Origin: Gautieria morchelliformis
Taxonomy: Eukaryota; Basidiomycota; Agaricomycetes; Gomphales; Gomphaceae
Length of the DNA stretch: 64,000 bases
Direction: 5' to 3'
Assembly (NCBI GenBank): GCA_015179125.1
Contig: WHVA01000075.1
Span: 236,597-300,596, forward strand
This document shows, one piece after another, positions 1 to 64,000 of this stretch. The notes beneath the pieces are model-generated. The model searched no databases. It saw only the letters and a list, made by a program, of their open reading frames with translations, and was not told the DNA's origin. Position 1 is the first letter of the stretch, and every line of letters starts with the position of its first letter. The position numbers were made by a program, and so were the translations under genes.

Positions 1-264
1 CTGTCTCAGAAGGCATATACTTGCACCCGGCCCTTTAGCGCCCAAGGGCTCGCGCGTCGAAGTCATTTCAAACTCCGCTGGGTGCAGCCGCCTGTGAAAG
101 TAGAAATAACAGAATGAAATGGAGAGATAGAGAGTGACTGGAAAATTTCGAAAATAAGCAGAGAAATGGATGCATGGTACAAGAACAATGTGAGAAACAA
201 TTGGAAACACCACACAATAAATTGAACATATTATGCTTGATTTTGGTGCAGGAGCATAAATGCA
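1..264. other. Unassigned sequence at the left window edge
   Basis: I see no supportable gene here. The stretch sits directly before the RNase H part of a gypsy element, but its translation does not continue that domain. It is probably the far side of a deletion or insertion that removed the rest of the element. Confidence 0.3.
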
Positions 265-2034
265 CCCAACACATCCCACGTCATCCTCGTCCTCTCTGAC
301 CACAAGAACCTTGAGTACTTCGCAACTACAAAGCAGCTGACCCGACGACAGGTAGGATGGTCCGAACACCTGTCAGGGTTTAACTACATCATTCGCTACC
401 GAGCTGGGCGACTTGGCACAAAGCCGGATGCATTGACCCGTCGGGGCGACGTGTACCCTAAAGGGGGGGATGGTGCTTATGCATTAGCGAATCCCCACAA
501 CTTCCAGTCGATGTTTAAAACCGGGCAACTCATTCACGCCATCATCCTTGACTCTGCATCACTGTTGACATCCATCCAACAGGGCCAGTTGACCGATCCC
601 TCGTCCTCAGCCCACATCACCTGTCTTCAGTCTCAGTCGATGATGGTCCTCCTTCCGAACACAAAGCCAGACCCTTGGTCACTTGGAGAGGATGGCAAAA
701 CACTGTTGTACAAACAGCGAACGTATGTCCCCGATCATAATGATATTCGCTTGGACATCCTTCACTCGCTGCATGATCATCAGTAAGCAGGCCACCCAGG
801 GATCAGCAAAACGATGAAAAACATTGGGAGACAGTATCATTGGCCGAACATGTCCACCTTTGTCACCAACTATATCAGCTCCTGTTCCAAGTGTCGCCAC
901 GCTAAATCCATTCATCACAAACCCTTCGGTCCTCTTCGCTTTCTGCCCATCAGCCAACAACCTTGGGATTCGATCTCCATGGACTTCATCGAGGGACTCC
1001 CACCATCGGATGGACACGATATGATCCTCGTCATTGTCGACAGGCTAACGAAGATGGCCCTGTTCATTCCGACATTCTCAGACATCGATTCAGGAGACGT
1101 CGCCATGCTCTTCCTTCGCCACATATTCACTAAACACGGTAGCCCCAGCGACATCGTCTCCGATCGAGGGAAGCACTTCACATCTCGATTCTGGACCTCT
1201 CTCTGCGAAATCCTCGGCATCAGGGGTAATCTTTCTACAGCCTACCACCCCCAAACTGATGGCCAGACCGAACGAGTAAACCAGATCCTCAAGCAGTATC
1301 TCCAAGTCTATATCAACTACCAGCAGGACGATTGGGTCGACCTTTTGCCTCTCGCCAAATTCGCCTACAACAACACAGCCCATTCGGCGACCCAGGTCAC
1401 ACCCTTCTCCGCCAACAAGGGTTTCCATCCAAAGCTCGAAGTATCGCTCACTTCGGTCGCTTCCAAGGACGCTTATCGCCAGTCAGCAGACCTCAAGGAC
1501 CTTCACCAATACCTTCGAGATCAAATCAAGAAATCAATTATCCAGTACACTTCGGCCACAACCAGTCGCCGCATTCCGAGCCCTGAGTTTCAGGTCGGCG
1601 ACAGAGTATGGCTCGACTCGCGAAATATTCACACAAAACGACCTTCAAAGAAACTCGACCACCGAAGACTTGGCCCATATCCTATCATGGCTAAAATATC
1701 TTCTCATGCATTTCGCTTAGGCTTACCACTGGACCTTCGCCAGATCCACCCTGTGTTTCATGTATCCCTTCTCAAACCCGCCACGACATCTACCATCCCA
1801 GGTCGATATGCAGACCCCCCACCTCCTATCGAAATTGACTCTGCCGATGAGTACGAGATCACAAAGATCCTCAATAGTCGCATTCGCCGGAAGCGATTGG
1901 AATACCTAGTGGAGTGGAAGGGATACGAACACACTCCCGACACTACGTCTTGGGAACCCTCTTCGAATGTTACTAATTCTGCTCGCAGACTCACCGAATT
2001 TCATGCAAAGTACCCCCAGAAACCCAAGGCTTAG
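265..2034 (+). pseudogene. Ty3/gypsy pol fragment: RNase H end, integrase, chromodomain (gypsy-A)
   Basis: This is the 3' end of a retrotransposon polyprotein. Reading one frame, it shows the end of RNase H (SDHKNLEYF, then GTKPDALTR near 330-435), the integrase H2C2 zinc finger (H-H-C-C around 770-900), the DDE integrase core (SMDFIEGLP at about 975, SDRGKHFTS at about 1155, AYHPQTDGQTERVNQ at about 1240), and a C-terminal chromodomain (EYLVEWKGYEHTPDTTSWEP at about 1900). The frame is continuous except for one TAA stop at 784-786, inside the zinc-finger region. Gag, protease and reverse transcriptase are missing, and no LTR is recognisable on either side. Integrase inserts the cDNA; a chromodomain in this class usually guides insertion to chromatin marks. 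The copy is dead unless the stop is read through. Confidence 0.92.
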
Positions 2035-2327
2035 ATGTTTACCAAACCCCAAGAAAACGACACTCTGTTCACATTCTACCTATAGATTCAACTCCCTTAA
2101 TTAATCTCCTCTCAATCCTCACCCAACTCCCTTCGACTCATTCTACGCCTGCAACCGACACCTCGTCAGACGCTCCGAGCTCCCCATCAACCTCTTCGCC
2201 CCCCCTCGATGGCTAGTAAGGGTACTCGAGGGTTGTGCATCATGCTTGGCCATCGTCCTGACCATACCCCTCGCTATCCGTGCCCTCTTACCTTCCCCAT
2301 CAGGAGTGAAGCAGATGTGCAGTCGCC

Positions 2328-2877
2328 TCACTGTGACAGGCTCTGCAGCTTTCGCCGACCCAGGCATACCCTGGCCGGCTGTGAATCAGAGTAGGGGACT
2401 TCGCCGAATGCATCACCAAGTTAGCATAGTCGTCACAAGAATACATGAGAAAACTATACCTTCCAGGTCCTTCCTAGTCACCTCCCTTCCTTCGCACCCC
2501 TTCGACGTCAGCCTAAAAATCGGAGCCGGAGTCAAATTGATATCCGCTTCTGCGGGTACCAGTTCCAATGTCGGTGCCGAACTTTCTAACCACACCCTCA
2601 CTTTCTGGACCTCCTTTGCCAGCTCGTCTACTTCGGACGGTCTTTCGAACGTTTGGTCGACCACCTCCTCGGCCTGCAGCATTTTCCGAAGCTCCTCCTA
2701 GACCTCATCATTGAGCGAACGAAAGCTAATAAAGGAAAGAGCGGTACTCACTTGAACCCCTGCCGCATCGACCAACCCCTGTTCCACATCCCCACACGAC
2801 TCTCCCCAAAGCTCTGGCCTAACCCTCCACATGATCTGCGATCGATCGAGGAGAACTGAGTACCCAGGTGTCGTCAT
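2328..2877 (-). CDS. Putative spliced ORF opposing gypsy-A, unknown function
   Basis: I do not recognise the protein. Three exons can be built on the minus strand: 2877-2752 (begins MTTPGYSVLLDRSQIMWRV), then 2697 to about 2470 after a 54 nt intron with GTGAGT donor and TAG acceptor (2751-2698), then a short last exon ending with TGA at 2328. The first splice joins in phase. The middle exon is acidic and reads as a real amphipathic protein (for example QKVRVWLESSAPTLELVPA). It starts about 30 nt from the truncated end of gypsy-B and converges on gypsy-A pol. It could be an antisense gene carried by gypsy-A, or a host exon set trapped between two elements. Last-exon boundaries are uncertain. 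Confidence 0.42.
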
Positions 2878-2903
2878 AGGGGCAGTATGCTTGGCTGGGG
2901 TGC

Positions 2904-5900
2904 TTAGTTGGGTCCCATAACCCCGTTCCGTGCCGTGTTTTTACGGATCTGCTCATATGCCTCTGACATATCGAGTTTTGTTCGATATCGACAGCGAGCC
3001 ATGTCGCTGCAAATGATATCTTGATCCGGGAAGGGCGTGACGTCCTTCACCGTGTTCTCGTTCTGCTGGCGCAGATCGAAGACGGTTCGCAATGTACCGT
3101 TCTTCTTCGGCACACACAGCATGGGCACGGCCTGCTGCACGACTGCCGGAATCCACCACTTTGCAGTGGTGTATCGTTCTATTTTAGCCGACAGTTCCTC
3201 TCGGAAGTGTTCGGGGCATTTCGGTAGTCGATACCGCATGTGCTTGTTGGGATCGATGAGGTTGATCTCGTGGTTGATCTCCCGTAGTGGCGGGGTTCTA
3301 ATGGAATTCCACTGACTAAGTCAGTGATTCGTTCCATCCATTCCTCGCAGAGGCGAGGAAGGTCATCATCCGTGATGATGATGGTGGTGGTTGGCTTAGA
3401 AGCCCTTAGGCGCTGTGTGCGTCTATTAGGTCCCGCAGCGCACAGGCCCGCTTTCCTCTTTCCCATCGCTTTCACGGTTAGGTGAGAGTGCCTCTCCCTA
3501 TGGTTGTAGGGTGAGTTCGAGGACAAGTCGTCCCGCGACTCGTCCTCCTGGCTTCAATGAGCCAGGTTAGGCTTCGGTGCCTGGGTGATCCTGCTCACCC
3601 GTGGCCCCTTGTCCTCGTTCATCGATCCATCGTCGTCGAACGATACCTTGCCCGTGGGGATCACTTCGTTCCCCTTGCGGATCGTCCCTGGGCTCGAAAA
3701 GTCCAGGGTTATGCCGAATCTCCTTAGGAACGGTGTCCCTAAGATAGTGTCGTAATATTCGACGTTCGCTACATCGAAATATTCGTCGTATGTCTCACGA
3801 CCAAATTTGATGGTCGTGTTTGTTCCATAGTTGATCGTGGAACGGCTGCCTATGCAGGCTAGCTGCAGCGCAATTGGTTGCTCCAGGGAGAATGTCTTCA
3901 TCCCTGTAGCTCGCGTGAATTTGGGGGATAGCAGTACCCCTTCGCTGCTGCTATCTAGCAGACAGTGGGCTTTTATGCCGTTTATTTCCCAGTACCCCGA
4001 TAGGGTACGGTTCTCACTGTGCGGGCGCATTGGCCACGTCCTGTGTTTGCTTCGGTGGTGATACACCGGCTCGGCTGCCTTGTCTGGCGTGACCGACGTG
4101 TGTGCCACCATGACCTTCGTGGCGATTTCGTCTTCCAGTGCGAATCTGATCGCGCTGGACCTGTAGGTGGTGTCTTCCACCTCCTCGTCCCATTCATAGT
4201 ATTGGGACGGCTCTGGGTCCCATTCTTCAGTGGGCGCATCTCCGTTGTCCGGAGTGTCGTTGGGTTGGGGATCACCCTCCCCCTCTTCCTCAATCTGTTG
4301 AAGAGAATTTTGACCGAGATCCGTCTCTGGATCCTCGGCCTCATTGTCGTGCCTTACGGCTGCTGTCCTTATACTGGACCTAAGCCGGGGGCACTCTGCC
4401 TTCTTGTGGCCAGGTTGGCCGCATTCAAAGCACGTGGTGTTGCTTTGGCTGCCGTTGGGCCTATCGTTAGGCCGGCCCGACGTTTTCGTTGGTGGGGCAG
4501 GTCGTGGGGACGACCCTGATGCTTGAGGCTGTTTAGCTTCAGCCAGGCGTCCAGCTTGTGCTGGGCATGAGGGCGGTAGCCGTTGTCCTGTTCCGCTTCT
4601 TGCGAACAGGCTGGGCCTGGTCAGGCCTGTTTGTGTCAACGGCTTGCTCCCTGTGAGCCCGGCAGCGCTTGCCGTTGCTGCTGCGCTTTCTGTGTGGCGC
4701 ATCCCCATGTTGTATCGGGATGCCTCCTCAATCATCCGGGCCATTTCGAAGAGTTGCTCTATTGAGCTGCTCTCGGCATTATAGCCCTTTTTGAGGACCT
4801 CGTTGCGCAGCGTTTCGCGCAGCGCCGATACGAACCGTCTCCGGAACATGTAATCGTCTGGCGGCTGTATCATACGTGCCGCGTATTTCGTGAGCTCGTT
4901 CAGCATCTCCTGAACGGTTTTCATGCCCTGCATGACCGCGTCGAATTTATTCGATGCGTGATGGTACGTTAGTGTGTGCAGGAACCTTTTTTGAAGGCCT
5001 TGCATCACAGTTTCTAGCGTCCAGCTACAGACCTGGCGATCGAAGCGTTCAACGTTTTGAAGGAACCACTCCTGGGCTTCGCCGGTGAGGCGAGTTCCCA
5101 CATAGCCGACCTGCATGTCAATGCTGGTTGGCCCTAGGAGGCAATTCATTTTCAGCCATCGTAGGATGGCTGCCACGAAGATTTCAAACTCTTCGAGGTC
5201 AGATCCCCCGGCATATGGCTCGGGGTGAGCCAATTTTACGCCGGCTTTTGCTAGCACAGACTTCTCCGGGTCTGTGTCCGCGGCGTCTGCTAACACCACG
5301 CGGATCATCCATGTGATCCCATCGTACGGCTCCATTGGTATGACGTCGGCCTGGTCAGGGATTCCCTGGCCTTCCGTTGGGGCCATGGATCGCTCGCGCG
5401 GTTGTGATGCCGCGCAGGGCAGGCTGTTATATGCCCTGGCGGGCCCCGGGCCCGGATCGGGCTCGGGATCGGGAGCATTTTGTGCTCTTGGTTCCAGGGG
5501 TGTTTTGTGCCTGGTGTCCCCGGTCAGTCCCACGTTGCGGATCCGTAGCCTGCTGTTGTAGGCTGTGCGTGCTTGCCGTGCGTTCTGTATGGCTTGCATG
5601 AGCTGCTCGTTGGGCAGCTGAGCAGTGTGGCTGTGGGCCACTGTCTCTTCAGCGTTCTTCACTAGTAGCTCGAGTGCCCGTGTGTGGTGGCGCATGGCTG
5701 CGGCTTCTTTATGCTGCCAGTGTGCGACTTCGAGCTCTAAGCTCTCGGTCGTCATTTCAGAGTCAGGCTCTGAGGTGACCTGCTCCCTAACGATCTGTTG
5801 GATCGTCTTACGGCTGTCCGTTGGGGCAGCCGGTTGCTATTGAGGTTCGTTCCCAAACCTTATGTCCTGTTCGACTGGGACGGCTGGCGGTGGCATTCGC

Positions 5901-6692
5901 TGCTTGTCTCGCTCCTTTCAGCGTGGGTCTTCCACGTCGCGACTGCGTTCGTTGGCTGCAGACTGTTGCAAGCTCGGACGAGTTGCATCGCGTTCCCTGC
6001 GTGGACGGAGGGCTTTCTGGACGTCCTCCAACGTGGCTGCGTCTTGCAGCCTGATCTCCTCCGCCTGGTGGAGTTCCTTGCCGATTGCCATTAGGGCGGC
6101 GGCAGCGTTGTCAAGCTGCGATGCCAGCTGATCGTGCTTGTGGCGTGTCAGCGTGCTTCGGTGCAGCGCAGCCTGCACCTGTTTGTTCAGGGCCTCTGCC
6201 GTCTCGTGGTCGATGGCGTGAGCCCTCGAGCTCTTGCGACTGGAGCTCGAGTATTCCGAGTCCTGACCATCGTCTGGGGCTTGTCTTTTTTTGCTGTCGT
6301 CCCCCTTCAGGGACGATCGTCGTCACTCTACTTCATGAGCGTCGGTTTGAGTCGTGGCTTTGTGCCCGCCTCGACGTTGTTGCTCTACCGTCTGACGATG
6401 GCGAGACTTCTCTGCCCTTTCCTTTGTCTCTGGGCAGAGAGGAATGGGGGGGCGGCACCGGCTCATTGCCCGGCATCGTCTCTTCCTCGGCCACGCTCGA
6501 CAAGACATGGTTGGGGTTTTCCTCGTCCTCTGCTGAGGGGACGAGGGCGGTGAGATCTACGATCTCTCCGTCTTCTATCGTCCTGGACTCTTGGTCCAGG
6601 GTAGCGTCAACTGTCGTGTCGCTGGGCTGCGCCTGGGGCGTGGACCTCGAGCTCATCGCTCGTGTCGGTCTTCGACTGTGTGGAATCATCAT
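2904..6692 (-). pseudogene. gypsy-B gag-pol: gag, CCHC knuckle, protease, partial RT
   Basis: Reading on the minus strand, an N-terminal gag part opens at 6692 or 6653, continues in a different frame at about 6310-5918, and then in a 733-residue frame from 5755 to 3554. That frame holds the retrotransposon gag domain (GEAQEWFLQNVERFD near residue 230), a CCHC zinc knuckle (CFECGQPGHKKAEC, near residue 450) and a retropepsin-like protease (residues about 590-690). The protease active site reads LLDSSSEG where the family normally has DSG or DTG. A separate frame, 3239-2904, is the start of reverse transcriptase (VPKKNGTLRTVFDLRQQNEN and KLDMSEAYEQIR), ending before the catalytic YXDD box. At least two frame changes and the truncation make it a pseudogene. 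Confidence 0.88.
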
Positions 6693-6914
6693 GCTCGCAG
6701 CCGACAGTAGAAGGTCTACTGGAGGGTCTCAACGATGTTTAGTCGTCGACGCAGCGATCGTTTTCAAGATTGCTTCAAATCCACTATCGGTTGGTCGCGT
6801 GGCGATCAACCGCAGGATAGTTCAAAAAGGTGTAAAGGATGTCGATCTTAAGACCTTGTATCACAAGGGCACTACAGAACTTGACCAATGAGTGGTATTC
6901 TGAATGCTACGTAG

Positions 6915-8012
6915 TGACAGGTAAGAGTAAGATGCGATGGGGACCGCTGGCCAGTTCCCACGCATAAACTATACAGTGGGTCCCTAAGGGGCCCACTGGG
7001 ATTATGTAATAACTATTGTACATGTAGATACACGGGTTATTTACAATTAGTGAACACAGCGAATGCCCGAAAGACTTGTGCGAATAAGTATGCCGTTCGG
7101 TGAATAGGTGAACCAATAAATGTTCACAAGATAAGAGGGCTGCCTGAGCGGAGCTTGCCCTATCTACAGTCGTAGCGAAATAGCCCATGGCACTTGACGA
7201 TGTAACATGCAAGGTGTCACGGAAGGGTTGTCTAAGTAGCAATAATCCCTTCGCCGTCAGCACAGAAAATAGTTCGAAGGCTAAGGTAACGAAGATGAAG
7301 TATGAGAACTCACCAGTGATGCCTAAGTCCTCTTCTGGTTGAAGATAGAAATCTCCAGGAGAAGGCTCAAAACGATGATCACAGCGAGGTCAAGTTTGCA
7401 CAAGATGGACGACGTATGATAATTGAACTGAGGAATATACATGTGAATGTAAACTACTTATATCGAATGCTCGTAAGGTATCAGCGAATAGGAAAGAGGC
7501 CGTTGTCAGTCAGGGTTGGATAGGGGTGCGCAGTCATGATACTAAGTAGATGGAATAAGCATACAATAGAGTGTGGGAAGAGTGCAAACATGAAATGACA
7601 GAGAGTAAAGGTGGCGAAGGCACCTATGTACGAAACCATGTCTTGGGACCCACATACATGCTACCCTGCACGGACTCTTCGTCTACTAGGTTAATCCCGC
7701 ACGACCTACGGAAGGGACGTCCCGCGAACACACTTTGGCCATATGAACACCCAAAGGGGTTGGATTAAGAAGATGATGGGGTTAGTGATGAACCATCACG
7801 CCGGGTAAATGGTATCGATCGTATTTGATGGCGTGCCTGCTGGCGAAATGTGCGAGCAGCGAATAGTGGTTCGGAGAATGGGGCGAACAGCGGATAGAGT
7901 GGATGTAGAGGAGGAGTGGTCGGAGGGTGAGGCAAACTCTGGCGAAGATGCTAGGGAGTGACGAGGGGGAACATAGAGGCAGTGGGGTAAGAGAAATAGA
8001 CAGGCCATGACA
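6915..8012 (-). repeat. 5' LTR of gypsy-B
   Basis: In element orientation the repeat starts TGTCATGGCC (at 8012) and ends CTTACCTGTCA (at 6915), a TG...CA structure of 1,098 bp. It aligns along most of its length with the plus-strand copy at 36123-37120, which starts TGTCATGACC. This shared repeat is what identifies it as an LTR. Open frames inside it are shadows of the repeat. Confidence 0.82.
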
Positions 8013-8528
8013 CTTACCCATGAAAATTGCAATAGCAGAAGTTGCCAATCTCCAAAATTGTGTCAGCCAAACAGTCACACAATCTCACGCAATTTCTGGA
8101 ATCATCTGGAATCAACATTATCTCATTTTGGGTGTGATTCCATACAATTCCGTAGTCGAATGGGCTCTCAATGTTTCATGAGAGTTTCTTGAATATTTTG
8201 AGGTAAAAATTTTAGAAGTTTTGAAGGATTTCCTGAAGTCAAAAAACTCTGACAAAACATTAAATTTTCATCCAATTTCCTGAACTGGGAAATTTTGAAG
8301 AAATGTGGAATGCCTTAGGATTTCCAGTAGATTTCTAAAGTCAGGAAAATTTGCCATGTCTTCAGTGGGATGAGCTTTTGCAGGTTCATGGTGAGCCATC
8401 TTCCTGGTTCTGCCTCAGCAGAGCTCTATAAACTCCGTCGGACTTTCCATAGGTTTGGCGCAAAAGGCAAGCACGTGACCTGCCGATTGGGGATTGGTTC
8501 CGTTGAACGCTCATCTTACTGCTCCCCA
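8013..8528. other. AT-rich intergenic region
   Basis: This stretch contains short A/T-rich repeats (several variants of TTTTGAAG and TTTCCTGAA) and no credible ORF before 8529. It presumably holds the promoter of the next gene. No TATA box stands out. Confidence 0.4.
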
Positions 8529-10724
8529 ATGGCCTCCGATCCATCCTTGCAAGATTCTGAATCTCCTATGGTAGAACAACAAGGTTCGGATTCTCCTACG
8601 TCTACGACAAGGAAAGCCCGACGTCAGACCGCATTCTACCCAAACACTGCGAATAAGCCACAGAAGCCGTTCAGTCGCAGTGCTGCCAAGCGCGAAAGCG
8701 TTATGGCGCTAGGCAGCATTGAACACTTACAGCATTATTTTACAAAAACAGGTCTTGTTGCTAGGAAAAAGTTCGTGACACATGTCTGTGTATTTATGGT
8801 TTTCTCACCGCCCAACTGTTAGTCCTCTTAAACCTAACAGTAATCTCGTGCCGGCTATAGGCCCAGGCCTTATTCAAGCGGACACATTCCAAGATTCTAA
8901 CATCATACTTCCCCCATCGCCGATGGCCCCGCCTCCGTTTCGTCCGACCTTGCCACCTTTTGTCAAGACATACCAGACCGATCCTGAGTTGCTTAAACCC
9001 GGCGTCATCGAAGATCTCGAAGCAGTTGAGCATGCGTGGAGCCTTGGCCAGATTAATAGCAAACCACGTGATCCGGAGTTGCTTGGTGGCGACCCACGCA
9101 GTTTCACCTCTGGAGACTTTGATGTACTTTCTGTACTGAAAACGACGACGCGCACCATTCGTTCCGTCAGGAATTATCTTGTTTCCCTCCCAGATGATTT
9201 TGCTACCCCGCGCCCACCAGCTATGGAATTCAGGCCACAGTCACTCTCCCCGCCCACAGCAACTGCACGGAAGGTTTCTCAGCCCGATTTTCCAAATGAC
9301 CCACTTACGCTCATACGACGTTCGGCCCTCGAAGTTCTGACTGTCCTCAGAAACCTTGAAGAGGTCTCCAGAATACCGCTTTCGGATGATGTCTACGAAG
9401 TCCAAAGCGATGCCGGGTCGTCTTCAACTCGCTCACATACTCCTGGTGGAACGGAGCGCGTCGCGTCCCCTTTTACAACTATATCAGGGGACGACGACGA
9501 TGAGAGCAATGGGTCTTGCTCCTTTTCTATCGTCAAAGTTCCGTGTCAAAAGAATTCCATTCTCGTGTGGAGCGATGACGAGGAGAGCGAAGGAGATGAC
9601 GATACTGAGGAGAGAAAACGATGGGATGAGCGTCTTGTGCTTGGCGGGGGCTGGCTTTACAAGCAGAACTTATCCGTGGATATCTTGACTAAGGAACGTG
9701 ATGCAGTCAGACGGTACCTTGATGCTGCTGATCAGACGCTGTTTGGCGGGCGAGATCAAGATGGCCGGCGGGGTTGGGAGAAAGAGAAGCGGAGACTGGC
9801 AGCGGAGAAAGAGAAGGAGGCCAGGAGTAATAAAGCAAGACGGGCAAGTGCTGGAGCCGGAGAAGGCCAGGGCCTGTCTCCCCGGACCAGTGGGCGTGCA
9901 AGAAGGGTTGTCAGCGCAGGGATGATTGACGCGATGCGAGACATGATGGTTAGTGAAGAGCCGGAAGATGTGCTGCATAGTGTCATGGAGGAGGACGAGG
10001 AGGGAGAAGATGGTGTAGATGATGACGAGTTACCCGACTGGGCCAAGCGTTCGAAGTTCGTGGATGATCCTCTCGGTAAGATATCGCTACTGGTTGTGTC
10101 ACCTCTTACTCACCATAGCCACGTCTCTCCAGCACGTCTTCTTAGCCTTCTCGTTGCCCTTCTTCCCTCCGAACTCCTCCCTCTTTTGCCTCCGCCCAGT
10201 AATATTGACAAAAGCACCTTAGTGTACAAACTTTCATCGGGCCAGATTTTATGCACTGCATACAACATCGCAGTCCGAAAATCCCGAAAGCCGTGGGGGT
10301 ATATCACTCCAGCCGCTATTCATGATATAGCCATGCTTGAATCCCAGGCGTCCGATGATGCTGAAGCCGACAAGGAAAAGAAAAGGAATGGTTGGACGTT
10401 CAGACGGACGGATAACCTCCGTCTTTGGGCCGCGTGAGTGACGCCGTAAATTACTTTGGAAACAGCTTGCTCACGACCTTTACTGATTAAAGCGCACTCA
10501 AACTGCGCTATATGGTCCCGATTGGCCCACCTAAGAACTCTCAAGGCAACACTCCAATGGCGTCACCTTCCGCCAATCAGCTGTCGTTCCCCAGCTTCGA
10601 GCACATGCTGTTATTCGACCCGCAACTCGTAGCGAAGCGCGAGGAAGGCTGGGATAACATGCTCGAGGCGGCCGTGTTAAAGTGGATGTGGTGCGTTGTT
10701 GGAGAGCGACGAACAGGCAATTAG
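8529..10724 (+). CDS. Hypothetical protein with CH-like C-terminal region
   Basis: Four exons fit in frame: 8529-8770, 8823-10075, 10133-10433 and 10493-10724 (introns 52, 57 and 59 nt), giving 675 residues. I do not recognise the family with certainty. The N-terminal half is low-complexity, Ser/Pro-rich, with LLGGDPRSFTSGDFDVLSVL near residue 190. The middle is charged: an acidic run (WSDDEESEGDDDTEERKRW) and a Lys/Glu/Arg-rich helix (KEKRRLAAEKEKEARSNKAR). The last 200 residues look globular: LLSLLVALLPSELLPLLPPP, then LVYKLSSGQILCTAYNIAVR and NLRLWAAALKLRYM, which resemble a calponin-homology-like fold (leucine-rich helix, 'L-SGQ-LC' motif). A CH-like fold would suggest cytoskeletal or cell-polarity work, but that is inference. 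The start was chosen because MASDPSLQ begins the frame that splices in phase. Confidence 0.72.
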
Positions 10725-11183
10725 AATGCATGCCGTTAGGCCTCATGAACACCGACCCTCTCCTGTGTGCATTGACATTTACGAATAGGTCACGATCATA
10801 GCGCATAATGGGCGCAATTCCTCATGCAGATTCAAAGTCTCTCCAACAACATTGTATACCGCTCGCACGCATGCCAACTATCACGCACAAATTCTCTCGC
10901 ATCATGGTACATCACATACAGCTTCCTTATCTGTTAGTCGCTTTGAAGTCTCGTTTATCCTGAATATTTAGAGTATTAAAGAATAATGTCGTTTATTACA
11001 ATAAAATGCTAACTTAATAGACAAAATACTTCAACCATCGCAGACTCCTTTTAATTCACGGAGCCATACATGAACCACTCTGATTGGCTAATAGATGTGG
11101 CGCCAGCGCCAAACATAAAAATATTAAAATATAGTGTCATTCGGGTTTAAAAGAACCATCCCACCACAACGCTGTCTGCCATC
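10725..11183. other. Intergenic region upstream of ERG25
   Basis: No gene is seen. AT-rich runs (for example AATATTAAAATATAG near 11121-11136) lie 50-60 nt before the ERG25 start and could serve as its core promoter. Confidence 0.4.
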
Positions 11184-12579
11184 ATGTCCACTTCCTCACT
11201 CTTTGCACGTGCATTAGCCATAAACGCGACCAGCGAGGCGGCTCAACTCTATGCGTCTGCGAACACCCAGCTTTCAGAGCTGACTATGCTGGAGCAGTGG
11301 TGGGCTGCATGGTATCTATGGATAGGCAATCCCACCATCGCGACAGGACTCATGAGTTTTATTATGCATGAAGTATGGCCATTCATATCATAACTTGGGG
11401 GCCAAGACCTCATTGTCAGTTGCACAGGTTGTGTACTTCGGCAGATGCGTCCCATGGGTTCTCATTGATGCAATTCCATACTTCAAAAAGTGGAAGCTTC
11501 AACCTGTGCGACCTCGTCTTCTAGTGCTTGGCAGTTTTTGACCACCATTTGCAGGCCAAAGTACCAACACGGCAAGAGCAATGGGAATGCACAAAGCTTG
11601 TGCTCTTCTCCCATTTCACGATTGAGCTTCCTGCTGTTCGTCTCTGTCACCTCCTTCCATCTTGTCGTGTTCAAACTGTTCCGGTAGATTTGGTTGTTCC
11701 ATCCAATTGCGGAGGCATTCGGCATGTCAACGTGGCATGTTCCCTTCCCAGCTTGGACTACCATGGCGGCCCAAGTAGTGTTCTTCTTTTTCTTTGAAGA
11801 TGCATTCCATTACTTCGGTGCGCATGAAATCTTACACCACATATTGCGATTGACACTTCACCACCCGCAGCGCACCAGGCACTTCATTACGGCCCACTCT
11901 ACAGGAACATTCACAAGATTCATCATAAGTATAGCGCGCCCTTTGGACTAGCAGCAGAGTATGCACACCCGGCCGAAGTATTGATCCTTGGTGCGTGTAT
12001 TGTTTCATTCTTTGTTGCTCTGTTCATATCTTTTCAGGTACGGGAACACTTGCTGGTCCGTTCCTATACACGGCTGTGTATTCGGACCTCCATATCTTTG
12101 CTGTTTATATTTGGGTTACTCTTCGCCTTTGCCAGGCTGTCGACGCTCACAGTGGATACGGTGCGTGCCTTTACCGGTAGTCATATGTCTTTGCTTATAG
12201 TTTTGAAGATTTCCCTTGGTCCCTCCAACACATCTTCCCCCTCTGGTCCGGCGCTGAACACCATGACTTTCACCACATGGCGTTTGTAAACAATTACTCT
12301 ACATCTTTCCGTTATCTCGATTTCTTGTTCGGGACTGATAACAAGTATCGAGCGTACAAGGCACGGTTAGCGACACAAGCTCCAGAGGATGATAAGGCGA
12401 ATGGAGCTGCGAATGGACGCACTGACAAAACAGGCGCCTCGGATGAGTGGAAGCAGCTGGTTGAAGCGGAGGTTGAGCGCGAAGGCGTACGAGCCGAGGC
12501 GGCGGCGGAACAGGGCGGATGGGGACGGGAGGCAAATGTCGGTTGGGCATGGTGGAGCCGCAAGGGGAAGACTGAATGA
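11184..12579 (+). CDS. ERG25: C-4 methylsterol oxidase
   Basis: This is the di-iron endoplasmic-reticulum enzyme that oxidises the C-4 methyl groups of sterol intermediates in ergosterol synthesis. Seven exons join in frame: 11184-11372, 11428-11505, 11555-11635, 11688-11817, 11871-11990, 12038-12160 and 12209-12579, giving 363 residues. After splicing, the fatty-acid hydroxylase histidine boxes are all present: [17 protein letters not shown] and HHDFHHMAF. Hydrophobic segments surround them ([24 protein letters not shown]). The family is normally about 300 residues; the extra length is a polar Ala/Glu-rich tail after [16 protein letters not shown]. Donors are mostly GTGCG. Yeast Erg25 acts with Erg26, Erg27 and Erg28; none of these is in the window. 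The gene appears intact. Confidence 0.93.
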
Positions 12580-12904
12580 ATGCGGTCGTTGCGAAGAGTG
12601 CAGACCATGTTAGAGAGCGGGCACAATACCCACACGCCGGACATTATATCACTCCGGTCACCAAGTCTCCGCATTCTTAGAAATGTAGTACTTACTGCTA
12701 GCGCTCATACCTTGGGTATCTGCATAATGTCTTTTTTCAGTTCTGCTATTCAACAGTACACACTTACGGTCAAAGGACCAGATCGATCAACGTTGGAACA
12801 AAGGAGGATAACTGTTTGAGTAATTATGTAAATTGCCGACAACTTTAAAGTCAGGCAGTCCGACGCCACCCAAGGTAGTCTTAGCCCCATCGTTGGCTCT
12901 GACC
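12580..12904. other. Intergenic region between ERG25 and the four-module gene
   Basis: Short spacer of about 325 nt. It must contain the ERG25 terminator and the next promoter. No clear signals or further coding sequence are seen. Confidence 0.35.
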
Positions 12905-15900
12905 ATGAGCTCTCCTGTTTTGTCACCTCCGAATTTGCTGGAAAGTCCTACAGGCTCGTCACCATGGGAAGCCGACTTGGAGACGCCCACGGACACCATG
13001 ACGCCCGGTCCGTCCATCTTCGACCAGACAACAGAGAATTTGCTCAGATTGGGCTCATTGACATTGGACAAGTTTGCGCAAGATCCGTCTGAAGAATTGG
13101 ATGGATTCGATATCCCGCTTGTTGACCCTGCCAATCCGAATGCCACTGGTTATTATCTCGGCGACACTACTGCCACTCGTAATAAAGATGAACGCGAATC
13201 TGCCGAAATTCCAATTATCGCCCCTGCTGAAGCCGTCCGATTCTTACGAGATGCCGCGCAGAGAGAGTTTGGAACAACCAGCTTTGATCCACTGCAGTAT
13301 GAGTATCTAGAGGAGCCCGGCCAGAATGGTGCGTTACCTGCAAGGTGACCCCGATCGCGCTGATCGCCAAGTAGGAAAGAGCTGTATTCTTACCGTCAGT
13401 CGCCCAAACGGTCTTTCGCGTTCATACCGTACAAAGGCGGAGTTTACTCGCAACACTGATGCTAAAATCGCTGCTGCCAGCTCCGCTATCAAGTTGGGTG
13501 CTGTAAATTTCATCAGACATGGCGATACGTCGGCCGTTGGTGGGAGGCGTGGCCTTGTTCTCGCTAAGCTCGACGCTGGCGTCAAAAAAGATGAGGGCGA
13601 CACGGAAGCTCTCCTCAAGAATGCCATCGATGCTAAGGGTGGGGATGACAGTGACGGGGACCGGGCAGTTGCTGAGATTGAGAAATGCTGTTTTGACTGG
13701 AGAGCTGGTTCAGTAATACCCAGGTGGGTTTTTCTCGTGGAGAAGAAGATTTCCGACGGTGAATCTATCGTTCTGCCTTACACGCAACGTCGTCTGACCG
13801 CTATCTAACAGCTTTCGGCTGTGCTCTCAAAATATCTCTTTCATCTAATGTCCAGCGAACATATTCCGTATTGGTCTCGATTGATCACCCGAGAAAGTCT
13901 TTGGCCAAGGCGGCATGTGCCAAACTCGCCCTTGAACAAGGCGTTATTGAATTTATTAAGCATGGGGATGGACTTAAAGAACCCATCGTCGTCCCGTTTG
14001 TCGGTGCTGAAGCGACACTACCGCGTCAGTTGGTATGCTTAATACGATTCATATAGCACAGCTTATATGTCACATAGCTACACCACCTACGGGTATGACT
14101 CTTCAGGCATTTCATGCCGCTCTGCCAAAGCCGCTGCCCGACCAAATTGGAACGAAGAGCAGTGGCGAGAGCAATGCGGTTGCCTGGTTGAATACCATGG
14201 TTCAGGTGTGTTGGCTTTTTTGCCGGATTTGGTTTCCACAGCTAACCGCTTATATTAATTACCCCAGACGGCGAAAGGTTCCAGAATGACCGTTACGTTT
14301 CACTGGTATATGGATACGAAAATAGGATGCCAGTTTTTTTTTCTACCAATTCAGGAAACTGCGACGCTGACTGAGCTATAGTACACGGATGCCTCCTCCG
14401 CCTCTCGCGTCCCGACGGGCCATCACAGTCTTATCTGGTTGACGCACTCTTCTCCAAACGCGCAGATGCAAAGCTCGCTGTCTGCTTGTTGGCCTGTTCT
14501 CAAGGGGTGCGTGCGCAAGTTATGTCTTAATGGTCACCGGAGTGACTTTCTTGTTAGCTGGGTGACTACGTCCGCGGGGTCGTGGCCGAAATAGAAGCAC
14601 GGGTTTCCACGGAGATGAGGCGACGTTGCGCCGATGAAATCCTTCCAGCACTTGGCCAATCCTTGTATAAGGTCAGACATGGTCTGCGTCCCGAACTCGA
14701 ATACACCTGCGATCTTTCGAGTGCGCCCTGTCAATATTTATGAAAGTTTTGGCACTGACATGACTAAACACGTCCCACCAAGCCTTCGGTTGTACATTGT
14801 CGATTGATCTATCTTCGGATGCAGACTCAGAGACGCCAATCAAGAGGCAGTGGAATGTCCCTCTGGCGTATAAATCAAAGGTAGACGCTAAAGTCGCAGT
14901 GATGTGTGCTGCTGCGGACGACGGTTTAATGGACTTCGTCAAATATCGTGGTCAACCGCCGCCCACGTCCGATGACCATGCGAGCTCAGTTGAACTTGTA
15001 GATGAGGGGGAGTTGGAGGAGGGCGAGACGATGGAAGGTCCGAAAAAAAAGAAGACTAAGAAAGCGAGGAAGGATGGTGGTGATGCTGCGGACGTGCAGG
15101 ATTTGAAGGTGAAAAATGGGGGGAACATGCCATTGTTTGAGACCAGAGAGGAGGCGCGTGCTAGAGGTAGGTTTGATGCGGGACCGGGAAAGAGGCCTCA
15201 GCAACGCACTTTGAACGGCAGAGGACGTGGGGCAGGCTTCAGTCGACACGGTATGTTTGGCCCCTCCGGTTTTAGAGGAGGATTTTCGCAGTCTGGTCAT
15301 GCTCCTGCTCGTCGACGTCCACTGGGGGGTCCTGGCGGCTATCCCGCTCCGCATCCGAATTTTCCTCAGTATTATCCTCCTCCGCATTCTTATTCTTATC
15401 CTTACGCACCTGGAGCTCCTGGTCCTTTTCCTCCTCATCCTGTTGTTCCTCCTGCTGGTGAGCTCGGTTTTCCGGGCGGTGCGTATCCTCTCGAGTATGA
15501 ACATCATGGCTACTTTCTGGGTGATCGTGAGTCGGCATCTGAGGGGTATACGCACGGGTTAGGTAGAGGAAGTGTGAACACGGCAACGTCGTTTACACAT
15601 GCTCCACCGCCCGGGCCTGCCTCTATGATGCCGGTCTACCACGAGTATCATGAACGCGATCCGGACTACGTCGTTTTGCATGATCATGAAGATCCAAGCG
15701 CGCAGCCGTCGCATTCTACTACAGTTCCCTCTGGTGTGCCGCACTCTCGACCGTTTGATGACGAGTATCGTGGCTCCGCTAGCGATGCAGATTCTTACCT
15801 TCCTCCTCACGCTGTGTCTGCAGCATATGAAGTTGCGGGACGTCTGGCGCAGGGCCACTCCCATGCATATGAGCTGGGACACTATGCGCCAGACTACGAC

Positions 15901-17130
15901 CGCAATGCTGACCGTAGCGCTGTTGCTAAGGTTCCGCCCACTCAGCCTCGTGCCCTACGTAATTATAGGAGTGACGCCTCGTCTGCCCAGACTTTGACTG
16001 CGCGGCAGCTGCCCTCACATGCGCCGCATTCTCAGGGCTCCGCCCAGCCTGCACATGCACATGGGCACGGGACGCACGCTATAGATCGGGCGACTCCAGG
16101 AGAGCATAACCGTCAGCCTAACTTGACGCCCGATCGGCCGACTGACCGTAATGCCACTCAGCAGCAAGATAGTACCACTAAGCACGCCCTGAACATGCAT
16201 TTATTGCATGCGGAACGGCTGCGTCCCAAAAAGCTTTCGTCTCGGCGCCGACCGGTTCAGACACAGGCTAATACTGCAGACCCCCCGCGCGTTGAAGATG
16301 GGATGGACGGCGTGACCTCCTCTGGGCTCCAAACAGAGACCGTTGAGGTGAAGTCTGAGGATCCCAGGACAAGTCCCCTGCCTATACGTGAGTGTTCCAA
16401 ATTGGCTCAGCTTGTCTTTATCACTGTCCTAATGCGGTTGACAGCCTCACAAGTTATTACCCCGCGAACAGATCAGGCCTCACCCGTCTCCTCGCTACCT
16501 GCTTCGAGTGGTACCGAAGAAAGTGTCGTGCCTTCCAAACGTGGGCGATCTGCGGACGAGGAAGACACGGATTCGGTATGCCATAAACGGGCGCGTGTGA
16601 GCTCACGGTCGAGGTCACGAGGATCGAATGGAGAGAGGGCCGAGGATCTACGAGACGGCAGCAGCGTTCAGTCGACCGTTCCCGGTAAGAGCGTACCCAC
16701 CGAAGAGCAAGGACAAGATCCGGACGAGGTGGTCGCACCCCCATCGGCTGTTAATAATATGGATGAGAAAGGCGTGAGTGCCTTGAAACAACCGCAGGGT
16801 GTGCAGGGGAATCACCAGATGGAGATATGTTATGTGGACGCACTGCTAGGTTTGTTCCTTGCCTTCCACCTGCGTGCAGGCTTTGATGCAATTGTGGTCC
16901 TCGACTGCTCAGAACAATGCGGCAAGGATGGCCTGCCGAGTCCAGAGTTCTGCTACGAGAAACTGAGCAACGTAGCGACGGGCCGGCCGTTCAAGGTATG
17001 GGTCATCATGGGGAAGGAGAGGCTGGAGCTACCCACGAGCTTCCCGACTGTACATGCGGGAAACGAACGTGTGGCCAGGTCGGTGTTGGGGAGGCTGAAG
17101 GTGCAAAGCAAGCAGCGGAAAGAGACGTAA
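12905..17130 (+). CDS. Large protein with four dsRBD-like modules and a low-complexity tail
   Basis: I do not recognise a named family. The start at 12905 (MSSPVLSPPNLLES) opens the first credible exon, 12905-13328. Exons 13375-13758 and 13812 to about 14029 join in phase; three or four small exons between 14078 and 14733 have less certain edges; the last part is 14766-17130 with a probable 66 nt in-frame intron at 16388-16453. Four modules recur: SRSYRTKAEFTRNTDAKIAA (about 13413), QRTYSVLVSIDHPRKSLAKA (about 13854), SQSYLVDALFSKRADAKLAV (about 14425) and KRQWNVPLAYKSKVDAKVAV (about 14840). Each has a beta-like stretch, a Lys-Ala-rich helix and a Gly-hydrophobic-Phe-Ile/Val-Lys/Arg end (for example GAVNFIRHGD). 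This resembles the second half of a double-stranded-RNA-binding domain. The tail is rich in Gly, Arg, Pro, Tyr and His (RGRGAGFSRHGMF), as in many RNA-binding proteins. An RNA-related role is inference. Confidence 0.7.
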
Positions 17131-18093
17131 TGGCGAGGGTAAATCTAGCGTGTTTCTTATGTGATATGTTGTCTGTATTGTTTTAGCTGCTGTCATGTAT
17201 CGTAACTGTGGAGAGAATACCATGTCGGGCTTGGAGCTTGGATTCTCATTCGGTAGCGTATGGGCTCGAGCACGAGAACTTGACCTTGACTCCATGGTAC
17301 TCAGTCTATTAATTTCACATTGACACAAGATTTATGTAATGAATATGCTGTGCTGAAGGCCGGCTCGAGCGCGCGCTCGAGCTCTACATATAAGTAGTCA
17401 AGGACTCCCCCTTCGAGGAAACATACTACCCTGGGATGTAGCCCTTGTCGAGGAATACGTCGTCCTCTGATCAAATATTTACGAATAGGTGCTGATCTGG
17501 GCATCGCGACAGGCTTTCACCGTCGCGGATCCACCTTAAAACCGTTGGCCATCCGCGATCTCCATCAGCCTCGGAAACTCGTCTAAAGCCTCCATTCCGG
17601 ATCCAAACAAGGCGAAATAACCAGATTTTACTCACCAGCAGGGGAAATTAATTATAACAAAGGGAAAATTACACAAAGGAAACGTGGTCAGTCACGGCAG
17701 ACGGTATCTGATAAGTACACGGGGCATTGAACCCGTCAACGGGGCTCCACGTACGTACATGCCGTCCACAATTGGTCAAACACTCCCCTAATCAGTCCTG
17801 ATTATCATTTCCGTTATGGAATAAACTTAGCGCTGAAGCCGAGGACTGATGCAGCCTCAAAAATAAAGGCATCGCGTACGTGAACATACGCTGGACGTCG
17901 ACACGGAAGATCAGCTTATCATGGCACACAAGGACCCAACCACGCCCATAACACAATTTCCCCACGGAAATGGCGTGACTCCCTCCAGTATATAAACCTA
18001 TCGACCAACCCTCCTTCCATCTAGTAAAAGGTGATTATTATCCTCTTAAGTGTTTCCCGTTCTGACTCTTATCATAAGCTCTTGAACAACACC
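17131..18093. other. Intergenic region and MET17 promoter
   Basis: About 960 nt without a credible gene. It contains a 20 bp perfect palindrome (17363-17382) near the left side and the MET17 TATA box at its right end. The remainder shows no repeats or coding frames I can support. Confidence 0.5.
17989..17996 (+). promoter_or_regulatory. TATA box of MET17
   Basis: TATATAAA lies 98 nt upstream of the MET17 ATG, followed by a pyrimidine-containing leader. The spacing suits a fungal core promoter. I found no perfect Cbf1 site (TCACGTGA) in this upstream region. Confidence 0.55.
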
Positions 18094-20277
<2,184 letters not shown>

Positions 20278-20949
20278 GCATACTGATGGCTTCGGCGGCA
20301 TCAGTTGGCACAGGGCGATGACACTAACGTACCTGTACGTATGACTATCGATGAAATGTTTAGATCACCTTTGCGCGGGCATCAAGGAGATTGAGAATAG
20401 TATAGGCACATACGTTGGAGAACGTGGTGATTTGATACGATCTGATGGCGTAAGACAGATGGACCATTAATGGAACTGCGTCACCACGACAACTTGAGCT
20501 GCAGATGGTAGGCGGTACGTTTTCCCAACAGGCGGCGAGGACACCTTGTCCTTTGCAAAGACTCGGACCCAGTGGACTGAGCAAAATGGAAGGACGGACA
20601 TATCGACGTGTACCGGATGTACTGTAAGTACATTCCAGGGTCAGAATGTACTTCTATGGTCAGATATCAAATGAGCGCTGAGCGCTGAGCTCCTGCCGCG
20701 GTTCCTCGAGGATTCGAAGCACGGCGATGATAGCTATAAAAGGCTGGTGTTGGTGGATAGTCCCGTCGAGGTCTCCCTTATTCGCTTCATCCTCCAACAG
20801 TCAGCCTCTGGAAGGCCTTTCAATCGTTCATTTTCGGTAAGTCCTCGCTGAAGTGCATAGTACCCCATGGCGCCACCTGCTCAGCGACTTCGAAGCAGAC
20901 TTTTTCAGGTTGCCAACACTACTCCACATACACCGTCCAGTACAGTACT
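20278..20949. other. Intergenic region before the secreted-protein gene
   Basis: About 670 nt with no gene. The right half holds a TATA box and what looks like a 5' leader, possibly with a leader intron (GTAAGT at about 20837). Confidence 0.4.
20735..20742 (+). promoter_or_regulatory. TATA box of the small secreted-protein gene
   Basis: TATAAAAG lies about 215 nt before the ATG at 20950. The distance is long for a fungal TATA box, but a leader intron starting with GTAAGT near 20837 would shorten the mature leader. Confidence 0.5.
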
Positions 20950-21674
20950 ATGCGATTCTCCTGTGCAGCAGTGTCGATACTCGCCTTGGCGTCAACGTCC
21001 TATGCGGCCCCAGTGAAGCGCGATTTCCTGGGTGCTATCAAGGGTGCCGCAACGGAAGTTGGAAACTTGATAAATAGTAATGCCACGTTATCTGGGATAG
21101 CGGGCACAGCGGTGCAAAGCATTGAAAACCCTCAGCTGACTGCCGGTGTGTGTCGAGAGTCTAATGAAACAGTATGCGGGGATTCTGACTGTCGCCAATA
21201 GCCCGCCTAACCGTGATTAAAGGCTTGAGTGATGCACAAACGGCATTGACCCAGATAAACAGCCAGGCGAACGCTACAGGGAACACTGGCGTCACCAGTC
21301 TCGTAGCAACTGGTCAGACCGGTGTCACAAATGCCCATGCCGCCCTTAACAGCATTGGAGATGCCCTTGTATCGGGGACCACGCCTTCGAAAGACGAGTG
21401 AGTGGCTGGTGCTCATACTTGGTGACCATGGCCTGACCATTCTTTTTAACGAATCACCAGCCAGAAAACCGTTGCTGTAGGCATAAAGGCCGTGCGTGAT
21501 GCCGTAAACCAGATGCCCGCAGCAATCACCACGCCGGATTCGACCTTGTCCAGCAGCATCACAGCTGCTCAGGGAACTATGCAGTCTCTCCAGAACGGCG
21601 GAGAGGGTGTCTTGTCTGCGCAGGGCCTCACCTTTGCTGACTTGGGGCTACCGGACGACTTTGCGACCTCGTGA
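20950..21674 (+). CDS. Small secreted protein, possibly HsbA/cell-wall-mannoprotein-like
   Basis: Three exons, 20950-21145, 21202-21397 and 21461-21674, join in frame to 201 residues. The N-terminus MRFSCAAVSILALASTSYA is a classical signal peptide, followed by APVKRD, a likely Kex2-type processing site. The mature chain is rich in Ala, Gly, Ser, Thr and Asn, with predicted amphipathic helices (SDAQTALTQINSQANATGNT; GIKAVRDAVNQMPAAI) and NAT N-glycosylation sequons. It lacks the eight-cysteine pattern of hydrophobins. Length, composition and helical character resemble hydrophobic-surface-binding or galactomannoprotein-like fungal surface proteins, but the match is by feel. It is presumably secreted or wall-associated. 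Confidence 0.78.
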
Positions 21675-22400
21675 AAGCTACCATTACTGGTACGTGCGTG
21701 TCGTAGATCAAGGCGCTAGCCATTAGATTGTATGGACAGTTGTCGAAACGGACAACAATGTGATGTGGAAAGTGGACTAATTCTTTTGTCATTCTGGGTA
21801 TGACTCGGGACAAAGCCAGGGCAGTGGACATATTCATGCCGCTATAACTAGTGGCACCTATGTTTGCTTCAATCTGAATTTGACCCTTGTTGGGTGTGTA
21901 ACTGTCAAATGGTTCGATTGAACGGGCCCGCGGGGAAGACGCCAATACAGAAAATACCGGTGATTGTGAACATGGGCCATTCACGTCGTACTTGTAGTTG
22001 AAGAGACTAACGAAAGAATTTTGTGCTCGGGCATATTATGTGAAAAGATAATTACATAATAAGGCCCAAGCTTGTCTTTCATGCCCGTGAGACACGTCCA
22101 TCTACTGGTACGCTTGCAAAGTTGCGGAAGGCCAAGAGTAACTGTCATGTTCACTTTGATATGATCGTGGACTCCTTGGTAGTGAGGCTAACTGGTACTC
22201 GCCCTCTCTAGCACGTGGACTTTTGATTGCTGGCACAGGAGTGGAAATGAGTCTGGAGAGCAAAGAAAGAAACAAGGAAGCATAGACGGTGCCAGTCTGC
22301 ACGACCGAGATATTATACCACTCGGGATGATGATCAACGAGCCTCAAACTATGACCCCCGGCAATCTTCACATAATACCTGACACACCAGGAGGTTCGGG
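21675..22400. other. Intergenic region
   Basis: About 725 nt with only short frames on both strands and no splice pattern joining them. I see nothing I can support. Confidence 0.35.
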
Positions 22401-23002
22401 ATGATTTACAGCTTAAGTCTCAAAGGTGGATCTGTACAAAACCGACAGCGTTCCAGACTGCACTCTCCTAGATCTCGAACTGCTACCCCCGGGCGAGCCT
22501 TTGTGTGCGTTGGCCCTCCAAGTTCTGCACCGCGGCCTTGCTCGCCTTCTTCTCGAAAAAGATCTATCACACCTCTCCCCTTGCATTCTCATGATTCAAT
22601 CAAGAAAACACCAGGCTCGGACGCTACCTCGGGCTTGGCTTTCAGATCAGTGTCACCTCAGTCGCGAATGCCTCATGTTACTCCGAACTACCTGTCGTCT
22701 CCATCACTCCTTCCAATGGCTCCTCCGACGCTCAAAGATGTCACTCGATCTCTCAGGCAGAATCGAGGAGGAGCATCACCTCATCTTCTAAGTCTGAAAC
22801 TCATGATGCATGATGGCTTGCCTGATGATCTGCTTTAGCCAACGACACCCGCATTACAGAAATGACCCATCTACGCAGCCAGGATAAATTATCCACATTT
22901 CTACAATTTGAGGAACTTGACAACAGATTGAGCAGGATGGATACCGTGATACGAGCAAGCGACCTCCCCTCTAGTGAGACAGAATCACAGTCTTTGAGCT
23001 GA
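22401..23002 (+). CDS. Ser/Pro/Arg-rich hypothetical protein, two exons
   Basis: Exon 1 (22401-22791) and exon 2 (22839-23002) join in phase across a 47 nt intron, though the donor GTCTGA is poor. The first exon encodes a basic, Ser/Pro/Arg-rich disordered chain (SPRSRTATPGRAFVCVGPPS). The second encodes an amphipathic, probably coiled-coil helix (THLRSQDKLSTFLQFEELDN, then RLSRMDTVIRASDL) and ends SETESQSLS. I do not recognise a family. An upstream exon is possible, and the alternative frame in exon 1 reads less like protein. Confidence 0.42.
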
Positions 23003-24207
23003 CTCGGCATCATCGGATATGAGTCGATCCCGCTGGTCTTCATCAATATGCGAGGCTCTAGATCTCAGCGACAGGGCAATTTGATATACGACTCCTATGA
23101 CTGAGTAAGTACTGAGAAGCAGCACCTCCGCAAGTTTTAAACACGTGACGTCAAAGCTAATCAACTACTTGGAAGTTGTTCCAGCATCGTCTTGCTGCAT
23201 GGACGCGAAAATATCTGTACCCGGATGGAAACTACCGGACGCAGTCCATGCTTTAGTCAGCTTGGGGCTAAGGAGCTTAGGACGAAGCTTCCGCCCTCTG
23301 ACTAAACGCACCACCCAACAGTACACTTCCCGCTGGTGGGTCACGAGTGCCGTAGCGGCCTCTGTTCGGATGGCGATAGGCACCGTTCACGCGCACGGAC
23401 CGTTCACCCCCACTAGTCAAGGCTCAGAAGCAGCGACTCCTAAACAGGTCTGGAAGGGCGAGCGGTCGGGGTAGCGGTAGCCCCCTGACGAGAGCTTTCG
23501 TCGGCTCGAAACCGCTGCACACCCGTCTCCCCTAGCAACCCTCTTCCCTACCAGCGAAAGCCCAATCCTCGGAGACGGCTCTCTGCGGTAGGTGCAAAGG
23601 TTGTGGTCTGCCCAGCGGCGCTCTGTTGGACGCAGCGACCCGCGGCTTCGCTCGCAGGTAGCATAGCTAAAGGCGTGTCACTGCAGTTCTCCGCGTCACC
23701 GGTCAATTCGGTCATGTCAAACGGCAGTGTATCTGGGGATTACTGAAAAATTACTGCTGCAGTCCCAGGCATTCTTTGAGATATGGTTGAATGCTTTCGA
23801 CAGATGCTTCCGATTCACATTACGCTCACCATCATTTTCTTCGTACACAAGAAATTGGAAATGCTGGAGTTGCTTGTCTCGACTCGGACACGGTAACGTC
23901 ACTGATGTCCATGCTGACTTCTGGCCTTCCACCGTCACTCATCAGCAGTTGGAGGAACTCAGAAAGGTAGGCCAACCAATTTAGTTGAGGAGGAGCGCAG
24001 CTGGTAGTCTCTTATGTTTCAACAAGTCTTGGAGGAGATGCTAAGCTGAGAAAGAGGAACAAGTAGAGACTTCGTCGTTGTATCGACCGCCCGCAGTAAT
24101 TTGTACGAATCAGTCCAATGCAATCTCCACATACGAATCACAAATCATGACAGGCTTGTAATAAAACAAAAAGTCTACAACGGGTCCGTTTTTTGGTGCT
24201 GATACCT
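23003..24207. other. Intergenic region with a GC-rich block
   Basis: About 1.2 kb without a credible gene. A block at about 23220-23700 is clearly more GC-rich than both flanks and contains short inverted repeats (for example GACGA-GAGCTT-TCGTC near 23490). No tRNA or other known RNA could be recognised in it. Confidence 0.4.
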
Positions 24208-27200
24208 TCATTGCCTTGCTGCCAAGGCAGAAATGAGTATATCATAATCCACTTTTGCAGCTATCAAGTAATATGAGTAACAAGCAAATCGAAGAATTGA
24301 AAAGAAAACCAACATCTGAGGATCAACTTCAAGAAGGCCCGGGCTAAGGCAGGTTCTTCTACTTCCAGTCGCTGCAGATCGTCCGTACCTAACCTCCACA
24401 GCACGGCATCGCGTTCAACGACGGCCGTAGCATTCCTAGATGTCCCGGAAACCGCAGACAGCTCCCCTGCGAGTGACCCTGCAACCATAGATTCCTCAAT
24501 GCCAGAGGATGCCGCGAAGCGATATGATGCTCGAAGGACTCCAGATTGAATTAGATAAAGGGCATCCGAAGGTTCACCTTGTTTCCAAAGTATCTCTCCT
24601 TCTGCTACTGCTACTCGGGTAAAGTAGGGGATAAGAGGACGGTAGACAATAGGATCAAGGGAACCATAAGACGAGAATGCTTTTAGGAGAGTCTCAAACG
24701 GTTCACCGTGAAGCATACCGTCCGCTTGTAAAGGTGGAATATCTAGAAAAGAGGCTCCAGATGTGAGTCTCGCCAGTTTAAATATCGCATAAGCTAACCA
24801 GAAGAAAATATTCGACCACCCGCATCCCGCAGATGTGAGCGTCGCGGAGAATTCTCCATTGATACGGCTAACTGTAAAGGAAGCACCTGCCGCCCAGGAA
24901 ATACTAAGAAACATTCAGCCATTGTTGAAATTGTACAAACGCTGCAACTTACCTAGTGCACGCTCATGGAAACCATTCTCATGTTTTCGTGATGATAGCC
25001 ACGCCTGCAAGTACGCATTCTCCGTCCCTGTATCAATTTTTAGTGGAGTTTCTAACCAGGTGGAATGCACGTACATTCTAAAGCCTCGTTGAGGTTTGAA
25101 AAAAGCTCCACATTATCGTCACGGAACAGATCGACATTCTCCAACGCCTTGCCAATCTCAGAGTCAAGAGCAAAACCACACAAAACGAATATAACGGCTC
25201 GTCCCGTGAGGAGCCTCTGTACCCGCACGAATGCTTCTGCTGATGAAAGGTCGACACCGGCAACGAGAGAAAAGTCCACGACGAGGAAGCGGATTGGGCT
25301 ATTTTGCCAAGAGGCAGAATCAAGCAATTGCCGAATCTGCGCTTCAACTTGGGTGATGGTCCCGAAGAATAAGTGTCCTGATCAATAATAATGATCTCAG
25401 TCAGCAGTGCCCATATACACAACGTGAGTATGTGCCTTGAAGTTTCATAATTACGGTCTGCTTCGCAACCTCCCTAATGTAAGCACGCTGTGCGCTAGGT
25501 CGCCGCACAGTCGATATGGCGGATTCTCCCGTGTATAAAGCACGAATGCTCCGGGACTGACTGTTTTGGACAACAAAGAATATACCTTATGTATGAGATG
25601 AGCGACAGCAAGACACCGTATTGTTGTGGGCAACGTACAACTGACTACGATTCCAAAGAGAACGCCAATGACGAAATCCCATAGTGTCATGCAGACCATG
25701 ATACTAACAATGGTGATGTACTCTGTTCTGGGGGTCGATTTGATTCAGTAAACTGCCATTCGACGTGCTAGACCTTTATACCTGCTGACTCTATGACGAG
25801 TATCCCATATCGCCTAGAATTGAGTTATTATAATGGTCTAGTCTGTAAAATACGGTCCACGCACCTCCTTGATTAGGTCCATGCCTAACACGAAGATTAA
25901 TGCACCCACGACCATGATAGCTATCAAGGAAAAATAGCTTGAGCTTGAAAAGACAATATATGGCCAACCATACTCACGGATGTACCCGATGGGTGCGGTG
26001 CCGATGAGCAGTAACAGTGCCGTGCAAACGGCCAGAAGAAAGCCCGCAAAGCGGGTTCCACCTCCGACACGGTAAAACCTACTCAAAAGAATTAGAAACA
26101 TACGGTGGATTTGGGTATAGCTTGACGCACAGCAACGTATTCACGTATACTAGATAATTGGGGCTGTCGTCGAAGTCAACGCAATGTATAGACGGTGCAG
26201 GAAGAAATGATCTAACACTGAGCCAGTGAAACCAGCAAGAAGATTTGAATATCCATGGGCGACAAGCTCTTTGTTGGTGTCTACATCCTGGTCGAGGGAG
26301 ACAGCTGATTCATCGGGAACACATCAGAACAACCTAGTAAATAATGAAAAGCGCCAACCTAACGCTGGTACATTGAGCGGAGGGTGTAAAACATTGAAGA
26401 ACAGCCTTGTGGATCGGTCAGCACGCCCTATATAATACAGGAAAATTGAAGTTAAACTCACAAGGCAAACTGGGTTGGAATAGTAGCCCAGAGCGCAGCG
26501 TAACTTGTGTTGCGGAAGTCTGACGCGGGACAAATCATAGATAAGCATAGTGGCAATAACGTGAAAAAAGACACACCGAAATATGAGTAGTAGTGATACC
26601 ACGGTTCACTAACGTCACCCATATCGAAAAGCCATCCAGCATGACGCAGCTCAGAAACATTAAGCCGTGCAATAGCCACGACCAAATAGAACACTACAGG
26701 AATGGAAAGGAAGTCTATATAAGAGTTGTCAATTATAATTTTCTTCCATAAAGGGGACTCGTGTGAGACACAGAGCCCCAAAACAGACGAAACCGCGCCG
26801 AAAACAGAGGTTGTGAGACTCACACATGGGGAAGACGAGTTGATGGTGCCAGCGCTGCATAATGACCCTCAGCATAATAGCCAGCCCTAGCGCCGGGACC
26901 CATCGCGCCAAGTTGTGAACTTCAAGAAGGAGCTTGAGTGCACCGAGAGAGTACGTGAACGATTCGCTTTCCAAAGTAGCTGCTATCTCAAAGCTGAGAC
27001 TCGTTATCAGTGAAACACCGGCGAAGATGGAGTTACGTAAGGTACCCAGTCTCCATGAGAAAGACACCCACACCACCGATGCAACTGTCGAATCGTAAGT
27101 GCCATCAGAGACATGAGGCACCTGAAGTTTTGACGTTGACGTACCCGACGAGAATATGTCGGGGGAAGAAACCAATTAAGACGCCCAGGTTAAGAAACCC

Positions 27201-28813
27201 GAGTGCAAAAAATGCTAGACCTATTACAGTAGAGGAATGAGATAGATTATACTTATGAGCAAAAGCGCTGATCATAATTTAAGTTTGTCCCACTCGAAAG
27301 GTACGCATTTAACTAAAGAACATGGAGAAACAGGTATGGACACCTGCCACTTACCAGTCAGAATGGATGAAAGGGCGAACGAGGCAATTGTCGTTGCGAT
27401 GATTGCTTTGGGGTTGTCTTCCCCAATTTCATCTGCAATTGTGCTGGCAAGAATGTGGAAAAATGGCTGGCAAATGAGGGAATTAACCAATGCCGAATGA
27501 GAATGGGGTATTAGTGAACCGTACCACAACTTCAATCATCATGCTTCCGTTAGCCCCCGCAAACCCGCTGCCACCAAGGCTGTAAACAAGCTGAGAGATG
27601 ACCGTCCTGTGGGAGAAGTCAGTAATTAACAACAAGAACTTATACCAGCAAATGACAAATGCATCGCTTGTGGTTGCATTCTCATCCAAAAGGTCTTTTC
27701 TCGTCTGACCGAATTGCAGAAGACATGGACACTCACGTCACGAAAAACATGCTCACACCTGTCCCACCAAAGCCGGCAAATACACCAGCGGCCGGGAATA
27801 CGATCATTCCGTAGCTCACGCCGTCTAGAATATTTAAGAGCAAGCCCAGGACGACAGCAGGTATCGCGCGGAAGAAATCTCCCGGGGAGGGGAGGAACAT
27901 GTGTTGTTTTAGAGTCGGCATACGTGCCCAATGTGGTTTTTGCTTCGTGAGGCAATGTGAAGAAACGGGAGGGAGGGACTGAGGGAAGACCGGGCCAGTT
28001 TGACTAGTACGTGACACAAGTAATGGCGTGGTGTCAGATACCGAAGGCTGGCTTGATACCGAAGTACGTTTTTGTATGTGTGGTCGGTGCCTTACAGAAT
28101 CATCTTTTATTTGTTGCCGTTCATTATTTTGTTCCAGGACATTCGAGATAGTCGAGATACGCTCTGGACTGGTGTTCGTTATTCCTCGTGTCGGGCTGCG
28201 TGATGGTTCTCGCGAACCAGCTCTACTTTCTGCAATAAGGACCGACAGCGCAGATGGACCAGAAACAGCTCGTGGTGTCGATGGTTCAATTATGAGAGGA
28301 CTAGGAGAATGGACTTCCCGTGGAGTTGGAGGCACAAAGGTTGCTGTGGGGCGCGATGTGTCATGGGCTGGGGATGGAGAGGAAATACGCATGCCGGATA
28401 GCTGAACGGTGTTTGCTCTGATATTCGAGGGTGTGTCAGAGAAGGCTTGCTGCTCAAAGGGACCGAATGGTGGGGTGAGTGGACGCAGCAGGCCGTCTGG
28501 ACGGACGCGGTTTGACACTGCGTCGTGTGGGTGGAACAAGCTACGTGAGAAATGTGAGCGAAGGCTTTTTAGTTTCATTAGATGCGCACATGGAACGAGA
28601 ATACGATGAAGCAAGGGACGGGGCATTGCGTGCCAATATGTCAAGCTTGCGCGACTCAAGGTCAACCACATGAGATCCTGCAATTGGAGTATCGGTACTG
28701 TCGGCATCTGGCACGCCATCTCGACTGGCTGTGGTGAATGCACCGTGGCGAGAGCTAGCAGATGAGGAACTGGTGGTGGCTAAGAACGAAGGACTACCAA
28801 AAACAGAGGCCAT
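24208..28813 (-). CDS. SulP-family transporter with STAS and cyclic-nucleotide-binding domains
   Basis: The gene runs leftwards from ATG at 28813 ([16 protein letters not shown]) through many short introns to TGA at 24208. The first 300 or so residues are a disordered, Ser/Pro-rich cytosolic segment. Next come SulP membrane helices, beginning [20 protein letters not shown] and [20 protein letters not shown] (about 27860-27740) and continuing to about 25700. A STAS domain follows at about 25327-25060 ([20 protein letters not shown]), and a cNMP-binding-like domain at about 24690-24300 ([40 protein letters not shown]). The terminal exon reads [15 protein letters not shown]. This arrangement matches the yeast vacuolar protein Vsb1 (YGR125W), linked to basic amino-acid storage in the vacuole, more than plasma-membrane sulfate permeases. 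Substrate is not readable from sequence. The phosphate-binding-cassette Arg (GTSRNA) is present, so nucleotide binding is possible. Confidence 0.86.
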
Positions 28814-29827
28814 GGCAATTAAGCAACTTATAAGGCGCACTTATAAGGGAATGCAGGTCAGGCCTCCCTGGAATGAAGCTGCTTTATGTATGACTTGCCA
28901 TGGCTAATGTTTCTTCGGGGTTACGTCAGCAGGTATGACATGATTGGTCCGATTTTTTCTACTTTAGGAAACGAAGCGCGATGTACCTGTTGACTAGCCT
29001 GCAGTTATAGAGAAGCGAGTCGACCTGATGGGTGGTAGGTATTTTATTACATAAGATATCAAATCAAAGAACACCGGCATTGATGCATAATGGGTATATA
29101 AAAAATATTACACGCACCAATGTAACGAATGCATGCATCGGTCCGTAAGCCTTGGATGTGTTGGGAAGCAAAAATGGGATGGCTCAAAACACCGGACATG
29201 GCCTGTATTCGAAGGCACTCGAAGTGGCCTGAATGACACCTCACATGACTTGCATCACGCCATCAACCTCGACCACTCTCCTGCCACCCATTTGCACTTA
29301 ATTCCATATGCGAGGGAAGGAAGCTCACCAAAATATCATCGCTCCAAAGGCTCCAACTTGAAACTTTATCACACGACGCGGAGTACAGACTTCCGCGGTG
29401 GATAGCCTGTTTTAGGAAGTGGAAATTTCGCTTGCGGGGGCCAATCAAACTGAAGGACCCAGCGCATGATCAGCCAAGTCGAACGTTTCAGTCAACACGT
29501 GCCCATCGCAAGACCGTGCAATAACGAACGATGCGCTTGACCGTATGGTAAACGAATCAGAAAGGAAACTTTGGGGACAATATTCGTTGCTCTTTGGTCT
29601 GCATTGTTACATTTTAGTCATGGTATTATCCTTGTTTCGCCGGGCCCTGAAGCTTGACGCTCAGATCTGGTGAGAATTCAAGCAATTCCGAAGTCCTGCG
29701 AAACTGCGTAGAGCTCTTGAGGGTAATTGTTGTACAAAGTGCCAAGGGATCAGATATTCGGAACCAAACTGCGGTCGTGCAAGCAGAAAAATGGGGGTGC
29801 CCGAGCAGCCTGGCAGTCAGGTTGATC
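28814..29827. other. Intergenic region
   Basis: About 1 kb upstream of the divergent SulP gene. Scattered short frames only; no repeat family or promoter element stands out. Confidence 0.35.
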
Positions 29828-30491
29828 TCAGGCGGGCTCACCGATATTCCCCCAATGCATTCCAGAAGACCAAGGAACGAACTCGTGCCACAAAATAAAA
29901 TAATGGGTACCCTGTCAGTATGCAAGAGCTTCCAGCAGGGCGCAAATGTCAAGTAGTTCTCGTGACAAGGGATGAGGCTTACGTAGTAAGCAAACATACG
30001 CCCATTTATGGCATACGCCGTCGTGCGATACAGTAAATCTACTGCCCAGGTACTCGGCCTTTGCAGAGCTCTTGTTGACACCTCAGTTACTAGTAGTAGT
30101 AAGCACGTGAGAAGGTGGCCAAACCTACCATGATTTTTCATTTGTACTACAGCGGTTCATATTTTTGAGAGCTTCGCCCTATGCAGGTTCGCTCCATACC
30201 AACTGTATTTGGCCCACGATCATCACAACAATCATAATAAATTCATACCTTACAGGGAAAGTAGGCCGGGGATCGCTGGTCCGACCGGTCTTCAAGTTCA
30301 CCTGCAGGCAAGGCACGATTACCGTAAGACCAAGTTAGGACGACTCTGATTTTTCCACTCGAGTCCCTCGGTTGCCTCCGGACGGAGTCGCGCCCGAACT
30401 CCGAGTCTGTAAAGAAGCTGCCACCTGTACAATAGTGAAGTCTTGATGACGGGTCACGAGTCTCACAGACAAGGTGCGTCGAACCAAACAA
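29828..30491 (-). CDS. Weak multi-exon gene candidate, unknown function
   Basis: Possible minus-strand exons read FGSTHLVCETRDPSSRLHYC at 30490 and ALPAGELEDRSDQRSPAYFP further on, then STRALQRPSTWAVDLLYRTT. After a GTAAGC...ACAG intron (71 nt) the frame continues GTHYFILWHEFVPWSSGMHW and stops at 29828. The aromatic, His/Trp-rich last exon reads more like protein than the unspliced alternative (a 171-residue open frame, 30141-29626). I cannot name a family and the upstream joins are unsure. It may be a decayed gene. Confidence 0.25.
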
Positions 30492-30954
30492 TCTGCAAGG
30501 CGTTTAGGAACAACTCAGAAATCCGCTCATAATTACAGGAATGGAGTGAATACAGTCGACTGATTAGTTCCAAGGGCTCAACTCAAGTTATTTCCTCAGC
30601 GATTCAGAGTCATGATTGTTTTCTTGGATATTCCAATGCACTGCTTCGTACTCAGCACTCAGCACTCGGCATATGGTCTAGGAGGACTCCCAATACCCAA
30701 TCGCTTATGGACCCGTTCGTTCCAAGTTCACTGTATCCCGCCGTTACCTGCAGTAACATGAATGCACGTTCGATTCCGAAAGAAACGTGCTATATAGTAC
30801 TTTAAACAAGGTTCTCTCTTATTGAAATACGTATTCTGAATTGCATTGTTTTGAATCACACAGTGGGCGTTGGCAGATGCGAAGCATTTAATGATACAGT
30901 AGAGACACATGTGTTGATATTGCAGTCCCCTATATTCGCGCACATATCCCGTCC
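30492..30954. other. Intergenic region
   Basis: About 460 nt between the weak gene candidate and the GH74 stop codon. A short repeat of CAGCACT (about 30654-30668) is the only feature noticed. Confidence 0.3.
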
Positions 30955-33900
30955 TTAAGCGGTAGAGTAGAAGATTCCCCGGCCGTTTGTTCCGACATAA
31001 ACTCTGGTGGGGAACAATGATTAGTTCACAGAATGGTAGGTGTGACATCTATTAAGGTGCAACTCACCGCTTGTACGTCTTGGGGTCAGCTGTGAGTACA
31101 AGGGAGCTAGCGCTTCCGAATCCATGAGCACTGTCACTGATCTGGTACCAGTTCGCGCCATTGTCGTCTGTGTGCCATAATGCGGTTTTCCCAGAGATGG
31201 TGGCAGCAGCGTACAATGCTAGGGGGCCGCCGTTCGCCGCAGATGCGCCGAGTGCGAGTCCCCAGGCCTCCGCCACGCTCGGGAGAGCCGTTAACGTTAT
31301 ACCGAAGTCGGTGGAATGGAAGATTCCGGAAGTTGTCGATACCCACAGCTCTCCGGCTTTTGTTGGATTCACAGCAATTTTAACAGCTGTTCCATTAAGC
31401 GATGCCGCTGATGTTGTCCAGGTGGCACCAGAGTCCTTGGTCACATATAACCTGTTCCCCGACCCTGCGTACAATATTGCACCGTTCACTTTATCTGCAG
31501 CAATACTGGAACCTGGTGGTAAGGCTGCGACTGTAGTAAATGTGGAAGCGTATCGCGATATCAGCACCGATGTTGACGGTGAGCTAGGTACCCATAGGAT
31601 AGTGCTGGAATCGGCTGAAACTGCCACTTTGCCGCCGTAGGTCCCAATGGCTGCGGCATAAAGAGCACTCCATGTCTTTCCACCATCACGCGAAACTGCG
31701 ATCTGAGGTTCTGTGGATCCCGAGACACCGCCGGCTCTGACAATAAATGAACAGTCTCCCCCAGAAAACTGCTAGACATTAATAAAATGGTACCGCACTG
31801 GGGCAGTCAAAGCTCACATCGATGTCACTGTGTGCGTGAGCATTAGTAGTGAAAGATCGTGGTACTGATTACGCACGTTGTAGTGCCGTAAGCTGGTGTC
31901 TGGAAGGTGGATGCAGGTGCCATGTCAAGCGATGTGTGAAGGTAACCACCGTCATCGCTGACTACCGACAACAGAGGACCACCTACGGGCGGCGCGATGA
32001 GTCCCTGGACGGAAGTCTCCTCAAGGCCAGTCGCAAGAACCGAGAGTGTCACGTTGTGGGATGTATCCCACTTCAGAAGATCGCGACCACCCATCAAGGT
32101 TAGGCCTGTGCCGTAGAGCCAATGGTTTGAATCAAACGGGTCAATAGACAGGCTTTCGATCATCCTGATGGCGGATTGGAGTACATAGCCGTTTAAATGT
32201 CAAGTTAAATAGGACTGACCATCCAACGAGTTTCGCAGATACGTCGCTGGTTCCAAGAGGGTCTGCGTACCGACGTTGGTCAGTCATACAATTTTAGCAG
32301 CTTGCATTCCACTGACGTCCAATCCAAGGCGCTTGAGAGGTATCGAATGAAAAGCTACATTGATATTAGCACCAACACCAGGTTTCATTATATCCACTCA
32401 CTAACGATTCAAGTTAGGGTAGGATCCCCATGCCCAGATTGTCGTCCAGGTGATACCTATGTCTGATTATTGCTCCGTCAAAGATGTGATAGGAAAGGCC
32501 ATGCCTCCATCTAAACTCCTGAAAATATTTGCATCTTAATATTACGGAGCAGTCAGCGCGCGAGCATCTCAGTAAGTAGTCGTGACACGGCCCACCTGGC
32601 CACCTGAAAGTTGGTGTCAACTTCTGCCTGGGAAATTGAATAGTCTCGAACTGACGTACCATTCATTCAATGTTGCAGCCATGACTGTCCCAGGCTTCTG
32701 AAGGTCAACTGTCAGTCCTCCAAAGCCATAAGAGTGGTCTGAAACAGCTAGAGCTGGGGTGATATCTTTCCAAGTTCCACTGGTAATGTCTAAGCGCGAG
32801 GGGGCGGGGGGGGGGGGAGGGTCAAACACGATATGCGAAGACAGGAGGCTGGAAGGGAGACTCACTATACTGTATTGGTGAGTTCCATTTATCAGCATGA
32901 GATACGCAGATGAAGAGGTGAAGCAACCTTCTGGAGATATCCAGCAGTGCCGTCATAAGGACCTGCACCATTGGAATAAGAGACGTAAAGAGTTCGTTCC
33001 CCTGGTGAAATGACGCCCTTGTGTGGTATAAATGCGTTGTTTTGGCCAACAATGGCGGTCCCTAATGATGCCATACGTGAGCATATTAAGAAATGAAGCA
33101 CCAAAAGTACCGCCGTGAATGTGCTCACATGTAGAACCAGCATCATTGCTCATAAAAACGTTGCTAGATCCCATGTTTGCGACACCCACAAAGATGCGAG
33201 ATGATCCGGAGGAGGTCTTCGACGCTGGGTCGAAGGTGACCCAGGTTAAACCAACGATGTCACTGTTATAGCCCTTAGGTGATTGTCACTGAATGAATGC
33301 TGATAGATTCCCAGGAGAAACTTACGGTGGTATCAGTAGGATCCGGGATATACGTTCCAACGCTTGGGAAAGATGTCTCTCTGGCCCAGCTCACTCCTGC
33401 ATCGTCGCTTTTGTAGAGCCCATGACCTGAACGAGAGCCGAAATATAAAACCCTGTTGTTGTTGGGATCGATTGCCAGTCTTTCACCTATTCCACCGTAC
33501 TATTAACACTGTTAACGGGGGCTTGTAACTTGTTACATACCCATCCCTCGACCAGGCATATTGCCACCGACTTTGAAGGGAAGCGGGTGTGCGGTAAAGG
33601 TCGCCCCAGAATCAGTGGATTTCAGTATGGTACCGTTACCGGGATCCCACGAGTTTGTGTACATTCCAACCGCGAGATAAAGGTTAGAAGGCATTATTGG
33701 ATCACTTGGTTATTAACACATCAGTGAGGTGAAGGAAGAGGACGATCTTAGACTCACGTGGCGATCGCGTCGCATCCCCAATAATCCCTAAGGAGGGAAG
33801 GAGTTAGAAAGAAACCAAAATAGTTATGTATGCTGAACTAAACGACTCACCATGTGGTGTCATTAGCAAAATCTAGGAGAGGAGTCCAAGAGTCGTCCGA

Positions 33901-34173
33901 GTTGAGTCTGTAGGCCCCACCAATGTCGGTTCGCGCAAAAGCAAGACCTTTTTGACTAGGGTTAAAGACAATACTCGGAACAAAACCACCTCCACCTACA
34001 TATAAGTTGATCAGTATTTGTGTTAAATATTTCGCTCGGTAATGCACTGCAAACCGACCTCCTATTCGTACATTCTTCCAGCTCAGTGACTGTTGACCAA
34101 TCGCTCCCCGTGCAGTATGGAATAAAATAAAAAACATCTGACATGTAATAGCTGCAGCGATCACCATAAGCAT
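30955..34173 (-). CDS. GH74 xyloglucan-active glycoside hydrolase
   Basis: The enzyme cuts the beta-1,4-glucan backbone of plant-wall xyloglucan outside the cell. ATG at 34173 starts a signal peptide (MLMVIAAAITCQMFFILFHT). The mature chain begins with the GH74 signature GGGGFVPSIVFNPSQKGLAF, then ARTDIGGAYRLNSDDSWTPL, carrying the first catalytic Asp. Middle exons keep the beta-propeller strands (FIPHKGVISPGERTLYVSYS, NGAGPYDGTAGYLQKV). The second propeller has LLSVVSDDGGYLHTSLDMAP, where the second catalytic Asp is expected. The last exon reads VYVGTNGRGIFYSTA and stops at 30955. More than ten introns of about 50-65 nt interrupt the gene; the one near 33090 joins AGST-W-TAIVGQ in phase. I see no CBM1 domain after the propellers. 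Endo- versus reducing-end-specific activity cannot be settled by eye. Confidence 0.92.
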
Positions 34174-35324
34174 GGTTGGATGACCAGGAATGTGCGTTGC
34201 CCAGGTAAGTACGTTGATGGTTCTGGCACTGACAGGTTGACTGTTTTATAGATTATGATGGCAACTCATGACTGAGTACAATTCCCGAGAAAGAAGCGAA
34301 ATCCATTTGTCCCGCTGAGATCCTCCGCCATACGTAGGTGTTTTGGCAATAGCACAAACCGCCCTGGGTGAAACTTGTGCCCTACTGAAGAGAGATACTT
34401 AGCGAAGCACAAGTACCGTCACGGCGCGGAAGTAAAAACTCCCGCTGCTTCCATTGCAACCTTCAACCTTCAATTGAGCGTGGTGCACACAATACACTAT
34501 CGCCCAAGCAAGCCCTGGACTTCAAAGTTTTGACATTGGCCACAGTATATGGGAGGTCGCATCAATCTCGGCGCATGTCCACATGGCTATCCTGGTGTCC
34601 TGTGTCCAGCACATAACCCATTGGCGGCCCGGGCACTCAGCACTCAGTAGGCCTCATGCTCAAGCCAGTAGCTACCATGGCCACCAACTGTCTTTGAAGT
34701 ATTTGTCGCCGGCATACTAATTTGTCAGCCAGCATATGACTTCGCTGATAACTCGGTCGATGGATCTCGATATAAACAATAGGTCACCAATTTCCAGTAT
34801 GTCAAAAGGAACTGGAAGTGAATTTATGTAACTGTAACCCAAATTATCATAATTTACCTTGAACTGTAGGAATGATTCAAATGATATTTTCCTTATAAAT
34901 ATGTTGTATCATTCCAATCATTCCTGAGTCATATGTCGCATTGCCTCCAACTTTCCACACCTGTGCTCAGTCAACCCCTCCTTTTTGGACCATTTGATGA
35001 TTCCCACCCGCTAGCATTGGGATCAATAAGATGGTTGCTATTACCCCAAATGATGGAAGCTTTCCATTGATCCTATTAATCCAATTCGAACACCTGTCAA
35101 GTAAACCTGTATTGTACCCATTCATCGCACACCATGACAATTTATGCAATCAAGACTGAATCATATTTATTTTGCCATTTAAACATTTCAGAACACCTCG
35201 TGACACATCAGGCATAAGCTTGGGATCCTAAGCTCCAATCAAACTGCAACCCATATAGGTTTGTGCTTATCATTCTATGTGACACCACATGCTTGTTGGA
35301 ACTGGTACTGGCATGTGGCAGCCA
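34174..35324. other. Intergenic region upstream of GH74
   Basis: About 1.15 kb, increasingly AT-rich to the right. It must contain the GH74 promoter. An imperfect hairpin lies at 34868-34925. Nothing coding is supported. Confidence 0.4.
34868..34925. repeat. Inverted repeat, 19 bp arms with 20 nt loop
   Basis: AGGAATGATTCAAATGATA (34868-34886) is nearly the reverse complement of TATCATTCCAATCATTCCT (34907-34925), with 17 of 19 positions pairing. It could be the remnant of a small inverted-repeat element or a cruciform-forming site. Confidence 0.6.
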
Positions 35325-35977
35325 TGTTACGACCATGCAATTGTGACATCCGACACTCCGTTCCGCTCACATTCTGACACTCCGATAATTCTGACAATCC
35401 CGCACCTTGTTACATCCTTTGTTCTTTCTACTCTATTACTTGGACCACTGGACTCGACTCGCAGCACAGCAAGACCATATGTCCATCCCCTCTGGAATTC
35501 CGTTGTTCCGTTATGTCAGATATGCTTTCTGACCCCTTGTTCTTTTGCCATTGTTCTTTACTCTACCCTGCACCCCTTTGTAGTCCTTTGTTCGCAATTA
35601 GTTACTTACCCTGTATGTCAATCTGACTTCCGCTTCCTCCAGAATTTGCTTAGTACTATCCCATTACCTGTTGTCTCAGCTCTTTGTATAAAAACCCCCT
35701 CATGTATGCTCGTCATTCTGCAATCAGATAATTGCCTTTGATATGTGATTTCCTTCACTCTATCTCCTGTTCTTAGCACAGTGAGGTTTGCAAGACCTCT
35801 CTGCCTCTCTGCCTTCTGCTCTCTGATGCAACTTCCGACCTCTGCCTACTTTAACACTTTCCGACTTCCGACTTGTGATCCAAAATACATAGGGTGATAG
35901 TTCATTGGGGGCGCAACACATAAGTTGAAGCTGTTGTCCTTTCTAGTTCCGACTTGTGGAAATCCCAATATGTAACA
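35325..35977 (-). repeat. Solo LTR of the gypsy-C superfamily with 5 bp target duplication
   Basis: The 653 bp unit begins TGTTACGACC and ends ATATGTAACA. Its core matches, in inverted orientation, the LTRs at 55129, 56157 and 63376 (shared segment around GGGGGCGCAACACATAAGTT). AGCCA immediately precedes (35320-35324) and follows (35978-35982) it. A single LTR with intact target duplications is the usual scar of LTR-LTR recombination. Multiple TTCCG pentamers lie inside, as in the related LTRs. Confidence 0.88.
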
Positions 35978-36122
35978 AGCCATCTCCATACACATATCTG
36001 ACTGCTGATGGGCATGCTTGATGGCCATGGCCCTCCATGGAATTGTTGCTGGCTTTCGACTCAGCAAACACTCATGCCAAGAAATGCTCCATTCTTCCTG
36101 TTGTTGGGCCTTATGGGTTTGG

Positions 36123-37120
36123 TGTCATGACCCATCTACTTCCCTCGCCTCGCTGTCTTTACGTTTCCCCTCATCGCTCCTCCTGCAGGTTCGCCTGAGT
36201 TTGCCCTTCCCTTCTACCACGCCTCCTCGATATTCGCACTATTTGCTCTTCACGCCATTCGCCAAACGGTTATTTGCTGCTTGCATCATTCGCCAGCAGG
36301 TATGCCATCAAACACGATCGACACCCTCTACCCGGCATGATGGTTCATCACTGGCCCCATCATCTTCCCGATCCAACTCCTTTAGGTGTTCATATGGCCG
36401 GAATGCATTTGTGGGATGACCTACCCATAGGTCATGTGGGATCAACCCAGCAGACGAAGAGTCCGTGCAGGGTAGCGTATATGCAGGTCCCAAGGCGTGT
36501 TTTCATACATAAGTACCTTCATCCCCTTTCCTCCCTGTTGTTTCATGTTCGCACTCCTCTTTCATTCTATTGTATCTGTGTTTCATCTATTTGTATCATG
36601 ACTGCGCACCCCTATCCAACCCTGACTCCAGACGGCCTCTTTCCTATTCGCTGATATCATACGAGCATTCGATATAAGTAGTTTCCATTTGCATGTATAT
36701 TCTGCAGTTCAATTATCATATGTCTATCTTGTGCAAAACTTGACCTCACTGTGACCATCGTCTTGAGCCCTCTCCTATAGATTTCTATCTTCGACCAGAG
36801 GAGGACTTAAGCACCACTGGTAAGTTTTCATACTTCACCTTCATTACCTTAGCCTTCGAACTATTATCTGCGCTGTCAATGAAGGGCTCCGAAGGAGCGC
36901 CTTCGCCGGCGAAAGGATTGTTGCTACTTAAACAACCTTTCCTTAACACCTTGCACGTTACATTGTCAAGTGCTACGGGCTATTTCGCTACGACTGTAGA
37001 TAGGGCAAGCTCCATTCGGGAAACACTCTTCTCTTCTGAACATCTATTGGTTCACCTTATTCGCTGGATGGCACACTTATTCGCACAAGTTATTCGGGCA
37101 TTCGCTGTATTCACTAATAC
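36123..37120 (+). repeat. LTR of the gypsy-B family, 3'-truncated
   Basis: It starts TGTCATGACC and aligns with the gypsy-B LTR (8012-6915, reversed) over about 1 kb, for example GGCTATTTCGCTACGACTGT near 36980. It differs by an extra segment of about 30 nt around 36880 and lacks roughly the last 130 bp. No internal element sequence follows. It is a remnant or solo LTR. Confidence 0.8.
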
Positions 37121-37238
37121 ACGATATTAATGCCTAAAAACCAATCTTGACATTTGGCTGCTGGTCATCACAGTTGCCCATACTACTTCATATTGGAGAC
37201 TGTACCAGATATGTCAGTTATATATACAAGGACTATCA

Positions 37239-37408
37239 TGTTGGTGTTAAGTTTTCAGAGTGGACCTTGGTTAACAAAGAGTGATTTTGCGTTTGTCTGA
37301 GCTCTGTCAAACACCTAAGGAAATCTAACTACGGTGGCTTGACTTAAATATCTGTTGAGCAAGCTTACTAATGTTCTAGTCGCTTCTAGCACTTGCAGTA
37401 CTCCAACA
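37239..37408 (-). repeat. Terminal direct repeat A of the TRIM-like element
   Basis: TGTTGGTGTTAAG...CTCCAACA, matched by the repeat at 37972-38146 with only scattered substitutions (shared TAAATATC, GCTTACTAATGTTCTAGTCG). Confidence 0.7.
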
Positions 37409-37971
37409 CACCCCCTTGAGCATAGAAGCTTGAAAATATATGATGCACCCCCTCAAACCTAGCTTGCCATGATCCCTGAGTTCCATCTGAATCTCCATTC
37501 CATGCAGCGTTGAGGTGTAAACAATCCAAAAAGTGTGCGAGTCTGTGCGCTTGTGAGAAAGTCAGTCACCGGTCATCGTTGTCCTGTGTGATATGCCTCA
37601 AAGGAAATTTCTTGATTTCTTCTTCCAATTCATCACCCTATCACCAACATTCCCTTGCCCATCCAGCTAATCACCCGGTTCAGCATTCCCACCAGTAGAG
37701 CCCTTCTGTCCCTCTGGCTCACAATGAGACTGCAGTGGCCACTACCTCAGGCATCCACTGGGTTTTCCTGCGCTCCATACTTCCGCATCTGTCTCTATTG
37801 CAGCTGTCGTCAATTGCGATATTGGCGGTAGTTGTGATTGGTGGTGCCTCGAAAAGGTGAGGACTTTGTTTGATGCTCGGAACTGCTTGCGGGTCTTTGT
37901 ATGTTGGGTTGCCTCAATTCGAGGTCTCTCTTGTCTGCAGTTCAGCTGTGGTTAACAGGAGCCACTTGTGA

Positions 37972-38146
37972 TGCGTTTGTGTTAAGTTTTCAGAGTGGAC
38001 CTTGAGAGTTAACAAAGAGTGATTTCACATTTGTCTGAGCTCTGTCAAACGCTTAAGGAAATCTAACTACAGTGGCTTGACTTAAATATCCATTGAGCAA
38101 GCTTACTAATGTTCTAGTCGCTTCTAGTGCTCACAGTACTCCAACA
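37972..38146 (-). repeat. Terminal direct repeat B of the TRIM-like element
   Basis: Second copy of the 37239-37408 repeat, ending CAGTACTCCAACA; its first bases (TGCGTTTG) have drifted from TGTTGG. Confidence 0.68.
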
Positions 38147-38318
38147 GTTGGATGTATGTGGTAGTAGAAGGGCAACTTGTTAGAATTGACTGGTGATGTC
38201 TCAGAAAAATATATACATACATATAATGACTGTAACTACTGGATTGGAGCGGAGATGGAACTGGGTTGGAAACTGGGTTTGGAATGAGGTTGTGAGTTAT
38301 TGCATAATGTCAATACAC
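38147..38318 (-). repeat. Probable 3' LTR of the copia element
   Basis: On the minus strand a purine tract (CAGCGGGG) is followed at once by TGTATTGACATTATGC, the usual junction of a polypurine tract with a 3' LTR, directly after the copia RNase H end. The other side ends at CCAAC next to the TRIM-like repeat. No second copy is in the window, so the assignment rests on position and the tract. Confidence 0.5.
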
Positions 38319-40685
38319 CCCGCTGAGTGAAACAAAAGATAAAAAGAAAATAGACCGTGTGAGATAAAAGAAAATCAAATCATGCCTAGCTTTTGCAACA
38401 GGGCTTTGTGTTGTGGGAGTGGCAAGGCCTTGGTTAGCACATCGGCAATGTTATCAGCAGACTTCACCTAAGTAATGCTAGCTTCATTATGAGTGACAAG
38501 CTTGCGGATATAGTAGCACTCGATGTGAAGGTGCTTGGTGCGCAGGTGGTACAAAGCATCCTGAATATTTGAGATTGTCTGGAGATTATCGCAATAGATG
38601 TGGATTGGCTTGGTGCAGGTGAGGCTGAGTTAGTCAAGGAGATGGGAAACCCAAAGGGGCATGCTTGGATCCAGTGATGGGAACCATAGACTCAGACTCA
38701 GTGGTCGAGAGAGTGATCCATGCCTGTTTCTTAGATAGCCACATGACCACACACCCATTATACAGGCAAAAATAGCCACCTATGGAGTGATAATCAGCGA
38801 GCGCCGAGGCCGGGAAAGTCGGTGTTGGCATAGATCTTAATGAGTGGCAAGGAAGGAGATCAGTGTAAAATGATGCCCCTGTTGCGAGTCCCTTTCAGAT
38901 AACGTATGACATGTTTGACTGCGATCCAGTCAGCGTTGGTGTAATTGTGAGTGTGTTGGCTCAGCTGCTGGATGGTGAATACAATGTCAGGGTGGCAGCC
39001 TAAGGCTGTGTACATGAGAGATCCAATGGCCTGTGCATAGGGCACATCTGGTGCATGATCACCAGTGGCCTGAGGCAACAGGGCCTTGATGCTATGGCAA
39101 CTGGTGAAGAATCCTTCCTTTGTTTACAATTTAAAACATCAAGTAAAAACAGATGAACATTTATAAGAAATAAATTGTGACAAAATAAATCATATTCACT
39201 GCATAAGATGCAAGAAATAATTATTTGCCTTTATTCAGATTTCCTTGATGTCTTAAACTGTAAACCAAAAGGAAGACTTCTTTACCATTTGCCATAGTTT
39301 CAAATTATTACCAGATTTCCTCTTTTTCACTATTTGTTGTTGTGGTTTATGGTAAACAAACAGTGACTTGCACCTAGTGAGGTGTATTTGTTATGAATAC
39401 TCACTCCACATGATCAAGGAACTGATCACACATCCTATTCAATGTGTGTGTGTCATTGATCCAGATTGGAACATGAGACATGTCAAGCTATCCCTGGACA
39501 GGTGTAGTTGTTTTCTTTCTCTTATATCTCCTGTCCATCCATATTTCTTTGACTAATTTCATTCGATAGTAATGTCCACAATTATAGTTAGATCCATGAG
39601 TATAAAGTATCTTCTCGTCCCCTATTTCTTTACTCCACCCCACATACCTCATTCAACCATGTGACATTGCACCTTTGATATTGTATGAACATTTCTACAT
39701 AGTTAAATACCATATGATGTACAAATATCCTTGATAGCAATTCTATAATTTTTGTCTCATCACTTGGGAACTACCACAAGCAGTCGATATTCAGTTACGA
39801 TGCATATATCCAGCATATACACACACTTTCTCGATCTTGACTTCTATTTGATTCAGCCTCTACATTGAAGCTTTGAATCTCTAGCTATTAGCTACTATAT
39901 ACATTCCACACTATTCACAAGAGTATTGACCAGCAGTGCCTCAACTATATTGAACAACTGGACAATGACAGTGATATATTGGCCCTGGAACAGTTTAATG
40001 GAATTGCAATGTGGGTCTATTTCAACTCTAATGGTGAGGAACTTGAGCATCTCACCAAGAGCCTTCATGGTAAAATAGAATGCAAGAGTTGTTTGACATG
40101 TGCCATTAAAACCCTAGTACTGGCAAAGAGGCTGAAATTGTCAACCCAAATGGTGATGATTGTGAGATGGTCACTGGTCTTTTTGTAGAAAATGCAGTCA
40201 TCTGCATGGCTGCATGTGAAGTCATCATTGAATAGGATGGTGGTGAGCTTCTTGTACCAGGAACGACCTGATTTCTTTAGGCCATAAATGGCACAACACT
40301 GCTGCAGGACATGACCAGATCCATCATCAAAGCCATTGGGCTGGTGCATGTAGATCTCTTCATCTAGATAGAATTCAAGTATGTGCCTTTAATGTCCATC
40401 ATCTCAATGTCCCACCCTTGTTGGATGGTGACTGCAAGGATGAGCTGGAGGCTGTCCAACTTGACCACTGGTGACATGACCTCAAAATAGTCCATGCTGG
40501 GACATTGTGTGAAACCCTGCCTGACCACCCTTGCCTTCCCAAGTTCAAACCGGCCCTCCACATCTGTTTTAGCCACATACACCCACCGGCAGCCTACCAT
40601 ATTCTTCCCAGCTGGCAACTTGGCCAGCTCCCATGTGCCTACTTCCACATGCTGCCTCATCTCAATCTCGATCGCCTCCCTCTAT
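38319..40685 (-). pseudogene. copia reverse transcriptase and RNase H block
   Basis: Reading leftwards from 40685: the RT start (GTWELAKLPAGKNMVGCRWV, ARVVRQGFTQ, DIEMMDIKGTYLNS), the palm and thumb (QCCAIYGLKKSGRSWYKKLT, ITIWVDNFSLFA), and FTMKALGEMLKFL near 40050. After a non-coding insert come PYAQAIGSLMYTALGCHPDI (about 39040) and RNase H (WLSKKQAWITLSTTESES), ending near NIADVLTKALPLPQHK (about 38420). The RT active site reads WVDN rather than YVDD, and several stops and frameshifts break the frame. It is not functional. Confidence 0.87.
39110..39940. other. Unexplained AT-rich insert inside copia RT
   Basis: The copia reading stops near 39940 (about QLFNIVEALL) and resumes near 39110 (ALLPQATGDHAPDV). 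Copia RT normally has only a short linker here, so roughly 800 bp are extra. The insert is AT-rich, has no credible ORF, and I could not find clear terminal repeats or a target duplication. Confidence 0.5.
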
Positions 40686-40699
40686 CAGTGTTTTCCAGG
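40686..40699 (+). repeat. Left terminal inverted repeat of the hAT element
   Basis: CAGTGTTTTCCAGG, 13 of 14 bases matching the inverted right end. Confidence 0.9.
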
Positions 40700-40961
40700 T
40701 CCCAGCTAAAGACCCAGCTTAGGCCGAGCTGGGCCGCTAAAAGACCAAGCCAGGCCATGCCAAAGCTGTTATGAGGCTGACATTGAGGTCCCATCCCTGG
40801 ATCCAGAGAGCCCGAGCTGGGCCTGAAAGCCCGGGCTTTTGTGTGTTTCTCAGGTGATCTGGAGCCAGCTATGACTGTGTCATTACCCACAATGGACAGG
40901 TAGTTACAAATCTTTTTTACTATTAATAAGTGAAAAAAATTGCACCTGTCTTTCTCATCCT

Positions 40962-42660
40962 ATGCCTTTGCCCCGCATTTCCAACAGTGACAGCAGTGAA
41001 GAGGAAGTCAGTGAGGTCACCAGCCCTATCAAAAGCATCCATGGGCATGTGATTAAACCAAGTGCAGGCCTAAGATCCGAGCAACATGGCCAAGGTTCCT
41101 GGCCAGCCCAAGCACAGTGTCTCAGCACCCATAGATACTGCAGACCCATAAGACTGGATCTCAGTCAGGTAAATCTACTGGAACAGCTAAATCTAGTGGA
41201 AAGGGCAAAGAAAAAGAAACAGGTCAGAATACCAAGGCTCCTGGTGAGCATTCAATGCATGTACCTTGTTTATTCATCTCTGATCTAAGGTCTAGCTAGA
41301 TCTGCCGATGAATCTCCTAAAAGAGCCAGCCAACTCAAATGGCTGGCTCAAAGATCTAGATGGAATTGAAGACCTGCCCAAGAGTGCATCAAACAAGGTT
41401 GACTGTATGCCAGATGTTCTAACTTTCTTCAGCAGTATTCCAGATGAAAAAGGTAAAAAGATGGTTGAATGGAAGCTCTGCCAGTATATGATATATGAGA
41501 TGAACTATGAAGATAACTGACAAGTTTTGCCCTCTTTAGCAAGAATGACCAGCAGAAGACACACTTTGTGCATGAAGTGTCAACACTGTGGGACCACATG
41601 CAAGCCATGCATCTTGTCAGTTGACTATCTAGATATTCATTACAATTTACAAATGCTAATTTTCGGTTGAAGGGGAAATATAATGAATGGAGTACTAGGA
41701 CAGGTTTCACTAGCAAACTCCCACATGTAGCTAAAGAAGCCAAGTGTGCTGCCAAGAATCAGCTGGCGAGACAACACTTTGTGCCAGCTCCTTCAAAATT
41801 GACTGAAGATAGCATTTCCTATTCGGATGATGGATTTTGACACCTGGCCATTGAATGGATGGTATCAACAAATCAGGTGTGTCATAATCTCAAATCACAT
41901 TGAGATTCAATCTAATTCAATCGTTATTGAGGCTATTTCTACTTTTGACAACCCATGCTTCAAGGAGATGGTTGCTATGGCATCTTGTGCCAAGGATGGT
42001 GTCAAGATCCCCAGGCATAAGCTTTCCCAGGCTGAGATATTAGGTTTATTCCAAGGATACCTGCATTATCTAAAGATGTGTTTCATGGTGAGTTGGGAAG
42101 TAAATACCTTTGAGATCATGGCTAACTGAATAAAGCAGAGTTTGAATCTCATGGGTCGAATTTCTAGTACCTGTGATGCATGGCAAGCATCAAATGTTGA
42201 TGGCTACTTTGCTGTCACTGCACATTGGGTGGAGAAGAATGGTAAAACTCTAAGCTTACAAAATACATTGACAGGATTTATGCATCTTAACAATGCACAT
42301 TCCAGCAAAATGTTAGGTCAGACACTATTTAAGGTGTTTGACCATGTAGAAGCTGTAAGTAAGGTATATATTTATTGCATTTTATTCTAGTTCGGGTACT
42401 GAATATCTCTTAGATTGGATTGGTGACCTGTGACAATGCATCCAACAACACAACAATGATGGAGGAACTGGCTCGGTGTATTGAAGAGTGTACCGGAAAG
42501 AAGTATTGCCCCTTAAGGGAGTGCATCCAGTATGTGATCACTGATGAGCTTATCAAGATCCGGCTCCTACATGTGATTACATAGTTGCTTTTCTCATTGT
42601 ATCAACCTAGTGATGCAGGCAATGCTCACTACCCACTCTAAAACCCCCCCACATTACGAC
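40962..42660 (+). pseudogene. hAT transposase, N-terminal half
   Basis: The recognisable parts are an N-terminal Ser/Glu-rich leader (40962), a probable BED-type DNA-binding region (PHVAKEAKCAAKNQLARQHF near 41720), and the start of the catalytic domain: MGRISSTCDAWQASNVDGYF (42152, carrying the first expected catalytic Asp) and LVTCDNASNNTTMMEELARC (about 42420, carrying the second). Several frame changes occur; some may be introns and some are decay. The LINE insertion at 42662-42675 ends this half. Confidence 0.8.
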
Positions 42661-42661
42661 T

Positions 42662-42675
42662 CCCCACATCCTGAT
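42662..42675. repeat. Left target-site duplication of the LINE
   Basis: CCCCACATCCTGAT, identical to 48685-48698; the LINE poly(A), seen as T on this strand, follows directly. Confidence 0.9.
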
Positions 42676-42902
42676 TTTTTTTTTTTTTTTTTTTTTTTTA
42701 TATCTAATTTTTCGTCTTTTGGGGCGCGTCCCTATGTAAGACGCGACTGTCTATGCACACTTGACTTGGCCTCTTTCTAGCCTCTCTTTCTCAGTCTCCG
42801 CTATTGCTCAGTGGGCGAAGCCCTGGGCGTTTCCATGCCTCCGGCGGCGAGGTGTGGTCGCGCTTTCGCGCGGTCTGTTTCTGTCTCCATGCCTCTCCCT
42901 TC

Positions 42903-45900
42903 TTATCGCCCGCCTCTTTCCCTTGTCTCCAAATTCCCGTGTGTTTGTTCAAATCTGCTTGTGCCTCTTATGTACTTGAATAGCGGTTTCATCGCTTTCG
43001 GCCTGGCTAGCAGCGTGCTGAGCTCCTTCGCGCTCCTCCTCAGTGAGTGCTCGAGTTGTTTTCTCTGCTCCCTGTATGCTGGACATCGAAACAGAAAATG
43101 GTGTACCGTTTCGTCTGTTCGTTTGCATGCTGTGCACGTGGGCGAGTCTGCTTTCCCTATCTTGTATAGGTGCTTGTTGAGCGATATGTGGCCCGTTCTA
43201 AGCTGTATTAGGATCGCCGCCTGTCTGCGCGCCATGCCCGCTGTCAATCTTGCAAATGCTGGGGACGGCATGGTCTTATCGATTCGATGTGCGTATTCCG
43301 ACCTCGGGGACCTGGCGAATGTGTCTCTGACCTTTCCCTTGAGCTCGACCTTGAATCTCTGTAGCTCGGCTGCTTTGCTCAGTGGCAGCTCTCCTCTGCA
43401 CTCGATGGGGATGAAAATCTCTTCGCTGCTCTCCCCCCTCGCCGCTCTCTTCGCCTCTGCGTCTGCTCTCTCGTTCCCCTTGATTCCCTTATGCCCTGGC
43501 GTCCATCTCATCTCTATCGTGGTATTCGGCTGCCTATTCTTGATTCCTTCTATTTGTCTGTGCAGCGCCTCAACCAAGTACTGTGCCGACATTTGTTTCT
43601 CTTTCCTCGTTGTCAGTATGGCTGCCTGACTGTCTGTGCCAATGACGTATCTCGTGCTGCGTTCGCTGTATAACAGCTTCGCTCCCATCGCCGCTCCTAT
43701 CAACTCGGCCTCGAACACTGTGTGTTCTTGGTCAGTGCCTAGGTAGAGTCTTACCGCCTTCTCCTCCTTGCCATCTCTGAATAAGACTGCTGCCGCTCCC
43801 ACTCCGCCATCTACGCAGGATCCATCTGAGAATACTTGCACCCGCGCTGTATCCGCTTCCATCTCTGCTATCGCCTTCTTTTCATCTGGCGGTATCCTGA
43901 TCTGGAAGGCTGGGGCCCATTTCGGCCCCTTGCATACCGTTTGTATTTTCTCCATTCTACCCGGTTGCAATCCATATGTGTGCATGACTTCGTGCAGCGG
44001 TGTTCTGTGTCTCCTCACGTACCTCGAGGCGGCTCTCTGTATCTTCGCGGACAGGGGGTGCTTGTCTGGGAGACATGCTAGTCGCGTGGCGGCCCTGTGT
44101 ATTACTTTGTCAACCAGTAGGTGGAAGGGCAGTAGGTTTGCGTGTGCGTCAAGCAGGTCACTTGCCGCGGTTCTCATAGCTCCAGTTATGGCTATCGCTG
44201 CCTGCCTTTGAACTCTAGCTAGCTTGTTTATATAGCCTTTTGTTCCTTTTTTCCGCGCTGTGCCTGGTATTAAGAACACGTCAGCTGCGTAGAGTAGTCT
44301 TGGGACCGCTACCGCGAGATAGTATTGGCGCATATGCTTAGCTGGTATCCCCTTTGACGGCCTTGCCAGCCTGCCATACTGTTCTAGGAATTTACTGCCT
44401 TTCTGGAGCGCGTAGTTCACATGCTCTTTGAAGCGCAGCTCTTGGTCGATTATGACTCCGAGGAACTTATGCGATGACACCGGTTGGATGACGTGGTGGC
44501 CGATCTTTATCGACGGTCTGGTCAGCGGCTTGGTTTTCCTTGGTCTGGCGGGATCTGGTTCACGTCGTCTGGTTAGCCCCATGAGCGCAAACTTTTCAAC
44601 CGCGAAAGTGCAGTCATGTGATTTCGCCCAGTCGAGTGCTCCCCCTGGCCTTGTCATGATGTGCACCAACTTGTCGAACACTTCCCTTAGGTCGGTTCCT
44701 TCCGCCATTATCGTGGTGTCATCAACGAAGCTGATGCAATCCTCGCCCTTCCTCCCATGCGTAGTTTCGGCCAGGCCGGCGCTGTAGAACTGGTAGGCTA
44801 TCGCGGATAGGGGGCATCCCTGGTCCATGCCTCGCCCTATCTCGCGCATTGGTGTGCCATAGTCATCTAGCTGCATCGATGTGAGTCTCCCATCTACCTT
44901 CCTTCGAATCCACTCCGCATATTCTTGGGGCACCCCTCTCGTACGCATGTCGTGTACGAGCCGCCTAAGCATGATGCTCGGGAAGGCGCCCTTTATGTCT
45001 AGGAACAGTATCCCCAATACCTTTCCCCTGCGCCACGCATCCTTAGCTGCTCCCACCATATAATGTATGGCGTCTGTAGTTGTTCGCCCCGGGCGGCACC
45101 CGAACTGGTTGTTTGGAAGTAGAAGGTACCTTTCTGCCATCTTGACCATGTCCTCCGCTACGCATGCTGATAGTACTTTGCCTAGCATGTCAAGTAGAGC
45201 GATTGGTCTATAGGCGCCAGGGATCGAGTAGTCTTTTTTCCCCGGCTTTCTCAATACTTTTGTGATTGAGTCTTTCCATTCGGCCGGGTACACTTCCAGC
45301 TCGAAGGTGGCACGGAACAGGGGTCCTATGTAGGGCAACAGTACGTCAATACATTGCTTTATTACTGCGTTGGGGATACCGTTGGCGCCAGGCGCTTTGA
45401 ACGAGTTTAACTTCTCCGCCGCTCGCCGTATCTGTTCATCCGGTATGCCGGTGTACTCAAAAGCTTCTGGCGGGTATTGCTGTTCGTCCGAGTACATTGC
45501 GGGGTCGTTGGTTGGTTCTGGGAAGAATGTGTGGAATAGCATCTCAGCCTTCTGCTCGTTCGTGTCAGCAACCCATGCGGTGCCATTGCTGTGCTTGGTT
45601 GATAGCGTCGGAATTCTTGCTCGTCCCCCGTCCGAGGGGTCGGCGGATGCATATTTGTGTGCTGTCCATACCGTTGACTGGTTGGTTCTCTCCAGGAAAT
45701 CCTCCCAATGTTCTCGCTTGGACTTCTCTATCGTTTCTGCGTACTTGTTCCTAGCCTTCTTGTATTTTTGGTGTGCCTCGTGCGTCGGATCGCCTCTGAG
45801 TTGATAGGCTCTCCTACCTGCTCGTCTGGCTTCCTTCCTTAGCTGAGCTAGTTCCTTGGACCACCAGCGTTTCATGAATGGGGATGGCTTCGTTACCGGG

Positions 45901-46844
45901 ACTAGTTCTTCCGTCGTCTGTGTGATCGCGTCAGTCATCACTTCTAGAATTTGTGAGAAATGCTGCTTGTCTATCGGGTTTGGTTCAGTTATGGCCTGTC
46001 TTAGTCTTCCTTCGAGTGCTTCATTATACTGTCTCCAGTCTACCTGTCGGTAGTTCCGTCGTTGCACTGTGTTCGCAGCCTCCACCTTGACTTCGATCGT
46101 TGTGTCGATTGGGTAGTGATCACTTTTCGTAGGTTGGTCTTCCGGTACTGTGTGGCATTGTGTTAGTCTTTCTATTAAATCAGGTGTGAGGAAAACGTTG
46201 TCTGTGCGCGTATTGTTGCCTGTCGACATGGCTCTTAGCGTTGGGATGCCTTTGGGCAGCGCCATATGCAGTCCCCACTCCACCGTCGTATCTATTAACA
46301 GCTGGGCGTCGTCCAGGTTGCTTCTTGTGAATAGGTGGTTATTCCGTTCTTCGTCCCATTGCGGGTGATGGCGGTTGAAGTCGCCCAGCCATATGATTCC
46401 CGCATTGGTCTGTCTGTCGACTCCCGACATAACCTGTGCTCGCATGAATGTCTTCATTGCTTGTATGCTGTCGGAGTTGTTGCAGTCGCAATAAATGTTC
46501 GCTATTGTGATGTCGCCTACGCCTGTTTTCACTCTGATTGCTGTGACGTCCGGCGTGCCGACATCTATTGCTGCCCATGCGTTGGTTGCGATCCTTTTGT
46601 TGACTAGGATAGTGGCTCTCGTCCTCTTTTGTCTGTCTATGTAGTGTGTCTTTGGGTAGACCGTGTACCAGTTCGGTGTTGCTCGAGCGTTTCCTAGGAA
46701 GTCTATGTACGGTTCTTGTATTGCAATTATGTCGTATTTGTCCGGCGTGCTTGTCGATAGTATGTCAGATGTGGCCGTCAGTGACTTGTTGGCGTTCTGT
46801 TGTCTGATCCGCAATTGTGTTATTCCATTGTCCACCTCCGTCAT
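42903..46844 (-). CDS. LINE ORF2: endonuclease, reverse transcriptase, RNase H
   Basis: ORF2 nicks target DNA and copies the element RNA onto it. If it starts at the ATG overlapping the ORF1 stop (46844, MTEVDNGITQLRIRQQNANK) it has 1,313 residues; an upstream in-frame ATG at 46946 would add 34. Domains in order: APE-like endonuclease (IIAIQEPYID, IWLGDFNRHHPQWDEE, KSDHYPI), reverse transcriptase (RPIALLDMLGKVLSACVAED, FLDIKGAFPSI, GMDQGCPLSAIAYQFY and the active site SFVDDTTI), RNase H (VFSDGSCVDGGVGAAAVLF, FEAELIGAAMGA, GTDSQAAI, WTPGHKGIKGNERAD) and a C-terminal Cys-Cys-His-Cys finger (CTACKRTDETVHHFLFRC). All catalytic residues I can locate are present, and there is no internal stop. It may be competent. 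Confidence 0.95.
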   Translation of the reverse strand: MTEVDNGITQLRIRQQNANKSLTATSDILSTSTPDKYDIIAIQEPYIDFLGNARATPNWYTVYPKTHYIDRQKRTRATILVNKRIATNAWAAIDVGTPDVTAIRVKTGVGDITIANIYCDCNNSDSIQAMKTFMRAQVMSGVDRQTNAGIIWLGDFNRHHPQWDEERNNHLFTRSNLDDAQLLIDTTVEWGLHMALPKGIPTLRAMSTGNNTRTDNVFLTPDLIERLTQCHTVPEDQPTKSDHYPIDTTIEVKVEAANTVQRRNYRQVDWRQYNEALEGRLRQAITEPNPIDKQHFSQILEVMTDAITQTTEELVPVTKPSPFMKRWWSKELAQLRKEARRAGRRAYQLRGDPTHEAHQKYKKARNKYAETIEKSKREHWEDFLERTNQSTVWTAHKYASADPSDGGRARIPTLSTKHSNGTAWVADTNEQKAEMLFHTFFPEPTNDPAMYSDEQQYPPEAFEYTGIPDEQIRRAAEKLNSFKAPGANGIPNAVIKQCIDVLLPYIGPLFRATFELEVYPAEWKDSITKVLRKPGKKDYSIPGAYRPIALLDMLGKVLSACVAEDMVKMAERYLLLPNNQFGCRPGRTTTDAIHYMVGAAKDAWRRGKVLGILFLDIKGAFPSIMLRRLVHDMRTRGVPQEYAEWIRRKVDGRLTSMQLDDYGTPMREIGRGMDQGCPLSAIAYQFYSAGLAETTHGRKGEDCISFVDDTTIMAEGTDLREVFDKLVHIMTRPGGALDWAKSHDCTFAVEKFALMGLTRRREPDPARPRKTKPLTRPSIKIGHHVIQPVSSHKFLGVIIDQELRFKEHVNYALQKGSKFLEQYGRLARPSKGIPAKHMRQYYLAVAVPRLLYAADVFLIPGTARKKGTKGYINKLARVQRQAAIAITGAMRTAASDLLDAHANLLPFHLLVDKVIHRAATRLACLPDKHPLSAKIQRAASRYVRRHRTPLHEVMHTYGLQPGRMEKIQTVCKGPKWAPAFQIRIPPDEKKAIAEMEADTARVQVFSDGSCVDGGVGAAAVLFRDGKEEKAVRLYLGTDQEHTVFEAELIGAAMGAKLLYSERSTRYVIGTDSQAAILTTRKEKQMSAQYLVEALHRQIEGIKNRQPNTTIEMRWTPGHKGIKGNERADAEAKRAARGESSEEIFIPIECRGELPLSKAAELQRFKVELKGKVRDTFARSPRSEYAHRIDKTMPSPAFARLTAGMARRQAAILIQLRTGHISLNKHLYKIGKADSPTCTACKRTDETVHHFLFRCPAYREQRKQLEHSLRRSAKELSTLLARPKAMKPLFKYIRGTSRFEQTHGNLETRERGGR

Positions 46845-48535
46845 TAAAGTTGTGTGGCGTGGTTGTCTCCGTCGGTTATGTTTGGTCGGTCCGCCCCTTG
46901 CTCGTACTCGTCTAGAGTCCTCTGCCTTGTTCCGCCGCTTGTCCACCCCTGATCTCTGTGCCCCAGCGTCGGGTTTGTATTGGGCCTACTCCTGCTTCTG
47001 CTTCCCACTTCTCTTCCTTCTCTGTGGCTCCATCTGCGGCTCTCTTGTGGTCGTTGCTCAGCGCTGCTCCTGACGAATGCGGTGTTGACTCGTTGGGTGG
47101 TCTCGTCTGTGTCTGTGGTTGGGCCTGTCTGATTGTGTTGCTCCCAGGTCCACGGTTGCTCGTTGGGAAAGTATTTGTATGTTCCCTCCGGATCTGTGCT
47201 CTCTATCGTCTGACATGCCGCTACAAACTTGGGGCATGTTCGGTCCCACGATGCGTGGCCTTCCTTGTCGCAGTTCACACACTTGTAGCGGGCCGGGTCG
47301 ATTTCTTCGCACTCCGCCGTTCTGTGGCCTTTGGCGCATGTTCCGCACGTATCCTCTCCCTTGCAGTCCGCTGCCATGTGTCTTGCGTTTTGTTTCTGAC
47401 ATTTTAGGCAGCGCCTTGGTTCTCTCTTCATCCGCCTGGCCCACGCGCGTTTTCCTGAAATGATTAGCCCGTCCCTTATGCTTAGGTTGGCCGATTCTAT
47501 AGATGAAAACTTAGCTATTAGGTGTGCCGACCTTTGCCCTTGCATTCTTCTGCTCTCTGGTTTGATCCATCTGGTCGAGATCAGGGTGCCGCTTGCCAAT
47601 TTCGAGTCTCTCTCTATTTTCCTGAGTTCGCCCATGGCTTCGGGTGAGTGTGTTACTGGTACGTATTCTATCAGGACTGATACGGCTCGGTCCTTGACGA
47701 CCGAGGTCCCCCCCAGCTTCTCTGAAAAAGCTTTCTTGTTTGATTGTACCCAGGCGGCCGCGCTCGAACTGTTGAGCTCATACACAACTCCGCCGTTCGC
47801 CAGGATTTTTGCTCCCACAAAGCCGACTTCCATCTGCTGGTGGGGGTCCGCGATCTGTGCTATAGCTTCGTTGGCTTTCGCTACCAGCTCCTGTTCTGTG
47901 AGTTTGTCGAGCGCGTTGTGCACCGTCGCGGGGTCCTTGTCTATTAGCAGCTGGCACTCCCGGGCTTTCGCCCTGGCTAGATTGTTGGGGTGGGAGAGGG
48001 GTACGTTACCTTTTAACGCAGCTGCGTACATCGTCCCTGCCGCGTTCTCTTCCCTAATCTCGCTTCTTATTCTCTGCACGCTGCATATTTCCTCGACCGC
48101 CAGACTCGCCTCCTCCGTGATGCTTTTGGTGGCATCCGTGACTTCTCGCGCCGACTCCACGACAGTGTCGAGCTTGGTGAGCACGGGCGCCAATTTCTCT
48201 TCCACGTACTGCAGTATTGCTTTGCTGGCTTCCCTTGCTGCGTCCTCGACCATTAATATGGCTACGGCCCTGACGCCCTCCTCCATAGTCTTGCCCGAGG
48301 AGCTGTGTGCTAGGGACAGCAATACGTAGCTGAGTTGGTCTGGGATGGCAGGGGCGTCCTTGGCGAGGAAACCGTGCCTGTCGAGGAAGGCTCTAGCTTG
48401 CTCTTTGTTGCGGACCGCAGCGTACGGGTCTGCCAGCAAGTCTGCTCTGCTTCTGACGCTCGCCTGCTGACTGTTGGCTCTCGTTCGAGGGGTTGGCGTC
48501 ACGGCTGTCATCTGGGGGTCTGCGTTGGACGGCAT
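46844..48535 (-). CDS. LINE ORF1: zinc-knuckle RNA-binding protein
   Basis: The 563-residue frame starts MPSNADPQMTAVTPTPRT. The N-terminal half is helical and probably coiled-coil (TVVESAREVTDATKSITEEA). A central RRM-like or gag-like part is followed by three zinc knuckles: CLKCQKQNARHMAADC, CGTCAKGHRTAEC and CVNCDKEGHASWDRTC. ORF1 proteins of this class coat the element RNA and form the transposition particle. Its TAA stop overlaps the downstream ATG as TAATG (46846-46842), an arrangement used elsewhere for termination-reinitiation of ORF2. No stop or frameshift is seen. Confidence 0.92.
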   Translation of the reverse strand: MPSNADPQMTAVTPTPRTRANSQQASVRSRADLLADPYAAVRNKEQARAFLDRHGFLAKDAPAIPDQLSYVLLSLAHSSSGKTMEEGVRAVAILMVEDAAREASKAILQYVEEKLAPVLTKLDTVVESAREVTDATKSITEEASLAVEEICSVQRIRSEIREENAAGTMYAAALKGNVPLSHPNNLARAKARECQLLIDKDPATVHNALDKLTEQELVAKANEAIAQIADPHQQMEVGFVGAKILANGGVVYELNSSSAAAWVQSNKKAFSEKLGGTSVVKDRAVSVLIEYVPVTHSPEAMGELRKIERDSKLASGTLISTRWIKPESRRMQGQRSAHLIAKFSSIESANLSIRDGLIISGKRAWARRMKREPRRCLKCQKQNARHMAADCKGEDTCGTCAKGHRTAECEEIDPARYKCVNCDKEGHASWDRTCPKFVAACQTIESTDPEGTYKYFPNEQPWTWEQHNQTGPTTDTDETTQRVNTAFVRSSAEQRPQESRRWSHREGREVGSRSRSRPNTNPTLGHRDQGWTSGGTRQRTLDEYEQGADRPNITDGDNHATQL

Positions 48536-48684
48536 GACCCTTTTTGGGTTTTTCTCTGTAGAGCTTTTGGTGCTGCGTCTAGGATCTGTTTTCGAGGAGC
48601 TAGCTACTGCAGTTGATTGTGTGTGGGCGTGGATTGGTATTTTTTAAGTTTGGTGGTGGTGGTAAGCGTGAGAAAAAGCTCCTC

Positions 48685-48698
48685 CCCCACATCCTGAT
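48685..48698. repeat. Right target-site duplication of the LINE
   Basis: CCCCACATCCTGAT, a perfect match to 42662-42675. Confidence 0.9.
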
Positions 48699-50423
48699 AA
48701 CCATGCCCGGACACCGATGCCCAGAAACATGACTCTGTGGCTCTGGTCCATGCCATTCATGTCAAGGTCAGTGCATTGATTGCTAAGTATATCCTCGATG
48801 ATGCATGTTCCCAGGAACGTTCCTCGGCCAAGCGTGAGGAGATCTATTGCTCACTACAAATGTGCCATAATGTCACACACCCCAAAACACTGTTAATGGA
48901 TATGGTGGCGTGCAGTCTTCAACTTACATCATGCTTGATCGTGCATATTGAAGTAAAGAGATGCATGCATTGCTATTTATTTTAGCATCCATATCAGACA
49001 ACCACCTTAAAAGCACATCAATTGCTTAATTCTGGAAATAGCCCAGGCTGAGAAGGACTGGGCCAAGTCCATTTCCTGTGCGGCAGCCTCGCTGGTGCCG
49101 ACCTCCCTTTACTACCCTGCTCTAAGCCCTTTGCACCGCTCAAGGAATTCGCATCCATATCAGACAACCACCTTAAAAGCACATCAATCGCTTAATTCTG
49201 GAAATAGCCCAGGCTGAGAAGGATTGGGCCAAGTCCATCAAGCTCATGAAGCTTGGTCTTACCTCGGCTGAGTGGGACTTGGTCAAGGGTTGTCTCTAGC
49301 TTCTTGAGTAATACCTCTTATTACTCTGTACCTCCTAACTAGTTTTTAACCGTTTGCAGATGTGGCCCAGCATGAGTTTTCTGCTGAACACTACCCAACA
49401 CTCCACCTTTCCATTCCTGCACTAGAAACTCTGCATTACAAATGGTCACAATCCCTTGCACCCCAGAGTGGTTATGCTGAGTTTCAAGAGCCTCTCAGGG
49501 TTGCACTTGCTAAGCTGACTGAATATTATAACAAGACCGAGGATTCGAATGCATATATTCTGGCAATGGGTATGTACTGTGACTACTATGCTAGCACACA
49601 AATCATTACATTATCCCAGTCTTGCACCCAGACCTGAAGCCTTCCCATTTTGAAGATCAATGGGGTCAGGATCTCACATGTCAAGTATCAGAAAAAGCCC
49701 ATGTCATTGTATGTTGACGATCAATCTTAAGTCTGGTTCTCTACTCACAAACTAGACAGTTCAAGGAAAGATGGGATTGTATGAACACTAACTGTGACAC
49801 ATCAAGCACTGTTCCCACTGCAAGGAAACACCGTGCACAGACAATGATGGAAGCCCTCAGTGGTGATGAAGAAGATCCTTGTGGAAACCCGGTGGTGCCA
49901 GCATTCAGCTGGTCAAGTGACATGTTTGCATGGGATAATGAGCTGATATGGCAGGGCATGTTCAATACCTTCAAAGAGAAGATAGGTTACCAGAGAATGT
50001 GCCTCTGGTTGAGTGGTGGGGGGTAAGTACAATGACAACCCTCTGGTACTGTATATGCTTATATACACTGTGTGCCGGGCCAATGCCTGGTGTTACCCTG
50101 TTTGGGAATCACTAGCATATGACTACTTGCCTATAATGGTATCATCGGTGTCCAGTGAATGTGCATTTTCAGGGTTGGGTATAACAATCATCAAGGAATG
50201 CAACCACTTGAAGGATGATATTGTAGAGGCCCTTCAGATAATCAAATGTGCGCTAAGGACTGACCTACTAGTTCATGAACTGGCTCCAAGTACCACTACC
50301 AAGTTTGCCCTCCTCAGCAGTGAAGAAACAACACAGGTCTGGCCTCTGAGGATGTCATTGAGTTGGATGGGGATGATGAATGGCACTTGGATGAGACTTG
50401 TATTCGATAAATTGCTACTGTAA
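48699..50423 (+). pseudogene. hAT transposase, C-terminal half
   Basis: Sequence resumes after the LINE with ALVHAIHVKVSALI and SSAKREEIYCSLQ (about 48740-48860), then EIAQAEKDWAKSI (about 49208) and AQHEFSAEHYPTLHLSIPAL (49365). It ends with the hAT dimerisation region YPVWESLAYDYLPIMVSSVS and SECAFSGLGITIIKECNHLK (about 50095-50215), including the conserved Trp and the Ser-Ser-x-x-x-Phe signature. An 88 bp duplication interrupts it, and several frame changes are present, so the protein is defective. Confidence 0.83.
48985..49238 (+). repeat. 88 bp direct duplication inside the hAT transposase
   Basis: 48985-49072 and 49151-49238 are 86/88 identical, separated by 78 bp. The right copy continues into normal transposase sequence; the left copy breaks into unrelated bases. 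Confidence 0.88.
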
Positions 50424-50592
50424 TTACTCTACTAAATACACTGGGACCTTGTATTGGTGGCCTAGTATAGACCTCACCTACAGGCTGGGTTTAAAGCCAG
50501 GCCAGGACCTTTGCATCAGTCCTGGCCCTGAAATGAAGCGAGCCAGGATGGACAAAGTCAGGCCCGAACATGGCTTTTGAACCGGGACTGAG

Positions 50593-50606
50593 CCTGGAAA
50601 ACACTA
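50593..50606 (-). repeat. Right terminal inverted repeat of the hAT element
   Basis: CCTGGAAAACACTA, inverted partner of 40686-40699; followed by the 8 bp duplication CCCTCCAT. Confidence 0.9.
50593..50606 (+). other. Junction of hAT right end with copia
   Basis: The base after the inverted repeat starts the duplicated copia target CCCTCCAT (50607-50614); this marks the exact right edge of the insertion. Confidence 0.8.
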
Positions 50607-51013
50607 CCCTCCATATTGGGTAATCCTCCTGGCTCAGCACCTCTGCATAGGAGAGCGGCTCTGCCACAATCTCTGTCACTGACAAAGCTTGCTCACCCTC
50701 ATGCATGATAGTAGTCAGGAATGGGACAAGCCATGATCCTGGTGCTGCACCTCAGTTCCTCCGGTTCCATGGATGGAGGACCCTGAGGTGCAGGGACAGC
50801 TGCAGGGGCAGGGGTAGGCCAGGCAGTGGCAGGGGCACCTCTGGTGGTGGGCATAGGGTCAGGGTTGTCATTGGCATCAGGTGCAGGATACACAGTGTTC
50901 TTGGTGTCATCAAGGATGATGTCCCTAGAGGTTTGAACATGGTGGGATGCAGTATTGTAATATCTCCAAGCCTTAGAGTTCACAGACACACTGGTAAAAA
51001 CATGCTACTCTAA
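50607..51013 (-). pseudogene. copia polyprotein block between integrase and RT
   Basis: Minus-strand reading gives NSKAWRYYNTASHHVQTSRD, the typical sequence right after copia integrase, then a Pro-rich linker, EPEELRCSTRI and PLSYAEVLSQEDYPIWR. The last words continue in frame into the block at 40685 once the hAT element is removed. Upstream integrase sequence is missing beyond about 51013. Confidence 0.85.
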
Positions 51014-51086
51014 CTGCCAAGAGGCACTCCATTGCAAGAGCCCATTACCAAACAACCATTCACTTTATTGCAATGAACACCAACAC

Positions 51087-51302
51087 TTGGACAGTACATG
51101 TGCCGTTGTCACCTGCAGCAAGCAAGTTGTCGCCAGCTATAAACCTTGCATGAATCCTGTTCATTGGTCATGCAAGGAGTACTATCGACTCATGGGCAAG
51201 GCGATGTTTCAACTCAAGCAGCGTCTCAAGCAAATGAAAGCCAGTCAGCCAACCTCAGCCATTCCTCAGGGCACAAACATGGTTACCACTCATGTTGTTT
51301 AG
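51087..51302 (+). pseudogene. Fragment resembling a KDZ-type transposase zinc region
   Basis: The frame reads VVTCSKQVVASYKPCMNPVH, then SCKEYYRLMGKAMFQLKQRL. The Cys/His spacing followed by a 'KAMFQLKxRL' helix is like the cysteine-rich part found near the N-terminus of Kyakuja-Dileera-Zisupton transposases of mushrooms. Only about 70 residues remain. The family call is from memory of the pattern and should be treated as tentative. Confidence 0.4.
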
Positions 51303-52604
51303 AACAATTTAGAGAGTATTTTAGACATTTTTTATGATTTTTTTGGGGTAATTCAATGTGTTTTGACACACTCTCTGTGATAATAATGCATTATCCTCAA
51401 GAATACATAGTGAGGTCATCCACTGAGGCTATGCATTATTGGGGGTCTGACTGTAGTCCTCTCCAAATGCCTGTTGAACCGAAGGACAGCATCCACAACC
51501 TCGGTGATTGCTCCGGGGGCGTTCGGACTTCCGTCTATATTGCGCACTGGGAGCGGGCGTTGGAGCTTCCGCGGTCTGAGGCGATTCGGAAAATGCATCA
51601 GAAAAGCATGAGTTGTGAAAGAGCCGCCGGCCCAGGCCCTTTCGCCGCGTTTTTGATCGCATTTTTCATGGCGTTTTTCAGGCAATAGAAAGTTCCCTCA
51701 TGTGTATTGTATAATCAATGTAACTTAAAATCTTACTGCCGGGATCAACGCTTGGCATTTTCCACACGTTTCCGCTGGCCTTTTTTCAAAAGCGGCGACA
51801 AAAACACTGACGAAAAAACTTCTGAAAAAAGCAAACGTGAAACACCCTAGTAGACTTATTGTTTCTGCGATCCAAGTTCTGGGCTTACACTTTACCCACG
51901 GAGGGTTGCTCAATAGGATTATCAGAGTCATCATGCATCTAGAATACAGTACTTACAGATCGTCCCGACCCCACGATACCCGTCGGCGATAGGCGCACCG
52001 CATCCAGCTACCAAGCTCTTGCATAATGCAGTGGCTCTCTATAGTCGCCGAAATCAAGAGAATCTAAGAATTGAAATCAGGCTGGACCTGCCTGATTCAC
52101 AATATCGAAGGGTTCGTAATCCTCCGGTTGATAGCGTACCGACGACTGAAGTACTGATTGCTTTGAAACAAGCTTGAGCTGTTGTTTCAAGTTGCAGAAA
52201 GCAGCTAGCCTGCAGATCATCGATCGTGATAAATCGTAGCCTGGAGAAGGGCCGACCACATACAGTAAGTCCTCTTAATGATGGCAATTACACTATACAG
52301 ATCTCTTCTCCAAATCTGGGCAGCCGTGTCTTGCCGAAACAGCCGCAGACCAAATTAATTTCACCTCTTTCGCCTCGTTTTTGTTCAACCACGCCACGAG
52401 ATAACCCCCTGTTTGCAGGAGGAGCGTGTTGATGTCGGCCTGCTCCGCATGCTTGGACACCTGTCTATTGCGACATCTCTGAAGACATAATTGGCACCTT
52501 TCGTCAACCCGGGGTGTGGTTCAGGTAGAGCTGAGCTTTGACCTTCTCACCTCGACGCCTCCAAACTACACATCCCTTTTTAACTCATACTTTACGATAT
52601 CCCA
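51303..52604. other. Intergenic region without a recognisable gene
   Basis: About 1.3 kb. A GC-richer frame (minus, 51685-51416) has no recognisable domain; the rest is AT-rich, with the DUF6593 promoter presumably at the right end. Confidence 0.35.
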
Positions 52605-53389
52605 ATGAGCTCGCCCCACATAGACTATCTTTTTGATGACTCCACCGGCGAACCTGCCGCTACTGACTTCTCCGACCTCCATGGCCGTCGATTTTTACGC
52701 GTTCGCACAACCCTCACTCGTGCAGATTACATCGTCGTCCAGGTCTATGACTTTGGCGCGGTCAACCATCAGTCCAATGCATCCGAGTACTACCAGCAGA
52801 GTCGTGCCGTGCTCACCCTTCACTTCTCTGGAAACTCATTAGGATCCGTCAAGTATGAGCACTGGAGGTCGTCCATGCCCGTGGAAGAGTATCTGAAGAA
52901 GTCACTTCTCTCCAGGTATGCACCTCTCAATTTATGTTGACCATTCATCACCGTTCGCTTGCCATCGGAGCCTAGGTCAAGCAGTCGAACATTTGCCATG
53001 TCTGACAGTCAAGAATACAAGTGGACCAGTGATACTAGTCTCGGTCATACTTGGACGGTGATCAATTACAATCCCAAACCTTCATCGTGCCATTACTGAC
53101 GCACCACAGTGCTTCAATGCGCAGCGGTATCTGGTTGCGCATTATGATGTACGTATAATCCAGTTACCACCGTTATATATGTATATTGTAATTTCATACA
53201 GGTGCGAGGTCATACAGAACCGCAATATCCAAATAGCTCGGGCAATACTCTCACCGTCAGCCGCACATTCATGCATCTTACCATCGGTTAGTATATCATT
53301 CTCTATACATCGACTACGTTAACTTTGAAGGAACTCCAGAAATCGTAACGAGTCTGATCCTAATGCGTTACATTGCCAAAAGACCTTAA
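52605..53389 (+). CDS. DUF6593-like basidiomycete protein
   Basis: Five exons can be followed: 52605-52915, 52976 to about 53062, about 53111-53149, about 53201-53284 and about 53331-53389, with GT...AG introns of about 45-60 nt. The spliced product begins MSSPHIDYLFDDSTGEPAAT, passes ADYIVVQVYDFGAVNHQSNA, then FAMSDSQEYKWTSDTSLGHT, CFNAQRYLVAHYDV, and ends PEIVTSLILMRYIAKRP. The order 'EYKW ... YLVAHY ... MRYIA' matches the beta-rich DUF6593 family common in mushroom genomes. Function is unknown in that family. There is no signal peptide, so the protein is likely cytosolic. Confidence 0.75.
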
Positions 53390-53792
53390 TCGTGACTGTT
53401 GTAACTCTATTATACGAACCGTGATTTAATGGTACGTTGGCTTGCACTGCGTTCGGTTCTAATCCCAGCTCAACGTTTACAGGCCGGTCCTCAATCTCTC
53501 ATAATACCGAGTCTACACGGGCAGCCACCTAATATGTTATTTTAACAAGGTGTGAATCTAATCCACTGGTGTGCATGACCCCCACCCTGTATTTCCTTCG
53601 TGTGAGCGCTCTACCAGCGAATGCGTGCCAGCCCCAACAATTGCGTTCAAAGTATCAGTATTTGGCGCAAAATGACAGCGTGATTCTAACAGAGTGTATT
53701 TGTTAGCTAATAATTATCAAATCGTGAATCCCCTTGCTCACTGGGAGGTCGTAAATCGTGGGAAACCTGACGGCTTTCGCTGATGTTTCTCC

Positions 53793-54065
53793 GTGTATTA
53801 TGCAATAGCTTATCAAGCATATTTGTTTCTGTCCTTGAATTGCCGTGTGTGCTGTCTATCTGCTTGTGTCCTTGAATTGCATACACTGTCTATGCCTCTC
53901 CTCAGTGAGACTTAGCCTCTTCCACTGTTGAATTGCACAAGACCTTGGCAGTGTATTATGCCATAGCTTATCAAGCATATCTGCTTCTGTCCATGAATTG
54001 CTGCATAAGCTGTCTATGCCACACCTCAGTGAAACATAGCCTCTTCCACTGTTGATTTGCACAGT
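53793..54065. repeat. Imperfect tandem duplication, about 115-158 bp units
   Basis: Unit 1 (53793-53950) and unit 2 (53951-54065) both start GTGTATTATG, share ATAGCTTATCAAGCATAT and TAGCCTCTTCCACTGTTGA, and differ by an internal 40 nt expansion in unit 1. Confidence 0.75.
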
Positions 54066-54808
54066 ATAAATGTCTCATTAGATCTCTTTCTACTGTTCCA
54101 TCTTCTCTGCGCAAACACTGCTGTACACTTCTACTCTCACTGCTCAACTCTTCCCTTACCCTAAATGTTAAGTATCTATCACATCGCAGCATTATGCACA
54201 TGATATCTTTTTTTCCTCTCTGCATGATGGCACTGCACAGCCACAGTGTCTTGACATTTCTAATCAAATTCACTATCTTTAATGGATGAACTCAATCATT
54301 GACTTTCGACCCCTGAACCAACAGCTTTGCATTCCTGGCTCATTGTATCCCCTGCTAGCTCAGACACTCTTGTTGATTCCAGGAGAGGATGGAGGCAGAC
54401 AATATGACTGATGGTTCCAATGATGGATATGATCTCAGCAAACAGGACAAAGGTGCATGCACAACGTTGAAGTGGGCTGTCATGTGTAAGGGCAACCCTG
54501 GCTGGTTGTGGAGATCACACTACCACACAACTGACAAGGGGAAATCCAAAGTATGTATAAATGAACAGAGCATACAAGAGAGGGGATTCTCACCTGACAA
54601 GGGGAAATCCAAAGAGAAAAGTCTAAGGACCCCCAATGTCAGCGAGCTCATATTATACTACGCTGCGCAGCCAGGGACAACACTTGGCACCCGCCATCAA
54701 CCCTGCATCTCCCTGACCACCCTGACCCTTGATCGACCCTTGATGCCACCTATTATGCGAGTCGCTTGATTTCCGACACTGTTCCGAGAGTGGAAGTCGG
54801 AAATTGGA

Positions 54809-55051
54809 GTGGAACTGGCGAGGCGAACAGAACTGGTGGAAGGTCTCCCAGAAGCGGAATCATTTCCGAAAGCGGAGGCGGAGATGGAATCGGAACCGGA
54901 AGCGGAGTCGGAAATGGAGTCGGAACTGGGTGTGGAGTCGGAACTGGAAATGGAAAACAGGGTGTCCCCTGACATCATGGGCCTCACTACAACCCTTGCA
55001 GCAAAAATTGAGCAGCTATCATTTGATAGTTGGCCTGTCAGACAGGCTTGA
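54809..55051 (+). other. Short acidic repeat ORF, rich in CGGAA
   Basis: An 80-codon frame (starting MELARRTELVEGLPEAESFP) consists largely of Glu-Ser-Glu repeats (EAESEMESELGVESELEMEN) and ends MGLTTTLAAKIEQLSFDSWP. At DNA level it is a series of TCGGAA/GCGGAA units. Composition matches the acidic tail of the antisense protein of gypsy-C, 78 bp before the diverged LTR, so it may be a relic of another copy. Confidence 0.35.
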
Positions 55052-55128
55052 CGCAATGAACTAGATGCTGTGAAAGAGACTCACAACATCAACCCATTTC
55101 CCCAGATGGGAGATTGCAATGCTCCATC

Positions 55129-55857
55129 TGTTATGTATTGGGAATCCCAGAGTTCAGATCTACAAGGACAGCGGCTTCAACTTATGCGTTGCGCCCCCAA
55201 TGAACTATTGTCCTAAGTATTTCAGAAATGGAGGTCGGAAGTCGTAAGAGGTGGAGGTAGAGAAGGGTTCAAGAATTGAGCTAAGTTGAATGTCGGAGGT
55301 CAGAGATCAGAAGTCGGAAGTCGGAAGACAGAAGGTCAAGAGGCAGAGAGACAAAGATCTTCCAAGCTTGCTGTGCTAAGGACAGGAGACAGTGTGAAGG
55401 GAGTCACATATTGAAGTCGATTAACTGATTTCAGAAACAGAGAGCATACATGAGCGGGTTTTATACAAAGAGCTGGAACAACAAGTAATGGGGCAAGCAT
55501 AATCAATTCCAGTGCGAGTGGAAGTAATTATGACAAACGGAGTAACTAACTAATGCAGAACAAGAGAACTACAAGGGGGTGCAGGGTAGAGTCAAGGACA
55601 ATAGGCAGAATAACAAGGGGAATGTAAGTCTAATGGACAGTGGAACAAATGGAACTCCTAATGTACTGGACTTGGTATCTTGCTGTGCTAAGGGTTGAGT
55701 ATGGAGGGCCGATGAATAGAGTTGTAAGGGGTGTAGAAAGAACAAGGGGGTCGAGGGTCGAGGGTTGTGGATGTTACGGACATTGCAGAATAGAGTTGGA
55801 GGTGGTGTGGAAGTGATTCGGAGGTTGCAGAGTTGGTCGAGTGGCATGGTCGTAACA
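55129..55857 (-). repeat. LTR of the diverged gypsy-C relative
   Basis: Ends TGTTA...TAACA are inverted repeats. Core homology with the 56157 LTR includes GGCTTCAACTTAT and AACTAT(T/C)GTCCTAAGTATTT. Confidence 0.82.
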
Positions 55858-55969
55858 GTATCTCCCCTTCAAGGTTGAGTCCTGAGAGACCAAAGGCTGG
55901 GTCACGTGACTGGAACAATGATGTTGGAGTTTGAAACATAGATGGAATGCGAGTAACTTTGCATTCTGC

Positions 55970-56156
55970 CACCATGTTGTTCGTCAATGTTGCGGATCTA
56001 TCTGCTGAAGAACTAGAGCAACTCCTGAAAAAAACACGAAGAGCAAGAGGCTAGTGTGAAGAGCATGAAAAACAGCACAAGGAATGTGAAGATCACGAAT
56101 GCATGGACTGTGAGTGTGAGGACCACGAGCGCAAGCTCAAATGCATAGAGATAGAG
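55970..56156 (+). pseudogene. Truncated start of an antisense ORF in the diverged copy
   Basis: A plus-strand frame opens at ATG 55974 (MLFVNVADLSAEELEQLLKK), meets a TAG after 26 codons, and continues in frame as a charged stretch (CEEHEKQHKECEDHECMDCE). Its position, 117 bp from the LTR edge, and its layout (short hydrophobic start, then 'SAEE/SAEM', then Lys/Glu-rich helix) parallel the antisense ORF of the complete copy, which starts 123 bp from its LTR. Sequence identity is low. Confidence 0.5.
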
Positions 56157-56818
56157 TGTTACGTATCGAGATTTCCACTAAGTCGGAACTGGAAAGGACG
56201 GCGGCTTCAACTTATAGGTTGCGCCCCCGATGAACTATCGTCCTAAGTATTTTGGAACTGAGTCGGAAGTCGGAAAGTACTGAACCAAAGGTTGGTCGGA
56301 ACTTGGGTCGGAACTGAGGCGGAAGGCGGAAGACGGAAGGCAGAGAGAGACTGAGATCTTGCTAAACTCGCTGTGCTAAGAACAGGAGATGGAGCGAAGG
56401 AAATCAAGTATCGAAGGTGATTATCTGATTGCAGAATAAGAGACATACATGACAGGCTTTTATACAAAGAGCTGAGGCAACAGGTAATGATATGGTACTA
56501 AGCAAATTCCGGAGGAAGCGGAAGTCGAGTAGACAATGCCTGGGAACTAACTATTGGGAACAATGGGACTACAAGGGGGGTTCAGGGTAAGGTAGAACAA
56601 TGGCAAAGAACAAGGGGTCGGGAAAACATATCTGACAACGAAACACAAGGAGGGTCGGACATATGGTCTTGATGAACGGTAAGGTGGGTCCGGTAGGTCC
56701 GAGTAATAGAGTCGAAAGAACAAAGGAAATGTACAAGGGGCGGAATGTCGGAAATATCGGAGGGGCGGAAAGTGTTGCGGAACTGGAGGTCGGAAGTTGG
56801 AAATGAACAGTCGTAACA
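56157..56818 (-). repeat. 3' LTR of gypsy-C
   Basis: 662 bp, TGTTACGTATCG...CAGTCGTAACA, with short inverted ends. It contains 14 CGGAA on the plus strand by direct count; about 0.6 would be expected in random sequence. Confidence 0.92.
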
Positions 56819-56940
56819 GTATCTCCCTTCTAAGGTCGAGCCCCGCGAGACCACAGGTCGGATCACGTGACCTATGAACAAACACGTCGGGGTTCAAAAA
56901 AATAGGCTGAGGAACAAACGCGTCTTCTTCCCAATCCAAC

Positions 56941-58171
56941 ATGAGTGCTCCAGTCGATTTCTCCAAGATGACGAGTGCCGAGATGAAACAGCATTTCGCT
57001 GATATGCTCGCACAAAAGGAACTGGCCGAAAAACGCAAGGCCGAGGAAGCTGCGCGGAAAGAGAAGGAACGTCGGGAGAAAGAGCGGAAAGAGCAGGAGA
57101 GGAAGGAACGCGAGCGCCGTGAGGAGGAGGAGCGCGTTCGTGAAGAGAAATGGAAACGGAACGCGGCACGGAAGGCTGCTGAGGATAAGGCTGCTGCAGA
57201 GAAGCGGCTGCGGAGAAGGCGGAAAAGGAACAGGTGAGTCGGGAATGTCCGGCGGAGAAGTCCTTGTTTTATCTGAAAAATTCTTTCAGAAAATTGTTCA
57301 GGACGAGTCGGAGTCAGACTCGGAAGGGTCGGCGGAAAGTACACCGTCTCCCGAAGGGAAAGGGAAACAGAAGGAAACCACTCCTTCGGTGAACCTTGTG
57401 GCGGAACGGAAACGGCGTGCAGACGAATTCCAAAAGGCTCGAAAGAGCAAGTTAAATCGGATGCTGGAGCTGCGTGAGCTAGGACCGGAAAATCCCGCGA
57501 CTAAGAAGCGGAAAACTCGGGACGGCAACGAAGAGGAGAAAGCGCCTTGCGACCCATGCGAGTCTAAGGGGCTGGATTGCACGTGGTCGAGTAATCCACA
57601 TGAAACTTCGTGCGATCAGTGCCGTGACAAGAAAAAGTGCTGCATCGTGGACGGGTGTGCTTCAAGGGTGGAGCGAAAAAAACAGAAGGTTGAGGAGTCG
57701 ATTCCGAAGTCGGAACCGGGACCAAGTGGAGGGAGGTCCGAGGAATCGTTTCCGGTGACCGGGAAATCGGGACAGGCGGTATTGAACCGATTTACAATGT
57801 CCTATCCTCTCCTTGACATTGCCGGGTCGCTGAGGGCCATGCGGAAACAGCAGCGTGAAATCCGGGACATCATGATCGAAATGGCAGAGGTTCAGCAGCA
57901 TCAGGTTCTGTCAATTCAGAACCAGATGACTGTCATGTCTACAGTCCTGCAACAGTTGATGTGGGAAATGCGGTGGCGGAATGATCTGGTCCGGGACCGA
58001 ATGGATGCGCAGCTGCGGGAGCAGGGAATTGGGGCGGAAGCGGGTCCGAGCGGGGAAGCGGAAACGAGGGAAAGGGTGGAAACGGAGTTGGTGAGTGTCG
58101 AGGTAGGAGAGGCGGAAAAAGAGCCGGAAGTGGAAGAAGAGGTCGAGGCGGAGACAATGAGGGAGGAGTAG
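56941..58171 (+). CDS. Antisense-strand Zn(II)2Cys6 coiled-coil protein of gypsy-C
   Basis: Exon 1 (56941-57233) starts MSAPVDFSKMTSAEMKQHFA and becomes a long Lys/Arg/Glu helix. Exon 2 (57290-58171) follows a 56 nt intron with GTGAGT donor and TTTCAG acceptor. It has an acidic/Ser stretch, a basic helix (RADEFQKARKSKLNRMLELR), then a cysteine cluster at about 57548-57660 with spacing C-x2-C-x6-C-x10-C-x2-C-x5/6-C, which fits the fungal Zn2Cys6 zinc-cluster rule. A second coiled coil follows (SLRAMRKQQREIRDIMIEMA onwards), then an acidic tail (EKEPEVEEEVEAETMREE). Exon 1 and exon 2 are not in the same phase as the sequence stands; a single missing base near 57204, within the Ala-Glu-Lys repeat, would explain this. 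Such proteins usually bind CGG triplets as dimers. The frame is otherwise open, unlike gag-pol. Function is inferred. Confidence 0.72.
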
Positions 58172-58321
58172 GTGTCGAGTTCTTGTAATTAATTTCTTGA
58201 AGTGTCGGAAATATGATAACGGGAACTAATCAGAATTTGTGTTGTGACTTAAGAACTGTAAGAATAATGAGGGTATCGGAATGGAATCGGAAATGACTAG
58301 GGCGCGGAAATGGGGCCAGGC

Positions 58322-61300
58322 TTATCGGATATGACTTGTGGAATCAGAGACGAGGTCAGAGGCGTGATCAGTTCGTGGCGGAAATCCAAGAGTCTCTTCG
58401 TCGGTGTTTTCATAGCCTGCCCACTTGACTAGGTACTGGAGTTGGCAGCGGTATCGTCTGTCGAGCTTGGAGTTGAGAATTTCCAAATTCATATTCCGGT
58501 TCTCCGTCGATGATGACTGGCGGAGGCGGAGGTTGTTCTGATTCGGAATTGTATTCGGAACTGCTGGCTCAAGCATGGAGACATGGAATACCGGGTGTAC
58601 TGCGCGCATATTGTCAGGAAGTCTGAGGGTGAAAGAACGACTGCCGGCCTTAGCGATGATCTCGTAAGGCCAAGGTATTTTCAGAGAGCTTCTTTGAGGG
58701 GCGAGTAGTGCGGAAGTTTTCCGCTTTGACAAAGACTTTGTCGCCATCTCGAATGCCGGTTGCGGAAGTCGTTTCCGATCGGCGGAAGTTTGGTATCTCT
58801 TTTGGCAGCTGTAATGTTCTCTCGGAGGTGCTGGTGAAGGTCGTCAAGTTCCACAACGAAATCTCGGGCTCTTGCAGAGGCGAGGTCGCGTTCGGGGTGG
58901 ATGGCGAGATTCGGGTGGTAGCCCTTGTTGGCGTAAAAGGGTGAAATTCCGGTGGTAGCGGAAGGCGCATTGTTGTAGGCAAATTCCGCAAGTGGAGAAG
59001 GTCGGACCAATTGCTTGTTGGTAGTTGCAATAGACGCGGAGATACTGCTCAAGGGTCTGATTAGTACGTTCCGTTTGTCCGTCTCCTTCGGGGTGATAAC
59101 CGGAAGTGAAGTGGAGTTCATGTCGAGAGCCTTGCCGAGTGTGCGGAAAAAGGAGGACACGAATTCTGATCCACGGTCGGAAGTGACATGGGAAGGTATT
59201 CCGTGCTTGGAAAAGACGTGGAGCACAAGAGCTGTGCGAGCTGGGCGGAAGTATGGTGTCGTAGGTCGGAATAAAGATGGACTGCTTTGTGAGGCGGTCA
59301 ACGATCACTAGAATGGTATCATAGCCGGATGACTTAGGAAGTTTCTCAATGAAATCCATGGATATGAATTCCACGGTTGTTCCGGGATCGGAAGTTGCTT
59401 CAGGAGGCCGTAGGGTTGTGACGTTGAGGCTTGGCTCGCATACAGGTGGTGCATGACTTGCAGTAGTCTTGGACCATCGTGCGGAGGAGGGCCAAGTATA
59501 GGTACGTCGGATTATGTCGAGGGTCTTGTTCTGGCCTTGGTGTCCTGAGAGCGGATGATCGTGGCTTTGCTGGAGCACGCGAAGTCGTAGATCGTTGGTG
59601 TCCGGAACGTAAATCCGGGACTTGTACCGGAGAAATCCGTCGGAATCGAGGGACCATCCAGGACTGGTGGGGTCATCGAGGTGGGTTGCGTAGGTGGGGT
59701 CGGAACGGAGTGCGGAACGGATGTCGGAATGGAGAGACTCGGTGTCCATAATAATTGAGGCGCGGAGTAGCGGAAACTGCAATGCTGTGGCACGCAGGGA
59801 CGATGCCAGTTGCTCAGTGGAGAATACTGGGCGGAAATTGTGCGGATTAACGCTGGCATAGTCGCTACTTCCCTCTTTTGGGTAGACGTCCCAACGTCTA
59901 GTGAGCGCGTCGGGTTTTGCTCCGAGCTTTCCGGGGCGGAAACGGATCACCATGTTGAACTGTGAGAGGTATTCAGACCAGCGGACTTGACGGCGAGTCA
60001 AAATCTTAGTTGTTGCAAAATACTCAAGGTTCTTATGATCCGTTACAATGTCAATCGGATAGGTTGGACCTTCGAGGTAGTGTCTCCAAATTTTGAAGGC
60101 TTCGAAATCGCAAGTAGTTCCTTATCGTGGACATCGTAGTTGAGTTCCGGGGCGGAAAAGGTGCGGGAATGAAAGGTGATCGGATGAATTTCTCTGTCGT
60201 CAGGGGAAATGATGGAAAGAATGGTGGCTAGCACATAGTCGGAAGCGTCGGTTTCGAGTACAAGTTGGGCATCAGGAATCCAGAAACCGAGTATGGGACC
60301 GTAGTGAAGGCCGATTTGAGGGCTTCAAATGCGGAACAGCATTCCGGAGTGAATTTCCATGGGGCACCCTTCCTGGTGAGACGCATGAGCGGAACAGTTA
60401 TGTCGGAAAAGTTATAAATGAAACTCGGTAAAAATGGCGAAGCCAAGGAAAGACTGCACATCCTTACACATCGGGGTTCCGGCCATTCTTGAATTGCCTT
60501 GACCTTGTCCTCTGCCATGGTAAGACCTGTTGGAGAGAGGATGTAGCCGAGGTATTCGACCGTGTCGCGATGCCATTTCGCATTTCTCTGCTTTTGCGTA
60601 GAGATGATGTTTGCGTAGACGGCGGAGTACTTCGCGGACATGTTCCCGATGTTTTTCCGGTGTGTCGGAATAGATGAGGATGTCGTCAATGTAGACTAGG
60701 ACGCATACGTCGAGAAGGTCGGAAAATACGTTGTTCATGAATCGCTGAAAAGCGGCGGGAGCATTGGTTAGACCAAAAGGGATGACAACCCACTCAAAAG
60801 CACCGTAGCGGGTGCGGAAAGTGGTTTTCCACTCGTCACCTTCTCGGATGCGGACAAGGTGATAAGCGTGCCGGAGGTCGATTTTGGTGTAGATCTTCGC
60901 CCTGCGGGGGAGTGTCGAGTAGGTCGGAAATGCGCGGAAGCGGATATTTGTCCTTTTAGTGAGGGCATTGGAGTCCGCGGAAATCGACGCAGAGGCGGAG
61001 AGATCCATCCTTCTTCTTGACGAAAAGGACCGGAGCGCCGTGCGAGACAGCGAAGGGCAGATAAAGCCCATGTTGAGATGTTCATCGACGAACTCGTGGA
61101 GAGTTGGAGTTCACTTTGCAAAAGGGAGTAGATCGGTCCAAGGGGCGGAGATGCTCCTTCTTCCAAATCTATCCCCAGACCGCAAGGTCGATGTTCAGCA
61201 GTTTGTCGGCTTTGGCCTTGTTGAACACGTCCGGGAAGTCACGATATTCTTCCGGAACTGAGCTCATGTCGACCGGAGCGGAAGTCGAGACGGAATGAGC

Positions 61301-61850
61301 CTTGACTGAAGCCGAATCGGAAAGGTGAAGCTGGGAAAACGGTCGTATCTTCTGCCGTTGCAATACGCGGAAAGCGGTGGCAGAGACGAGCGCAATTCGA
61401 GGAGCTTCGAGGGGCGGAGGTGCTAAAGCGGGACCGGAGTGCGGAACTGAATCCACGAGCGGAGTTGCAGAAGAGCCTGAGCCATCTTTGCGGACGATGT
61501 CGGAATAGACGGAAGTTGATCGGGGTACGGAACTGTATTTGACCCAATGCCCAGTTAATCGACGGATTATATGGGTGAGCCAATTGTGTCCTAGTACAAC
61601 GGAACAGCTAGCATCTAGCGGAGTAACGTAAAACATAACTTCATGGTTGTCCCCAGTAGCGAAACGAATAGACAGATCCACGACTTGGGAAATTGCCGTG
61701 TTGGAAGATCCGTCGAAAAGGTGGAGCGGAATAGTCGGAATGTTGCGGGTCGGAAGTTTATGTTTCAAAACAAAGTCGGAATCGAGGAAACAACGAGTCG
61801 AACCGGAGTCGACCAGTGCTGTGAACGGGGGTGCGGAAATGGTGTCGGAA
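58322..61850 (-). pseudogene. gypsy-C pol: protease, RT, RNase H, integrase, chromodomain
   Basis: Reading leftwards: protease with an intact ALVDSGSTRCF motif (about 61830) and LGHNWLTH (about 61585); reverse transcriptase with [35 protein letters not shown] and the active site [13 protein letters not shown] (about 60700); RNase H ([46 protein letters not shown]); the integrase zinc finger and core ([20 protein letters not shown] at about 59350, [33 protein letters not shown]); a chromodomain remnant (LQYLVKWAGYENTDEETLGF, about 58400). The catalytic residues listed survive, but at least eight frame changes or stops break the frame. The domain order is that of chromoviruses. Confidence 0.9.
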
Positions 61851-63342
61851 GTGAGCGGAACAGAGAGGGAGTCGGAGGACGAAAGAGCGGATGCGTTGAG
61901 TTAACCTCGTTTGTCGCACGAATGGGGTCAACACAGCCTCAGCTCGTGCGGAGGCCAGAGGACTGCTGGACTATTTTTTTGAATCCGCAGCGGGAGCCGC
62001 TTCGGATTTCTCTTCCGTCTTTGCTGTGCGGCCCTTGGCCTTAGCAGCGGAGGGGAAGCTTGGGTGTAATTGTGAGCGACGTGTCCGCCTTTGCCACAGA
62101 AAGGCAAAGGTTGTTGTCCATGCGACGCTGGCGTTCTGCAGGGGTTAGTTTTCCGTCCTTCCCAAGTTTGTCGGAAAGGTCCGGAGTGCTCTTCGGGCGT
62201 TGGTGTTGGAACCAGAGGCCTGGTTGTTGCGAGGGGTGGTTGTGTTGTTCCGGTTGCCGGAGTTGGATCCGGAACTGTTGTTGTTGTTGTTTCCGGAGTT
62301 GTTGTTTCCGGAATTGGTCTTCTTCTTGTCTTTATCAGACTTCTTGTCGGAAGACTTGTCGTTCTTGCTCTGGGTGGAAGTTTCACGAGAAATCTCGGAG
62401 TGTCTTTCCAGTAGCGCGAATCGATGGATTGGGCGAGGTTTCAGAGGTCGGTAAGGGTGGCGGGTTTTCCACGCGGGCAATTTCATCCTTGATGGGGATG
62501 GCAAGCCCATGTAAAACTGACGTCGGAGTGCGGCTTCTCCCCATTGGACTCGAGGAGCGAGCTGCTGGAATGTGACGATATATTTTAGCTATCTTATGAG
62601 TGTCTTTCATACGAAGCTTATCGAGTTCATTTTCCGCATCGGCTTCCATATCAATGGTCCGAAGTTGCTGCGGAGTTCGGAAAGAAATTGGGGTAATCGT
62701 CGGCCCAGTCGACGAGAGCGAACGGATCCATGAGGGCGGGTTCGAAATAGTCGAGGCCGTGCCTCGGAGATAGGAAAGGGCATAATTGACCTTTCGTTCG
62801 TCGTCGGGAAAGGCGTCGGGCGATCACGGAAATTGAGTTGAAGCTGAACCAGAAATGGCTGGAGCTTCTTGGGGTCGGAACCGTCGAACTGATCTGGTTC
62901 GCGGACCTTTGTCTTGGGGCGTGGTGGTGCTTGGGCCGGGCGCTGGAGTTGTCCGGCTAGCATGGCGATGGCTTGTGCAAGATCCGGAACTGGCGCGGGC
63001 GGAACTGGGTTGGCGGGAATCTGAGGTGGAATTGGAGGTGGAGGACCGCCTGGAGGCCTGGTCCTGGTGGAGGTGGTGGTGGTGGAGCTGGGCGTCGGAA
63101 TGACGCTGCTGTTTGTTCGCCGCTGCTACTCGTCGAATTCCCGTCATAGTCGGGATTGTCGTCGGGATTGGCGTTGGGAACTTCTTCGAAACGTTGCGGA
63201 AAAGCATCGGAGAGCTCATCATCAGTACGAGAGCTGCCGGAGGGTTCCGCGTGCCTTGGTGCTGCGGATCTAAGACTCCCAAATAAGAGAGAGCTTCGAC
63301 AGCTCCTGCTCAAGCTGAAGTAGCTGTGGTACGAGGAGGCAT
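61851..63342 (-). pseudogene. gypsy-C gag, degenerate
   Basis: The frame opens MPPRTTATSA at 63342 and stops at once. The reading then moves between frames: RTDDELSDAFPQRFEEVPNA, a Pro-rich linker, and the gag core KVREPDQFDGSDPKKLQPFL with LVQLQLNFRDRP (about 62900-62820). A CCHC knuckle near 62100 has lost cysteines (FCGKGGHVAHNY). A Ser/Asn/Lys-rich linker lies around 62350. Damage is heavier than in pol. Confidence 0.82.
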
Positions 63343-63375
63343 AGCGATAGTTATCGGGTGGGAATCAGATATTAC

Positions 63376-64000
63376 TGTTACGTATCGAGATTTCCACTAA
63401 GTCGGAACTGGAAAGGACAGCGGCTTCAACTTATAGGTTGCGTCCCCAATGAACTATCGTCCTAAGTATTTCGGAACTGAGTCGGAAGTCGGAAAGTACT
63501 GAACCAAAGGTTGGTCGGAACTTGAGTCGGAACTGAGGCGGAAGGCGGAAGATGGAAGGCGGAGAGACTGAGATCTTGCTAGACTCGCTGTGCTAAGAAC
63601 AGGAGATGGAGCGAAGGAAATCAGTATCGAAGGTGATTATCTGATTGCAGAAAGAGAGACATACATGACAGGCTTTTATACAAAGAGCTGAGACAACAGG
63701 TAATGATATGGTACTAATCAAATTCCGGAGGAAGCGGAAGTCGAGTAGACAATGCATGGGAACTAACTATTGGGAACAATGGGACTACAAGGGGGGTTCA
63801 GGGTAAGGTAGAACAATGGCAAAGAACAAGGGGTCGGGAAAACATATCTGACAACGAAACACAAGGAGGGTCGGACATATGGTCTTGATAACGTAAGGTG
63901 GGTCCGGTGGGTCCGAGTAATAGAGTCGAAGAACAAGGGAAATGTACAAGGGGCGGAATGTCGGAAATATCGGAGGGGCGGAAGGTGTGGCGGAACTGGA
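63376..64000 (-). repeat. 5' LTR of gypsy-C, cut by the window edge
   Basis: TGTTACGTATCGAGATTTCC matches the start of the 56157 LTR exactly, and homology continues to the last base. About 35-40 bp lie beyond the window. Confidence 0.9.

Follow-up and report, generated by a model that had tools for sequence, protein, structure and literature searches.

Genes lying antisense between pol and the 3′ LTR have been described before. In the available portions of the literature, they are reported for the plant elements Grande (gene23), RIRE2 and Retand (TRP28) and for the fungal element Boty of Botrytis (brtn; PMC7264820), with the Boty gene also appearing in PMC8365987 and in the reference title of Zhao 2011; TRP28 corresponds to PF04195 (PMC11963269). 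Some of these antisense ORFs are nuclear or predicted to bind DNA, and the same excerpts treat as an open question what antisense genes do in LTR retrotransposons (PMC7264820, PMC11963269). The first-pass annotation of the locus presented here, which knew of no described system of this kind, was therefore incorrect in this respect. Two further systems are relevant, again as given in excerpts of the sources: the HTLV-1 HBZ and APH antisense proteins are spliced, expressed from the 3′ LTR and mostly nuclear regulators (PMC10186651), and the VANC proteins of Arabidopsis VANDAL DNA transposons have as targets a short, family-private motif present in the same orientation at high density (PMC5735166), their anti-silencing activity being set in an arms race with silencing (PMC10398659).

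We analyzed a 64,000-nucleotide stretch of the Gautieria morchelliformis genome (122 Mb in 1113 contigs), hereafter the window, which forms the end of a contig (C837) that stops at window position 64000. This end is occupied by a Ty3/gypsy element in – orientation (56142–64000). Its 3′ LTR covers about 56142–56818 (– strand; edge placed by eye at TGTTACG) and its 5′ LTR about 63376–64000 (– strand), truncated by the contig end; the two are 96% identical over 631 aligned bases, the 5′ LTR being incomplete. The pol gene (58322–62040, – strand; limits from alignment to the open pol frame of another copy, L031) is broken in this copy. The element had been called a chromodomain gypsy element. RT_RNaseH, the integrase zinc-binding domain (Integrase_H2C2) and SH3_Tf2-1 all scored above the Pfam cut-off in the window pol pieces, whereas the Chromo domain fell short (16.8 bits vs. 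a cut-off of 25.1). Judged by these matches, the host of the antisense gene is a fungal Ty3/gypsy LTR element, putatively of the chromodomain kind, with a chromodomain match below cut-off in the window copy.

The antisense gene lies between pol and the 3′ LTR on the strand opposite to pol and comprises two exons (56941–58171, + strand). Exon 1 (56941–57233, +; 293 nt) starts with MSAPVDFSKM and continues into a Glu/Lys/Arg-rich repeat (57000–57233); it is followed by a 56-nt intron (57234–57289, +) with the donor GTGAGT and the acceptor TTTCAG ending at 57289, and by exon 2 (57290–58171, +), which encodes 293 aa plus a stop and is under purifying selection. The ATG at 56941 is positioned 123 bp inward of the 3′ LTR edge, and the gene and pol are arranged tail to tail, with their stop codons 150 bp apart. 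The opposite-strand spliced gene was thus located as the first-pass annotation had claimed, at the ATG, donor and acceptor given above, and its description of a nearly open frame with a single-base loss was likewise borne out, since the 293 nt of exon 1 leave the window copy off by one base.

A genome search with exon 2, in which 134 of 724 candidates were scored, returned at least 141 matches of 62–100% identity, and exon 2 was free of stops in 112 of 141 among the matches listed (hand count). On this evidence, the openness of the antisense frame across genome copies is not due to chance. We also searched the genome with the C-terminal 173 aa of pol and scored 150 of 2995 candidates. At least 104 of these 150 pol tails were followed by the gene in antisense, 104–679 bp past the tail (median 179), with another genome search adding two; for the remaining 44, there was no gene among the matches listed. 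Among the 47 pol tails with identical scores, at least 34 had the gene and 13 had none among the matches listed. Taken together, these counts indicate that the antisense gene is a trait of the element family, which we refer to as family 1.

We then compiled a set of 50 copies (the window copy plus 49 loci, with the duplicate L001 left out). The expected start, the splice and an open, in-frame exon-intron-exon join were found in 37 of 50, in agreement with the earlier expectation of an open antisense ORF in other family copies; as this test itself demands a matching frame, the telling figure is the number passing. In the passing copies, exon 1 measured 279–345 nt, always a multiple of three, introns measured 42–57 nt and the donor was GTGAGT in 36 of 37, while the window copy failed by its one base. 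The Glu/Lys/Arg-rich repeat of exon 1 differs in length among the passing copies in steps of three. These comparisons show a coding, spliced-looking antisense accessory gene.

Over 21 divergent copies (15 of them stop-free), the pairwise dN/dS of exon 2 was 0.24 before local-identity filtering, and in a six-frame control, the other five frames gave 1.54, 1.80, 1.25, 0.42 and 2.01. The value of 0.42 belongs to one antisense frame opposite exon 2, whose wobble positions we take to mirror those of the coding frame; the corresponding antisense frame of pol gave 0.52. With a local-identity filter on codons, which is itself biased towards lower values, dN/dS was 0.20–0.22 for the gene and 0.15–0.25 for pol (divergent, A-to-divergent and no-stop pairs), and 0.19 and 0.12, respectively, among copies with the type A gene (see below). 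Earlier pol estimates of 0.38–0.41 were discarded as inflated by the out-of-frame alignment of broken copies. The first-pass annotation had inferred that the gene was kept by selection, and at the family level this held up (about 0.2 vs. 1.2–2.0 in four other frames and 0.42 in the fifth); its impression that the gene was sounder than gag-pol did not hold as a general contrast, with in-frame stops in alignable codons giving no clear difference between gene (17/14295, 1.19 per 1000) and pol (42/29862, 1.41 per 1000) in a count that frameshifts stand outside. We therefore reject better preservation of the gene than of pol. These results support purifying selection keeping the gene at the family level, about as strongly as pol (dN/dS about 0.2), and, given the similar stop rates, selection acts on the copies that spread, with no clear slower decay of the gene in dead copies.

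The encoded protein contains a cysteine cluster, C-x2-C-x6-C-x10-C-x2-C-x6-C (57548–57643, + strand; pattern match and Pfam half matches), which is found in 47 of 50 copies, with a seventh cysteine following in nearly all aligned rows displayed. In Zn2Cys6 proteins (PF00172), the six cysteines are spaced C-x2-C-x6-C-x5/16-C-x2-C-x6/8-C, and the spacing in the antisense protein agrees with this pattern. Against the Pfam Zn_clus model, 13 of 14 antisense proteins matched at E ≤10 (best 9.3e-4). The whole window exon 2 scored 7.8 bits and excised 53-residue pieces of four copies, in native order, scored 14.2 to 20.6 bits, all below the curated cut-off (21 bits). In the best stretch, the first half of the cluster fell on the later part of the model (position 15 on), a second stretch was present in three of the four copies, and the order of the halves was the reverse of that in the model. 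Exchanging the halves was rejected as a way to improve the match, as it yielded one stretch through profile positions 1–31 yet lower scores. The zinc-cluster type claimed for the protein thus stands as to spacing (47/50) and fails as to the profile (at most 20.6 bits vs. 21, halves reversed), and we read the protein as carrying a Zn2Cys6-like cluster whose two halves are in opposite order, outside Pfam membership. Like fungal Zn2Cys6 (Zn_clus, PF00172) regulators, it has the cysteine spacing and, in three of four copies, two half-stretch matches; unlike them, it scores below cut-off, has reversed halves, carries the cluster in mid-protein and shows no second Pfam domain.

A single-sequence structure model predicted one long, coiled-coil-like helix at exon-2 residues 172–244 (57803–58021, + strand), with pLDDT blocks of about 88–96, lower towards the ends, a whole-model mean pLDDT of 61 and little else confident. 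This helix is compatible with a coiled coil, at low overall model confidence. The Pfam scan supported no other domain in the antisense protein. Searches of a protein database at E ≤1e-3 returned no relatives, either with the single sequence (1376 candidates) or with a 14-row profile (7062 candidates), by a method that relies on shared five-residue words, so that distant relatives and unpredicted spliced genes may escape it. A pattern search of IMG/VR contigs gave 116 matches, none of them a relative, and the best match among solved structures had an E of only 0.53. In contrast, a pol piece had 3090 relatives in the same protein database, with Pisolithus, Antrodiella and Meripilus among the organisms named in the best 120. 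Because this word-based search at E ≤1e-3 gave no relatives while those of pol abound, we rejected a captured host regulator and read the antisense protein as lineage-specific, as fast-evolving between species, or as overlooked where gene predictions are lacking.

The element also carries a short word in large numbers. Between 56158 and 64000, CGGAA occurs 109 times on the + strand vs. 17.8 expected from dinucleotides, and 25 times on the other strand; this amounts to ~14 per kb, mostly in one orientation, whereas the rest of the window holds 0–4 per kb, except near 35 kb, where a related LTR lies, and in 54001–55000. The excess extends through coding DNA: after synonymous codon shuffling, TTCCG still exceeded expectation in pol of three copies (35, 36 and 16 vs. 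11.2, 11.1 and 5.0) and in gag (21 vs. 8.2), as did CGGAA in the gene's exon 2 in its own frame (14, 12 and 12 vs. 8.3, 5.5 and 6.8 in three copies). The LTR held 14 CGGAA vs. 1.7 expected. TTCCG was the top pentamer in L031 pol beyond codon choice, and the word was placed in all three pol reading frames; the opposite orientation was likewise in excess in pol (9, 11 and 8 vs. 3.4, 4.4 and 3.3, three copies, codon shuffling). Across 44 copies, median CGGAA densities were highest in the gap after the gene (25.6 per kb) and the LTR (20.6 per kb) and lower in exon 2 (14.8) and at the pol end (10.1); over 17 long copies, the median was 9.9 (range 4.9–13.4). When all pentamers were scanned in 31 tiles (2.9 kb each), the top word scored 2.9–5.0 in 25 tiles, and the six tiles scoring ≥5.9 all contained sequence of family 1 or of a second family described below; in tile 54001–56900, the top word was GTCGG, not CGGAA. 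Comparing gene types A and B, 43–57% of CGGAA sites were conserved vs. 23% for background pentamers. However, several control words, some of them purine-rich, were kept at 40–53%, and within B types the margin was smaller (46% vs. 31%), so that site-by-site conservation is weak evidence. These counts show an oriented, family-specific CGGAA array running through LTR, gag, pol and gene beyond synonymous codon choice.

Two other LTRs in the window are related to family 1. One (55128–55910), with ~50 bp of internal sequence, directly adjoins the element and has CGGAA only three times; the other (35325–35992) is 77% identical to family 1, lies in the opposite orientation and has eight CGGAA copies.

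At the opposite end of the window lies a gypsy element of a second family (pol 241–2034, + strand), also with an antisense gene. By eye, we read two exons (2877–2752 and 2697–2460, – strand) with the donors GTGAGT and GTATAG, and a probable third exon from 2378, the gene spanning 2142–2877 (–). A search with its 94-aa exon gave 150 scored matches of 195 candidates, with identity down to 34%, and this exon was present in antisense at 74 of 106 family 2 pol tails and on the same strand at 0 of 106. A pattern scan of the window found no cysteine cluster like that of family 1 at the family 2 gene. Three family 2 LTR pieces contained 7, 10 and 11 GCGAA vs. 0.5, 1.3 and 1.4 expected (0 of 500 shuffles as high), with CGGAA unenriched at 0–2. 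Family 1 LTRs showed the reverse, with CGGAA enriched and GCGAA not, weakly so in one old relative (CGGAA 3 vs. 0.6). In family 2 pol, TTCGC occurred 9 times vs. 2.8 after codon shuffling, second among all pentamers, and GCGAA-rich stretches of one orientation were found in family 2 sequence at window positions 1–2900, 7046–8013 and 36122–37118 and at 1–430 of locus L051. By these counts, family 2 differs from family 1 both in its antisense gene and in its private word, GCGAA. At about 2904–6110 (–), we noted by eye a third gypsy-like element, in which one frame resembles RT and another, of 760 aa, resembles gag and contains a CCHC motif; its tiles scored only 3.3 and 4.4 in the pentamer scan, with no comparable private word.

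The gene of family 1 is considerably more diverse than its surroundings. Over 14 aligned copies, mean identity was about 84–86% in the LTR, 92–94% in pol and 76–81% in the gene. The gene is not the element's sole divergent block, because the gag side likewise drops to 70–79% in these copies, at least partly through pairs such as L043–L047 near 50%. In L031 coordinates 7251–8250, pairs with L047 fall to about 50%, a possible second exchange block or insertion. We then compared types A and B along the element in steps of 60 bp (44 copies; 13 A copies vs. 15 B; at most 200 A-A pairs). In nearly every step across about 56870–58250, the extent of the cassette, A-B identity did not exceed the identity within the types. 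In pol past 58850, A-A and A-B identity were alike, near 0.85, and in the LTR, A-B identity was intermediate between the A-A and B-B values. Some pairs of copies differed at ~0.09 of third positions in pol and at 0.48 in the gene (unfiltered codons), and the gene/pol ratio of dS was 4–5x in divergent and A-to-divergent pairs vs. 1.6x within type A. Pairs with the reverse discordance exist; all those listed involve L034, with a pol match of just 65 codons.

Trees were built from 36 copies, since 14 of the 50, the window copy among them, had too few filtered codons; type A was monophyletic in 100% of 200 bootstraps for the gene and in 0% for pol, and the AU test against type A as one pol clade gave p=0.023 (36 copies) or p=0.012 (40 unfiltered rows). 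Gene and pol distances correlated at 0.22 (p=0.13; 15 copies, unfiltered pol codons), a weak concordance that fits shuffling but is no proof of it. The genes listed at 34 of the 47 same-score pol tails are of at least four types, typed by identity to two copies. These comparisons show the gene to behave as a divergent cassette exchanged among more uniform LTR-pol backbones, for which recombination between copies, probably through template switching, is the simplest cause. Selection would maintain the divergent gene types, and rare types may be favored, for example, if host silencing targets common sequences and misses the rare ones. Both the motif arrays and the cassette shuffling go beyond what the first-pass annotation had found.

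Our leading reading, which we infer tentatively and rate at somewhat less than an even chance, is that the gene encodes a DNA-binding anti-silencing factor acting on the element's own motif arrays in the manner of VANC. The protein would enter the nucleus and dimerise by its C-terminal coiled coil, and its Zn2Cys6-like cluster would bind the CGG-core motif. It would then coat copies of the family and keep chromatin open or unmethylated, so that LTRs remain transcribable; a promoter within the 3′ LTR or close to it may drive expression of the gene itself towards pol. In each of the two families, the antisense gene would encode the reader of that family's word. CGG is a usual Zn2Cys6 half site, and for this reason a CGG-core word suits a zinc-cluster protein; given the private motif arrays, action in trans for the family is plausible. 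The pairing of protein and motif rests on two families and on this half-site preference. Several observations speak against the leading reading: the Zn_clus match is below cut-off, with exchanged halves lowering the score; different gene types share one motif, so that motif specificity does not explain the diversity of the cassette; the motif fills coding DNA, unlike the targets of VANC; its strand bias would also suit a role at the RNA level; some control words come close to its site conservation; 13 of the 47 same-score pol tails have no gene among the matches listed; and the gag side diverges too. We regard as doubtful the broader proposition that fungal LTR retrotransposon families each possess a tag-and-reader pair, in which an antisense DNA-binding protein and a private pentamer present about a hundred times at synonymous and non-coding sites mark and de-repress the family's own copies, variant readers being shuffled between backbones by recombination.

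It is unlikely, in our estimation, that the protein is instead a brake, which would bind either the LTR or some host factor to repress sense transcription and so limit both copy number and damage to the host. The architecture does resemble that of HTLV-1 hbz (a spliced, antisense gene at the 3′ LTR for a nuclear regulator, as excerpted from PMC10186651), the word reaches its highest median densities in the LTR (20.6 per kb) and the gap 3′ of the gene (25.6 per kb), and divergent gene types on one backbone are similar to immunity types. However, a brake needs sites in the LTR only, and the array extends over gag and pol; the LTR does not track the gene type (A-B identity between the two within-type values); and selfish spread would favor brake loss, yet dN/dS is about 0.2. 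The strand bias of CGGAA (109 vs. 25) would also suit a role at the RNA level, with UUCCG in genomic RNA recognized by either Gag or a host RNA factor for packaging, export or translation and the antisense gene employed otherwise, and the rank of TTCCG at the top of L031 pol pentamers beyond codon choice points the same way; against this, which we also think unlikely, the opposite orientation is in excess in pol too, as recognition of dsDNA predicts, and packaging signals usually need fewer sites than the array holds.

We consider it quite improbable that the protein serves in particles or integration (as a nucleoprotein, in targeting or as a chaperone) with no recognition of the motif: a long coiled coil, as predicted, combined with a basic domain rich in Cys suits many roles, and the protein is conserved as pol is, but such a role leaves the family-specific motifs unexplained, and accessory particle proteins are usually encoded on the sense RNA. 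Finally, chance often leaves frames open opposite skewed coding DNA, and in many copies the gene is overlapped by long frames on the – strand, as a captured or chance antisense frame with no function would have it; that possibility, which we hold to be very remote, is already contradicted by selection on the antisense frame (dN/dS about 0.2, vs. above 1 in four other frames), with the splice frame kept in 37 of 50 copies and 134 copies scored of 724 candidates.

Set beside the described systems, the gene resembles the plant and Boty antisense ORFs in place, orientation, presence in most copies and conservation like that of the element's proteins (excerpts of PMC7264820 and PMC11963269). It is unlike the Grande, Retand and Boty set, of which brtn is known to us by description alone, in a protein that is unrelated as far as Pfam shows (PF04195 is absent from the Pfam matches here), in its split Zn2Cys6-like cluster, in its private motif array and in its cassette shuffling. 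With HBZ and APH, it shares, so far as sequence reveals, the antisense, spliced-looking arrangement at the 3′ LTR; unlike them, it gives no bZIP match in Pfam, belongs to a fungal host and has its start codon inside the LTR edge. The likeness to VANC, which we take from published description, is functional only: both combine an element-encoded factor, as proposed here, with a dense, one-orientation, family-private motif, in our case in two families. In contrast, ours is an antisense gene of an LTR retrotransposon, and while VANC targets are mainly non-coding, CGGAA fills coding DNA too, at about half its non-coding density (10.1–14.8 vs. 20.6–25.6 per kb). A literature search, with most subscription journals outside its scope, listed no antisense gene from fungi that combines a zinc cluster with a motif array. 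Within that scope, what is new is an antisense protein with a zinc-cluster-like motif, arrays of a word private to the family that continue through coding DNA, and the shuffling of the gene as a cassette.

The antisense gene comes with a candidate target, the private motif array, and the second family in the same genome provides a built-in control of specificity. Should the pair be real, fungal retrotransposons would join plant DNA transposons in sequence-specific self-recognition, and this would show that coding DNA can be packed with binding sites under selection.
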